Assembly (NCBI GenBank): GCA_903825435.1 | Contig: CAIKAP010000103.1 | Coordinates: forward strand, 1-47,947 | Length of the DNA: 47,947 nt | Direction of reading: 5' to 3' | Source: an uncultured Verrucomicrobiota bacterium | GTDB taxonomy: Bacteria; Verrucomicrobiota; Verrucomicrobiia; Palsa-1439 | Shown here: positions 1 through 47,947 of the stretch, piece by piece | Layout: each line of letters starts with the position of its first letter | Numbering within the stretch: the first letter of the stretch is position 1 | Position numbers and translations under genes: made by a program | Notes under the pieces: model-generated | Seen by the model: the letters and a program-made list of their open reading frames with translations, nothing else | The model's database searches: none | What the model was told of the DNA's origin: nothing

Positions 1-112
1 AGACCACTTCGCAGAACTGCTGATCCAAAGCCGTCAGCGGCCAGAGTTCGTCTTCGAGTGTAGGGAAAAGATGGCGTTGAAGATGGTGGAAGATCGCGGT
101 CAGTTCATGCAT
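1..112 (-). CDS. Putative transposase, N-terminal fragment cut by the window edge
   Basis: An open frame starts with ATG at 112 on the minus strand and continues without a stop through the first base of the window (about 37 residues, beginning MHELTAIFHHL). The segment FPTLEDELWPLTALDQQF resembles the helical N-termini of DDE transposases of the IS5/IS1182 kind, but that is recognition from memory and the catalytic domain is not in the window. The frame lies inside a repeat found at both window ends, which supports a mobile-element gene. The gene is partial because the window ends, not necessarily because it is broken in the genome. Confidence 0.5.
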   Translation of the reverse strand, partial: MHELTAIFHHLQRHLFPTLEDELWPLTALDQQFCEVV

Positions 113-192
113 AACTCTGAGACGCTTCCCCTTGCATCCCATTCAAATCCATCGCCGAAAAAGCCCGCAAAAGCGAGTTTTGCAAGAACGTC
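1..192 (-). mobile_element. Left copy of a terminal repeat, probably the 5' end of an insertion sequence
   Basis: Bases 54-192 reappear in reverse complement at 47809-47947 with one visible difference in 139 bases. The match stops sharply at 192, which I take as the outer end of the element. Reading inward on the minus strand, about 80 bases precede an ATG at 112, from which an open frame runs off the window edge. Bases 1-53 would correspond to sequence beyond the right end of the window, so they probably belong to the element too. Repeat identity is seen; assignment to an insertion sequence is inferred from the sharp boundary and the transposase-like frame. Target-site duplication cannot be checked because only one end of each copy is visible. 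Confidence 0.6.
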
Positions 193-885
193 AGTCGTTA
201 CAGATTCACCTAGGGCTTGGATTGTGAGGGTATTCCGACCGGCTTTCAAAAGAGACCGTATTGCTAACAACGGTACCGCGAAGTTCAGAGCTTGGCCGCC
301 TCTCAACATTGCCACTGCAACACCTACTACATCTCCTTTTCCATTCAGCACAGGCGACCCGCTGGAACCCGGGGAAATTGCGGCTGTAATTTGAAGCAGA
401 CTTCCCTCTTTTTCATCTCGCACTGCCGACACGATTCCTTCCGACAGCGTTCCCTCCAATCCAAGTGGACTACCGATGACGGCGACGCGGCTGCCGACTT
501 CGATCTTGTCGCTGTTGCCAAGCGTCAGGAACGGCAAATCTTTCGCTTTCAGTTTCAGGAGGACGAGGTCATTCTTCGGGTCGGTGGCGAGAATGCCTTC
601 GACGGGGAACAGGCCGCCGTTCTCGGCCTTGGCGACGGCGTTGGCGGCTTTTTCGATGACGTGGAAGTTGGTGATGAGTTTGCCGTCACTGGAAACGACG
701 AAGCCGGTGCCGGTGGCAATCTCTTTGCCGTTGGCGTCGGACACGACCAGCAGCATGACAGCCGGTCTCGCTTTCTTGGCGAGCGCCTTGAGGTCAATGG
801 ACTCCGTCTCCGCGCAGACGGGCAAAGGTTGGTTGGCGGCGAACAGCGCAATCCCGGTCAGGAGAACTCCCAGCAGTCGCTTCAT
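100..885 (-). CDS. Trypsin-like (S1C) serine protease, C-terminus replaced by IS-derived sequence
   Basis: A 261-residue exported serine protease of the trypsin/DegP (S1C) fold. Residues 1-25 form a signal peptide. The catalytic triad reads as His75 (NFHVI), Asp106 (NDLVLL) and Ser175 in GSSGSP. The protease domain ends near residue 210 and no PDZ domain follows. The coding sequence enters the terminal repeat exactly at codon 232 (base 192), so the last 30 residues come from repeat DNA. The same 30-residue tail is present, without a gene in front, at the right end of the window. The native gene was therefore probably longer and was truncated by IS insertion. It should act in the periplasm or at the cell surface; its substrate is unknown. 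The fold assignment is secure; the truncation is inferred. Confidence 0.85.
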   Translation of the reverse strand: MKRLLGVLLTGIALFAANQPLPVCAETESIDLKALAKKARPAVMLLVVSDANGKEIATGTGFVVSSDGKLITNFHVIEKAANAVAKAENGGLFPVEGILATDPKNDLVLLKLKAKDLPFLTLGNSDKIEVGSRVAVIGSPLGLEGTLSEGIVSAVRDEKEGSLLQITAAISPGSSGSPVLNGKGDVVGVAVAMLRGGQALNFAVPLLAIRSLLKAGRNTLTIQALGESVTTDVLAKLAFAGFFGDGFEWDARGSVSELCMN

Positions 886-893
886 ATGCGGGC

Positions 894-922
894 AGGATAG
901 GAAGGAAAAGACGCTTCGACAA
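894..922 (-). promoter_or_regulatory. Candidate sigma-70 promoter of the S1C protease
   Basis: On the minus strand TTGTCG (917-922) lies 17 bases from TATCCT (894-899). Only 8 bases separate the -10 box from the ATG at 885, so a transcript would be nearly leaderless. The -35 box lies inside a short sequence (911-935) that looks like a dispersed genomic repeat. The match to consensus is weak (4 of 6 in each box). Confidence 0.3.
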
Positions 923-985
923 GCTCAGAGTGACAGGGGTCGGTCAAGAGTCAGTAGGCGCGTCCATGTCGCCCCTGACTTCTGG

Positions 986-2416
986 CTAGAATTTCTTACG
1001 GAGGTTGCTGGGCAGGATGTTCAGTTCGCTGCGGTACTTGGCGACGGTACGACGGGCGATGGGGATGCCTTGTTCTTTGAGTAAGGCGACGATCTCCTGG
1101 TCGGAGAGCGGTTTGTCAGTGTCTTCGCGTTCGACAAGCTTGGCGATGTGGTCTTTGACGCTGGTGTTGCTGAGCGCACCGCCTGCCGTTTCAAACCCGG
1201 GGGTGAAGAAGAATTTCATCTCGAACAGGCCGTGCGGCGTCTGCATGTACTTGTTGGCGACGGCGCGGCTGACGGTGGTCTCGTGGACGCCGACGACTTC
1301 GGCGACCTGGCCCATTGTGAGCGGCTTGAGGTGCGAGATGCCTTTGTCGAGAAACCCGCACTGCCGCTCAACGATGACCTTGGCGATGTTGTAAATGGTC
1401 TGCTGCCGCTGGTGGATGCTCTTGATGAGGAACTTGCCTGCGCGAATTTTCTCGCGGACGTAGTCGCGGGCTTCGCGGGCTTGTTCGCCGCGAACCATGA
1501 GTTCCTTATAGGCGTTGCTGATGCGCAGGTGAGGGACATGGTCGTTGTTCAGCAGTACGGTGTACTGGCCGTCGATCTCCTGCACGACTACGTCGGCAGC
1601 AACGTACTGGTCCTGTTCGGCGTTGAAGAGGCGGCCTGGTTTCGGTTCGAGGGTGGAAATGAAATTGGCGATCTTCTGGATGTCTTCGACTGTCAGGTTG
1701 AGCGCGCGGGCGATCTCGGGAAAACGTTTGCGGCCGAGATCGTCGAGGTGCTGGCTGACGACGGCAGCTTCCAGCGACTCGGATTTGCCGAGCCGGTCGA
1801 GCTGGATCAGGAGGCATTCCCTGAGGTTGCGCGCGCCAACACCGACGGGATGGAACGTCTGCAACTCGTGCAAAACCCTCTCCAGTTGCTCCAGTGGCAG
1901 GCCGGTGTTGATGGCCAGCTCTTCCAGCGGCGACAACAGATAGCCGTCGTCATTGAGGCTGCCGATGAGTAGCTCGGCGACCTTGTGATCGTCGGCGGAC
2001 AGTTCAGTGTCGTCGATCTGTCCCAGTAGGTGGTGTGGGAGTGATTCGCGCTCGACGATGGATTCGAAGAAGTGTTGGTATTGCTCCTCCTGTTCGGGCG
2101 AACGTCGGCGGAACGAATTGGTCTGCGCAAAGTACTCGCGCCATTCGTCATCGAGCTTGGAAAGGACTTCGAACTCCCGCTTAAAATCGTCGTCCGGGAT
2201 CGGCTCGCGTTCGGCGGTGGCGGTTTCCACCTCGACTTGGGGGTCGTCCTTTGGCTCCTCCTCCAAGAGCGGGTTCTGCTGAAGTTCCTCGTGCACCAGC
2301 GCGTTCAATTCCAGCGCGTTGACCTGGAGCAAATGCAGGCTCTGCTGCAGTTGTGGTGCGAGCACCTGCTGCAACGAAAGCCTCTGCACTTGTTGTAAAC
2401 CGGGAACTTGGGCCAT
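986..2416 (-). CDS. rpoN: RNA polymerase sigma-54 factor
   Basis: Sigma-54 directs core polymerase to -24/-12 promoters and needs an AAA+ activator. The 476-residue protein shows the family layout. The Gln/Leu-rich region I (LQQVLAPQLQQSLHLLQ) is at the N-terminus, an acidic stretch follows at about 50-90, then the core-binding region. The C-terminus has a helix-turn-helix (MGQVAEVVGVHETTVSRAV) and the RpoN box ARRTVAKYR about 20 residues from the end. An upstream in-frame ATG at 2458 exists, but the ATG at 2416 gives the family start (MAQVPGLQQVQRLSL) and follows a candidate promoter. It is divergent from the metallo-beta-lactamase gene. No -24/-12 promoter was found for the hydrogenase locus, so a role there is not shown. 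Confidence 0.97.
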   Translation of the reverse strand: MAQVPGLQQVQRLSLQQVLAPQLQQSLHLLQVNALELNALVHEELQQNPLLEEEPKDDPQVEVETATAEREPIPDDDFKREFEVLSKLDDEWREYFAQTNSFRRRSPEQEEQYQHFFESIVERESLPHHLLGQIDDTELSADDHKVAELLIGSLNDDGYLLSPLEELAINTGLPLEQLERVLHELQTFHPVGVGARNLRECLLIQLDRLGKSESLEAAVVSQHLDDLGRKRFPEIARALNLTVEDIQKIANFISTLEPKPGRLFNAEQDQYVAADVVVQEIDGQYTVLLNNDHVPHLRISNAYKELMVRGEQAREARDYVREKIRAGKFLIKSIHQRQQTIYNIAKVIVERQCGFLDKGISHLKPLTMGQVAEVVGVHETTVSRAVANKYMQTPHGLFEMKFFFTPGFETAGGALSNTSVKDHIAKLVEREDTDKPLSDQEIVALLKEQGIPIARRTVAKYRSELNILPSNLRKKF

Positions 2417-2429
2417 TTGAAATCGTCTG

Positions 2430-2458
2430 AATATATCCTGCCGTTGCCCCCCACGCAA
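2430..2458 (-). promoter_or_regulatory. Candidate sigma-70 promoter of rpoN
   Basis: On the minus strand TTGCGT (2453-2458) lies 17 bases from TATATT (2430-2435). Thirteen bases separate the -10 box from the ATG at 2416, predicting a leader of about 7 bases. The -35 match is poor (3 of 6), the -10 good (5 of 6). Confidence 0.35.
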
Positions 2459-2481
2459 AGACCAAAGTGCTCATCTCGCAC

Positions 2482-2510
2482 TTGAGTCGCGGCGGCGCCT
2501 GTGCTACAAA
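2482..2510 (+). promoter_or_regulatory. Candidate sigma-70 promoter of the metallo-beta-lactamase gene
   Basis: TTGAGT (2482-2487) is 17 bases from TACAAA (2505-2510). The expected transcription start falls on or next to the GTG start codon at 2517, so the message would be leaderless. No Shine-Dalgarno sequence is visible before the GTG. Confidence 0.35.
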
Positions 2511-2516
2511 CCCGCT

Positions 2517-3299
2517 GTGGGGATTCAAGTTACAGTGCTGGGCAGCGGGAGCGGAGGCAACTGCACGCTGGTGGAGACCGGTACAACCACCCTCCTGGTG
2601 GACGCCGGGCTGAGTTGCCGTCAGATTACCCAACGTCTCGCTGGCGCTGGGCGCTCACTTGACGGTGTGGTCGGCGTCATCCTCACCCACGAACACAGCG
2701 ACCACGTAAGCGCACTCGCCGTACTTTGCAAAAGCCGTTCCATTCCCGTTTTCGCCAATCGTTTCACCGCCGAGGCTGTCGCGAACGACGCCGGTACGCG
2801 TTTTCCGTGGCGACTGTTCGAGACCGGCCGCGGCTTCGACATCGGCGACCTGACGGTTGAATCATTCAGCGTACCGCACGACGCGCAGGACCCTGTCGGA
2901 TTCGTCATCCACAATTGTAACGCCTCTGTTGGGTTCGTCACCGACCTCGGCCACGCTACACGATTGGTCGCCGACCGTCTCCGCGCGCTCGATGCTCTCG
3001 TGCTCGAAGCCAATCACGACGTAAAAATGTTGCAGGATAATCCCCACCGTCCGTGGGCGACGAAACAGCGCATCCTCAGCCGCCACGGCCACCTCAGCAA
3101 TGAAGACGCGGCCAAGCTAGCCAGCGAGATTGTCACCGACCGGCTTCGCCATGTCGTGCTCGCCCACCTCAGCCGAGATTGCAATAAGCCGGAGTTGGCC
3201 CAGAAAGTCGTCGTTGGCAAACTTCATCAGGTTGGCGCTGCGCACGTCCACGTCATGCTGTCGCACCAAGACAAACCGACTGCAACGATCTGCGTGTGA
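2517..3299 (+). CDS. Metallo-beta-lactamase-fold hydrolase, WalJ/YycJ type
   Basis: A cytoplasmic metallohydrolase of 260 residues. The N-terminus VTVLGSGSGGNCTLVE and the metal-binding motif HEHSDH (about residue 59) place it in the YycJ/WalJ branch, whose members are proposed exonucleases linked to DNA repair or cell-wall regulation. Further ligands expected for the fold appear at SVPHDAQDPVGF, the Asp of VTDLGHAT, and the late His of VLAHLSRDCNKP. Start: GTG at 2517 gives the family N-terminus, and there is no upstream in-frame alternative of the right length. It is divergently arranged with rpoN across about 100 bp. The fold is certain; the biological substrate is not. Confidence 0.9.
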   Translation: MGIQVTVLGSGSGGNCTLVETGTTTLLVDAGLSCRQITQRLAGAGRSLDGVVGVILTHEHSDHVSALAVLCKSRSIPVFANRFTAEAVANDAGTRFPWRLFETGRGFDIGDLTVESFSVPHDAQDPVGFVIHNCNASVGFVTDLGHATRLVADRLRALDALVLEANHDVKMLQDNPHRPWATKQRILSRHGHLSNEDAAKLASEIVTDRLRHVVLAHLSRDCNKPELAQKVVVGKLHQVGAAHVHVMLSHQDKPTATICV

Positions 3300-3308
3300 T
3301 GTCGGCGG

Positions 3309-3549
3309 TTAATAGCGGTATATGACGCCGCCCGAGTAGTAGTAAACTGGTCCCGTCGTTTGGGTGGAGTAAAAAGCCGGTGGCGGACAATAGTAAAATG
3401 GTCGGTAGCAATAGCCCGGCCCGTATCCGCCGTAGCCGAATCCCAAGTTGAAACTGTAGTGCGAATGAGCCTGTAATGAGGCGGCCAACCACAAGCTGAT
3501 TAAGGTTGCTGACGTCAGGCCGAATAGAATCCTGGAAACGTAGTTTCAT
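3309..3549 (-). CDS. Small Gly/Tyr/Pro-rich secreted protein, apparent frameshift near the start
   Basis: The frame ending at 3309 encodes a Tyr/Gly-rich C-terminal half (SFNLGFGYGGYGPGYCYRPF and onward to GGVIYRY). Upstream it encodes a convincing signal-peptide core (ILFGLTSATLISLWLAASLQA), but it has no good start codon. An ATG at 3549 with a strong GGAGG seven bases upstream is in the neighbouring frame. Removing one A from the AAA at codon 2 joins that ATG to the signal peptide (MNYVSRILFG). I therefore give the span from this ATG. Otherwise the start would be a TTG at 3494 that cuts through the signal peptide. Function is unknown; such small Tyr-rich proteins are probably envelope-associated. 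The frameshift could be genuine or a sequencing error. Confidence 0.5.
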
Positions 3550-3556
3550 TTGTCGT

Positions 3557-3561
3557 CCTCC
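3557..3561 (-). promoter_or_regulatory. Strong Shine-Dalgarno GGAGG for the Gly/Tyr-rich gene
   Basis: CCTCC on the plus strand reads GGAGG on the minus strand, 7 bases before the ATG at 3549. This is the main argument that translation starts at that ATG, although it is out of frame with the signal-peptide frame. Confidence 0.6.
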
Positions 3562-3616
3562 GTGCTTGCCGCCGGTATTGTACGCGAACCGGAAAGTAAT
3601 GCAAGTGTCCACTTAC

Positions 3617-4522
3617 TTACACGTGTGGATGCGAGTCGAGGTGGTCGCGGCAGTATTCCTGGTCGCCGTTGCACTCGGTGCAAACGCGGAACTCAAGGCA
3701 CGGATCGTCGTGTTCGGTGCGCCCGCACGAGGTGCAATGATGGAATGCGACCCCTTGCTCCGTCTGGCGGGCCGCCACGGCTTGATGGAAGACGCGTTGG
3801 CGGCGGCCGCGTTTCAATCGTTCGCGGATGGAGAAACCATAGTGCCCGGCCGATTCGAAGGCAAGGAGGCGGTATTCGCTTTGTGCCTGCAGGAGGATGA
3901 ACACGGCTAATAGAATCAGCCAGTAGTCTTGGTGGTAAATGGCCCATAGAATACCAAGTGAGGCGATGAAACGGCTCACCCAGACAGCAATAGCAGTGGC
4001 CTTCTCTGCGCTCATCCAGTGCCAGAGCGTGTCGCGCAGGATACGACCGCCGTCCATCGGAAAAGCGGGAATCAGGTTGAAAACCAGCAACAGTAGGTTC
4101 AAACTGGTCATGTCGCCGAGCCAGAGGCGCGCGTAGCCGACAGAGCTTATGTGCGGCGCATAGGCGCCCAACAATAAGTTCATTCCAAGCGACAACAGAA
4201 ACAACAGCAACGTAACGACTGGTCCGGCGACGGTGCAGATGAGGTGCGCGGTCGGATGCCATGCGGGACGGCACATCGCGAGGCCGCCTAGCGGCCAGAG
4301 CAGGATGTCGTGCGCTTCGCCATCAGCCCAGCGGGCGGCGAGCGCGTGACCGAACTCGTGCAACAGGATGCATAGGTACAGCCCGGCGATGAAGACGAAG
4401 CCGTAGAGGAGGTTGTGGTATTGCTGGACCCGGTAGAATGCGTAGATCAGGAAAGTAAAATGGAGTCGGACGTTGATGCCGAAATAGCGACCGAGTGGGA
4501 TGCCGGAGTTGAGAAAGTCCAT
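3617..4522 (-). CDS. Site-2 protease family (M50) membrane metalloprotease with C-terminal Cys/His domain
   Basis: A 301-residue intramembrane zinc protease of the M50 (RseP/Rip1-like) family. It shows the zinc motif HEFGH at residues 55-59 in one transmembrane helix and the third ligand Asp157 in FPMDGGR in a later helix. There are about six membrane spans, and no CBS or PDZ domain. After the last helix (about residue 212) comes a soluble tail with a cluster of Cys and His residues (HCTSCGRTEHDDPC, CTECNGDQEYCRDH) that looks like a zinc-binding treble clef. Such proteases cleave membrane-bound anti-sigma factors or other single-span proteins; the substrate here is unknown. It lies 16 bp downstream of the next gene on the same strand, probably co-transcribed. 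Confidence 0.9.
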   Translation of the reverse strand: MDFLNSGIPLGRYFGINVRLHFTFLIYAFYRVQQYHNLLYGFVFIAGLYLCILLHEFGHALAARWADGEAHDILLWPLGGLAMCRPAWHPTAHLICTVAGPVVTLLLFLLSLGMNLLLGAYAPHISSVGYARLWLGDMTSLNLLLLVFNLIPAFPMDGGRILRDTLWHWMSAEKATAIAVWVSRFIASLGILWAIYHQDYWLILLAVFILLQAQSEYRLLAFESAGHYGFSIRERLKRGRRQRVFHQAVAARQTEQGVAFHHCTSCGRTEHDDPCLEFRVCTECNGDQEYCRDHLDSHPHV

Positions 4523-4538
4523 CGGAGAGCAGGCGCGA

Positions 4539-5342
4539 TCAGGGGCGCGGTTTGCCCATCGTGCGCAAGGCGCGGCGCGGGATTTCTTTGAGCTGTTCCA
4601 TTTTGGCGATGGCTTGGGCGACGATGCGCTCGAACCGGGCCGGGGTCAGAAGGTCGGGCCGTCGGCGGGCTCGTTCGATGGCCAGTTGCATGCGGCGGGA
4701 ATAGCTTTCCAGTTCGCGGGCGACTTGCTGGGTGGTCTGGTGAAGTTTTTCGAGCCGCTCGAAGGCGTCGAGCCGTCGACCCATGCCGCGGATAAGGGCG
4801 TCAATGTTGTCGGTAATCTCCTCGATGATGTCAGCGTCGCCGCTGAAGAAACCAAGGCTGCGGACGGCGATGCCGGTGCGTTGTTCGTGGGCGATGAACA
4901 GCAACGGGGTGCGTCCATCGACGAGCGCGATGCGGTACGGGGCGAGCGGCGTGCCGGTGGTGTTGTGGCATTGGAGGCGGGCGCCCTGAGCGGTTTCCTT
5001 GCCGGGGCGGCCGATGGCGAGGACGCGGACCGCTCCGAGTTTACCGGCGAGGTGTTGGAGGCGGTGGCGGTGGGCCTGGAGTTCACCGGAGCCGGTGTAG
5101 CCGACGGTGAGGCGTGCACCCGCCTGGCGGGCGGCGAACTCGACGGTAGCGTCGAAGAGCGCACTGGCGGTCATTTCGTCGAACCAGTAAAAAGTGTCGG
5201 GTTGCAGCTCGTTGAGTTTAACAAGGATGGCATGGCGATGGTCGGACGTGAAGGCTTCTTGCGCGAAACACTGTCCCGCCGGTAGCCGCCGTTGTGCGTC
5301 TACCAACATCTCGTTCCAGGATTGTTTTCTTGTTCTTGCCAT
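4539..5342 (-). CDS. Hypothetical soluble protein, possibly a sensory domain with a coiled-coil tail
   Basis: A 267-residue soluble protein that I do not recognise with confidence. There is no signal peptide or membrane segment. Residues about 45-190 form a mixed alpha/beta domain (DEMTASALFDATVEFAARQ, ARLTVGYTGSGELQA, VRVLAIGRPGK) ending in LGFFSGDADIIEEI. The spacing faintly recalls DICT-type sensory domains of diguanylate cyclases and two-component proteins. The rest (about 190-267) is charged and helical, probably a coiled coil. It precedes the site-2 protease gene by 16 bp, so the two may work together. A TATAAG box lies 9 bp before the ATG. The gene itself is well supported; the function is not. 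Confidence 0.7.
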   Translation of the reverse strand: MARTRKQSWNEMLVDAQRRLPAGQCFAQEAFTSDHRHAILVKLNELQPDTFYWFDEMTASALFDATVEFAARQAGARLTVGYTGSGELQAHRHRLQHLAGKLGAVRVLAIGRPGKETAQGARLQCHNTTGTPLAPYRIALVDGRTPLLFIAHEQRTGIAVRSLGFFSGDADIIEEITDNIDALIRGMGRRLDAFERLEKLHQTTQQVARELESYSRRMQLAIERARRRPDLLTPARFERIVAQAIAKMEQLKEIPRRALRTMGKPRP

Positions 5343-5494
5343 AGCTATTTACTTATAATGCAAAATACCGCCGTCGACCAAGCATAATCACTGGCTGCTG
5401 AGCAAGTCCGTCTAGTGGAGTACGCGACATCTGGCTGTTTTCCAGCCTGCGTTGTACGTGTGCCTGACGCTAACCGCCTTCGAAACGGTTGTGG

Positions 5495-7927
5495 TTACCG
5501 AGTGGTAACTGCGCTAGTGTTTGAGAGCGGATTTGATGCTAATAACCTACGCTGCCTTCGTCGGCGTACTCCTGCTAAAAACACACCAAACAGAACAGAT
5601 CCCATTGCGCCAAGGCTAATTGCTGCGCCGATCCAGAACATTTGAGGTGAGAATGTAAAGCTCATCTCGTGTTCACCGCGCGGTACGAACACACCGCGCA
5701 ACACCCAATCCGCGCGGTACAACTTCGTGGGTCTGCCGTCCAAGCGTACCCGCCAACCGCTATCCCACGTATCCGCCAAAACCAGCCAGCCGTCCTGTTC
5801 CGCCTGCACTCGCACATCGACACGCAACGGCGTGTAGCACGTCACCTTCACCTGCGCGGCACCGTTAGACGCCATCGTCTCGGCGGCAGGCTCCTCCAAT
5901 AAAACCACGGCGCGCGGGTTAAACGACTCGTCCCTCATCCGCCGCAACATCTTCGCCCGGTTGGTGATTACCTCCGCTCGCGGGGTCCACCACGCACGCG
6001 GCAGACAATGACGGTTCCGATACGCGCGAACGCCGTCTGCTTCTGCCAGCAATTCGAACCGTTCCGGTGGTAGAGACTGCGAGATGCCACGCAACACATA
6101 CTTGACGTTCTGTAGGTCGAGCAGGCGGTTGGGCGACTCGTTGGCTTGGATCGAAGGGAGCGACTCCACCGTTGGTGGCGACAACGAAAAGTTACCCCAA
6201 AGATCCTGCAGGCTGTCCACCAACAGCAGGTTGGGCCGGAACAGAAAATCCGCCTTTGGCCCCCACCGATAGACGCGAAACAGGTCCTTATCCTGTTCCA
6301 TTGGGGCCAGCGTAGGATGCGACACGGTTAACGGGTAACGCCGCAAGTCCACTTGGGGCACTAACGGACGGCCCAGCGTCCACACATCCGCCAGCGTCGC
6401 CAACACCAGCAACGCACCAAACGCTGTCATTCCCAGTTGCCGTCGTTCTCGCGCTCGCCATGCCAGCGCAATGCTGATCCCACAAAGCGCCGGCAGCCAG
6501 AACTGCGGATTCGTCACGCGGTACTCATCCAGGAACCACGCCGTCCGTTCTATAAACCATTCACGTTTGAACCCCCACGCATATGACTCTGCTCGTGTCA
6601 GCACGTAGCGCAGTGCCGCCGCCGAGATGGCATGTCGCTTCCACGCAATTAGCGTCTGCGCGAACATCACCGCCAGCAACATCGTCGCGCACAATGCTGC
6701 CATCACGTACATCGCGCGGCGAACCGCCTTCCGTTGCTCTTCCGTCGCTGTTAACACCAAGTCCGTCCCCTCGGCTGCGAGCGCCGCCAATGCGAAGACA
6801 ACAATGATAAAAAAGCGATGATAGAGGTATTTTACCAGTGGTGTAAAAAAGATAATCAACAACACCGTCGCGATAATACCCAACCACGATCTAGTCCGTC
6901 GCTGCCGGCTGGCTAGCGCCGCCACCAGCGCCAAACCGAACGGCACGACACCGATGTAGCCGGTGAAATCGCCGCGTCCCGCGCCGCTCACCTTCAATAA
7001 GTCGAATGTTTCGGTTGAGCCGGTCAGTGCGGGAAACACAAAGGTGATCAGCATCGGCAGCCCAAGCAGGGTATGCCGCACACTGGCGGTTGGGCCGCGC
7101 GCGGTCGTTGCGGCATACGCGTCGCGCGGCAATGCCTCCAGCGTTGGTAGCCAGTGTACTGCCGCGATCAACCCACCCATCGCCAGAGCCAGAGCCAGCC
7201 GTGGCCAGATGTTGCGGTTCTGTTCCGGGCCGCGCCATCGCACGCAAACGGCCGCATACACCGCGCACAGAAAGCCCAGATGCGCACCTGCCTGAATATT
7301 ACCACTGAGGAAGGCGATGCCGAGTACGCCGCCGGCCGCCCATGCGCAACTCCACGAACCGCGGCGTGCGCTGCGATCCAACAGTAGCAGCACCAGCGGC
7401 GTCAGGCAGAAAATTGACGGTGCGCGCCAGTACCACATCAGGAACGCACTATTCAACGCCCAGACGGCGCCGCCGAGGAACGCCGCCATGCGCGAGCGGC
7501 CCAGTTCGCGCAGGAAAGCGAACATCGAGAGCGCCGCGATGGCGAATTGCAGAATGATGGTGAGACTGAGGGCGCGTTCGGCGGAGCCGAGCAGCAGCAA
7601 CAACTTGAATGGACTGAATAGGGCCGGCATGCTGAGCGCCACATGCAGGTGGCCGCCAACGATGTACGGGTTCCACAGAGGGAGTTGACCGGCGCGCACA
7701 GTCTGTTGCCAGAACACAGCCCACGGGTAGTCCTCGATCAGCACGTCGTTGGTGTAGTGGTTCTGGACGCGGGGGTGTTGCACCGAATTGCTATACGGCA
7801 GCATCAACTCGTGCAGGATGTCCGTCGGCACCAGCGAACAACCACCCCACAGCGTCGGCCCGAAGAACACCGCTACCAGCGTCACCAGTGCCAGCAAGCA
7901 ACCGAGAGTCAGGAACCGTTCGCGCAT
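5495..7927 (-). CDS. YfhO-like polytopic membrane protein
   Basis: An 810-residue membrane protein of the YfhO family (GT-C-like fold). It has a short N-terminal helix, a luminal loop with the motif EDYPWAVFWQQ followed by GQLPLWNP, a series of about 11 hydrophobic helices to residue about 500, and a long extracytoplasmic C-terminal region with WWTPRAEV and DTWDSGWRVRLDG. A last membrane helix closes the protein. Family members are implicated in glycosylation of cell-wall polymers. It is the last gene of the minus-strand polysaccharide operon and overlaps the upstream glycosyltransferase by 19 bp. The family is confident; donor and acceptor are unknown. Confidence 0.85.
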   Translation of the reverse strand: MRERFLTLGCLLALVTLVAVFFGPTLWGGCSLVPTDILHELMLPYSNSVQHPRVQNHYTNDVLIEDYPWAVFWQQTVRAGQLPLWNPYIVGGHLHVALSMPALFSPFKLLLLLGSAERALSLTIILQFAIAALSMFAFLRELGRSRMAAFLGGAVWALNSAFLMWYWRAPSIFCLTPLVLLLLDRSARRGSWSCAWAAGGVLGIAFLSGNIQAGAHLGFLCAVYAAVCVRWRGPEQNRNIWPRLALALAMGGLIAAVHWLPTLEALPRDAYAATTARGPTASVRHTLLGLPMLITFVFPALTGSTETFDLLKVSGAGRGDFTGYIGVVPFGLALVAALASRQRRTRSWLGIIATVLLIIFFTPLVKYLYHRFFIIVVFALAALAAEGTDLVLTATEEQRKAVRRAMYVMAALCATMLLAVMFAQTLIAWKRHAISAAALRYVLTRAESYAWGFKREWFIERTAWFLDEYRVTNPQFWLPALCGISIALAWRARERRQLGMTAFGALLVLATLADVWTLGRPLVPQVDLRRYPLTVSHPTLAPMEQDKDLFRVYRWGPKADFLFRPNLLLVDSLQDLWGNFSLSPPTVESLPSIQANESPNRLLDLQNVKYVLRGISQSLPPERFELLAEADGVRAYRNRHCLPRAWWTPRAEVITNRAKMLRRMRDESFNPRAVVLLEEPAAETMASNGAAQVKVTCYTPLRVDVRVQAEQDGWLVLADTWDSGWRVRLDGRPTKLYRADWVLRGVFVPRGEHEMSFTFSPQMFWIGAAISLGAMGSVLFGVFLAGVRRRRQRRLLASNPLSNTSAVTTR

Positions 7928-9051
7928 GTTTCTCCTGACAACGCCAGTAGCGCTTTGCTTAGGCGCTGACCGTACTGTTCGTGGGTGTAGTGCGCCGCGA
8001 AGCGTTCGCGGCCGGCGCGGCCCATTCGTTCTCGCAGTACAGGATCCGCCGCCAGGCGCAGGAGGTAGTTGGCAACTGCGGCAGAATCGTCGTGCGCGGC
8101 GAGGAAACCGTTTACGCCGTCGGTGACCAGTTCGCTACGGGCGCCACCGCGGCTTGCCACAATGGGTAGCCATGCTTGCATCGCTTCCAGTAGCACCAAC
8201 CCGAACGCCTCGTAGTTTGGTTCGGTTACGAAGACGAACGCATCCGCTTCGCTGTACAGGCGCCACTTCGCGTCGCCGAACACCGGGCCGGTCAACTGCA
8301 CCGCGTCGGTCAGATTATGGGTCTTGAGGAAGTCCTCGGCCGGTTCGCGTTCCGAGGCGGGGAACCAATCGCCCGCCAACACCAGCCGCGCGTCGGGTCG
8401 TTGTTCCCGCACCTGTCGAAACGCCTCCAGCAACGTGAATAGACCTTTGCGCCGGTAGAGCGCGCCGAGGTACAAAACGGTAAAGCCGCCGCTGTTGCGG
8501 GCGGGCGGGTCGGTGAATTGCGATTGTGGTTCCAAGCCTTGGATGATCGTCAGTACCTTGGACGGCGGCAGCAGGCCGTCTAACTCCGCGCGGATGTCTT
8601 CGGCGACCACAATGGCGCCCGCCGCCCGTCGCACCATCGTCTCGAAGTGGCGGCGCAGGTAGGGTGACAATCGCCGGCGGAACTCCGGTAGGCCCCGGCC
8701 TTTTATGTACAATACGGCCGGCACACGAAAGGCGAACACCAGGCTCAGTAATGTCCAGTCTTTCAGGAAAGCTTTGCGGTTGTAGGCGATCGGGTAGGAG
8801 CAGAGGTCGAAGCGTTTAGAGAGTAGATGCCACAGAGTTGTCAGGATAAACCCGACCAGTTTCAGTAGTTTGCCGACACGGAACTGTTCCAGTTCCGCGA
8901 TGTGTTGCACGACTGTAAGGTCCACGAACGTGACCTGCCAGTGTTGCGTGAATGTCGAATGCAACAGCGCGTGGTAGCACACGCTCGGCCCGAAATACGG
9001 TGGCGGCATATAGCCGAATAGGAGAATTTTCTTGTGTGCTGATTCAGCCAT
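7909..9051 (-). CDS. Glycosyltransferase, GT4 family
   Basis: A cytoplasmic glycosyltransferase of 380 residues with a GT-B fold. The N-terminal acceptor domain starts KILLFGYMPPPYFGPS. The C-terminal donor domain has VLYLGALYRRKGLFTLLEAF, the helix VRLTGPV-like segment (VQLTGPVFGDAKWRLY) and the donor-site motif EPNYEAFGLVLLEAMQA with the conserved E-x7-E spacing, followed by GGARSELVTDGVNGFL. It would transfer a sugar from a nucleotide-sugar to a lipid-linked or oligosaccharide acceptor. It lies 66 bp downstream of a second GT4 gene and overlaps the YfhO-like gene. The specific sugar cannot be told from sequence. Confidence 0.93.
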   Translation of the reverse strand: MAESAHKKILLFGYMPPPYFGPSVCYHALLHSTFTQHWQVTFVDLTVVQHIAELEQFRVGKLLKLVGFILTTLWHLLSKRFDLCSYPIAYNRKAFLKDWTLLSLVFAFRVPAVLYIKGRGLPEFRRRLSPYLRRHFETMVRRAAGAIVVAEDIRAELDGLLPPSKVLTIIQGLEPQSQFTDPPARNSGGFTVLYLGALYRRKGLFTLLEAFRQVREQRPDARLVLAGDWFPASEREPAEDFLKTHNLTDAVQLTGPVFGDAKWRLYSEADAFVFVTEPNYEAFGLVLLEAMQAWLPIVASRGGARSELVTDGVNGFLAAHDDSAAVANYLLRLAADPVLRERMGRAGRERFAAHYTHEQYGQRLSKALLALSGETCANGS

Positions 9052-9117
9052 GCCAACGGTTCCGGTAGCACAAGCCAGCCGCGGCGTCGTAAACCGCGCC
9101 GCTGATTCCGAGTATGT

Positions 9118-10404
9118 TCACGTTGTTGCTCGTTTTACTGGGTTACTGGCCTGTTCCAAAAGTTCCGCCAATTCGCGCGTTCGCGCGGCTGCGCCAAACC
9201 GCATCCGCTCATCGCGCGTCGTCTCCCGCCATTCACCCCGGCGCCATGACGTCCACATCTCGTTCAACGCCGCCGCCACTTCGGGCGCGGAGGGACCCGC
9301 CACTCGTCCCACGCCGTGGCTGCGCACCAACTCCGTTACTTCACACGGCTGAGATACCGCCAGAATCGGCCGGCCTGCGCCGATGTACTCAAACAATTTA
9401 CCGGGCACGTGAATATTGTCTTCGGGCGATTGGATTGTCAACAGCACGCTCGCCGACTGCGTTCGCCGCAACGCCTCGGCATGTGCCACCCGTCCCTCCA
9501 GCCGCACGAACGGCAGCACCTCCAGCCGTTCCGCCATTCCGCGCACATCCAGGTCGTGCGAACTTCCCAGCCACACAAACTCAACCTGCGCCGGCGTCAG
9601 TTGCTGTTGGCGGACAAACTCCGCCAGCCCCGCCAGAAACGGTTCCGGCGACCGCGAGCTGTACATCGCACCCGTGTACAACACCGTGAATTTCCCCGCG
9701 CTCGGCGCCACATATGGATAATCTTCCGGTTCAAAATTATTGTAAATCACCTGCGCCTTTCGGTTGTACGTTTTCTCGAAATAACAGCCGATCCCCCGGC
9801 TCAACGCCACCAACGCCGTTGCGCCCGCGACCACGCGCCGTTCCAGGAGGGCGTGCAAGGCTCGATGCAACGCGGTCGGATGCGCCCGGGCGAAATACGG
9901 ACTGCCCAGCCACAAATCCCGGAACTCCGCCACCCACGGCACCCCGGTGCGTTGCGCCAGCCGCAAACCGACCAGATGATCGCTCAACGGATCGGAAGTC
10001 GAATAAATCGCATCGAACTTCTCTGCCCGCAACATCGTCTCCGCGGCCCGGACAGCCGGGCGAATCCACGGAAAGAATTTGTCCGGAATCATCACCCACC
10101 GATTCAAGAACGTCGTCAGCGCCAGCCCGCGGCCCGATGGCGATTGGCCTGCCGACGGACCGCCTCCGCGAAGCGCGCGCCACAAGCCGGTCAAGTCCAC
10201 GCCGCTCACGCGCTCGATCCGCGCATCGCGCGGCATGCGCTCCAACAGGCTCGCATCCGTCTGGCTTGCGTCATTTACCCACGCTGTCAACACGACCGGC
10301 TCCCAACCGAACTCGCGCAGATGGCGCACAAACCGGAGAATGCGGTGGCTGCCCATGTTGCTGGCGGGCGGGAAGGAATAGGAGATGACGAGTACCCGCT
10401 TCAT
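9118..10404 (-). CDS. Glycosyltransferase, GT4 family
   Basis: A 428-residue GT-B glycosyltransferase. The start is ATG at 10404 (MKRVLVISYSFPPASNMG), which overlaps the stop of the heparinase-type gene as ATGA. A longer frame upstream exists but has no family resemblance. The N-terminal domain contains FDAIYSTSDPLSDHLVGL and VPWVAEFRDLW. The C-terminal domain has FTVLYTGAMYSSRSPEPFL, FVRLEGRVAHAEAL and VPGKLFEYIGAGRPILAVS, the nucleotide-sugar side of the cleft. The context (asparagine synthase-like protein, heparinase-fold enzyme, second GT4) points to surface polysaccharide assembly. Substrate is unknown. Confidence 0.92.
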   Translation of the reverse strand: MKRVLVISYSFPPASNMGSHRILRFVRHLREFGWEPVVLTAWVNDASQTDASLLERMPRDARIERVSGVDLTGLWRALRGGGPSAGQSPSGRGLALTTFLNRWVMIPDKFFPWIRPAVRAAETMLRAEKFDAIYSTSDPLSDHLVGLRLAQRTGVPWVAEFRDLWLGSPYFARAHPTALHRALHALLERRVVAGATALVALSRGIGCYFEKTYNRKAQVIYNNFEPEDYPYVAPSAGKFTVLYTGAMYSSRSPEPFLAGLAEFVRQQQLTPAQVEFVWLGSSHDLDVRGMAERLEVLPFVRLEGRVAHAEALRRTQSASVLLTIQSPEDNIHVPGKLFEYIGAGRPILAVSQPCEVTELVRSHGVGRVAGPSAPEVAAALNEMWTSWRRGEWRETTRDERMRFGAAARTRELAELLEQASNPVKRATT

Positions 10405-11798
10405 TCGAGCCGAAACTCTGCCGTCACCGGCGACTCCGTGTCCATCGAAATTTCGCACACATCCACCGGCAAGCGCACGCCGTACGACGGCGAGCGCCAG
10501 CCCGCGCCAACGCTCAACTTGCCGGGAGCGGTCAGCATGAACTTCCCGAATACAAACCTGCCATCCCCGCAGTGCGTGATCTTCAGGTCCGGGTGCAGAT
10601 GAAACCGCCATCGCAACCGGCCCGCCGGAACAGTGTCCGTGATGGTGAATGTTCCGGTTTTGTTCCGGATGCGGCGGCGCCACGGGCCGACGGAGCCGAC
10701 GAACTCGGCGCCGGTCCATTGTTCGCAGACGCCGCGCGGCGTGTTGCGCCACGCAAACGTGCCGGCCGGTTCCGCCATCTCCTCATCGTCAATCGTGACA
10801 ACGTTGTGCGCTTCCGCCGAGCGGAAATTCCGGCGCAGTTGCGGGTCTCCGTTGTAGGCGAACGTGCCGGCGTCCACAAACACCGGCGTGCCGCGCAGCC
10901 AGAGCACCGGGCTGAGCAGATCGGCGTGAGGATGACCGGCCATTCCAAACTCGCCGCACCGCACGAAACAATAATCCCCGCCGTTGCGGATCACGTAATG
11001 ACCGGCGTCGGGAAACGCGACGGAACCGGCCGGCGCGGGCGGAAGCTCCAACGGCCGGGTCGAGGCGCGACCGTCGTCGTTGTCGCCGATGTCCGGCAAC
11101 GAACCGTCCGGTTGGCGGATCGCGCCGAGGTAGGCGAGCGCCTTCGGTTGGGGCAGGCCGGCCAGCGCGAAAAGGTGCGTCACGAATCGGTGATACGCCA
11201 CCGATTGCTCGCAGTGAATGCCGTCAGGATAAAATTGTTTGTCGGCCGCTTGCCGGAGCCAGGGATGCGGCGTGCCGTCGTAGAGCGAGAGCGCGGCAGC
11301 TTCGGCGACGAGGTGGTTGCCGCGCGGAATCCAGTCGCTGGACAAGTTGTGACGGATGAACCGGGCGTGTTCGGCGAGCGCCGCGGAGAACTCCTCCCGG
11401 CCGAACGTTTCGATCCACGCGATCAGGCGCAGCCCGACTTCCATCGCGCTGTTCCAGTTGATGCCGAATTCGTACGGGTTCTGCGCGATCCAGTCGCGGA
11501 TCATCTGGCGGGTTGGGCCGAATTGGTGACGGTTGAGTTCCCAGATGAGTTTCACGTCGCCGCCGGCATCGAGCGGAACGGCGTGCGAGTAAATGACCGG
11601 CCACGCGCCGTGCCAGCGATTCGTGGCGCTCAGGTCGAAGTCGTGGCCGAGAAGCGTGAGGCGCAAATCAATCGTCGGGTCTTGCGCCGGCAACTGGGGC
11701 GGACGGCGATGGCGGTTGAGTGCGCGTTCCGCTTTCAGCGCGTACTTGCGCGCCGTTTGCCACGGGCCGAGGTAGCGGAATTTGGCGAGGGCGTTCAT
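10401..11798 (-). CDS. Heparinase II/III-fold polysaccharide lyase-like protein
   Basis: A 465-residue protein of the heparinase II/III / alginate lyase superfamily. The N-terminal alpha-toroid part contains the typical run WIPRGNHLVAEAAAL and the segments around INWNSAMEVGLRLIAW. The C-terminal beta domain has the conserved motif GHPHADLLSPVLWLRG followed by VDAGTFAYNGDP and RSAEAHNVVTIDD. The start is ATG at 11798, overlapping the stop of the asparagine synthase gene as ATGA; the longer open frame upstream is antisense-like shadow. No signal peptide is evident. Members of this type are common in exopolysaccharide clusters, where they may trim or modify the polymer; whether this one is a lyase is not shown. 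Confidence 0.88.
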   Translation of the reverse strand: MNALAKFRYLGPWQTARKYALKAERALNRHRRPPQLPAQDPTIDLRLTLLGHDFDLSATNRWHGAWPVIYSHAVPLDAGGDVKLIWELNRHQFGPTRQMIRDWIAQNPYEFGINWNSAMEVGLRLIAWIETFGREEFSAALAEHARFIRHNLSSDWIPRGNHLVAEAAALSLYDGTPHPWLRQAADKQFYPDGIHCEQSVAYHRFVTHLFALAGLPQPKALAYLGAIRQPDGSLPDIGDNDDGRASTRPLELPPAPAGSVAFPDAGHYVIRNGGDYCFVRCGEFGMAGHPHADLLSPVLWLRGTPVFVDAGTFAYNGDPQLRRNFRSAEAHNVVTIDDEEMAEPAGTFAWRNTPRGVCEQWTGAEFVGSVGPWRRRIRNKTGTFTITDTVPAGRLRWRFHLHPDLKITHCGDGRFVFGKFMLTAPGKLSVGAGWRSPSYGVRLPVDVCEISMDTESPVTAEFRLE

Positions 11799-13660
11799 TC
11801 GAACCAATGCCGGTGCCACAAGGCGAGATTCCAGAGGTTCCAGAGTTTGAAGCTGTTGGCGTGCGGGTCGGCGGTGAGCGCGGCGAGCGCGGCGGGGCGG
11901 ACGATATCGGCGAGGAACCGGCTGGCGCGCACGTCGGCGACGAGGTGGTCCATGATCGGACCGCGCAACATGTTGGAGGCCGAGCTGCAGAATCCGCGTT
12001 TGGGCCGCCAGACGATGTCGGCGGGCAGGAATGTGCTGACAGCCTTTTTCAGCAGCCATTTGCCGGTGCCGTCGCGCAGCTTGAACGCCGCGGGCAGGCG
12101 CATCGCGAACTCGACGAGCCGGTCGTCGAGGAACGGCACGCGCGCCTCGACACTGGCGGCCATCGCCATCTTGTCCACGCGCATCAGCAATAACTCGGCG
12201 AGCCGCTGTTTCAGTTCGACGTAGATCATCTGTTGCAGGAAATCGATGTCACCGCCTTCGGTTCGCGCGCGTTCGTAGAGCGGCGCGATCTGGCTCCAGG
12301 TGCTGAGCGGCGGCGGCTCGACGAGCATCCGGCGTTTTTCCGTTTCGTAAAACCCCGCGGCGCCACCCCAGAAAATCTCCTCGCCATCGCGAATTCGCCG
12401 CAGGAAATCAGCTTGCCGTTGTGGAGCGAACTGGACGGCCATGTTCTGGACGAAAGGCGGAGCGCACCGGTGCCAGCGTTGCGCCCAGCGTTGGCGGGCT
12501 AGCACGTCGCGGTAGCCGTTGTAGCCGGCAAAGATTTCGTCGCTGCCTTCGCCGACTTGCACGACGATCACGCCGTTGTCGCGCGCCAGTTTGGAAACAT
12601 AATACAACGGCACGCAGACCGGGTCGGAGAGCGGTTCATCCTGGAAGTGCGACATCTGCCCGGCGAATTCGAGGAACATCGCCGGTGTGACGGTGACCTC
12701 GTGATGGTTGCAGCCGAATTGCCGGGCGATTTGGCGGGCGTAAGCAAACTCATCGCTGTCGGCGTCCTCCGCCAACGCCACGCTGAACGTGTCCACGGGC
12801 CGAGTCATCAGGCGGCTTATCAACGCGACGTTTGTGCTGGAGTCCACGCCACCGCTGAGAAACACACCGAACGGCACGTCAGACATCATGCGTTTCTCGA
12901 TGCTCGCGCTCAGCAACGCCAGCAGCCGCTCGGTCAGTTCGCCTTCCGTGGCGTCGGGCGAGATAGCCGGGCCGCTGAACGGGTTCCAGTAGGAGAAAGT
13001 TCGCGCCGCGCCGTCGCGCTCGATCACGACCGCCTCGGCGGCGCGCAGTTTCTGGATGCCGGCAAACATCGTCAGCGGCGGCGGCGTGGCCGACAACGTC
13101 AGATAATGGTACAGCCCGGCAGTGTCCACGCGTTTCGGGACGCTGGGATGTTTCAGCAGCGCCTTGATTTCGGAAGCGAACACGATCCGGTCGGCGCCGC
13201 GCCAGAAGTAGAGCGGTTTCTTGCCGAGCGGATCACGCGCCAGAAGTAGACGCTGGCGGTTCACATCCCAGATCGCTATCGCGAACATGCCATCGAGCAA
13301 CTTTACGCAGCCCTCGCCGTGTTCCTCGTACAGGTGAAGAATCGTCTCCGTGTCGGACTGCGACCGGTACACGTGGCCCGCCTTCTCCAGCGGCGCGCGC
13401 AGGGCACGGTGATTGTAGATCTCGCCGTTGAACACGATCCAGACAGTGCCGTCCTCGTTGCTCATCGGCTGGTGACCGGCGGAAGAGAGGTCCACGATGC
13501 TTAGGCGGCGGTGGCTAAGCCCGACCCGGCCATCCGCGCTGACCCACGAACCGGCATCGTCCGGGCCGCGATGCCGCATGCTGTCGCGCGCCGCGTCGAG
13601 CGCGCTTCGATCGACGCGGTCGGGGCCGCGAAAAATGAATTCGCCGTTAATGCCGCACAT
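11795..13660 (-). CDS. asnB: Asparagine synthase (glutamine-hydrolysing)-like amidotransferase
   Basis: A 621-residue class II amidotransferase. The start at 13660 gives MCGINGEF, so that Cys2 becomes the N-terminal nucleophile of the glutaminase domain (about 1-200, with NGEIYNHRALR and SDTETILH). The synthetase domain carries the ATP pyrophosphatase loop SGGVDSS at about residue 265. AsnB makes asparagine, but paralogues in polysaccharide clusters amidate sugar acids or peptides. Here it is the first gene of an operon with a heparinase-fold protein, two glycosyltransferases and a YfhO-like protein, so a role in modifying surface polysaccharide is plausible. A promoter-like sequence stands just upstream. 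The family is certain, the substrate open. Confidence 0.93.
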   Translation of the reverse strand: MCGINGEFIFRGPDRVDRSALDAARDSMRHRGPDDAGSWVSADGRVGLSHRRLSIVDLSSAGHQPMSNEDGTVWIVFNGEIYNHRALRAPLEKAGHVYRSQSDTETILHLYEEHGEGCVKLLDGMFAIAIWDVNRQRLLLARDPLGKKPLYFWRGADRIVFASEIKALLKHPSVPKRVDTAGLYHYLTLSATPPPLTMFAGIQKLRAAEAVVIERDGAARTFSYWNPFSGPAISPDATEGELTERLLALLSASIEKRMMSDVPFGVFLSGGVDSSTNVALISRLMTRPVDTFSVALAEDADSDEFAYARQIARQFGCNHHEVTVTPAMFLEFAGQMSHFQDEPLSDPVCVPLYYVSKLARDNGVIVVQVGEGSDEIFAGYNGYRDVLARQRWAQRWHRCAPPFVQNMAVQFAPQRQADFLRRIRDGEEIFWGGAAGFYETEKRRMLVEPPPLSTWSQIAPLYERARTEGGDIDFLQQMIYVELKQRLAELLLMRVDKMAMAASVEARVPFLDDRLVEFAMRLPAAFKLRDGTGKWLLKKAVSTFLPADIVWRPKRGFCSSASNMLRGPIMDHLVADVRASRFLADIVRPAALAALTADPHANSFKLWNLWNLALWHRHWFE

Positions 13661-13671
13661 ACTGTGTTTCA

Positions 13672-13701
13672 ATTATCTCGTCGCTGTATGGCAAATGTCC
13701 A
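13672..13701 (-). promoter_or_regulatory. Candidate sigma-70 promoter of the polysaccharide operon
   Basis: On the minus strand TGGACA (13696-13701) lies 18 bases from GATAAT (13672-13677), with 5 of 6 matches in each box. Eleven bases separate the -10 from the ATG at 13660, predicting a leader of about 5 bases. It would drive asnB and the four genes after it. Confidence 0.45.
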
Positions 13702-13781
13702 GTTCCTTCTTGGTTCGACGGGATCGCTGATGGACCAGCGTCGCTGCTGGTGCCCCGGTGTGTGAGGCTGACGTTCCGCCT

Positions 13782-15521
13782 CTAGACGGGTAGATAAATA
13801 CGGAATACGGTGCCGCGGTGCGGCGCGCTGTCAACTTCGAGTTTGCCGCGGTGGACTTCGGTGATGATGCGCTGGACGATGGCCAAGCCCAGGCCGGTGC
13901 CGCCGGTTTTGGTGGTGAGGAACGGCTCGAATAGGCGGGCGCGTTGTTCCTTGGTCATGCCGACGCCGGTGTCGGCCAAGGTCAGCAACACCGACGACGC
14001 CTCGGCGACGGTGCTGACGGTGAGGGTGCCGCCGTCGGGCATGGCGTCCACGGCGTTGAGGATGAGGTTGAGGTAGGCTTGCTCGATCTGGGCGCGGTCG
14101 GCGCGAACTTTCGGTAGTCTGTCGGCGAACTTAGTCTGCAACGTGATTTTGTGCTGTGTCAATTTATGGCGGGTTAGCAGTAGGACATCTTCTAGGAGCG
14201 TGTTGAGGTTCAATCGCTCGAACGTCGCCTCGCTGGAGCGCGAGAAACTCAGCAGCCGGTCCACGATCCGGTTGAGATGGTCCATCTTCTCGGCCATCAC
14301 TTCGGTGTCGCGCGCGCGCGGGTCGGCGTCGTCGAACCGCAGGTCAAGGGAGTGGAACAACATTTTCATTACGGTGAGCGGGTTGCGGATTTCGTGGGCG
14401 ACCTCGGCGGCGAGCAGGCCGAGGGTGCTGAGGCGTTCGTTGCGACGGAGCTGTTCCTCGACGTCCACGACCCGGCGGTGAAGACGGGCGTTCTTGATGG
14501 CGATGGCGGCGAGGTCAGCGAGGGCGGAGAGGATGGCGATGTCTTGGTTGGAAAAGCGGTACGACTTGCCGGTATAGACGCTGAGCGCGCCGATAGGGGT
14601 GTTGCTGTGCATCATTGGCACCGACAAGAGCGAGACCAATCCTTCCCGTCTGGCCAGCTCGATGTGCTGGTAGGCGTCGTGTTGTTGGACGTTGTGGACT
14701 TGGACAGGTTTGCCGCGGCGGACGACGTTCCCGATGAGGCTGTCGTCCACCGAGAGCGGCGGTTTGTGAAGGTAATCGGCGCTGGCGCCGTGGCAGGCGC
14801 GTAGTTCGAGCCGGTCGCAGGCGGTGTTCAATAACATCAGCGAACAGATCTTCGTCTCCATCAACTCGCAGGCGTGACAAACGACGCGCTGGAGGATTTC
14901 CTCTAGGTCGTGCGAGGAGATGATGTCGCGGGCGACGGCAAACAGCGCCTCGAGCCGGTGGGCGTTGAGGGCGACGGCGGCGTAGAGCCAGGAGTTGTGG
15001 ATGACTTGGGCGGCGTGGTTGGCGAGCGCGACGAGCAACGCTTCGTCGTCGTCGCTGAAGGCGTTGCAGCGGGTGGAGTCCACATTGAGGACACCGATGA
15101 GTTCGCCCTCCACGATCAACGGCACGGCCAGTTCGCTGCGGACATCTTTACGCACGGAGATGTAGCGCGGATCAGCCCGGGTGTCGGGCACGCGCAACGG
15201 CTGGCCGGTTTTGGCGACCCAGCCGGTGACACCACGGCCGATGGGGAGCTTGAGTCGTCGGACGACGGGGCTGAGGCCGATGGATGTCTGGATTTCGAGG
15301 ATCTGCGTGTGCGGTTCGATCAACGCAACTGAGCCGCTGTTGGCCTGCATGACGTCCACCGCCTCGCGCACGACCATCTCCAGTAGTTTCTCCGGTTTGA
15401 GCGATGAGTTGATGACCCGGCTGACGCGGGCCAGTAACTCGGACCGCCGTAGACGCGCTGCCAGCCCGCGCGCCGTTGGGCGGCGGTAGGTAGCGCAGGA
15501 TTTTGATCGTCGTCTTGCCAT
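13782..15521 (-). CDS. Sensor histidine kinase with two GAF domains
   Basis: A 579-residue soluble histidine kinase. Two GAF domains come first (about residues 30-170, with ANSGSVALIEP and GRGVTGWVAKTGQPL; and 185-330, with SLIGNVVRRGKPV). The HisKA dimerisation helix follows, with the phospho-acceptor His in VAHEIRNPL. The HATPase domain has NLILNAVDAMPDGG, DTGVGM and GTGLGLAIVQ. There is no membrane segment, so it should sense a cytoplasmic ligand or redox state. The start is ATG at 15521 (MARRRSKS), just after a good promoter; the longer open frame begins upstream of that promoter. It is divergent from the tandem hybrid kinases. No partner response regulator is adjacent. Confidence 0.92.
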   Translation of the reverse strand: MARRRSKSCATYRRPTARGLAARLRRSELLARVSRVINSSLKPEKLLEMVVREAVDVMQANSGSVALIEPHTQILEIQTSIGLSPVVRRLKLPIGRGVTGWVAKTGQPLRVPDTRADPRYISVRKDVRSELAVPLIVEGELIGVLNVDSTRCNAFSDDDEALLVALANHAAQVIHNSWLYAAVALNAHRLEALFAVARDIISSHDLEEILQRVVCHACELMETKICSLMLLNTACDRLELRACHGASADYLHKPPLSVDDSLIGNVVRRGKPVQVHNVQQHDAYQHIELARREGLVSLLSVPMMHSNTPIGALSVYTGKSYRFSNQDIAILSALADLAAIAIKNARLHRRVVDVEEQLRRNERLSTLGLLAAEVAHEIRNPLTVMKMLFHSLDLRFDDADPRARDTEVMAEKMDHLNRIVDRLLSFSRSSEATFERLNLNTLLEDVLLLTRHKLTQHKITLQTKFADRLPKVRADRAQIEQAYLNLILNAVDAMPDGGTLTVSTVAEASSVLLTLADTGVGMTKEQRARLFEPFLTTKTGGTGLGLAIVQRIITEVHRGKLEVDSAPHRGTVFRIYLPV

Positions 15522-15534
15522 AGCAATAGTAGGT

Positions 15535-15563
15535 ATTGTAGCGAAGGTTAAGACGCTTGGCAA
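15535..15563 (-). promoter_or_regulatory. Sigma-70 promoter of the GAF histidine kinase
   Basis: On the minus strand TTGCCA (15558-15563) is 17 bases from TACAAT (15535-15540); each box matches consensus at 5 of 6 positions. Thirteen bases lie between the -10 and the ATG at 15521, so the leader would be about 7 bases and there is no Shine-Dalgarno. Confidence 0.5.
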
Positions 15564-15569
15564 ACGGCC

Positions 15570-15598
15570 TTGCGGTAGAGTCAACTTTGCGGCATACT
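15570..15598 (+). promoter_or_regulatory. Weak candidate promoter of the frameshifted hybrid kinase
   Basis: TTGCGG (15570-15575) is 17 bases from CATACT (15593-15598). It would leave a leader of about 15 bases containing a GGGAG (15606-15610) suited to the ATG at 15620. The match is weak. Confidence 0.25.
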
Positions 15599-15619
15599 TT
15601 TACATGGGAGAATAAATTC

Positions 15620-17544
15620 ATGGACTCGAAATCTTCCACCTCTGAGTTGAAACGCTGGCGGGTGCGTGCCCGCCTTTACGGTGTGACGCTGGTCGTGGTG
15701 CTATCGTATTTGTTGATCGGTCGGCTTAGTTCCGGGGACCAGAAATGGGTGTATGTGGACCTGCCGATGAGCGCAGCGGCCGTGCTGGTACTAGGGTTGG
15801 CAGCGGTGGAGGCGTATTTCGTCATCCAAAGTCTGCAACGGCGCTACCGGGCACTCCAAGCCGCTCGCGCCAACGAGATTGAGCTGGCCGAGCGTCTGTC
15901 CGAGCAGCGACGCAATATTCTGAACCAGATTTCCCGCACCTTGCTTGACAAACTCAACCTCAAACAACTGCCGCCGGATGTCGTCGAGAAAGTCGCGTTG
16001 CTGTTCGAGGCCGACATCGTCGGTGTCTGGCTCGCCGAGCGCAGCGCGCCCAGCCTGTTCGTCCCGCGCGGCGTCTGCGGCCTCGCCGCCGCCGCCGCCA
16101 GGGAACTCTCGGCGCCATCGGGCACGCCTCGCCCTGTTTCGAGAAAGTCCTCCAGCAATCCGGCCAACTCATCGTGGCGGATTTCCGCCGCGACACCGCG
16201 CCGCCGCTGGCTGCGTTCTGCGAACGCGAAGGCCTGGCCACCGCCGTTTTCACGCCGATCGTCTGCCGCGACGCCATCGTCGGCATAGTCGTTGCCTTCT
16301 ACCGCGAGGCCCGCAATATTTCCTCTCCGCTGGCTGCTGAGATGCAGACGGTTGCTAACCTCATCGCCAGCGCCGTCCAAGCTGAGGAACTCTACCGCAA
16401 CGCGGTCCAGTCCCAGAAAATTGACTCCCTCGGCAATCTTGCCTGCGGTATTGCCCACGACTTCAACAACGTCCTCGCCGCGACACTTTCCTGCGTCAGC
16501 TACGTCAAACAACACACCGAACCCAACAGCCCCTCGTATCGTTACCTCGCCGCCGCCGAAACCAGTATCCACCGCGGTGCTTCCCTATCCAAACAACTTC
16601 TCTCCTTCGCCCACTGTGAAGGACCGCCCGCGACCGTCCTCAACCCAAACCAGATCATCGAGACCACGTTGAACCTCCTCGAACGCAGCTTCGAGAAGAG
16701 CCTCCGCCTCCAACGTCGCCTCTCCCCTGACCTGCAACCCGTTGAGATCAACGACACCCAACTCGAACAGGTCGTCCTCAACATCTGCCTCAACGCCCGT
16801 GACGCCATGCCGCATGGCGGCACGCTCACTGTTTCCAGCCGCAACCTCCATCTCGACAACACCGCCCCCGAACGCGTCCGGTTATCGTTACCCGATGGCG
16901 ACTATGTCGTCCTCATTTTCCGCGACACCGGCCTTGGCATGGACGAGAACACCCGCCGCCGCGTCTTCGAGCCGTTCTTTAGCACCAAGCAGGAAGGGCA
17001 GGGGAGTGGCCTCGGTCTCGCCCTCGTGCAAACCATCACCCAAAACGCCGGTGGCGACATCGTTGTGGAATCCGCCCCCGGCCAAGGTGCACTTTTCGAG
17101 GTGTTCCTGCCCGTCAGCGCCAAGCCGTTGCCTGCGGCCGGTCCGACTCCCGTCGGTGAAATCCGTGGCGGTGGCGAACGCGTTTTGTTGGCCGAGGACG
17201 AAGATGTGATCCGCGAGATGACACAACTGGCGCTGGAGTCGCGCGGCTACACGGTGACCGCCGCCTCCGATGGTGCGACGGCGTTGGCGTTTTACCAGCA
17301 ACGCTGGAAGGAGATCGATCTAGTGATCGCCGACCTGGTGATGCCGCGCCTTAGCGGCATGGAACTGCTGGCGCGTATGAAGGAAATCAATCCCAACGTC
17401 CGCGTCATCGTCTCCAGCGGATTCAGTCGCGAACTGGAGGGCCAACACATGCTCCAATACGGCTGCCTTGGCTACCTCCAGAAACCCTACGACAGCCAGG
17501 CCCTCCAGCGGCTCGTGCGCTCCGTCCTCGACTCCGGTCGATAG
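15620..17544 (+). pseudogene. Hybrid sensor histidine kinase/receiver, broken by a frameshift
   Basis: Paralogue of the next gene. The start at 15620 (MDSKSSTSEL) follows GGGAG at 15606-15610. The first frame encodes two membrane helices (VTLVVVLSYLLIG and SAAAVLVLGLAAVEAYFV), a coiled coil and the start of a GAF-like domain up to about 16100. The rest (GTLGAIGHASPCFEKVLQ onward) lies one frame back. It covers the remaining GAF, the HisKA box GIAHDFNNVLAA, the HATPase (GLGMDENTRRRVFEPFF, GSGLGLALVQ) and a receiver with phospho-acceptor Asp in IADLVMPRLSG. The switch falls in a run of GCC triplets at 16084-16100 and fits loss of one base. An ATG at 16174 could translate the C-terminal part separately. 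It may be a true pseudogene, a programmed frameshift or an assembly error. Confidence 0.8.
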
Positions 17545-17601
17545 TCGTTCCGGTCATTGACTTGCTGTGCAAAGAGTTTAATATAGAAGGCGTCATCGGT
17601 C

Positions 17602-19557
17602 ATGCCACGCACCGACATCCAACTACTAGGCGATAACGCGTTACCCAAGCCGCGCTGGACCATCCAACAGTGGTTCCTGCGCACTAAACTCTACCTCATC
17701 GCCCTCGTTGTCACCATTGCTTACCTCTTCGTTGGTCGCCTCAATAGCAGAGACCGTGTTTGGGCACAGATCAACCTCCCCCTCAGCGCCGCCTCCGTCC
17801 TCGTTCTCTGCCTATCCGCAGCCGAGTCTTACATCTTCGTCCGCCGGATTCGTCAACACAACCAGGAAATGGCGGCTGCACGCGCCCGCGAAATCAAACT
17901 ACAACAACACCTCGCCTACCAACGACAGACCATCCTCTCCCAACTTACCAGTTCCCTCATCGACCGTCTCGACACCAGTCATGTCCCACAAGAAGTCCTC
18001 GAAAAAATCCGGCAGCTCTTTGAAGCCGATCTCGTCGCCATGTGGATTACCCAGCCCGGTGACCCGCGCCGCTTCCTCCTGCGCGGCGTCCTCGGCCTCA
18101 ACGCCCACTCTGCCGACCAGCTTCAGGCTGCCCCATGGTCGTTGCCCGAGTTTGAAGACCCACAGGAAGAACCCCAACAATACATTACCAGTCGTGCGCA
18201 GGAACAACTCTCCCCAGCGCTCACGACCTTCGCCGAGCGCGAACGCATCTCCGTCTCCGTCCTCACCCCGATCATCCGCCGCCACGAACAAGCCGGCCTT
18301 ATCGGCGTGTTCTACCGCGAACCGATCACCGTCTCCCCGCCTTTGGCTGCCGAGATGAAAGTCCTCGCCAACGTCATCGCCAGCGCCCTCCAAGCCGAGG
18401 AACTCTACCGCGACCTCGTTCAGGCCCAGAAGAGTGAATCCATCGGCAGCCTCACCAGCGGCATCGCTCACGACTTCAACAACGTCCTCGCCGCCATCCT
18501 CGCCTGCGCCAGCTACGTCAAACAACACACCCCGCCTTCCGATCCCAACTACCGCTACCTCGAAGCCACCGAAAGTAGCGCCCACCGTGGCGCCGCGCTT
18601 ACCAAGCAACTCCTCGCCTTTGCCCGACGCGAAGGCCCGCGCCAGTCCGTCCTCAACCCCAACGACACCATCGAACTAACCCTCCAACTCCTCGAACGCA
18701 GCTTCGACAAATCGATCCTCTTCCAGCGTAGACTTGACCCCGACATTCGCCTGATCGAAATGGATCCCTCTCAGTTCGAGCAGATCATCCTCAACATGGC
18801 CGTTAATGCCCGCGACGCCATGCCCGACGGCGGCATCTTCACCGTCTCCACCTACAACACCCGTTTCACCCCGAAAACAGCATCCCCTCCCGGCGTCACC
18901 TTGCCTGATGGCGATTACGTCGTCCTCGGCTTCAGCGATACCGGTCACGGCATAGACGAAGCCACCCAGCGCCGAATCTTTGAGCCATTTTTCACCACTA
19001 AACGTCCCGGCAAAGGCACCGGCCTCGGCCTCTCCCTCGTCATGAGCATCGTCAAAGCCGCCAACGGCGCCATTCGCGTCGAGTCAGCACCCGGTAAAGG
19101 CACCCTTTTCGAAGTCTACCTCCCCATCACCATCAAGCCATTGCCTGCCGTGCAGGCTACCGCCGAAACCAAACTCCACCGCGGCACCGAGTGCATCCTC
19201 ATCGCCGAAGACGAAGACATCATCCGCGAAATGGCCCAGATGGCACTCGAAGGCGAAGGCTATAAAGTCATCGCCGCACCCGATGGCGCCGCTGCGCTCG
19301 CTCGCTACCGGCGCGACTGGCCGACCATTGCACTCGTCATTGCCGACATGGTCATGCCCCACATGAGCGGCCCAGAACTTCTCTCCAAGATCAAAGAGAT
19401 CAATCCCAACCCTCGCGTCATCGTCTCCAGCGGTCACAGCCATGAACTCGAAGGCCAGCGCATGCTCCAACACGGCTGCCTCGCCTACCTCCAAAAACCC
19501 TACAGCACCAATGCCCTCATCAGCCTCGTCCGCCGAGTCCTAGACTCCGGCCTTTAG
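17602..19557 (+). CDS. Hybrid sensor histidine kinase with receiver domain
   Basis: A 651-residue membrane-anchored hybrid kinase. Two N-terminal membrane helices (about residues 30-45, LYLIALVVTIAYLFVG, and 59-80) are followed by a coiled coil and a GAF-like domain (about 110-260). The HisKA box GIAHDFNNVLAAI comes next, then the HATPase domain with NMAVNARDAMPDGG, DTGHGIDEATQRRIFEPFF and GTGLGLSLVMS. The C-terminal receiver (about 525-645) has acidic residues EDED, phospho-acceptor Asp in IADMVMP, and Lys in LQKPYS. The pair of membrane helices leaves little extracellular domain, so sensing is probably intramembrane or by the GAF. It is the intact member of a tandem pair. Its stop codon abuts the stop codon of the convergent aminotransferase with no base between. 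Confidence 0.93.
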   Translation: MPRTDIQLLGDNALPKPRWTIQQWFLRTKLYLIALVVTIAYLFVGRLNSRDRVWAQINLPLSAASVLVLCLSAAESYIFVRRIRQHNQEMAAARAREIKLQQHLAYQRQTILSQLTSSLIDRLDTSHVPQEVLEKIRQLFEADLVAMWITQPGDPRRFLLRGVLGLNAHSADQLQAAPWSLPEFEDPQEEPQQYITSRAQEQLSPALTTFAERERISVSVLTPIIRRHEQAGLIGVFYREPITVSPPLAAEMKVLANVIASALQAEELYRDLVQAQKSESIGSLTSGIAHDFNNVLAAILACASYVKQHTPPSDPNYRYLEATESSAHRGAALTKQLLAFARREGPRQSVLNPNDTIELTLQLLERSFDKSILFQRRLDPDIRLIEMDPSQFEQIILNMAVNARDAMPDGGIFTVSTYNTRFTPKTASPPGVTLPDGDYVVLGFSDTGHGIDEATQRRIFEPFFTTKRPGKGTGLGLSLVMSIVKAANGAIRVESAPGKGTLFEVYLPITIKPLPAVQATAETKLHRGTECILIAEDEDIIREMAQMALEGEGYKVIAAPDGAAALARYRRDWPTIALVIADMVMPHMSGPELLSKIKEINPNPRVIVSSGHSHELEGQRMLQHGCLAYLQKPYSTNALISLVRRVLDSGL

Positions 19558-20394
19558 CTACGCTGATGAGAACTTTTTTGTGAACTGTTCGTAGATGCGG
19601 AGCGACAGCGACCCCGTGCCGATCTTCTGGCCGTCCACGCTGAGAATCGGAACAACTTCGGCGGTGGTGCTACTGAGGAACGCCTCGTCGGCGCAGAGCA
19701 ACTCTGTTCGTGTAATGCGGCGTTCCGCCGCCGGGATGCCAGCGGCGCGGGCGGCGTCGAGGATATTGCCGCGGGTGATGCCACTGAGGATTTTCGGGCC
19801 TTCGGGCGGCGTGAGGAGCCGACCGCGGTGGATGATGAAGATGTTGGCTGCGGTGGCTTCGTTGATGGTGCCGTCAGCCTCAACGAAGACGGCATCGTTG
19901 GCGCCGGCTTGGTGGGCGGTTTGGTAGGCAAGGACGTTAGGGAGCAAGCCGACGCTCTTGATGTCGCACCGGCCCCAGCGGTTGTCAGGCACGGTAACGA
20001 TGGTGATGCCGTGCTCGCGGATGTGACGGGTGTCGGGCAGTTCGCGGACAGTCATCACGAACACCGGTTCGTAGCTGTCGGGAACTCCGCGGTGGCGTTT
20101 GGCAACGCCGCGGCTGATCTGGATATAGACGAGCGTTTCGGGGAACCCACCGCGCTGGATAGCCTCATTAATAAGCGATTTCAGCTGCCCGTCATCGAGG
20201 TGATGTTCAAGCTGGATGGCAGCGAGGCTGCGGAAGAGGCGGGCAAGATGTTCATCGAGCCCAAATGGCCGCCCGCGGTAGGTGCGGACGACTTCGTAGA
20301 CGGCGTCGGCAAACTGATAACCGCGGTCTTCGACGGACACCGTGGCTTGTTCGAGTGGTAGAAACTTTCCGTTGACGTAGGCGATCTCAGGCAT
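19558..20394 (-). CDS. dat: Class IV aminotransferase, probable D-alanine aminotransferase
   Basis: A PLP enzyme of fold type IV, 278 residues, close to the usual length of D-amino-acid and branched-chain aminotransferases. The N-terminus MPEIAYVNGKFLPLEQATVS and VEDRGYQFADAVYEVVRTY are typical of Dat. The PLP lysine is in RCDIKSVGLLPN, and NEATAANIFI plus LSGITRGNILDAAR bind the cofactor phosphate. Dat makes D-alanine and D-glutamate for peptidoglycan from the corresponding keto acids. A branched-chain or aminodeoxychorismate lyase activity cannot be excluded from motifs alone. The start at 20394 gives the family N-terminus, follows an AGGAGG 12 bases upstream and lies behind a strong promoter. 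It is convergent with the hybrid kinase. Confidence 0.88.
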   Translation of the reverse strand: MPEIAYVNGKFLPLEQATVSVEDRGYQFADAVYEVVRTYRGRPFGLDEHLARLFRSLAAIQLEHHLDDGQLKSLINEAIQRGGFPETLVYIQISRGVAKRHRGVPDSYEPVFVMTVRELPDTRHIREHGITIVTVPDNRWGRCDIKSVGLLPNVLAYQTAHQAGANDAVFVEADGTINEATAANIFIIHRGRLLTPPEGPKILSGITRGNILDAARAAGIPAAERRITRTELLCADEAFLSSTTAEVVPILSVDGQKIGTGSLSLRIYEQFTKKFSSA

Positions 20395-20425
20395 GGCAGG
20401 CAAAACCCTCCTCGGGGACACTGCA

Positions 20426-20454
20426 ACTATAGGAATACGGCGTGCGCCTGTCAA
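20426..20454 (-). promoter_or_regulatory. Strong sigma-70 promoter of the aminotransferase gene
   Basis: On the minus strand a perfect TTGACA (20449-20454) is 17 bases from TATAGT (20426-20431, 5 of 6). The leader of about 25 bases contains an AGGAGG (20407-20412) 12 bases before the ATG at 20394. Confidence 0.7.
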
Positions 20455-20465
20455 CGCCGGTGGCG

Positions 20466-20519
20466 CTGGGAAAACTTCGCCGCCAGCACCACCGATTAAC
20501 TCGTGGATGCTGGCGGCGA
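20466..20519 (-). terminator. Intrinsic-type terminator at the end of the hydrogenase locus
   Basis: A 12-bp perfect stem (20477-20488 with 20508-20519; CGCCGCCAGCA paired with TGCTGGCGGCG, extended by one T-A pair) has a 19-base loop. On the minus strand it is followed closely by TTTT. It begins 15 bases after the stop of the dihydroorotate dehydrogenase-like gene. The T-run is short and the loop long, so termination strength is uncertain. Confidence 0.6.
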
Positions 20520-20533
20520 GTTATTCGGTGAAT

Positions 20534-21532
20534 CTAGGCGGGCCGGTACGTTGTCACAGCACGGACGTATTGGGCGCGCTCGAATGTGGACGGGTCGGGG
20601 CACTCGATCTGGCTCATGCTGCCCTGCATTTGTTTGACCGACTCGTACTCGTGTTCCTCCATCCAGCGGACCATTTCCGTCTCGATGGTGTGAAAATACG
20701 GAATACCGTGCTTGAGCAATGCCGAGCACAACATCGTGATGTCGGCGCCAGCCATGAGCATCTTGATCACGTCCTCGGCGCTGTGAATGCCGCCCGTACC
20801 GGCGAGGCTCGCTTTGATGCGACCGCGCAGGATCGCGACCCAACGCAACGGCAACCGCATCGCGTGCGGCGTGCTGAGCAGAATCTTCGGCTTCACTTCG
20901 AGCGTGTCGAGATCAATGTCGGGTTGATAAAACCGGTTGAACAATGAAAAACCGTTCGCACCGGCGTCGTCGAGTTTCTTCACGACGTTGGCGATATTAC
21001 TGAACCGGGCGCTCAATTTTACCGAGACCGGAATCTTCACCGCGCCCTTGACGGCTTTCAGAATGTTGAAATAAACCTGCTCGACAGCAGTGCCGGGCAA
21101 GTCCATGTCGGCGGGAATCCAGTAAATATTCAACTCCAGCGCGTCCGCGCCGGCTTGCTCGATCTTCTTCGCGAAATCGGTCCAGCCGCCGAGCGAGCAG
21201 CCGTTGAGGCTGGCGATGATCGGAATTTTTACCGCAGCTTTCGCTTTTTGCACGTGCTTGAGGTAGCCTTCGGGACCGAGGTGATATGCCGACGGCTCCG
21301 GAAAATACGTTAGCGATTCCGCAAAACTTTCCGTGCCGGCTGTGGTTCGCTCGTTCAATTCCTCGGCATCGGCCCGGAGTTGTTCCTCGAACAGCGAGTA
21401 CAACACCACCGCGCTCGCCCCGGCATCCTCGGCGCGCTTGATGTTGTCAACTTCCTCCGAGAGCGCCTGGCAGGCGGACATCACCAGCGGGTTTCGCAGT
21501 TTCAATCCCATGTAGGTAGTAGTCAGATTCAT
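20534..21532 (-). CDS. Dihydroorotate dehydrogenase-like flavoprotein
   Basis: A 332-residue FMN-binding TIM barrel of the dihydroorotate dehydrogenase superfamily. The N-terminus (TTTYMGLKLRNPLVMSACQAL) and the late phosphate-binding part (LAGTGGIHSAEDVIKMLMAGA) are conserved. At the position of the substrate motif N-(S/C)-PN after the fourth strand it reads ELNIYWIPAD instead, so the orotate-binding and catalytic loop of true PyrD is missing. It is therefore unlikely to act on dihydroorotate. Proteins of this kind are commonly encoded next to nifJ; their reaction is not known to me. Here it is 23 bp downstream of nifJ and is the last gene of the locus before a terminator hairpin. Confidence 0.9.
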   Translation of the reverse strand: MNLTTTYMGLKLRNPLVMSACQALSEEVDNIKRAEDAGASAVVLYSLFEEQLRADAEELNERTTAGTESFAESLTYFPEPSAYHLGPEGYLKHVQKAKAAVKIPIIASLNGCSLGGWTDFAKKIEQAGADALELNIYWIPADMDLPGTAVEQVYFNILKAVKGAVKIPVSVKLSARFSNIANVVKKLDDAGANGFSLFNRFYQPDIDLDTLEVKPKILLSTPHAMRLPLRWVAILRGRIKASLAGTGGIHSAEDVIKMLMAGADITMLCSALLKHGIPYFHTIETEMVRWMEEHEYESVKQMQGSMSQIECPDPSTFERAQYVRAVTTYRPA

Positions 21533-21555
21533 GATTTTTTATCTCCTTTTTTCGC

Positions 21556-24500
21556 TTAGGCGGCTGGGGTTGCGGGTTGAACCGGTGCAGCCGGTTGTTC
21601 CGGTTTTGTTCCGGCCGCCGGACGGGCGGCGAGGTACTCGTAAAACGCGAGGCGCTTGTTGACATCGTCCTGCGCCAGCTTGAACAATTCTTTCGCCGCG
21701 TCGGGATTGCTCTTGGTGAGCATCTTGAAACGGTTTTCCATGAGCAAATATTGCTCGACCGGCATGGTCGGTTTGCGCGAGTCGAGCTGCAACGGATTCT
21801 GTCCCTCCGCCGTTCGACGCGGATCGTACCGGTACAACAGCCATTGACCGCTCGCTACCGCCGCTTTTTGGTTTTGCATGCCGGTGGCCATGTTGATGCC
21901 GTGCGCGATGCAATGACTGTACGCGATGATGATCGAGGGACCGTCGTAGCTTTCCGCCTCGATAAACGCGCGGAGCGTGTGCTCGTCGCGCGCGCCCATC
22001 GCCACGCTGGCAACATAAACATTGCCGTAGCTCATCGCGATCATGCCGAGATCTTTTTTGCCGAGCGGCTTGCCGCCCGCGGCGAACTTCGCCACCGCGC
22101 TGCGCGGCGTGGCCTTCGAGCATTGACCGCCGGTGTTGGAATAAACTTCGGTGTCGAGCACCAGCAGGTTGACGTTGCGGCCGCTGGCAAGAACGTGATC
22201 GAGGCCGCCGAAACCAATGTCGTACGCCCAGCCGTCGCCGCCCATGATCCACACGCTCTTTTTGACGAGATAGTCGGCCACGCCGAGCAACTGCGTCGCG
22301 AGCGTTTTCGCCGTGGCGTCGCCTTCCTGTTGCAGCCGGGTGAGTTTGCCTTTCAATTCGGCAACGCGAACGCGCTGCTCGTAAATTCCGGCTTCGTCTT
22401 TTTGGTCGGCCTTGACGATGGCGTCAACGAGTTGTTCGCCAATCTTCGGCGCGAGCGCGGCGACGAGTTCGTCGGCGAACTCTTTCAATTTATCAATCGT
22501 GAGCCGGTAGCCGAGACCGAACTCGGCGTTGTCCTCGAACAGCGAGTTGGACCAAGCCGGGCCGCGTCCGTTGATGTCTTGCGCCCACGGCGTCGTCGGC
22601 AGATTGCCGCCGTAAATCGAGGAGCAGCCGGTGGCGTTGGCGACGATCATCCGGTCGCCGAACAATTGGCTGGCGAGTTTGACGTACGGCGTCTCGCCGC
22701 AGCCGGAGCACGCGCCGCTGAACTCGAACAGCGACCGCTGCAACTGTTGTTGCGGGATGCTGCCGACTTTGATCCGGCGGCGATCCATTTCTGGAATTGA
22801 GAGGAAGAAATCCCAGTTGGCCGCTTCCGTCTGGCGGATCGGCGGCTGCGAGGCCATGTTGATGGCTTTGAGTTTTGTCTGAGCCTTGTTTTTCGCGGGA
22901 CAGGCGTCAATGCAAAGTCCGCAGCCAGTGCAATCTTCCGGCGCGACTTGAATCGTGAACTTCATCGCCGTCTTTTTCCATTCCGGATCGCGCGCGTCGG
23001 CGCACTTGAACGTAGCGGGCGCTTTCGCGAGCACGGCGGCGTCAAACACTTTGCCGCGGATGGTGGCGTGCGGACAAACCATGACGCATTTGCCGCATTG
23101 AATGCAGGTGGCCGGATCCCACACCGGAATGTCGAGCGCGATGTTGCGTTTCTCGTACTGCGTTGTCGCGGTCGGGAACGTGCCGTCCACCGGGAATTTG
23201 CTGACGGGAATAAGATCGCCGCGCGTGGCGACGATTTCGCCGAGCACTTCGCGTACAAACTTCGGCGCCGTCGGCGATACCGCCGGGAGCAATTCGACTT
23301 TGCTGGTAACGGCGGCGGGCACTTTTACTTCGTGGAGATTGGAGAGTGTGTTGTCCACGGCTTTGAGGTTCATCGCGACAACGTCCTCGCCTTTCTTGCC
23401 GTAGGTTTTCTTGATCGAGTGTTTGATCTGCTCGATGGCTTCGTCCTTCGGCAATACGCCGGAGATGGCGAAGAAACAGACTTGCATGACGGTGTTGATA
23501 CGACCGCCCATGCCGCTCTCTTTCGCGACCTTGATCGCGTCAATGACGTAGAATTTTAATTTCTTGTCGAGAATCTGTTGCTGCGTCGGACGCGGCAGAT
23601 GATTCCACGCGTCGTCGGCGCTCCACGGCGCGTTCAACAGGAAAACGCCGCCCGGCTTAGTGAATTGAAGCATGTCGTAACGTTCGAGGAACACGGTCTG
23701 ATGACACGCGACGAAGTTCGCCTGCGTGACAAGATAGGTCGAACGGATTTGCTCCGGCCCGAAACGCAAGTGCGACACGGTCATCGCGCCGGATTTCTTC
23801 GAGTCGTACACGAAGTAGCCTTGCGCGGAATTGTTCGTATTTTCGCCGATGATTTTGATCGAGTTTTTGTTCGCGCCGACGGTGCCGTCCGCGCCGAGTC
23901 CGTAAAACAACGCGCTGACTACTTTCGGCGATTCAGTCGTATACGACGGATCGTAGTCGAGACTGCTGTGAGTAACGTCCTCGTTGATGCCGATGGTGAA
24001 ATGATTTTTCGGCTGTGCAGTTTTAAGATTATCAAACACAGCCTTGACCATCGCCGGTGTGAATTCCTTCGACGAAAGACCGTAGCGTCCGCCGACGATT
24101 TTCAACGAACGACCTTCCTCATGCGCGGCGGTGATGCAATCCTGATAGAGTGGCTCGCCCGCGCCGCCCGGTTCTTTCGTGCGGTCGAGGACGGCGATGC
24201 TCTTGACGCTGGCCGGTAAGGCGGCGATGAAATGTTTCGCTTCAAACGGCCGGAACAAACGGACTTTCACGAGACCGACTTTCTCGCCTTGTTTGATCAT
24301 GTGCTCGACGGCTTCGTGAGCCGCTTCGCAACCGGAACCCATCGCGACGATGACGCGCTCGGCGTCGGGTGCGCCGACGTAATCGAACAGATGATATTGG
24401 CGTCCGACGATCTTGGAGAATTTGTCCATCGCTTTCTGCGTGATACCGGCAACCTTCGCATAAAACGGATTGACCGTCTCGCGCGCTTGGAAAAACACGT

Positions 24501-25170
24501 CGGGATTTTGCGCCGTGCCGCGCAACACCGGACGATCCGGCGAGAGAGCGCGTTGACGATGGGCGAGCACTTGCTCGTAATCAATCATCGCCCGCATATC
24601 GTCCTCAGTCAGCATTTCCATCTTGGCGACTTCGTGCGAGGTGCGGAACCCGTCGAAGAAATGCAGGAACGGCACGCGCGATTCGAGCGTCGCGGCCTGC
24701 GCGATGAGCGCGAAGTCGTGCGCTTCCTGGACGCTGTTGGAACTGAGCATGCCCCAGCCGGTCTGGCGGATCGCCATCACGTCGCTATGGTCGCCGAAAA
24801 TCGAGAGCGCGTGCGACGCAATGCAACGCGCGGTGACGTGAAACACGGTCGGTGTCAGTTCACCGGCGATCTTGTACATGTTCGGTATCATCAGCAGCAA
24901 ACCCTGCGACGCGGTGAACGTGCAGGCGAGCGATCCAGTCTGGAGCGCGCCGTGAATGGCGCCCGATGCGCCGCCTTCACTTTGCATTTCCACGACGGAC
25001 GGAATCGTGCCCCAAATATTTTTCATACCTTCAGAAGCCCATTGATCCGCCCACTCACCCATGTTTGACGACGGTGTGATCGGGTAAATCGCGATGACTT
25101 CGTTGACGCGGACTGCAACGTTAGCGACTGCCTCGTTGCCATCCATTGTGATGAACTTTCGTTGACTCAT
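21556..25170 (-). CDS. nifJ: Pyruvate:ferredoxin (flavodoxin) oxidoreductase
   Basis: A single-chain PFOR of 1204 residues, the normal length. It converts pyruvate and CoA to acetyl-CoA and CO2 and reduces ferredoxin. Domains in order: pyrimidine-binding domain (ITPSSNMGEWADQW, about 30-50), transketolase C-like and gamma domains, two [4Fe-4S] motifs (CIQCGKCVMVCPH and CTGCGLCIDACPA, about 680-760), a further CSGCGETPY cysteine pair, and the TPP-binding domain (GDGWAYDIGFGGLDH, then DTEVYSNTGGQ, about 960-1000). It is 26 bp downstream of hypE and co-oriented with the hydrogenases, so reduced ferredoxin for H2 production is probably made and disposed of by products of one transcript. Confidence 0.97.
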   Translation of the reverse strand: MSQRKFITMDGNEAVANVAVRVNEVIAIYPITPSSNMGEWADQWASEGMKNIWGTIPSVVEMQSEGGASGAIHGALQTGSLACTFTASQGLLLMIPNMYKIAGELTPTVFHVTARCIASHALSIFGDHSDVMAIRQTGWGMLSSNSVQEAHDFALIAQAATLESRVPFLHFFDGFRTSHEVAKMEMLTEDDMRAMIDYEQVLAHRQRALSPDRPVLRGTAQNPDVFFQARETVNPFYAKVAGITQKAMDKFSKIVGRQYHLFDYVGAPDAERVIVAMGSGCEAAHEAVEHMIKQGEKVGLVKVRLFRPFEAKHFIAALPASVKSIAVLDRTKEPGGAGEPLYQDCITAAHEEGRSLKIVGGRYGLSSKEFTPAMVKAVFDNLKTAQPKNHFTIGINEDVTHSSLDYDPSYTTESPKVVSALFYGLGADGTVGANKNSIKIIGENTNNSAQGYFVYDSKKSGAMTVSHLRFGPEQIRSTYLVTQANFVACHQTVFLERYDMLQFTKPGGVFLLNAPWSADDAWNHLPRPTQQQILDKKLKFYVIDAIKVAKESGMGGRINTVMQVCFFAISGVLPKDEAIEQIKHSIKKTYGKKGEDVVAMNLKAVDNTLSNLHEVKVPAAVTSKVELLPAVSPTAPKFVREVLGEIVATRGDLIPVSKFPVDGTFPTATTQYEKRNIALDIPVWDPATCIQCGKCVMVCPHATIRGKVFDAAVLAKAPATFKCADARDPEWKKTAMKFTIQVAPEDCTGCGLCIDACPAKNKAQTKLKAINMASQPPIRQTEAANWDFFLSIPEMDRRRIKVGSIPQQQLQRSLFEFSGACSGCGETPYVKLASQLFGDRMIVANATGCSSIYGGNLPTTPWAQDINGRGPAWSNSLFEDNAEFGLGYRLTIDKLKEFADELVAALAPKIGEQLVDAIVKADQKDEAGIYEQRVRVAELKGKLTRLQQEGDATAKTLATQLLGVADYLVKKSVWIMGGDGWAYDIGFGGLDHVLASGRNVNLLVLDTEVYSNTGGQCSKATPRSAVAKFAAGGKPLGKKDLGMIAMSYGNVYVASVAMGARDEHTLRAFIEAESYDGPSIIIAYSHCIAHGINMATGMQNQKAAVASGQWLLYRYDPRRTAEGQNPLQLDSRKPTMPVEQYLLMENRFKMLTKSNPDAAKELFKLAQDDVNKRLAFYEYLAARPAAGTKPEQPAAPVQPATPAA

Positions 25171-25196
25171 TTCATTCTCCTATTATTTTTTATTGG

Positions 25197-26192
25197 CTAA
25201 CAAATTCTCGGCAAATCTTCTCCCGTCGGCACATCAATAATCCGCTCGCCGCCAATCGCGGTTCGCAACATCGCCATGCCTTTCGGTTTCTCCGTCACTT
25301 CCCCGATGACCCGCGCGTCGCGACCGAGCGGATGCCCGCGCATCGCGTCGAGCACGCGACCCGCATCCGCGCCGCGACACACCATCACCACTTTGCCTTC
25401 ATTGGCGATGGTCAACGGATCCAGACCCAACAAATCGCACGCGCCGCGCACTTCCGCGCCGATCGGCAACGCCGACTCCTGCAACCGAATCCCCACGCCG
25501 GACGCGGCTGCGATGTCACACACCGTCACGGCCAGTCCGCCGCGCGTCGGGTCGCGCATCGCGTGGATTTCCGCGCCCGAAATGAGCGCACTTTGTACCA
25601 AGCTCCAGAGCGGTGCGCAATCACTGATTACGCTCGTCTGAAACGCAATCCCCTCCCGCCGACTCAACACCGCCACGCCGTGTTCGCCGAGATTTCCATT
25701 TACAATCACCGCATCGCCAGGTCGCACACGCGTGCTGCTCACATCCGCAATCACACGACCGATTCCCGCTGTGTTGATATACAAACCCTCGCATTTCCCG
25801 CGCTCAACAACTTTCGTATCGCCCGTCACAATTTTCACACCGACATCCGCCGCCGCCGCCTTGATCGAAGCGACAATCCTCTCCAAGTCCGCGATCGGCA
25901 GACCTTCCTCCAAAATCATTCCGAGACTCAGCCACAACGGCTGCGCTCCTTGCATCGCCAAATCATTCACCGTCCCGCACACCGCCAGCTTACCGATGTC
26001 GCCGCCCGGAAAAAAATAAGGCTTCACCACATAAGAGTCCGTCGTGAACGCCAATCGTTGCCCCGCAAACTCCACCACCGCGCTATCCTCCAACTCTTTC
26101 ATCCCGAACGCTGGCGCAAACAACCGCTCGATCAACTCGTGTGTCAACGATCCGCCGCCGCCGTGAGCCAGTAATATCCGGTCCTGCTTCAC
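25197..26192 (-). CDS. hypE: Hydrogenase maturation protein HypE
   Basis: HypE dehydrates an S-carboxamide on its own C-terminal cysteine to the thiocyanate that becomes the CN ligand of the [NiFe] site. The 331-residue protein has the AIR-synthase/ThiL fold with the N-terminal AHGGGGSLTHELIERLF and ATP-binding DPTRGGLAVTVCDIA. It ends in PRIC, the essential C-terminal Cys. The start ATG overlaps the hypD stop by 4 bases (ATGA), indicating translational coupling. It partners with HypF, encoded three genes upstream. Length and motifs are complete. Confidence 0.97.
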   Translation of the reverse strand: MKQDRILLAHGGGGSLTHELIERLFAPAFGMKELEDSAVVEFAGQRLAFTTDSYVVKPYFFPGGDIGKLAVCGTVNDLAMQGAQPLWLSLGMILEEGLPIADLERIVASIKAAAADVGVKIVTGDTKVVERGKCEGLYINTAGIGRVIADVSSTRVRPGDAVIVNGNLGEHGVAVLSRREGIAFQTSVISDCAPLWSLVQSALISGAEIHAMRDPTRGGLAVTVCDIAAASGVGIRLQESALPIGAEVRGACDLLGLDPLTIANEGKVVMVCRGADAGRVLDAMRGHPLGRDARVIGEVTEKPKGMAMLRTAIGGERIIDVPTGEDLPRIC

Positions 26193-27256
26193 GCCGCCGC
26201 CTTTCGTTCGTATTTATAAAACGCCGCGCACGCGCCTTCGCTCGACACCATGCACGGACCGATCGGATTTGTCGGCGTACAAACTTTTCCAAACAACCCG
26301 CACTCCGACGGCGTCATCACGCCGCGCAACACATCACCGCAATGACAACCGGAATGTGGTTTCGCATTGCCGAATTTCACGCCGAGAGATTTCGTCGCGT
26401 CCCAACGCGCGAACTCCGAGCGAATCGAAAGACCGCTGCGCGGAATCACACCGATACCGCGCCAGCCTGCGTCGCTCTCCTCGAACACCTCGGCGATGAG
26501 TTGTTGCGCCGTTAAATTGCCGCGTTCGTCCACCGAGCGGCTGTATTGAATCTCGACCGTCGCGCGGTTCTCCGCGATTTGCGTCAACAACATCTCGACG
26601 CATTTCATCACGTCCCACGCCTCGAATCCGCACACCACGCACGGAATGCCGTACCGCTCCGGTACAAACCGGTAAATCTGCGCTCCGGTAATCACGCTGA
26701 CATGACCGGGACAAATAAATCCGTCAATCTTCACTTCCTGATCTTTCAACAACGCATCCATCGCGAACGGCATCGTCTTGTGCGCGCACAACACCGAAAA
26801 ATTCATCACGCCATCCTGCGCCGCTTTCTTAATCGTCCACGCCACCGTCGGCACCGTCGTCTCAAAACCGACGCCAAGAAACACAACCTGCTTGTCCGGA
26901 TTTTCCCGCGCCAACGCCAGCGCATCCGCGGGCGAATAAACCACACGCACCTGCGCGCCCGCCGCGCGCTCGCGTTCGAGCGACGAATCACTGCCCGGCA
27001 CGCGCACCAAATCGCCGAACGTCGCCACAATCACACCCGGCCGACGTGCCAGTTCGATAGCAGCGTCAATATAATTGGTGTCCGTCACACAAACCGGACA
27101 GCCCGGCCCGGAAATCAGCCGCACATTCGCCGGAAATAAATCGCGCAGTCCGGAACGCGACACCGCCATCGTGTGCGTACCGCAAACTTCCATGAACGTC
27201 ACGTTGCGTTTTACGCGCTTCGCGACATTCTGGATTCTGGCGATCACTTCATTCAT
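26189..27256 (-). CDS. hypD: Hydrogenase maturation protein HypD
   Basis: HypD is a [4Fe-4S] scaffold that, with HypC, assembles the Fe(CN)2CO unit. The 355-residue sequence shows MEVCGTHT, SGPGCPVCVT, the FLGVGFETTVP segment, and the C-terminal cysteine cluster HSGCHCGDVLRG, PSECGLFGKVCTP and GPCMVSSEGACAAFY. The start is ATG at 27256 (MNEVIARIQ), which overlaps the hypC stop by 4 bases; an upstream in-frame ATG at 27310 would lie inside hypC. All ligand motifs are present. Confidence 0.97.
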   Translation of the reverse strand: MNEVIARIQNVAKRVKRNVTFMEVCGTHTMAVSRSGLRDLFPANVRLISGPGCPVCVTDTNYIDAAIELARRPGVIVATFGDLVRVPGSDSSLERERAAGAQVRVVYSPADALALARENPDKQVVFLGVGFETTVPTVAWTIKKAAQDGVMNFSVLCAHKTMPFAMDALLKDQEVKIDGFICPGHVSVITGAQIYRFVPERYGIPCVVCGFEAWDVMKCVEMLLTQIAENRATVEIQYSRSVDERGNLTAQQLIAEVFEESDAGWRGIGVIPRSGLSIRSEFARWDATKSLGVKFGNAKPHSGCHCGDVLRGVMTPSECGLFGKVCTPTNPIGPCMVSSEGACAAFYKYERKAAA

Positions 27257-27465
27257 TGCGTCACTGCCTCGTGAATTTCCTTCCACTCCTGATACTCGCT
27301 CTCTTCCCATTTCGTAATCGCAAACCCGGCATGTACCAAAACGTAATCGCCGAGCCGCGGCTCCTCGATCAACGACACGTCCACCTCGCGCAACGCGCCC
27401 TCGACGGAAATCGTCGCCGTCGTTCCGTTCAACTCAACTATCTTCGCTGGCACAGCTAAACACAT
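27253..27465 (-). CDS. hypC: Hydrogenase maturation chaperone HypC
   Basis: A 70-residue OB-fold chaperone that carries the Fe(CN)2CO moiety between HypD and the large-subunit precursor. It begins MCLAVPAKIVEL, with the essential Cys2, and contains GDYVLVHAGFAI. It overlaps hypF by 10 bases upstream and hypD by 4 bases downstream. A single hypC serves two large subunits here, unless a second copy lies elsewhere. Confidence 0.96.
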   Translation of the reverse strand: MCLAVPAKIVELNGTTATISVEGALREVDVSLIEEPRLGDYVLVHAGFAITKWEESEYQEWKEIHEAVTQ

Positions 27466-29654
27466 CGTAATTTCATCCTCTCGGCAGCAACCGCCGCCTG
27501 ACCGAGCGACAGTCCGCCGTCATTCGGCGGCACGAGCGTATTCGTGAACACCTCAAACCCGCGCTCGCGCAACGCCGCCGTCGCGCGCGACAAAATCCAC
27601 GCATTCTGAAACACGCCGCCCGACAGCGCCACGCGTTTCAATCCGCGTTCCTCGCGCACCGACTCGCACACCCGCACGATACCGGCGACGATGGTATTCT
27701 GAAATCGCGCCGCAGCGACGCCGACATTTTGCCGTTCTGCAATCAGCGAGTGAATCGCACGGCCGAAATCCAAAACATCGCCGCGCAAATCAAACGGATA
27801 ATGTCCGGTTACCGACGAATCTGCCGCCGCTTCGAGTCGAATCGCCGCCTGCGCTTCGTACGACGCCATGTCACACAAGCCAAGCATCGCCGCCGCCGCA
27901 TCGAACAAACGTCCCGCGCTTGATGTCAGCGGCGAATTAAAACCGGTACGAATCATATTCAATACCGGTTCCCGTAGGGGCGACGCATGCGTCGCCCCTA
28001 CCGGCAACTCTTCGCTTATCAACACGCTCGCTGCCATGCGCCACGGCTCCTCGATGGCTTTCTCGCCACCGGGCAACCGGTATTGTTTGAAATGCGCGAC
28101 ACGTACAAAATCCGCGCGAGTTACCACGAGAAATTCTCCACCCCAAACTGTGCCGTCGGTTCCGTAACCAGTTCCGTCGAGCGCAACGCCGATGACTTCA
28201 CCGCGAAGATTATGTTCCGCCATCACGCTCGCGATGTGCGCGTGATGATGTTGGACGGCGATCAACGTCGCCGATTGTTCCTGCGCCCACCGGGTCGAGC
28301 GATACGCCGGATGTAAATCGTGTGCGACTACTACCGGTTCAACGCGCATTAAACGTTGCCACTCGGCAATCTCGCGCTCGAAATACTCGACGGTTTTGAA
28401 CTCTTTCAAATCGCCGATGTGCTGCGAGAGAAACGCCCAGCCGTCGCGTGCGAGACAAAACGTATTCTTCATCTCGCCGCCGACGGCGAGAATTTGCGCG
28501 CAATCATCGGCGAACCGGATCGCGTTCGGCGCGAAGCCACGGGCGCGACGGAAAAACTGTCGCTGACCGTTCACGATGCGAACAACGGAATCATCGCATT
28601 TGTGAACGATGGCGCGATTGTGTGTCAGCAAAGCGTCGGCGACGTGAGGCAGTTCGGCATCGTCGCTGGCAATCGGTTCTTCGGCGAGATTACCGGAAGT
28701 CATCACCAGTGCCTTGAAGTGTTGCATCAACAAGTGATGAATCGGCGTGTACGGCAGAAATACGCCGAGCGTCGGTGAATCCGGCGAGAGCTTTTCAAAG
28801 CCGGAACATTTCCGGAACAAAATCACAATCGGTCGTGCGACGGAAAGCAGTTCGGCTTCCTCGGCTTCGCTGACTTCGCAGTGACGTTTCACCGTCTCGA
28901 TGTCGCGGAACATGACAGCGAACGGTTTGTGCAGACGATGTTTTCGTTCGCGCAATGTTCCGGCGGCCTCCGGAACACAGGCAAGATGAAATCCGCCGAG
29001 GCTTTTAATGGCGACGATGTGACCGGAGCGAAGCAAATCAACCGCAGTTTGTAGGGGCGACGCATGCGTCGCCCCTACGAGCGCGTGAAACTGCAAAGAC
29101 GGCCCGCATTTTTCGCACGCGTCTGGTTGTGCGTGAAAGCGGCGGTCGGTCGGCTCGTGATATTCGTAGTCGCAGGCCGGACACATTTTGAAATTGGCCA
29201 TGCTGGTATTGCTACGGTCGTAAGGTAAATCGCGGATGATGGTGAAGCGCGGGCCGCAGTTGGTGCAGTTGATGAACGGATAATTGTGTCGGCGATCTTG
29301 CGGGTCGTTCAACTCGCGGAGACAATCATCGCAGGCGGCGAGGTCGGGCGAGATGTGAACTTCTGCGTTGCCGGCTTGCTCGGACTCGACAACGGCAAAT
29401 TGTTGGTCGCCGCACAATTTTACCGGATGAATCTCGACGCCGGTAATGACGGCTTGGCGCGGCGGTTCGTTTTGGAGATGCGCGAAGAATGCGCTGACGT
29501 TGGTGTCGTCGCCTTCGACTTCGAGGAGGACGCCTTGCGGATCGTTGCGGACGAAACCGGTAAGACCGCACTCGATGGCGTAGCGATAAACGGTCGGGCG
29601 GAAACCAACGCCTTGGACGCGGCCAACAATCTTCGCCTGGACCCGGGTTTTCAC
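27456..29654 (-). CDS. hypF: Carbamoyltransferase HypF, carrying two in-frame palindromic inserts
   Basis: HypF transfers the carbamoyl group of carbamoyl phosphate to the C-terminal Cys of HypE. Domains in order over 732 residues: acylphosphatase (GRVQGVGFRPTVYRYA, about 10-95), two zinc fingers (CDDCLRELNDP, CTNCGPRFTI, CPACDYEYHEP, CEKCGPSLQF, to about 190), YrdC-like (SGHIVAIKSLGGFHLAC), and Kae1-like with HHHAHIASVMAEH and VALDGTGYGTDG. The start is GTG at 29654, immediately after the hypB stop; the longer frame overlaps hypB. Two copies of a 28-bp palindrome encode VGATHASPL, at about residues 192-202 (between zinc finger and YrdC) and 551-561 (inside Kae1). Both fall in loops and keep the frame, so the protein is probably functional. 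Confidence 0.95.
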   Translation of the reverse strand: MKTRVQAKIVGRVQGVGFRPTVYRYAIECGLTGFVRNDPQGVLLEVEGDDTNVSAFFAHLQNEPPRQAVITGVEIHPVKLCGDQQFAVVESEQAGNAEVHISPDLAACDDCLRELNDPQDRRHNYPFINCTNCGPRFTIIRDLPYDRSNTSMANFKMCPACDYEYHEPTDRRFHAQPDACEKCGPSLQFHALVGATHASPLQTAVDLLRSGHIVAIKSLGGFHLACVPEAAGTLRERKHRLHKPFAVMFRDIETVKRHCEVSEAEEAELLSVARPIVILFRKCSGFEKLSPDSPTLGVFLPYTPIHHLLMQHFKALVMTSGNLAEEPIASDDAELPHVADALLTHNRAIVHKCDDSVVRIVNGQRQFFRRARGFAPNAIRFADDCAQILAVGGEMKNTFCLARDGWAFLSQHIGDLKEFKTVEYFEREIAEWQRLMRVEPVVVAHDLHPAYRSTRWAQEQSATLIAVQHHHAHIASVMAEHNLRGEVIGVALDGTGYGTDGTVWGGEFLVVTRADFVRVAHFKQYRLPGGEKAIEEPWRMAASVLISEELPVGATHASPLREPVLNMIRTGFNSPLTSSAGRLFDAAAAMLGLCDMASYEAQAAIRLEAAADSSVTGHYPFDLRGDVLDFGRAIHSLIAERQNVGVAAARFQNTIVAGIVRVCESVREERGLKRVALSGGVFQNAWILSRATAALRERGFEVFTNTLVPPNDGGLSLGQAAVAAERMKLRCV
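27974..28001. repeat. 28-bp perfect palindrome inside hypF (copy 1)
   Basis: The half-site GTAGGGGCGACGCA is followed directly by its reverse complement. It is identical to the copy at 29051-29078 and, read in the hypF frame, yields the same GATHASPL residues. It lies in the Kae1-like domain between helices of a segment that is variable in the family. It looks like an invading palindromic element tolerated in a protein loop. Confidence 0.9.
29051..29078. repeat. 28-bp perfect palindrome inside hypF (copy 2)
   Basis: Identical to 27974-28001 and in the same hypF reading frame. It sits in the linker between the second zinc finger and the YrdC-like domain. The flanking bases differ from those of the other copy, so only the palindrome itself is shared. 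Confidence 0.9.
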
Positions 29655-29655
29655 G

Positions 29656-30375
29656 TCAGTGTTTGTGTGGATGCGAGTGAGGCGCGACGCCTTCGACGTG
29701 CGAGTGCGTGTGCGGCTGGATGTTGATCTCGCCACCGGCGACGTGTTCGAGCCAATGCGTCCACTCACTGAGTCCTTCACCGGTGCGACAGGAGAGTTTG
29801 AAGATTGGAGCTGTCGCATTGAGTTTGCGGAAGTCGGTCTCGAACTTTGCGTAATCGAAATCGGTGTACGGCAATAAATCTATTTTATTTAAGACGAGCG
29901 CCGCGATTTCGTGGAAGAGGAGCGGATATTTAGCCGGTTTGTCGTGGCCTTCGGTGACGCTGAGAATTCCAACTTTCGCGTTTTCGCCGAGATCAAATTC
30001 GGCGGGACAGGCGATGTTGCCGACGTTTTCGATGATGAGAAGATTGATAGCATCGAGGTTGAGTTCGCCGAGGCCGCGCTGGATAAGCGTGGCTTCGAGA
30101 TGACATGCGCCGCCGGTGAGGAGTTGAATGACCGGCACGCCGAGTTTTTCGATGCGCTCGGCGTCGCGTGTTGTCGCGATATCGCCTTCGAGCACGCCGA
30201 TTTTGTGGCGCGATTTTAGGAGCGGAATGGTGCGTTCGAGCAACGAGGTCTTACCGGCGCCGGGAGAACTGATGACGTTGATCGCGGTGATGCGCTTGGC
30301 CGCCAGTTGCTGGCGGATGCGCGCCGCCATCTGGTCGTTCGCCTCCAGGACGTTCTTGAGAACCTTGATGTTCAT
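29656..30375 (-). CDS. hypB: Hydrogenase nickel-incorporation GTPase HypB
   Basis: HypB is the GTPase that, with HypA, delivers nickel to the large subunit. The 239-residue protein has P-loop SSPGAGKTSLLE, the metal-site Cys/His in TGGACHLEA, Walker B-like LLIIENVGNIACP, and the guanine motif NKIDLLPY. The nickel-storing His-rich stretch is at the C-terminus (PHTHSHVEGVAPHSHPHKH) rather than at the more usual N-terminus. It is 7 bp downstream of the mvhA-type gene. The start at 30375 (MNIKVLKNVLEAND) is the family start. Confidence 0.97.
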   Translation of the reverse strand: MNIKVLKNVLEANDQMAARIRQQLAAKRITAINVISSPGAGKTSLLERTIPLLKSRHKIGVLEGDIATTRDAERIEKLGVPVIQLLTGGACHLEATLIQRGLGELNLDAINLLIIENVGNIACPAEFDLGENAKVGILSVTEGHDKPAKYPLLFHEIAALVLNKIDLLPYTDFDYAKFETDFRKLNATAPIFKLSCRTGEGLSEWTHWLEHVAGGEINIQPHTHSHVEGVAPHSHPHKH

Positions 30376-30382
30376 CGGGATG

Positions 30383-31903
30383 TTAATCCCGTCGTAGCGT
30401 CTGAACTACGTTGCCTTGCGGGTCGCGAATGGTCACGATCATCGGCGTCTGGCCGATGGCGTGCGTGGCGCAACCGAGACATGGGTCGTAGGCGCGGAAC
30501 GCCATCTCGACTTTGTTCAGCAATCCCTGATCGACCTTGCCGCCGTGGATGAGACCTTTCGCAGCTTTCTCGACGCTCATCGCCATGCGGGCAGCGTTGC
30601 CTTGCGTGGCGACAATGAGATTCGCTTTCGTGAGGATGCCGTTGTCGTCGGTGTGGTACTCGTGGATGAGCGTACCGCGCGGGGCTTCGACGACACCGAT
30701 GCCAACGGTCGGTTTGTTGGTCGGCAAGCAACGAATATCTTTACTCGTGATTTCGGGATCGTTGAGCAACTCGTTCATGCGTTCGGCTGCGTAGATGATT
30801 TCGATACAACGCGCCCAGTGGTTCGCGAGCGTGTGATGGACCGGTTTGCCGCCGAGGGTGGCGTAGAATTCTTCGTACGCTTTTTGCGCGAGCGGCGTGG
30901 TGAAACCTTCGGACGCGTTCAACCGTGCCAGCGGCGCGACGGAGTAGATGCCACTCTTTTCGCCTTCGGTGAATCCGTTCCAGCCGACCGGCTTGAGGTA
31001 GCAGAACTTCATGTAACTCCACGTCTCGACGTGCTCGGCGATGAAGTCTTTGTACTGTTGGATGTCGAACTTGGCGTATTCTTTGCCGGTGGGAGTGACG
31101 ACGCGAATTTTGCCGTCGTAGAAGTTGATCTTGTTGTTGGCGTCAACCATGCCCATGTAATACGTCTTGTGCGTGTAGTCGTCGGAGGTGATGAGCTTCA
31201 CGTACGCTTCATTCTTGAGGACGATGTCCTTGAAGACTTGGAGCGTGAATAGAGCGAAGTCGAGTCCGTCCTTGCCGAGTTGCTGGAATTCCGGCAGGTC
31301 GGCGGGTGACATGCCTTTGGCAACGCCACCGGGCAGGCCGAGCACGGGGTGAATGACTTTGCCGCCGAGGTAGGAGATGAGCGCGCGCAGCCGGCGGCGC
31401 GTGCTGATGACGCGCTTGCCGACTTCGAGGCCGACTTTCTGGATCACGCCAACGACATTGCGTAATTCGGGCGGAGCGTCGGGACCGACGATAAAGTCGG
31501 GGCCGCCGAGGATGTAAACGTGGAGCGCGTGATCTTCGAGCATGAATGTGCTGTAAACCAACTCGCGAAGTTTTTTCGCGGCGGAAGTTGGTTCGACTTT
31601 GTAGAGGTCGTCCATCGCTTTGACGCCCGCCATGTGATGCGCGGTCGGACAGACGCCGCAGATGCGCGAGGTGATTTGCGGCATGTCCTCGGCGGGACGA
31701 CCGATGCTGAAGACTTCAAAGCCGCGCAATTCGGGGACTTGGAAGTAAGCGCGCTGGACGTCGCCTTTGTCGTCGAGGTGAATGTCAATTTTACCGTGGC
31801 CTTCGAGGCGCGTGATCGGGTCAATGGTGACGCGGCGCGCTTTGTAAGCGGCGGCGGCGGCTTGTTGGCCTTGGTTCCAAACTTGTTTGAGTGGATCGTT
31901 CAT
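30383..31903 (-). CDS. mvhA: [NiFe] hydrogenase large subunit, MvhA type (group 3c)
   Basis: The catalytic subunit of a cytoplasmic [NiFe] hydrogenase, 506 residues. It binds the Ni-Fe site through RICGVCPTAH (Cys82, Cys85) and DPCLGCATH (Cys475, Cys478). A 25-residue tail after His481 would be removed by the maturation protease. The adjacency to MvhG-, MvhD- and HdrABC-type genes assigns it to group 3c, in which H2 electrons are split at HdrA between ferredoxin and a disulfide. The start is ATG at 31903 (MNDPLKQVW), just after the mvhG stop. There is no Tat signal, so it is cytoplasmic. Confidence 0.95.
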   Translation of the reverse strand: MNDPLKQVWNQGQQAAAAAYKARRVTIDPITRLEGHGKIDIHLDDKGDVQRAYFQVPELRGFEVFSIGRPAEDMPQITSRICGVCPTAHHMAGVKAMDDLYKVEPTSAAKKLRELVYSTFMLEDHALHVYILGGPDFIVGPDAPPELRNVVGVIQKVGLEVGKRVISTRRRLRALISYLGGKVIHPVLGLPGGVAKGMSPADLPEFQQLGKDGLDFALFTLQVFKDIVLKNEAYVKLITSDDYTHKTYYMGMVDANNKINFYDGKIRVVTPTGKEYAKFDIQQYKDFIAEHVETWSYMKFCYLKPVGWNGFTEGEKSGIYSVAPLARLNASEGFTTPLAQKAYEEFYATLGGKPVHHTLANHWARCIEIIYAAERMNELLNDPEITSKDIRCLPTNKPTVGIGVVEAPRGTLIHEYHTDDNGILTKANLIVATQGNAARMAMSVEKAAKGLIHGGKVDQGLLNKVEMAFRAYDPCLGCATHAIGQTPMIVTIRDPQGNVVQTLRRD

Positions 31904-31905
31904 GA

Positions 31906-32871
31906 TTAGGAAACCTTTCCGCGGAGGACGCATTTCGCTAAACCGTATCGGTAGAATGTGCCGACGGGATCGGGAATACCGGCCAATGTTTTGGTGATGT
32001 CTTTCTGCTCCTTACCGGCTGCGGTGGAGGCAAGGTAACTGAGAATTTTGGCGCCGTGATCGTGGACATTGTCCACGGGGCCAAAACAACCGGTGCACGG
32101 CATGTTGCCTTGAATGCAAACGGCGTCGCAGCCGCCACGCGTGGCTGGGCCGAGACACGGGAGACCTTGCGCGAGCAGACATTTTTCCGGGTCGGCGATG
32201 ATTTGATGCGGACGTTTGAATTCGGTGAGACTGATGTCCTGCGGTTTGCTGTCGTTGCGCTTGCACTGCTGACAAACGGCGATGTTCGGTGCAAGCACGC
32301 TGCCTTTCGGCGGCAACTTGCCGGACAACAACGCGAGCACGGCGTCTTTCAACAGCTTCGGCGTCGGCGGGCAACCGGGGATGTAGTAATCAACATCCAC
32401 GACTTGGTCGAGCGCGCGCACGACGTTGCGGAGCTGGGGCAATTCCGTCTCGCGGCCGTCTTCCTTGAAATGCGTTTGCGGACGGGTCTTCTTGTCGTTG
32501 ACCATCGTCGGTGCGTCTTCATAAACGTACTTCATGATCTGCTCGCGAGTGAACTGGTTCGCGAGACCCGGGACGCCGCCGGTGTGGGCGCAGGAACCGT
32601 AGGCGATGAGCACCTGGCTCTTGCGGCGCAACAAGTGCGCCATCTCTTCCTGCTCGGACGAACGGATCGCGCCATTCAACAACGTCGCAACGATTGACTT
32701 GTCCGGCATCGCTTCGACGTCGGCCTTCTTGAAGTCCATCGCGCAGGGCCAGAACACAATGTCCACCGCGCCGACAACCATCAAGACGTCCTCAGCCAGG
32801 TCAACGACGGACTCTTCGCAGCCGCCGCAACTGGCACACCAATAAAAACCGATTTTGGGTTTAGTGGACAT
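31906..32871 (-). CDS. mvhG: [NiFe] hydrogenase small subunit, MvhG type
   Basis: The electron-transfer subunit of the MvhADG hydrogenase, 321 residues. The proximal [4Fe-4S] ligands are CASCGGCEES near residue 15, GSCAHTGG and IPGCPPTP. The C-terminal half adds ligands for two further clusters (CQQCKRND, KCLLAQGLPC, GGCDAVC, MPCTGCFGP). No Tat signal is present. The start is ATG at 32871 (MSTKPKIGFYW), which overlaps the mvhD end by 11 bases. A longer frame upstream lies within mvhD. Confidence 0.95.
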   Translation of the reverse strand: MSTKPKIGFYWCASCGGCEESVVDLAEDVLMVVGAVDIVFWPCAMDFKKADVEAMPDKSIVATLLNGAIRSSEQEEMAHLLRRKSQVLIAYGSCAHTGGVPGLANQFTREQIMKYVYEDAPTMVNDKKTRPQTHFKEDGRETELPQLRNVVRALDQVVDVDYYIPGCPPTPKLLKDAVLALLSGKLPPKGSVLAPNIAVCQQCKRNDSKPQDISLTEFKRPHQIIADPEKCLLAQGLPCLGPATRGGCDAVCIQGNMPCTGCFGPVDNVHDHGAKILSYLASTAAGKEQKDITKTLAGIPDPVGTFYRYGLAKCVLRGKVS

Positions 32872-33367
32872 GAGCGGGAATCTCCTTCTGGCTGTGGTTG
32901 ACGTGGGCTTCGAGTTCTTCCATTTCCTTGTCCCAGTCGGCGAATCTGCCGGGCATGTCGAGCGGACCGAGCGCGCGCACCTGCTCGACCATTTCGTTGA
33001 CGACTTTCTTGACCTTGTCGCCTTCGCTCGCCGAAATCCATTCGAGGCGGAACCGTTCTTTTTCAAGGCCGAGGTCGTGCAGCATCCGCTCCAGCAACGT
33101 CACGCGGCGCAACGTTTTGTAGTTGCCCTCGACGTAGTGGCAATCGCCGGGATGACAGCCGCCGATGAGAACGCCGTCGGCGCCCTTGGCAAACGCCATC
33201 ATCACGTACTGCGGGTCGAGCCGGCCCGAACACATGAGCCGGATGACGCGGATGTTCGGCGCGTATTTCATGCGCGACACGCCGGCGAGGTCGGCGGCGG
33301 TGTACGTGCACCAGTTGCAGAAAAACGCCACGATTCGTGGCTCCCAATTGTTTGATTTCGTTTCCAT
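32861..33367 (-). CDS. mvhD: [2Fe-2S] linker subunit MvhD/FrhD family
   Basis: MvhD carries a [2Fe-2S] cluster that wires the hydrogenase to HdrA. The 168-residue protein has the conserved FFCNWCTYTAADLAG, IRLMCSGRLDP and GGCHPGDCHY motifs, giving five or more cysteines in the family pattern. The C-terminal about 50 residues are a charged helical extension. It is 11 bp downstream of hdrA and overlaps mvhG, matching the usual hdrA-mvhD-mvhG-mvhA order. Confidence 0.95.
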   Translation of the reverse strand: METKSNNWEPRIVAFFCNWCTYTAADLAGVSRMKYAPNIRVIRLMCSGRLDPQYVMMAFAKGADGVLIGGCHPGDCHYVEGNYKTLRRVTLLERMLHDLGLEKERFRLEWISASEGDKVKKVVNEMVEQVRALGPLDMPGRFADWDKEMEELEAHVNHSQKEIPAHVH

Positions 33368-33378
33368 GATTCAGTTCC

Positions 33379-35376
33379 TCACTTCGCCAGAATGGCTTCG
33401 ATTTCGCTGGTGATTTCGTCGTCATCAAACAGGTTCTGTTTGATGGCGCCGCTGGGGCAGGCGGCGACGCAGGTGCCGCAGCCTTTGCAGAGCGCCTCGT
33501 TGATGACAGCGACTTTCTTCACGTCATCGCGGCTAATCGCGGTGTACGGGCACATCGGGATGCACGTCTTGCAGCCGGAACATTCCTCGGCGACGACGAA
33601 CGCCGTGTTCGGTTCGAGTTCAATCGAGCCGGCCTTGATAAGCGAGAGCGCTTCCGCCGCCGCCGCGCCGGCTTGCGCGACGGTGTCGGGAATATCCTTC
33701 GGTCCCTGACAAGCGCCGGCGATGAAGATGCCGTCGGTGAACGTGTTGACGGGCGCGAGCTTCGGGTGCCGCTCAAGGAACCAGCCTTCCGTCGAGCAAC
33801 TGATGTTGAACTGACGGCGCACGTCCTGCGAATCCGCGTGCGGTTCGAGGCCGACGGCGAGCACGACCATGTCCACCGGTATGCGGCGGACAAATCCGGC
33901 GAGCGTGTCCTCGACGCGGATGACGAGTTTGCCTTCCTCCTCCTTGCTCATTTGCCAGTCGGTGACTTCGGCCACGCGGCCACGGATGAAGTGAACGCCT
34001 TCCTCCTGCAACTTCTCGTAGAACTCCTCGTAGCCCTTACCGGGCGCCCGGATATCAATGTAGAAGTTGAACACTTCGGCGTCGGTGTGGTGCTTGATGA
34101 GGTGTGCGAGCTTCATCGAGTACATGCAGCAGACGCGCGAGCACCAGCGGTGGGTCTTGTTGTCGCGCGAGCCGACGCAATGAACGATGCCGACCGATTT
34201 CGGTTTGGTCTTGCCGTCGCGCAGCACGACGTGGCCCTCGGTCGGGCCGCTGGCGTTGACGAGCCGTTCGATTTCGAGCGAGGTGTAAACATTCGGATAA
34301 ATTCCGTAGCCGTATTGCGGGATGCGCTTCGCGTCGAACGGTTGGAAGCCGGTGGCGAGGATGATCGTGCCGACTTGGACTTCTTTCATCTCGGCTTTTT
34401 GCGTGAAGTCAATGGCTTGGCGGTCGCCGCAGGCTTCGACGCAGGTTTTCTTGCACTTGCCGGTCTTGACGTTGATGCACGTCTCCGGGTCAATCAACAC
34501 GATCGGCGGCGTGGCTTGCGGGAACGGCATGTACACGGGTTTGCGCTTCGAGAGGCCCATGTTGAACTCGTCCTCGAACTTGCCTTCCTTGAACACGCAG
34601 GCCGTCACGCACTCGTTGCAACCGACGCAGAGGTCTTCGATGATGTAACGCGGTTTGCGTTTCACCACGACCTTGTAGTTGCCGACGAATCCGTCAACCT
34701 TCGCGACCTCGGAGTAGGTCCAGAGCGTGATGTTCGGATGCGCGCCGACCGCTGACATCTTCGGCGTGAGAATACACGCCGCGCAGTCGAGCGTCGGGAA
34801 CGTCTTGTCAAACTTCGCCATGTAACCGCCGATGGTCGGCTCGCGTTCGACGAGGTAAACGTGCTGCCCGGCGTTGGCGAGCGTGAGCGCCGCCTGAATA
34901 CCGGCGATGCCGCCGCCTACAATCATCACGTCGGGATGAATCGGCGTGGTCTTCGTTTCGAGCGGCTTGTGGTGCGCGACGCGGCTGACAGCGGCGCGAG
35001 TAAGATCCTTCGCCTTATCGGTGGCGGCGGCGCCTTTCTCGTGCACCCAGGAATCGTGCTCGCGGATGTTGACCATCTGGAAGCAGTACGGGTTGAGTCC
35101 GCCCTTCTCGCACGCGCCACGGAATGTGTGCTCGTGCAACAACGGCGAGCACGACGACACGACAATGCGGTCGAGCTTGTGTTCCTTGATGTCCTGCTGG
35201 ATCAGCGCCTGGCCGGGATCCGAGCACATGTATTTGTAGTCGCGTGACACGACGACGTTGGGATATTGAGCCGCGGTTTCCGCGACGGCCTTGCAGTCCA
35301 CGACGCCGGCAATGTTGGTGCCGCAATGGCAGATGTAAACGCCGATGCGGGGTTGAGTCTTGGTTGGTTCGTTCAT
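33379..35376 (-). CDS. hdrA: Heterodisulfide reductase subunit A, FAD electron-bifurcating subunit
   Basis: HdrA is the FAD-containing core that splits electron pairs between low-potential ferredoxin and HdrB. The 665-residue sequence has an N-terminal Cys pair (GVYICHCGT), the FAD fold with VGGGIAGIQAAL (about 150), the HdrA Cys-rich FPTLDCAACILTPKM, a central ferredoxin-like pair of motifs (DLCVGCNECVTAC and KCKKTCVEAC), and two C-terminal [4Fe-4S] motifs (CSGCKTCIPMCP from residue 599, CKGCGTCVAACP from about 631). It is the single-length form, not the fused double HdrA. It is placed between hdrB and mvhD, so it probably joins HdrBC to MvhADG. Confidence 0.96.
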   Translation of the reverse strand: MNEPTKTQPRIGVYICHCGTNIAGVVDCKAVAETAAQYPNVVVSRDYKYMCSDPGQALIQQDIKEHKLDRIVVSSCSPLLHEHTFRGACEKGGLNPYCFQMVNIREHDSWVHEKGAAATDKAKDLTRAAVSRVAHHKPLETKTTPIHPDVMIVGGGIAGIQAALTLANAGQHVYLVEREPTIGGYMAKFDKTFPTLDCAACILTPKMSAVGAHPNITLWTYSEVAKVDGFVGNYKVVVKRKPRYIIEDLCVGCNECVTACVFKEGKFEDEFNMGLSKRKPVYMPFPQATPPIVLIDPETCINVKTGKCKKTCVEACGDRQAIDFTQKAEMKEVQVGTIILATGFQPFDAKRIPQYGYGIYPNVYTSLEIERLVNASGPTEGHVVLRDGKTKPKSVGIVHCVGSRDNKTHRWCSRVCCMYSMKLAHLIKHHTDAEVFNFYIDIRAPGKGYEEFYEKLQEEGVHFIRGRVAEVTDWQMSKEEEGKLVIRVEDTLAGFVRRIPVDMVVLAVGLEPHADSQDVRRQFNISCSTEGWFLERHPKLAPVNTFTDGIFIAGACQGPKDIPDTVAQAGAAAAEALSLIKAGSIELEPNTAFVVAEECSGCKTCIPMCPYTAISRDDVKKVAVINEALCKGCGTCVAACPSGAIKQNLFDDDEITSEIEAILAK

Positions 35377-35391
35377 CGTAAGTCTCCGTGA

Positions 35392-36264
35392 TTACTTCGC
35401 CAGCGCGGCGGCGGGTTTAAGGTCCATTGGCACGATGCAGCGTTGGAGGCCGATCTTCTCGGCGGGCAAACCAAACGCGAGTCCCATCAACTGTGTGAAG
35501 TACACAATCGGCATCTTCACCGACTCATGGTAATCGCTGCTGATGTCGCCCTGGTAGGCATCGAGGTTGAACTGGCAGAGCGGGCAGGTCGTGGCGAGCA
35601 CGTTCGCGCCGCGCCGCATCGCTTCGCGCAGCAGGATGTAGCTCATGTTCTGGCCGACTTCCGTGACGGTGCCGGTCAGGCTGCCGCCACAGCAACGGGT
35701 CTTGAGCGGGTACGTCACGACTTCGGCGCCGAGCGCCTTGAACAGCTTGTCCATCGTGACCGGGTTGTGCTGGTCGTCAAACGTCGCGTACGGACGGATG
35801 ATCTGGCAGCCATAGTACGGCGCGATCTTGAAACCCTTGAGCGGATTCGTGACGCGCTTCTTGATCGCGTCTAGCCCGATGTCGTTGACGAGAATGTCGA
35901 GCGGATGGCGGACTTTCGTCGTGCCTTTATAGGTCAGGTTATCGCGCTTGAGTGTTTCCTGAACGCGCGTAGCAACGTCCGGATACTCGGCGGCGTAGTG
36001 CTGGCACTTGTTGAGCACGAGGTAACAGCCGCTGCACGGCGCAACGAGATCCTGTTTCTTCTGCTCGGCCAACGCGAGATTGCGCGCCGCCAACACATAC
36101 CCGGCGGCGTCGCTCACCGCCATGTAGGCAGTCGCGCCGCAACAGTTCCAATCGTCGAGTTCCTCCAACTCCACGCCGAGCGCAGAGAGCACCGGCAGGA
36201 GAGATTCTTCATAGGCCCGTCCGCTGCCTTTCAGCGAGCAGCCCGGAAAATAACTGAACTTCAT
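35392..36264 (-). CDS. hdrB: Heterodisulfide reductase subunit B (two CCG domains)
   Basis: HdrB holds the noncubane [4Fe-4S] clusters that reduce CoM-S-S-CoB in methanogens. The 290-residue protein keeps both CCG domains: Cys9, Cys41-Cys42 (NCCGA), Cys77 and Cys80 (PCSGC) in the first, and YYGCQI, RCCGGS and CPLCQ in the second. So the disulfide-reducing site looks intact, although no CoM/CoB biosynthesis or methanogenesis gene is in the window. The acceptor in this organism is unknown. The ATG overlaps the hdrC stop by 4 bases. Confidence 0.95.
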   Translation of the reverse strand: MKFSYFPGCSLKGSGRAYEESLLPVLSALGVELEELDDWNCCGATAYMAVSDAAGYVLAARNLALAEQKKQDLVAPCSGCYLVLNKCQHYAAEYPDVATRVQETLKRDNLTYKGTTKVRHPLDILVNDIGLDAIKKRVTNPLKGFKIAPYYGCQIIRPYATFDDQHNPVTMDKLFKALGAEVVTYPLKTRCCGGSLTGTVTEVGQNMSYILLREAMRRGANVLATTCPLCQFNLDAYQGDISSDYHESVKMPIVYFTQLMGLAFGLPAEKIGLQRCIVPMDLKPAAALAK

Positions 36265-36851
36265 CGTGCGCCTCCTTTCCAGCCGGTGTCGGCCTTGTCA
36301 AGCAAGGTGGCCATCTTGGCTGGCTGTTTCATGCTGTCCAACTTGTAAGCAAACCGGCCCGTCCGCATCAGGTTCAAGCCGAGCTTCCACGTCTTGATCG
36401 CCGCGATCGGGTTGGATTTCAGGAACATCATCACCGCGAGGAAATTCTCCGTCACGCGGCCCTTCGACCGGACCATGTTGTAGAACTCGCGCGCGAGGAC
36501 CGGGATCGGGAAGCGTTTCGGATAGATGCCTTCCTGGATCGCCTGGCGCTTGAGCGCGTACATGATGTCGGTGATCTTGATTTCTTTCGGGCACTCGACG
36601 GTGCAGGCGTAGCAGGACGCGCACAGCCAGATCGTCAGGCTGCCGAGCGCCTCCTTCTTGAAGCCCGCGCGCGTCAACGCCATCAACTGCCGCGGCGTGT
36701 AATCCATGTACGTGCTGACCGGGCAGGTCGCCGAACAGGTGCCGCACTGGATGCAGCCGTAAAGCTTTTCACAACCGGGGCGCGACATGATTTCCTGCGG
36801 GAAACTCTTGTCGCGTTCCGAGTCGTACTTGATTGTTTGTTTGATTGCCAT
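36261..36851 (-). CDS. hdrC: Heterodisulfide reductase subunit C
   Basis: A 196-residue ferredoxin-type protein with two [4Fe-4S] motifs, CIQCGTCSATCPV (about residue 32) and CASCYACTVECPK (about 75). The C-terminal helical part carries no membrane segment. HdrC passes electrons from HdrA to HdrB. It lies 18 bp downstream of hypA and overlaps hdrB. The gene order hdrC-hdrB-hdrA-mvhD-mvhG-mvhA supports a complete soluble Hdr-Mvh complex. Confidence 0.94.
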   Translation of the reverse strand: MAIKQTIKYDSERDKSFPQEIMSRPGCEKLYGCIQCGTCSATCPVSTYMDYTPRQLMALTRAGFKKEALGSLTIWLCASCYACTVECPKEIKITDIMYALKRQAIQEGIYPKRFPIPVLAREFYNMVRSKGRVTENFLAVMMFLKSNPIAAIKTWKLGLNLMRTGRFAYKLDSMKQPAKMATLLDKADTGWKGGAR

Positions 36852-36869
36852 GTTTATTCTCCTCGGCGC

Positions 36870-37235
36870 CTACGCGGCGCCGCAACTGCAACACTCCTCG
36901 AGTTCAATGTTCACCAAATCCAGTTCCTGTCCGGTCAACAACTCCCCGCCTGCCGCGTGACACTTCGGACACTCAAACCATTGTTCTTCCACCGCAAACT
37001 CATTCTGACACTGCGGACAGCGCGCTGTCGCGGCGACTTGTTCCAGTTCCAGCCGCGAACCCGCCAGCGGCGTGTCGAGCGTCGCCGCCGCGTAACACGT
37101 CTCCATCACTTCCGGCACCACGAGTCGCAACTTGCCCACGCGCACGCGCACTGTCGCGACACGCGCACCGGGATACGCCCGTGTTTCCTGTTGCACTGAC
37201 TCCACGAGCGACTCGACGATGCTCATTTCATGCAT
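36870..37235 (-). CDS. hypA: Hydrogenase nickel-insertion accessory protein HypA
   Basis: HypA binds nickel through its N-terminal Met-His and hands it to the large subunit with HypB. The 121-residue protein starts MHEMSIVESLVE, with the Ni-binding His2, and has the zinc-finger pairs CPQCQNEF and ECPKCHAAG. An extra CCSCGAA near the C-terminus could add thiols. It overlaps the maturation protease gene by 8 bases and precedes hdrC. Confidence 0.96.
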   Translation of the reverse strand: MHEMSIVESLVESVQQETRAYPGARVATVRVRVGKLRLVVPEVMETCYAAATLDTPLAGSRLELEQVAATARCPQCQNEFAVEEQWFECPKCHAAGGELLTGQELDLVNIELEECCSCGAA

Positions 37236-37683
37236 GAACGACTTCCGCCTCTAAAACCAACTCGGCGATCCGTTCGACAACTTCCAAGGCCGACTGCCGC
37301 GTTTCCGGCGACAATTCCATTCCGAAATTAAAATCACTGCCGCGAATGCTGAACAACATGCCCTGCGGCGTCTCGCCGTAAAGCGTCCGGCACAAACCGA
37401 GCACGTCGCACGGCGACATAAAATGCGCGACGGCGTGACTGTGAAATCCCGGTTCGACTTCCTCGCTCCACCACGGCTCCGGACTTTCCGGAATCGCGGC
37501 ATCAACAAAAATCACACGGTCATAATCACGGACGACTTCGGCGAAATCCACTTCGAGTTGGTGTGCCGTTTCCAGCGTCACGCCCGACAGATTCCGCTTC
37601 GCCAGTTCGCCAACAACAAACCAGCCTGCGCCGTCGTCGTTGCGACTGTCGTTACCGTAACCGATGACTAAGGTCTTCGTCAT
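37228..37683 (-). CDS. [NiFe] hydrogenase maturation endopeptidase (HyaD/HycI family)
   Basis: This protease removes the C-terminal tail of the large-subunit precursor after nickel insertion. The 151-residue protein shows GYGNDSRNDDGAG with the Asp that reads nickel, the second metal ligand Asp in VIFVDAAI, and the His of FHSHAVAHFMSP. It sits directly after hydL (gap 2 bp). It is the only such protease in the window, although two large subunits with processable tails are encoded, so it may serve both. Confidence 0.9.
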   Translation of the reverse strand: MTKTLVIGYGNDSRNDDGAGWFVVGELAKRNLSGVTLETAHQLEVDFAEVVRDYDRVIFVDAAIPESPEPWWSEEVEPGFHSHAVAHFMSPCDVLGLCRTLYGETPQGMLFSIRGSDFNFGMELSPETRQSALEVVERIAELVLEAEVVHA

Positions 37684-37685
37684 TG

Positions 37686-39107
37686 TTATTTCCGCAGTGT
37701 ATCAACCACCGCGCCATCAGCGTCCATCAGCTCAACAACCATCGGCATTTTACCGACAGCGTGTGTCGCACAGCTCAAGCACGGATCGTAACAACGGATG
37801 ACCGCCTCGACCCGGTTGAGCATGCCTTCCTGAAGTTTTTTCGCCTTCACATATTTTCGTGCGACGTGTTGAACGCCTTTGTTCATCGCCAAATTATTGT
37901 GGCCCGTCGAAACGATCAGGTTCACTTTCTCAACGCGACCGTCCTTGTTCACCCAATAATTATGGATGAGCGTGCCGCGCGGCGCCTCAACGATGCCGAC
38001 GCCGACCGGATTTTGCGGTTGATTCGACACGAGAATGTCGGTGCTCGTGATTTGCGGATCGTCGAGCAATTGTTTAGCTCGTTCGAGTCCGTAGAAAATT
38101 TCAATGAGACGCGCCCAGTGATAATAGAACGAGCTGCTTTGCGCACGACGTTTCTCGCGCCACACTTTCAACTCGGCGTTCGCTTTCGGCGTCGAGATGT
38201 GGCTGCACGCGTTCAAGCGCGCGAGCGGACCAACGCGATACATTCCCTGCGGATACCCGATCCGCGCGATAAACGGAAACTTCATGTAGCTCCACGGCTC
38301 CACCGCTTCGCCGACGTAATCCAAATATTTCGACGGCGGAATCTGATCGTGAATGACTTCGCCCTTCGCGTTTACAAACCGGAGATTGCCGTCGTACAAT
38401 TCCAACGCGCCATCCGGCTGGACGAGTCCCATGTAATTGGAATCAAAATTACCGAAGTCTTCAACCTCGGCGAGATTCTTCGCGTGATACCCTTTCAATA
38501 AATCGAGCGCGAACTGCACATGCTCAAATGCCTCGGCCATACCGGCGAGCATCGTGTCGCGTTGCTCAATCGTGAGCGCTTTGTTCACGCCACCGGGCAC
38601 CGGGAAATCCGGATGAATCTTCCGACCGGCGACGAGCTTGATCATTTCCTGACCGTACTTGCGGAGTCGGACGCCTTTGACGGCGATGGCGGGCTGCTGC
38701 TCGATCAAGCCCATGACATTGCGTTTGAGCGGATCGCTGTCCCAGCCGAGCAACATATCCGGCGCGCTCAAATGGAAAAAGCTGAGCGCGTGCGACTGGA
38801 TGATCTGCCCCATGTGCATCAACTCGCGCAACATTTTCGCCGTGCGCGGAATTTCGCGGCCGACGATGACATCGCACGCTTTTGCACTCGCGAGCAAATG
38901 GCTGACCGGGCAGATGCCGCACGTGCGCGGCGTGATGTTCGGCATCTCGGTGAAATGACGGCCTTCGCAGAATTTTTCAAAACCGCGGAACTCGACGACG
39001 TGGAAACGCGCGTCGTCCACTTCGCCGCGGGCATCGAGGTGGATGGTGATCTTCGCGTGGCCCTCGATGCGGGTCACGGGATTGATGAGGATGGTGTTGC
39101 TGGTCAT
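37686..39107 (-). CDS. hydL: [NiFe] hydrogenase large subunit, HoxH/HydL type (group 3)
   Basis: The catalytic subunit of the second cytoplasmic hydrogenase, 473 residues. The Ni-Fe ligands are in RTCGICPVSH (Cys63, Cys66) and DPCLSCATH (Cys443, Cys446). A 24-residue tail after His449 would be removed on maturation. Placement after NuoEFG-like genes makes it the large subunit of an NAD(H)-linked enzyme like HoxEFUYH (group 3d) or the bifurcating NiFe-HydABCSL. It is clearly distinct from, but related to, the MvhA-type subunit (shared EAPRGTLIH motif). It lies 1 bp after the small-subunit gene. Confidence 0.93.
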   Translation of the reverse strand: MTSNTILINPVTRIEGHAKITIHLDARGEVDDARFHVVEFRGFEKFCEGRHFTEMPNITPRTCGICPVSHLLASAKACDVIVGREIPRTAKMLRELMHMGQIIQSHALSFFHLSAPDMLLGWDSDPLKRNVMGLIEQQPAIAVKGVRLRKYGQEMIKLVAGRKIHPDFPVPGGVNKALTIEQRDTMLAGMAEAFEHVQFALDLLKGYHAKNLAEVEDFGNFDSNYMGLVQPDGALELYDGNLRFVNAKGEVIHDQIPPSKYLDYVGEAVEPWSYMKFPFIARIGYPQGMYRVGPLARLNACSHISTPKANAELKVWREKRRAQSSSFYYHWARLIEIFYGLERAKQLLDDPQITSTDILVSNQPQNPVGVGIVEAPRGTLIHNYWVNKDGRVEKVNLIVSTGHNNLAMNKGVQHVARKYVKAKKLQEGMLNRVEAVIRCYDPCLSCATHAVGKMPMVVELMDADGAVVDTLRK

Positions 39108-39108
39108 T

Positions 39109-39717
39109 CTAGTCGTACCTCATATTCTTCTCGTTCAATTGCGGCATCCGTCCCGCAAGCAATTCAGTCAACGCAAACCAGATCGTGTCGGCGTCGGGCG
39201 GACAGCCGGGAATGGACACATCCACCTTCACTACTTCCGCGAGGGGACGGGCTTTCGGGTAAAGTTTCGGAACAACCGGATCGTTCGGAATGCAGCAAAT
39301 CTTGTTGCTCTCGGCCTGCTCGTACGCGCGGATGAGACAGTCCTTCAACGTAAACTGATTTCGCAACGCCGGTACATTACCGGTCACGGCGCAATCGCCG
39401 AGCGCGATCAGCAGCTTGCAACGCTCGCGCAGCATCTTCAACTCGTGTTCCTGGTCGGTGTTGTTGACGCAGCCCTCGACGATGCCGACGTCCACGTACG
39501 GCATGTCCTTGACCTTCGTATCCACGATCGGGCTGAACAAAATCTCCACGAGCTTGCTCAGGTCCACCAACCGTTCGTCGAGGTCGAGGAACGACATGTG
39601 ACAGCCCGAACAGCCGCTCAACCACATCGTCGCCACTTTCACCTTCGGCGCGGCGGCTGCGACGACGGGTTTGGCCGCGGGCTTCTTCGTTGATTTTTTC
39701 ACAGGGGTTTTGCTCAT
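39109..39717 (-). CDS. hydS: [NiFe] hydrogenase small subunit, HoxY/HydS type
   Basis: A 202-residue small subunit with a single proximal [4Fe-4S] cluster: LSGCSGCHMSF, the Cys of VEGCVNN or GDCAVTGN, and IPGCPPDAD. It lacks the medial and distal cluster region found in the MvhG-type protein, as in HoxY. An unusual N-terminal stretch of about 25 residues rich in Lys, Ala and Pro (KKSTKKPAAKPVVAAAAPK) precedes the first strand; it is not a Tat signal. The ATG overlaps the hydA stop by 4 bases. Confidence 0.93.
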   Translation of the reverse strand: MSKTPVKKSTKKPAAKPVVAAAAPKVKVATMWLSGCSGCHMSFLDLDERLVDLSKLVEILFSPIVDTKVKDMPYVDVGIVEGCVNNTDQEHELKMLRERCKLLIALGDCAVTGNVPALRNQFTLKDCLIRAYEQAESNKICCIPNDPVVPKLYPKARPLAEVVKVDVSIPGCPPDADTIWFALTELLAGRMPQLNEKNMRYD

Positions 39718-41510
39718 GCGAAAACACTCTCCAAAATCGTTCCATCCTCGCGCGCTTCACCGGCCACGGCCAACACGGAGCGCACGGGCAATTGACGGCC
39801 TTCAAAGTTCGTGACGGTGCCGGTCTTCTCGCACCAGATCGCGGCGGGCAACACAACCGTCGCCGCGTCGGTCAACGCCGATTTATAGCTGGCCTGCACC
39901 ACGACGCAGCCGGCTTGCTTCAACTGCGCGGCCACGGCGCTGTCTTCCAACAACCGCGCGCCGCCGTCGGGCGCGTCGCTGGCGACGATGTGCAGGAATT
40001 TTACCGGTTTTTCCGCGAGCCACGCGCCGACATTTTCCACCGGAACAATTCCGGAACATGCGAGCGACATCGCGTTGGCGCTGACCGGCACGCCCACCAT
40101 CAACGGCGAGCGGTCTGCGAGAATTTTTGTAATCCGAGCGAGTACAGCTTTACCGTCGGCAGTCGTAACATCCGGACCGCACACGACGGCGGGACGTTGG
40201 ACTCCGGCAAGTTTTGCGGCAACATCGTTCCAGAACGATTCGTCCTGGCTTGGCGTCGGCGCGCTCACGTTGGCGTACTGGTCGAGATTGGTTGTCGGTG
40301 CGAGGAAGATGAACAGCTTCGCGCCGCGTTTGCGGACGGTCGTGCGAATCGTGGCGGCGACAACGCCGTTGTCGCGGCTCGGTTGTCCGCCGATGATGAT
40401 GATGGCGTCGGCGTCCGGTAATTTCACCATCGCGTTGGCGCTGTACTCCGGCTTCGCGACGAACGCGGCTTCGTTGCTACCAACGTAGCTGGCGATGCGT
40501 CCGATTTTACCGGCGAGTTTGGCGATTGTCTGCGCGGTCTCGTTGGTGACGCGCGGCGCGACGAGTAATGCGCGTTCCGTTTTTTTGGCGGCGTCGCTGG
40601 CTTTGCGGATGGCGGCGAGCGCTTCTTTCCATGTGGCCGGTTTGCCTTTGATGAGCGGCGTGATAATACGTTCGCGCGGCTCGGCCCAAGTTTGATAACG
40701 GCCTTTGACGCAGAGATGACCTTTGTTGACGAGCGAATCGGGATCGCCCCAGACGCTCACGACGCGGGATTCTTTCGTGAAAACTTTCAGGCCGCAACCG
40801 ACGGAGCACTCGGTGCAAGTCGTCAACACTTGTTGGCAACTGACGAGCTGGCCGCGGAACGCGTTGGCTTTGTCGAAGAGTGTGCCGGTCGGGCAATTGG
40901 CGACGCACGCGCCGCACTGCGTACAGGTCGTTGATTCGCCGAACGTGCCGTTCATGTCCACGACGACCTGATTCTTGATGCCACGCTTGGCGACGTCGAG
41001 TGTGTGGACGCCTTCCTGTTCGTCGCAGGTGCGGACGCACCGCGTGCAGAGGATGCAGCGATTTTGATCCATGCCGAAATATTTCGCCGTCACATCCACC
41101 GGCATCGCGGGATAAAGATACGGATAGCGGATGCCGGTGATGCCGTGGGCGAGGCCTTGATGCTGGAGGCCGCAATCGCCTTTGTTGAGCTGGCACATCG
41201 GGCAGAAATGATTGCGCTCGCTGAAGAGCAATTCGAGCGTCGCTTTGCGGAGGCCGACGAGCCGGTCGGTCTTGGTGTTGACCTTCGAGCCTTCCTGCGC
41301 GGGCGTCGTGCAGGACGGAACAATCTTCGGGCTGCCTTCGATCTCGACGATGCAGAGGCGACAACCGCCCCACGGCGTAAGATTTTTCATGTAACAGAGC
41401 GTGGGGATGACCACGCCGTTGGTGCGTGCGATTTCCAGGATTGTCTGGCCGGCTTCGCCTTCGCAGAGTTTGCCGTCAATGGTGAGGGTGATTTTCTTTG
41501 GCGCAATCAT
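39714..41510 (-). CDS. hydA: NuoG/HoxU-like iron-sulfur subunit (HydA of a NiFe-HydABCSL type enzyme)
   Basis: A 598-residue electron-wire subunit. N-terminal [2Fe-2S] ligands are CYMKNLTPWGGCRLC plus a later Cys. A His-Cys3 cluster motif (HFCPMCQLNKGDC) follows, then two [4Fe-4S] motifs (RCILCTRCVRTC and CTQCGACVANCP) and a further formate dehydrogenase-type cluster (CTECSVGCG with a later Cys in HLCVKG). The rest (about 300-590) is a shortened molybdopterin-oxidoreductase-like domain, as in complex I NuoG, that probably holds no Mo cofactor. No H-cluster domain is present, so it is not an [FeFe] hydrogenase. The start is ATG at 41510 (MIAPKKITLTID). Confidence 0.92.
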   Translation of the reverse strand: MIAPKKITLTIDGKLCEGEAGQTILEIARTNGVVIPTLCYMKNLTPWGGCRLCIVEIEGSPKIVPSCTTPAQEGSKVNTKTDRLVGLRKATLELLFSERNHFCPMCQLNKGDCGLQHQGLAHGITGIRYPYLYPAMPVDVTAKYFGMDQNRCILCTRCVRTCDEQEGVHTLDVAKRGIKNQVVVDMNGTFGESTTCTQCGACVANCPTGTLFDKANAFRGQLVSCQQVLTTCTECSVGCGLKVFTKESRVVSVWGDPDSLVNKGHLCVKGRYQTWAEPRERIITPLIKGKPATWKEALAAIRKASDAAKKTERALLVAPRVTNETAQTIAKLAGKIGRIASYVGSNEAAFVAKPEYSANAMVKLPDADAIIIIGGQPSRDNGVVAATIRTTVRKRGAKLFIFLAPTTNLDQYANVSAPTPSQDESFWNDVAAKLAGVQRPAVVCGPDVTTADGKAVLARITKILADRSPLMVGVPVSANAMSLACSGIVPVENVGAWLAEKPVKFLHIVASDAPDGGARLLEDSAVAAQLKQAGCVVVQASYKSALTDAATVVLPAAIWCEKTGTVTNFEGRQLPVRSVLAVAGEAREDGTILESVFA

Positions 41511-41512
41511 GG

Positions 41513-44500
41513 TTACTTCGCCTCCGTGACAGTCTTGACGTCGCAGCGCAGGCAACGGAAACATTCCGACTTGGCCTGCCATTCGGTGAAGGTCGGCGAC
41601 ACTTCGACGTACGTGCCGCGGCGTTGCTCGACCGGGATCAGCCGCGCCGGGTTGCGCGCGCCGCCTTGCGAGGCGGGCGGGACCGCGTTCTCGTATTCCA
41701 GCTTCGGCCACAATTCCTCAAACCGGTCGAGGCCGGTCAACTGGCGGTCAATCATCTTGGCCGCTTTTTTGCCCCAGCCCATCGCGGTGGAAACGTTCGC
41801 CGCGCCGGTGACGTAATCGCCGCCGGCGTAAATCTTCGGGTTGCTCGTCTGCATCGTCCACGGGTCAACCTTCAAACTCTTCCACGAAGTCGTGTCGAGA
41901 CCGAGCGACTTCGTCAACTCGCTGTCGGGCCGTTCGCCAATCGCCTTGATGATCGTGTTGCACGGAATGACGTAAGTTTCCTTCGTCACCACGGGCGCGC
42001 GACGACCTTTGGAATCGAATTTGCCGGGCACCGTCTTCGCGACTTCGAGGCCGGTGACGTTGCCGTTCTTGTCGGTGATGACGCGCAGCGGCGCTGCCAT
42101 CGTGACGAGCTTGACGCCTTCTTCGAGCGCTTCCTCGGTCTCCTGCGGAATCGCGGGCATGTCTTCGCGGCTGCGACGGTAAACGATGGTAACATCGTGA
42201 CCTTGCCGCAACGCCGTTCGCGACGCATCAATCGCGGAGTTGCCGCCGCCGATGACGATGACCTTCGGACCGATATGAAGTTTCTTGCCGACTTCGAGCG
42301 CGCTCTCATTGAGAAACGCGAGCGAGGAACGGACGGCTTTAGCATCATCACCGGGCACGCCGAGAGATTGTTCTTCCCACGTGCCGAGCGCGAGGAAAAC
42401 GATGTCGTTATCTTTTGCGAGCTTGTCGAGGTGAAGATTCTTGCCGAGCTTCGCGTTGAATTTGAATTTCGCGCCGACCTTGGCGATAAAATCAACTTCC
42501 TTGTCCACGACGCTCTTCGGTAGCCGGTATTCCGGCAACGCGTAGCGCAACATACCGCCCGCGTCCGCCGCGCCCTCGTAAACGGTGACGTTGTGGCCGA
42601 GCAATGAGAGATAAAATGCCGCGCTGAGTCCGGCAGGCCCCGCGCCGACGACGGCAACTTTCTTGCCGCTGGATTTTTTCTTGCGGGAAAGAATGCGTTT
42701 CAAAACTATCTTCGCGATATCGCTATCGTACGCGGCGTCGGCAATATAACGATGCGTCTCGCGCATATTGACGGAAGCGTCGGCCTGCGCGCGACGGCAA
42801 CGAATCTCGCACGGATGCTGGCAGACGCGGCCGGTCGAGGACGGCAACGGATTGTCCATGATGACCTGCTCGAACGCGGCATCGGGTCGGCCTTCCTTCA
42901 GCAACTGGAGGAACGCCGGGATGTTCATGTTCAGCGGGCAGGTGTTCTCGCACGGCGAGAGCTGCAACGCGCCGCACGCACCGGCAACGCAGCGTTTCTC
43001 GCGAATGTGCTGCTCGTACTCGTGACGGAAATAGCGCAACGTCGTCAACACCGGGTTCGGCGCGGTCTGGCCGAGGCCGCAGAGACTCGCTTCCTTCACG
43101 ACATGGCTGAGCGCTTCGAGTTTGTCGAGGTCTTCGAGTTCGCCTTCGCCGCGACAGATTTTTTCGAGGAGGTTCAATAACTGTTTCGTGCCGACGCGAC
43201 ACGGCGGGCATTTGCCGCAGGATTCGTCGCAGCAGAATTCGAGGAAGAACCGGGCGAAGTCCACCATGCAGGAATCTTCGTCAATAACGACGAGACCGCC
43301 GGACCCCATGATCGATCCGAGTTTCTGGAGCGACTCGTACTCAACGGGCGTGTCGAGGTGTTGCGGCGGAATAACGCCGCCGGAAGGGCCGCCGCTTTGG
43401 ACAGCTTTGAATTGTTTGCCATCGGGACAGCCGCCGCCGATTTCAAAAACAATTTCGCGGAGCGTTGTACCGAGCGGAACTTCGGCGAGACCGGTGTTAC
43501 GAATTTTACCGGCGAGCGCGAAAACTTTTGTGCCTTTGGTGCGCTCGGTGCCGATGGTCGAATACCACGCGCCGCCTTTGCGGATGATGACCGGAACGGT
43601 GGACCAGGTTTCGACATTATTAATGTTGGTCGGCTTGTTCCAGAGTCCGCGCTGCGCCGGGAACGGCGGACGCGGCATCGGCTGGCCACGACGACCTTCG
43701 ATGGAACGCATGAGCGCGGTTTCTTCGCCGCAGACAAACGCGCCAGCACCAATACGAATCTCGATGTCAAAATTAAAACCGGTCTCGAAAAGATTTTTTC
43801 CGAGCATGCCGTACTTGTAGCATTGCTCAATGGCGATCTGGAGACGCTTGATGGCGAGTGGATATTCGGCGCGGATGTAAATGAATCCGCGGTTCGCGCC
43901 CATCGCGTACGCGCCGATCATCATGCCTTCGAGCACGCTGTGCGGGTCGCCTTCGAGGACGGAGCGGTTCATGAACGCGCCTGGGTCGCCTTCGTCGGCG
44001 TTACAGATAACGTACTTCGGCGAAGCTGGTACCTTCGCCATCAGTTCCCATTTCACGCCCGTCGGGAAACCGGCGCCGCCGCGTCCGCGCAAACCGCTGG
44101 ATTTGATCTCGGCGATGACTTGCTCAGGCTTCAACTCGGTGAGGACTTTGCCGAGCGCAGCGTAACCGTCGCGCGCGATGTATTCCTCGATGTTTTCGGG
44201 ATTGATGATGCCACTGTTGGCGCGGACAATGCGGGTCTGGAGATTGAAGAACGCAAAATCCTGTTGCGTCGCGATAATGTTCTCGGTGACCGGATCGCGC
44301 GGTAAAAGTTTTTGGTAAGGTCGGCCCTTGAGGAAATGTTCCTTGACCAGCGCCGGTACTTCACCAGCGATGACACCTTTATAAAAAGTGCCATCGGGAT
44401 GAACGAGCGCAACGGGACCGAGATCGCAGCGTCCCATGCAACCGGTCTCGATGACTTGGACTTCACCTTCGAGGCCGTGTTTCTTCAACTCGGCGTTCAT

Positions 44501-44581
44501 CGCGTCGCGAGTGGCGTAGCTGCCCGAGCTGGTGCAGCCGGTGCCCGTGCAAAGCAAAACGTGTGTGCGAACCATAGCCAT
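41513..44581 (-). CDS. hydB: NuoF-GltD fusion: NADH/FMN subunit joined to an FAD/NAD(P) oxidoreductase (HydB-like)
   Basis: A 1022-residue fusion. Residues about 1-95: thioredoxin-like [2Fe-2S] domain (LCTGTGCTSSG, TGCMGRCDLGP). About 100-540: NuoF with the NADH/FMN glycine-rich loop GLRGRGGAGFPTG, NADEGDPGAFM and the [4Fe-4S] motif CGKCPPCRVGT. About 545-1022: a GltD/NfnB-like module with an N-terminal Cys cluster (PCENTCPLNM, CQHPCEIRCRR), FAD fold VAVVGAGPAGLS near 642, NAD(P) fold VIVIGGGNSAIDA near 772, and a last CFRCLRC motif. This second flavin site replaces the usual C-terminal ferredoxin-like domain of HydB. An AGGAG lies 8 bases before the ATG at 44581. Confidence 0.93.
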   Translation of the reverse strand: MAMVRTHVLLCTGTGCTSSGSYATRDAMNAELKKHGLEGEVQVIETGCMGRCDLGPVALVHPDGTFYKGVIAGEVPALVKEHFLKGRPYQKLLPRDPVTENIIATQQDFAFFNLQTRIVRANSGIINPENIEEYIARDGYAALGKVLTELKPEQVIAEIKSSGLRGRGGAGFPTGVKWELMAKVPASPKYVICNADEGDPGAFMNRSVLEGDPHSVLEGMMIGAYAMGANRGFIYIRAEYPLAIKRLQIAIEQCYKYGMLGKNLFETGFNFDIEIRIGAGAFVCGEETALMRSIEGRRGQPMPRPPFPAQRGLWNKPTNINNVETWSTVPVIIRKGGAWYSTIGTERTKGTKVFALAGKIRNTGLAEVPLGTTLREIVFEIGGGCPDGKQFKAVQSGGPSGGVIPPQHLDTPVEYESLQKLGSIMGSGGLVVIDEDSCMVDFARFFLEFCCDESCGKCPPCRVGTKQLLNLLEKICRGEGELEDLDKLEALSHVVKEASLCGLGQTAPNPVLTTLRYFRHEYEQHIREKRCVAGACGALQLSPCENTCPLNMNIPAFLQLLKEGRPDAAFEQVIMDNPLPSSTGRVCQHPCEIRCRRAQADASVNMRETHRYIADAAYDSDIAKIVLKRILSRKKKSSGKKVAVVGAGPAGLSAAFYLSLLGHNVTVYEGAADAGGMLRYALPEYRLPKSVVDKEVDFIAKVGAKFKFNAKLGKNLHLDKLAKDNDIVFLALGTWEEQSLGVPGDDAKAVRSSLAFLNESALEVGKKLHIGPKVIVIGGGNSAIDASRTALRQGHDVTIVYRRSREDMPAIPQETEEALEEGVKLVTMAAPLRVITDKNGNVTGLEVAKTVPGKFDSKGRRAPVVTKETYVIPCNTIIKAIGERPDSELTKSLGLDTTSWKSLKVDPWTMQTSNPKIYAGGDYVTGAANVSTAMGWGKKAAKMIDRQLTGLDRFEELWPKLEYENAVPPASQGGARNPARLIPVEQRRGTYVEVSPTFTEWQAKSECFRCLRCDVKTVTEAK

Positions 44582-44586
44582 GACGA

Positions 44587-44958
44587 TTACTCCTGATCCT
44601 TGCGGCGGCCGATGGCGATGCCTTCGACCTTGTGGCCTTTTCGAATGTGTTCCGTAATAATTTTGCGGGCGTCGTCGAGCGTGACGTTGCCGTAAACCGT
44701 CTTCTCGCCGCTGGCTTCCTCGACGCGCACGCTCGGCTCGGCGTCCACCATGCCGATCTCGCCCGTCGCGCAGACTTCAACATCGTGAATCCCGCTCTTG
44801 TCAATTTGGTCGAGCATCGTCGTCATAATCTCGCGCGCACCGGCGGCGACGCCGCTGGTGCCCATGCCGACAACGATGCGATATTTCTTACCGCCCTCGC
44901 GAAGGTTGATTTGTTTCTGTGCTTTGTCTTTGAGTTGCTTGAGTTGTTCCAGGTTCAT
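44587..44958 (-). CDS. HndB-like ferredoxin-fold subunit that has lost most cluster cysteines
   Basis: A 123-residue protein of the small thioredoxin-like [2Fe-2S] ferredoxin (HndB) type usually encoded between NuoE and NuoF in bifurcating hydrogenase operons. The fold segments YRIVVGMGTSGVAAGARE, VEVCATGEIGMVDAEPSV and DARKIITEHI match the family. However, the positions that normally read TCG and TGCxGxC are TSG and TGEIGMV, leaving a single Cys. So a [2Fe-2S] cluster is unlikely and the protein may be structural. It lies 16 bp after the small HATPase gene and 5 bp before the NuoF-GltD fusion gene. Confidence 0.85.
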   Translation of the reverse strand: MNLEQLKQLKDKAQKQINLREGGKKYRIVVGMGTSGVAAGAREIMTTMLDQIDKSGIHDVEVCATGEIGMVDAEPSVRVEEASGEKTVYGNVTLDDARKIITEHIRKGHKVEGIAIGRRKDQE

Positions 44959-44974
44959 GCGTGGACCTCTTGTT

Positions 44975-45436
44975 TTAGTTCAGCTCCTTCGAGCTGAAAC
45001 GAAATTCATCCGTGTCGGTGCGATACCGCAACCGCACATCCGCGTCGGCGCTCGCCGCGCACAGCGAAAGAATCGTCCCGTTGATATCACCGAGCGGTGG
45101 ACGATCAACGTGACCGAGCCGCATCGAGGCGGTGATGCGCGTGCCCTTGCCCGCCGCGCTGCGAACGTGAAAATATCCGTCGCACATCTCGGCAGTCTGC
45201 CGGAGCAACGCGAGACCGAGGCCGATATTTTTCTTACGCGTGGCCTTCGTCGTGATGCGCTTGGTCAAAACTTTTTCCAGCAGCACTGCATCCATGCCGC
45301 GACCGTCGTCGCTGACGCGCAACACGAGCCGGTCGCGTCGCTGGCTTTCCAGGATGCTGATCTCGACGGTGCGTGCGTTGGCGGCAATGGAATTCATGGC
45401 GATGTCAAGAATGTGCAGTGACAGCTCCTCAAACAT
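44975..45436 (-). CDS. Small histidine kinase-like ATPase (HATPase) protein
   Basis: A 153-residue stand-alone GHKL ATPase domain: helix with LHILDIAMNSIAANA (N box), VSDDGRGMD (G1) and GLGLALLRQ (G2). There is no dimerisation/His domain, so it is not a classical sensor kinase. Proteins like this are typical companions in HydABC and Hnd operons and are thought to be regulatory. It overlaps the NuoE-like gene by 8 bases. Together with the CBS-HATPase and DRTGG proteins upstream it forms a three-protein regulatory set whose target is unknown. Confidence 0.88.
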   Translation of the reverse strand: MFEELSLHILDIAMNSIAANARTVEISILESQRRDRLVLRVSDDGRGMDAVLLEKVLTKRITTKATRKKNIGLGLALLRQTAEMCDGYFHVRSAAGKGTRITASMRLGHVDRPPLGDINGTILSLCAASADADVRLRYRTDTDEFRFSSKELN

Positions 45437-45962
45437 ATTTCTTCAGGTCGGACTTCACGAGTTCCTTGACCTTGTCCGCCGTGAGCTTGCCGTACACATC
45501 ATCGCCAACGGAGACCGCGGGCGCGAGCGCGCACGCGCCGATACAACGCGCGGTGCTCAGACTAAAACGATTGTCCTTGGTCGTCTCGCCTTCCTTGATG
45601 CCGAGTTCCTTTTCGAGCGATTCGAGAACCTGCGTGGCGCCACGAACGTGACAGCCCGTGCCGCGGCAAACCATGATCTGGTGTTTGCCGCGCGGCACCA
45701 TCGTGAAGAAATTGTAAAACGTCACGACACCGTACACGTGCGACACCGGCAATTTCAGCGCGGTGGCGACGTAACGAATCACGTCGGCGCTGAGGAAACC
45801 GAACATTTGTTGCGCCGCGTGGAGCACCTGAATCAATGCCGTCGGCTCGGCGTTGTAATTGGCGATGGTGCGGTCGAGGTCCGCGAAACGCGGGTCGCCG
45901 CTCGGGTGCGAAGTTTCAAGCGCCGCTTTGCCGGCGACGTCACTGAGTGTGTTCTGGCTCAT
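45429..45962 (-). CDS. hydC: NuoE/HoxE-like [2Fe-2S] subunit (HydC)
   Basis: A 176-residue thioredoxin-like [2Fe-2S] protein with the four ligands in VCRGTGCHVRG and ARCIGACALAP. The N-terminal helices contain LIQVLHAAQQMFGFLSADVI, and SHVYGVVTFYNFF is the NuoE signature. In HydABC and Hox enzymes this subunit sits next to the NADH-oxidising flavin subunit. The start is ATG at 45962, overlapping the DRTGG gene stop (ATGA); an upstream in-frame ATG at 45980 is possible but lies within that gene. Confidence 0.94.
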   Translation of the reverse strand: MSQNTLSDVAGKAALETSHPSGDPRFADLDRTIANYNAEPTALIQVLHAAQQMFGFLSADVIRYVATALKLPVSHVYGVVTFYNFFTMVPRGKHQIMVCRGTGCHVRGATQVLESLEKELGIKEGETTKDNRFSLSTARCIGACALAPAVSVGDDVYGKLTADKVKELVKSDLKKYV

Positions 45963-46303
45963 CGTAATCCTACCTCCCAAAGTCTGCCGGCGGCTTCGTA
46001 GGCGCTCAACGGGGTGCTCAACACGGTCACCCCGGCGCCCTCAGCCTCGGCAAGGGTTTGCGGGTCCTGTTTCCGCCCACGCGTGATCAACACGGCGGAA
46101 ATATCCTTCATGCTGGCGACGGAGACGACGTTGCGGTGGACCTGGATGGTGATCCAGAGCACGTCGGGCTTGGCGCTGGCCAACACGTCGCTGAGCAGGT
46201 CGCCCACGTAACAGCCGTGGATCTGCCCGTCGGCGCTGCCGGTCAACAGTTCGGCCTGCAACAGCTCCAGCAGTTGCTGAATTTTCATCGGCCTCGTACT
46301 CAT
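45959..46303 (-). CDS. DRTGG-domain-like regulatory protein
   Basis: A protein of about 114 residues. It has the pattern of DRTGG-domain proteins found in hydrogenase operons: a helix (MKIQQLLELLQAELLTG), then GCYVGDLLSDVLASAKPDVLWITIQ, an ISAVLITRG strand and VTVLSTPLSAYEAAGRL at the C-terminus. The function is unknown; related domains occur with CBS domains and may bind nucleotides. The start is ATG at 46303, overlapping the CBS-HATPase stop by 4 bases, with a second in-frame ATG at 46288. The longer open frame upstream overlaps the previous gene. Confidence 0.82.
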   Translation of the reverse strand: MSTRPMKIQQLLELLQAELLTGSADGQIHGCYVGDLLSDVLASAKPDVLWITIQVHRNVVSVASMKDISAVLITRGRKQDPQTLAEAEGAGVTVLSTPLSAYEAAGRLWEVGLR

Positions 46304-47262
46304 GTTTTTGACTCCGCCTTTTTCAAATCTATCTCCGCGTGCAAATGTGTCCCGATTCCCAGCTCGGACCGCACTTCGAACCGATCTGAACATTTCTTCA
46401 TGTTTGGCAGCCCCATACCGGCGCCAAACCCGAGCTGGCGTGCCATCGGCCCGGCAGTGGACCAGCCTTCCTCCATCGCCAGTTCCACCTTCTCGATGCC
46501 CGGCCCTTGGTCAATCGCGTCAATCGTCACCCGCTCCATCTCAATCACCGCCCGCAACTCCCCGCCAATCGAGTGGATGATGATGTTCGTCTCCGCCTCG
46601 TACGCCACAATCGCCGCGCGCCGGCGGGCGTCGGGGTCAATCCCGCGCTCGCGCAGTACTTCGCGCATCCGTTGCGAGACCCTGCCGGCGCTGTCGAAGT
46701 CACCGGACTTAATGGGAGTACGCAGGACGACGCGCTGGACCTTTTCGTCGGCCTGACGCTCGGCGACGAGCACAGCTTCGTGGGCGACGGCTTCCTCGGC
46801 GCGTTTTTCGAGGTGATGGACGAGGGCGTTGGAGATGTCGCCGCGAGTGATGATGCCGACAAGCCGCTCGCAAGCGTCGAGAACGGGGAACCGCCCAAAA
46901 CCGTGGCGGTCGAACTCGGCGACGGCCCGTACCAGTGTGTAGTGGTCGCGCAAGGTAACCGGGGTGGATGTCATCCATTTGTCGGATGGCTCGTTGATGT
47001 GGCCTTTGTCGAGGGCATTGATGATGTCTTCGATGCTGATGATGCCGAGGAGTTGGGCGTCCTGGGTGATGGGCACACCGGAAATGCGGTGTGTTTTCAT
47101 CAGGTTCTGGATGCTGCGGAGCGAGTCGGAAGGGCGGGCGGTGACCGGGTCTTTGTGCATGGCGTCGCGCACGCGCAGTTCATAGACGAGCAACTGGGCC
47201 AGTGTCACCTTGCGACCATCACTGGCGTTCGCAATCCACTCCAAGACAGGGGTGTTGTCCAT
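46300..47262 (-). CDS. CBS-domain protein with C-terminal HATPase (anti-sigma-factor-like)
   Basis: A 320-residue regulator at the head of the hydrogenase locus. Residues about 30-155 are a tandem CBS pair (VRDAMHKDPVTARPSDSL; KWMTSTPVTLRDHYTLVRAV; GIITRGDISNAL), which usually binds adenine nucleotides. A linker helix follows. Residues about 185-315 are an RsbW-type HATPase with YEAETNIIIHSIGG (N box), AIDQGPGI (G1) and GFGAGMGLPNMKK (G2). It could report energy charge to the hydrogenase genes or enzyme; the target is not shown. No clear promoter was recognised upstream. Confidence 0.88.
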   Translation of the reverse strand: MDNTPVLEWIANASDGRKVTLAQLLVYELRVRDAMHKDPVTARPSDSLRSIQNLMKTHRISGVPITQDAQLLGIISIEDIINALDKGHINEPSDKWMTSTPVTLRDHYTLVRAVAEFDRHGFGRFPVLDACERLVGIITRGDISNALVHHLEKRAEEAVAHEAVLVAERQADEKVQRVVLRTPIKSGDFDSAGRVSQRMREVLRERGIDPDARRRAAIVAYEAETNIIIHSIGGELRAVIEMERVTIDAIDQGPGIEKVELAMEEGWSTAGPMARQLGFGAGMGLPNMKKCSDRFEVRSELGIGTHLHAEIDLKKAESKT

Positions 47263-47808
47263 GTCCTAACCGCTGCCTGTTTTAGGTAAGCCCCCACCGG
47301 GGGATCGCACGACGGACCGCTGTTGTTTCACCCCGTTTGTGATAGTTCGAGACCCGACGACAGTTCTCCTAGTGGTGAAATTGTTTTCTGCTTCTGAAAG
47401 GATCGCGGCCGGGAGCAACTTCGCCGAAGCCTCGATGGGATCGAGGCAGAAACGGGCATCGGCATCGGTGGCCTTGATGCTGCGAAAGCCCGTGTTGGTG
47501 ACGATGGCGAAGCGTATACCATTGGGCAATGGCTTGTGAGAGTTCCCGACCGCGAAGTCGTGAATATCCTGTGCCGTGTTCATCCGTGTTGTGCAATAGA
47601 TAATCATTGCCAGCCATTTGCCTTTAGCAATAGGCTTGCCACCTTCGAAGCGCCTACGAGAAAAATGATGCAAGAGACTTGCTGCAAATCAGATAGAGAT
47701 AGTGACGCGTTTTGTTTTTCTGTATGCCGCGCTGTGGTTGGTTGACAACCTGTCACCGTCTCACCATCCGGCTGACAGTCTGGCAAAGACAGATTACCTT
47801 TCTCTTCC
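47263..47808. other. Non-coding region between the hydrogenase locus and the right IS copy
   Basis: No gene is recognised in these 546 bases. It should hold the promoter of the 24-gene locus, but I find no convincing -35/-10 or -24/-12 pair. A small hairpin (CCCCC, loop ACC, GGGGG at 47291-47303) lies about 30 bases upstream of the first start codon. Short frames on both strands look like chance; one on the minus strand (47266-47673, 135 codons) has no family resemblance. The stretch 47571-47596 (reading CACAACACGGATGAACACGG on the minus strand) resembles a dispersed intergenic sequence known from many bacterial genomes. Confidence 0.5.
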
Positions 47809-47947
47809 GACGTTCTTGCAAAACTCGCTTTTGCGGGCTTTTTCGGCGATGGATTTGAACGGGATGCAAGGGGAAGCGTCTCAGAGTTATGCATGAACTG
47901 ACCGCGATCTTCCACCATCTTCAACGCCATCTTTTCCCTACACTCGA
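47809..47947 (+). mobile_element. Right copy of the terminal repeat, probably the 5' end of the same insertion sequence
   Basis: Reverse complement of 54-192, 139 bases with one visible difference. It runs into the window edge, so its true length is unknown. It includes the same 30-codon reading frame that forms the tail of the left-end protease (GFFGDGFERDARGSVSELCMN), here without any gene in front of it. That shows this frame belongs to the repeat. It also includes the start of the transposase-like frame at 47889. Confidence 0.6.
47889..47947 (+). CDS. Putative transposase, N-terminal fragment cut by the window edge
   Basis: ATG at 47889 opens a frame identical to that at the left window edge (MHELTAIFHHLQRHLFPTLE), which is still open at the last base. 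Only 19 full codons are visible here; the left copy shows about 37. The orientation is outward from the window, opposite to the left copy. Confidence 0.45.
   Translation, partial: MHELTAIFHHLQRHLFPTL

Follow-up and report, generated by a model that had tools for sequence, protein, structure and literature searches.

The hydrogenase gene hypF of an uncultured Verrucomicrobiota bacterium carries two identical copies of a perfect 28-bp palindrome, GTAGGGGCGACGCATGCGTCGCCCCTAC. With a probability of about 0.85, we interpret it as a double-foot GTAG REP; repeats of this type are associated with the HUH/Y1 transposases (TnpAREP, or RAYT) of subclass 2.4. Both copies were located by exact sequence match in the window, the 47,947-nucleotide stretch of DNA analyzed here, at positions 27974-28001 (copy 1) and 29051-29078 (copy 2). 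A preliminary description had placed two perfect palindromes there in one hypF frame, and the coordinates, the sequence, and the frame are all borne out.

The palindrome and its host gene

The perfect palindrome GTAGGGGC..GCCCCTAC bears GTAG at its 5′ foot and the complementary CTAC at its 3′ foot. In the 28-mer, both strands carry the GTAG foot, which is base-paired with CTAC, and the bottom of the stem is a G-C pair. This GTAG..CTAC double foot fits the definition of the subclass 2.4 REPs (PMC6006769), and the CGTC foot is absent from the 28-mer. The single-stranded 28-mer is predicted to form a hairpin of -14.6 kcal/mol, as compared to a mean of -4.0 kcal/mol for its shuffled versions (z -7). 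Since the element is its own reverse complement, its orientation is irrelevant and only the phase counts. Two phases are open, encoding VGATHASPL and RGDACVAPT, while the third stops at the TAG of GTAG. Both hypF copies are read as GTA GGG GCG ACG CAT GCG TCG CCC CTA; the peptide described earlier, GATHASPL, is thus encoded by both, its full reading being VGATHASPL. A literature search did not find the peptide GATHASP. The flanks of the two copies are unrelated, as had been reported, with similarity extending no further than one base.

The host gene (27456-29819, minus strand) encodes a carbamoyltransferase HypF of 787 residues, which matches TIGR00143 with 785.7 bits (cut-off 466.1; E 4.1e-236). 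Copy 1 corresponds to residues 607-615 and copy 2 to residues 248-256. The AlphaFold2 model (mean pLDDT 71.6) places both sites in loops, in agreement with the original proposal: the loop at about 247-254 joins a strand to a helix, and the loop 603-615 joins two helices. Neither site has related residues in the solved homologues 3vth and 4g9i. We compared 20 HypF homologues encoded by other genomes, one of which spans the first site alone, and VGATHASPL occurs in none of them, not even in the same-genus homologue, which is 80% identical. The alignment thus reveals relatives without either insert, and no instance of the same residues encoded by non-palindromic DNA. A 139-nt inverted repeat, 99% identical, is located close to both contig ends (54-192 and 47809-47947); it probably represents a dispersed repeat that broke the assembly.

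Further copies in the genome and the lengths of the host loops

The exact 28-mer occurs at five sites in the 3.43-Mb genome, while the reversed control occurs at none, which excludes chance; a single looser variant is present on contig C61. Two of the exact copies are in frame within one double-length DNA-repair protein, a UvrA of 1811 residues (contig C109), at residues 202-210 and 1517-1525, and the fifth, on contig C97, is apparently intergenic. All four coding copies share the VGATHASPL phase. Four copies within two genes are unexpected: under a simple model of random placement, five landings would hit two genes twice each with p ~2e-6, a probability that tolerance of particular loops would raise. 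The UvrA proteins of six family members have no palindrome copies, and no copy of the 28-mer was found in nine further family genomes, with up to two mismatches allowed. The same-genus genome contains one degenerate copy, which provides the TAG stop of a gene that we take, from its own sequence, to be valyl-tRNA synthetase-like. In that genome, the double-length uvrA was matched as two pieces about 3 kb apart on one contig, as if it were interrupted or split. The absence in relatives, the further genome copies, and the two in-frame copies in uvrA bear out the original idea of a dispersed, protein-invading palindromic repeat.

Does the palindrome lengthen the loops that it occupies? We measured the loops between conserved anchors and expressed net changes relative to the commonest family lengths. 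HypF site 1, the position of copy 2, spans 81 residues (82 in five family members, 85 and 94 in two, and 71 in the same-genus protein), and HypF site 2 spans 35 (31 in four relatives, 37 in two, and 40 in the same genus). UvrA site 1 spans 20 residues (19 in five relatives and 17 in one), and UvrA site 2 spans 31 (24-25 in three, 11 in two, and 34 in one). The net changes are therefore about -1 and +4 residues in HypF and about +1 and +6 in UvrA, different from the +9 to +10 expected of a clean addition of 28-30 bp. All four sites fall where the segment length varies among relatives, and an element of 28 bp would shift the frame unless the length were adjusted in some way. These lengths would fit a replacement of loop codons, and would equally fit an insertion followed by trimming. 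The earlier term “inserted” thus seems apt for the origin of the palindrome DNA, and not for a net lengthening of the loops, which are not nine or ten residues longer than those of the homologues.

Other repeats were observed at the same loops in relatives. In one family genome (G002), HypF site 1 holds a different repeat, ATTCTGAGCGAAGCGAAGAATC..CTTCGCCTCGCTCAGGGTGACA, which encodes ILSEAKNRSRSTTETLRLAQGDS; in another (G005), the uvrA loop corresponding to site 2 holds an in-frame GTAGGGTCGGACCGCC..GCGCCCTAC element (GTAGGG..CCCTAC).

Spread across phyla and the link to RAYT transposases

Three of the exact copies in this genome lie outside the window. Across species-representative genomes from about 20 phyla, the search revealed at least 116 stretches that contain the exact 28-mer. 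Among the listed matches, the record titles name Chloroflexi, Gammaproteobacteria, Desulfuromonadales, Glassbacteria, Nitrospinota, Kuenenia, Armatimonadetes, Acidobacteria, Gemmatimonadetes, Omnitrophota, Latescibacterota, Binatota, Methylomirabilota, Bacteroidales, and others; these are mostly metagenome bins, in which individual taxon assignments may be wrong. Near copies number up to 67 in other genomes. Among the mechanically called ORFs of at least 180 residues that cover a copy, those of the present genome included, 26 use the VGATHASPL phase and 10 the RGDACVAPT phase. Pfam matches support a genuine host protein for seven of the ten ORFs tested, including a leucyl-tRNA synthetase. Two viral contigs (copies at 1225-1252 and 1965-1992) carry the exact 28-mer with shared flanks between phage-like ORFs, and phages might carry the repeat between hosts.

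We also looked for rules of landing. The base preceding GTAG is mildly biased toward T (38%) and C (28%), and a strong target motif was accordingly rejected. Target-site duplication was rejected as well, as flank identity over 120 copies is at most 4 nt, the same as in the controls. Only 6 of the 120 copies lie exactly at the center of a longer inverted repeat, and a general landing in pre-existing hairpins was also discarded. Four of these six belong to one Dehalococcoidia genome, where the inverted repeats around them are unrelated to one another and have arms of 10-18 bp.

The 28-mer is also linked to Y1/HUH transposases. Five of its loci are themselves transposase genes (Pfam Y1_Tnp) with the palindrome directly past the HUH motif, and in eight genomes a RAYT gene holds the exact 28-mer in frame in the stretch that separates the HUH motif from the Tyr motif; seven of these genes use the same phase, and the eighth uses RGDACVAPT. 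When palindromes with arms of at least 8 bp were counted in the 56 distinct RAYTs that have both motifs, 47 had one in the HUH–Tyr loop. The 200 bp upstream contained such a palindrome in only 3 of the RAYTs and the 110 bp downstream in only 1, and it appeared in 2.9% of the loops after codon shuffling. The loop cores vary, with a GTAG or CTAC edge in at least 30, and RAYTs from the phylum of the window, picked regardless of palindromes, likewise have the feature. Many RAYTs have two hairpins in this loop, their outer edges often being GTAG and CTAC, an arrangement like that of a REPIN encoded inside the transposase. In a tree built largely without the loop, nine rows represent RAYTs that have the exact core, one of them with altered feet; they cluster, requiring 2 changes, as compared to 8.5 for shuffled labels. 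The provisional assignment of the RAYTs to subclass 2.4 rests on the internal REP, a feature that Quentin et al. call unique to that subclass (PMC6006769), together with Pfam Y1_Tnp.

Which genomes possess such a transposase? A profile built from the five transposase loci and one further RAYT detected RAYT relatives in 33 of 49 other 28-mer-bearing genomes (E ≤1e-12), the six source genomes of the profile being among the 33. The same search did not find a subclass 2.4-type RAYT in the window's genome, which is 96% complete and fragmented; its two Y1_Tnp genes are both of other types. When 289 genomes were sampled from the phylum, no association was seen between the GTAGGGGC..GCCCCTAC motif and a subclass 2.4-type RAYT (2/14 versus 63/275). 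As for a match between the core carried by a RAYT and the core dispersed in its genome, the evidence is suggestive for the GGGTTTSAAACCC core alone: both genomes with this core in a RAYT are among the 5 of 19 that have many copies (p ~0.06). The genomes with the exact core were chosen for having it and so provide no test of this match.

The siting within RAYT genes bears on two other identities of the palindrome, both of which we judge very improbable. A relative of the Rickettsia palindromic elements, or a MITE of a DDE transposase, would share the in-frame insertion into protein genes known for the former (PMC3733652), and in this behavior the likeness drawn in the preliminary description is sound. 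Membership is another matter, since the feet are GTAG/CTAC, as compared to the CGTC motif of RPE-4 and RPE-6, which are CGTC-type repeats (PMC3733652); moreover, the copies have no target-site duplication, and they occur systematically within Y1 HUH transposase genes. Equally improbable is a functional VGATHASPL motif under protein-level selection in HypF and UvrA. The single phase of the four coding copies, and its prevalence among the long ORFs, would agree with such a motif, whereas the DNA is identical base for base with no synonymous change, the RGDACVAPT phase is also used, even within a RAYT, and relatives have unrelated residues at these sites.

Spread by copying is a stronger competitor, which we nevertheless consider unlikely. 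According to this explanation, gene conversion or template switching between hairpin-forming sequences at stalled replication forks replaces loop codons by the palindrome, and no transposase is active in this genome. It would account for the small loop changes, the pairing of copies in two genes, the other repeats at the same loops in relatives, and the failure to find a matching-type RAYT. On the other hand, the unrelated flanks leave no homology beyond the palindrome to prime conversion, the systematic siting of the same palindromes in RAYT genes suggests a relation to the transposase, and the loop lengths could also result from insertion followed by trimming.

A proposed model for the spread of the repeat, and known systems

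We therefore favor a double-foot GTAG REP, a non-autonomous repeat for which we propose the following course. Either strand alone would form a hairpin with GTAG as the 5′ foot and CTAC as the 3′ foot. The cognate RAYT probably recognizes the foot and the hairpin in single-stranded DNA and cleaves, and it would then join the cut piece elsewhere without target duplication. Corneloup et al. (2021, PMC8266576) review the cutting of single-stranded REPs by TnpAREP in vitro and its requirement for GTAG. The surviving copies would be those in a tolerant protein loop and an open phase, as in hypF and uvrA, where the loss of neighboring loop codons may have restored the frame and the loop length. We infer that a RAYT mobilized the repeat in this lineage and is absent or has been lost from the genome. 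The description of the element as active or once-active draws weak support from the identity of the copies, and is weakened by their number, only five, and by the search of this genome, in which no matching RAYT was found.

A bolder reading, which we consider rather unlikely as a whole, is that the spread of REPs into genes is substitutive and not additive. Loop codons would be overwritten with little net change in length, and certain loops—the HypF linker and those of UvrA—would be recurrent landing places for repeat families that differ from lineage to lineage, with two hits per gene. The paired hits would perhaps arise by local single-strand hopping, or by template switching at the same replication fork.

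The present case is a base-perfect REP inside the proteins of a genome with no recognizable RAYT of the matching type. A single 28-mer common to about 20 phyla and borne inside transposase genes is a tractable substrate for studying how REPs move, and whether REPs move by transposition, by conversion, or by overwriting is a question informed by the double hits in uvrA, here and in the literature on Opitutus terrae, and by loop lengths that stay almost the same. For annotation, VGATHASPL and RGDACVAPT should be regarded as REP-encoded peptides and not as conserved protein motifs.

Neither intragenic REPs nor REPs located in RAYT genes of subclass 2.4 are new: the former were published by Di Nocera et al. 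(2013) and the latter by Quentin et al. (2018). The Rickettsia palindromic elements are likewise palindromic repeats translated in frame within unrelated proteins, and they differ in that RPE-1 is longer and the GTAG double foot is absent. Di Nocera et al. (PMC3733652) described intragenic GTAG REPs that are translated in frame, two per gene; in Opitutus terrae, each of the two uvrA genes has a double insertion. They also described TAG stop codons contributed by the termini of REPs. At 28 bp and five exact copies, our palindrome falls within the 20-40 bp dispersed, multicopy palindromes of that GTAG super-family, whereas the GTAG tag defined there is unpaired and at one end, and here it is paired with CTAC and present on both strands. 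The subclass 2.4 double-foot REPs are found within tnpAREP genes, in frame, between the HuH and Y motifs (PMC6006769). The copies described here differ from these in lying in hypF and uvrA, in numbering only five exact copies, and in belonging to a genome in which no tnpAREP of that kind was found; what the 28-mer shares with them is the GTAG/CTAC feet and the siting within RAYT genes.
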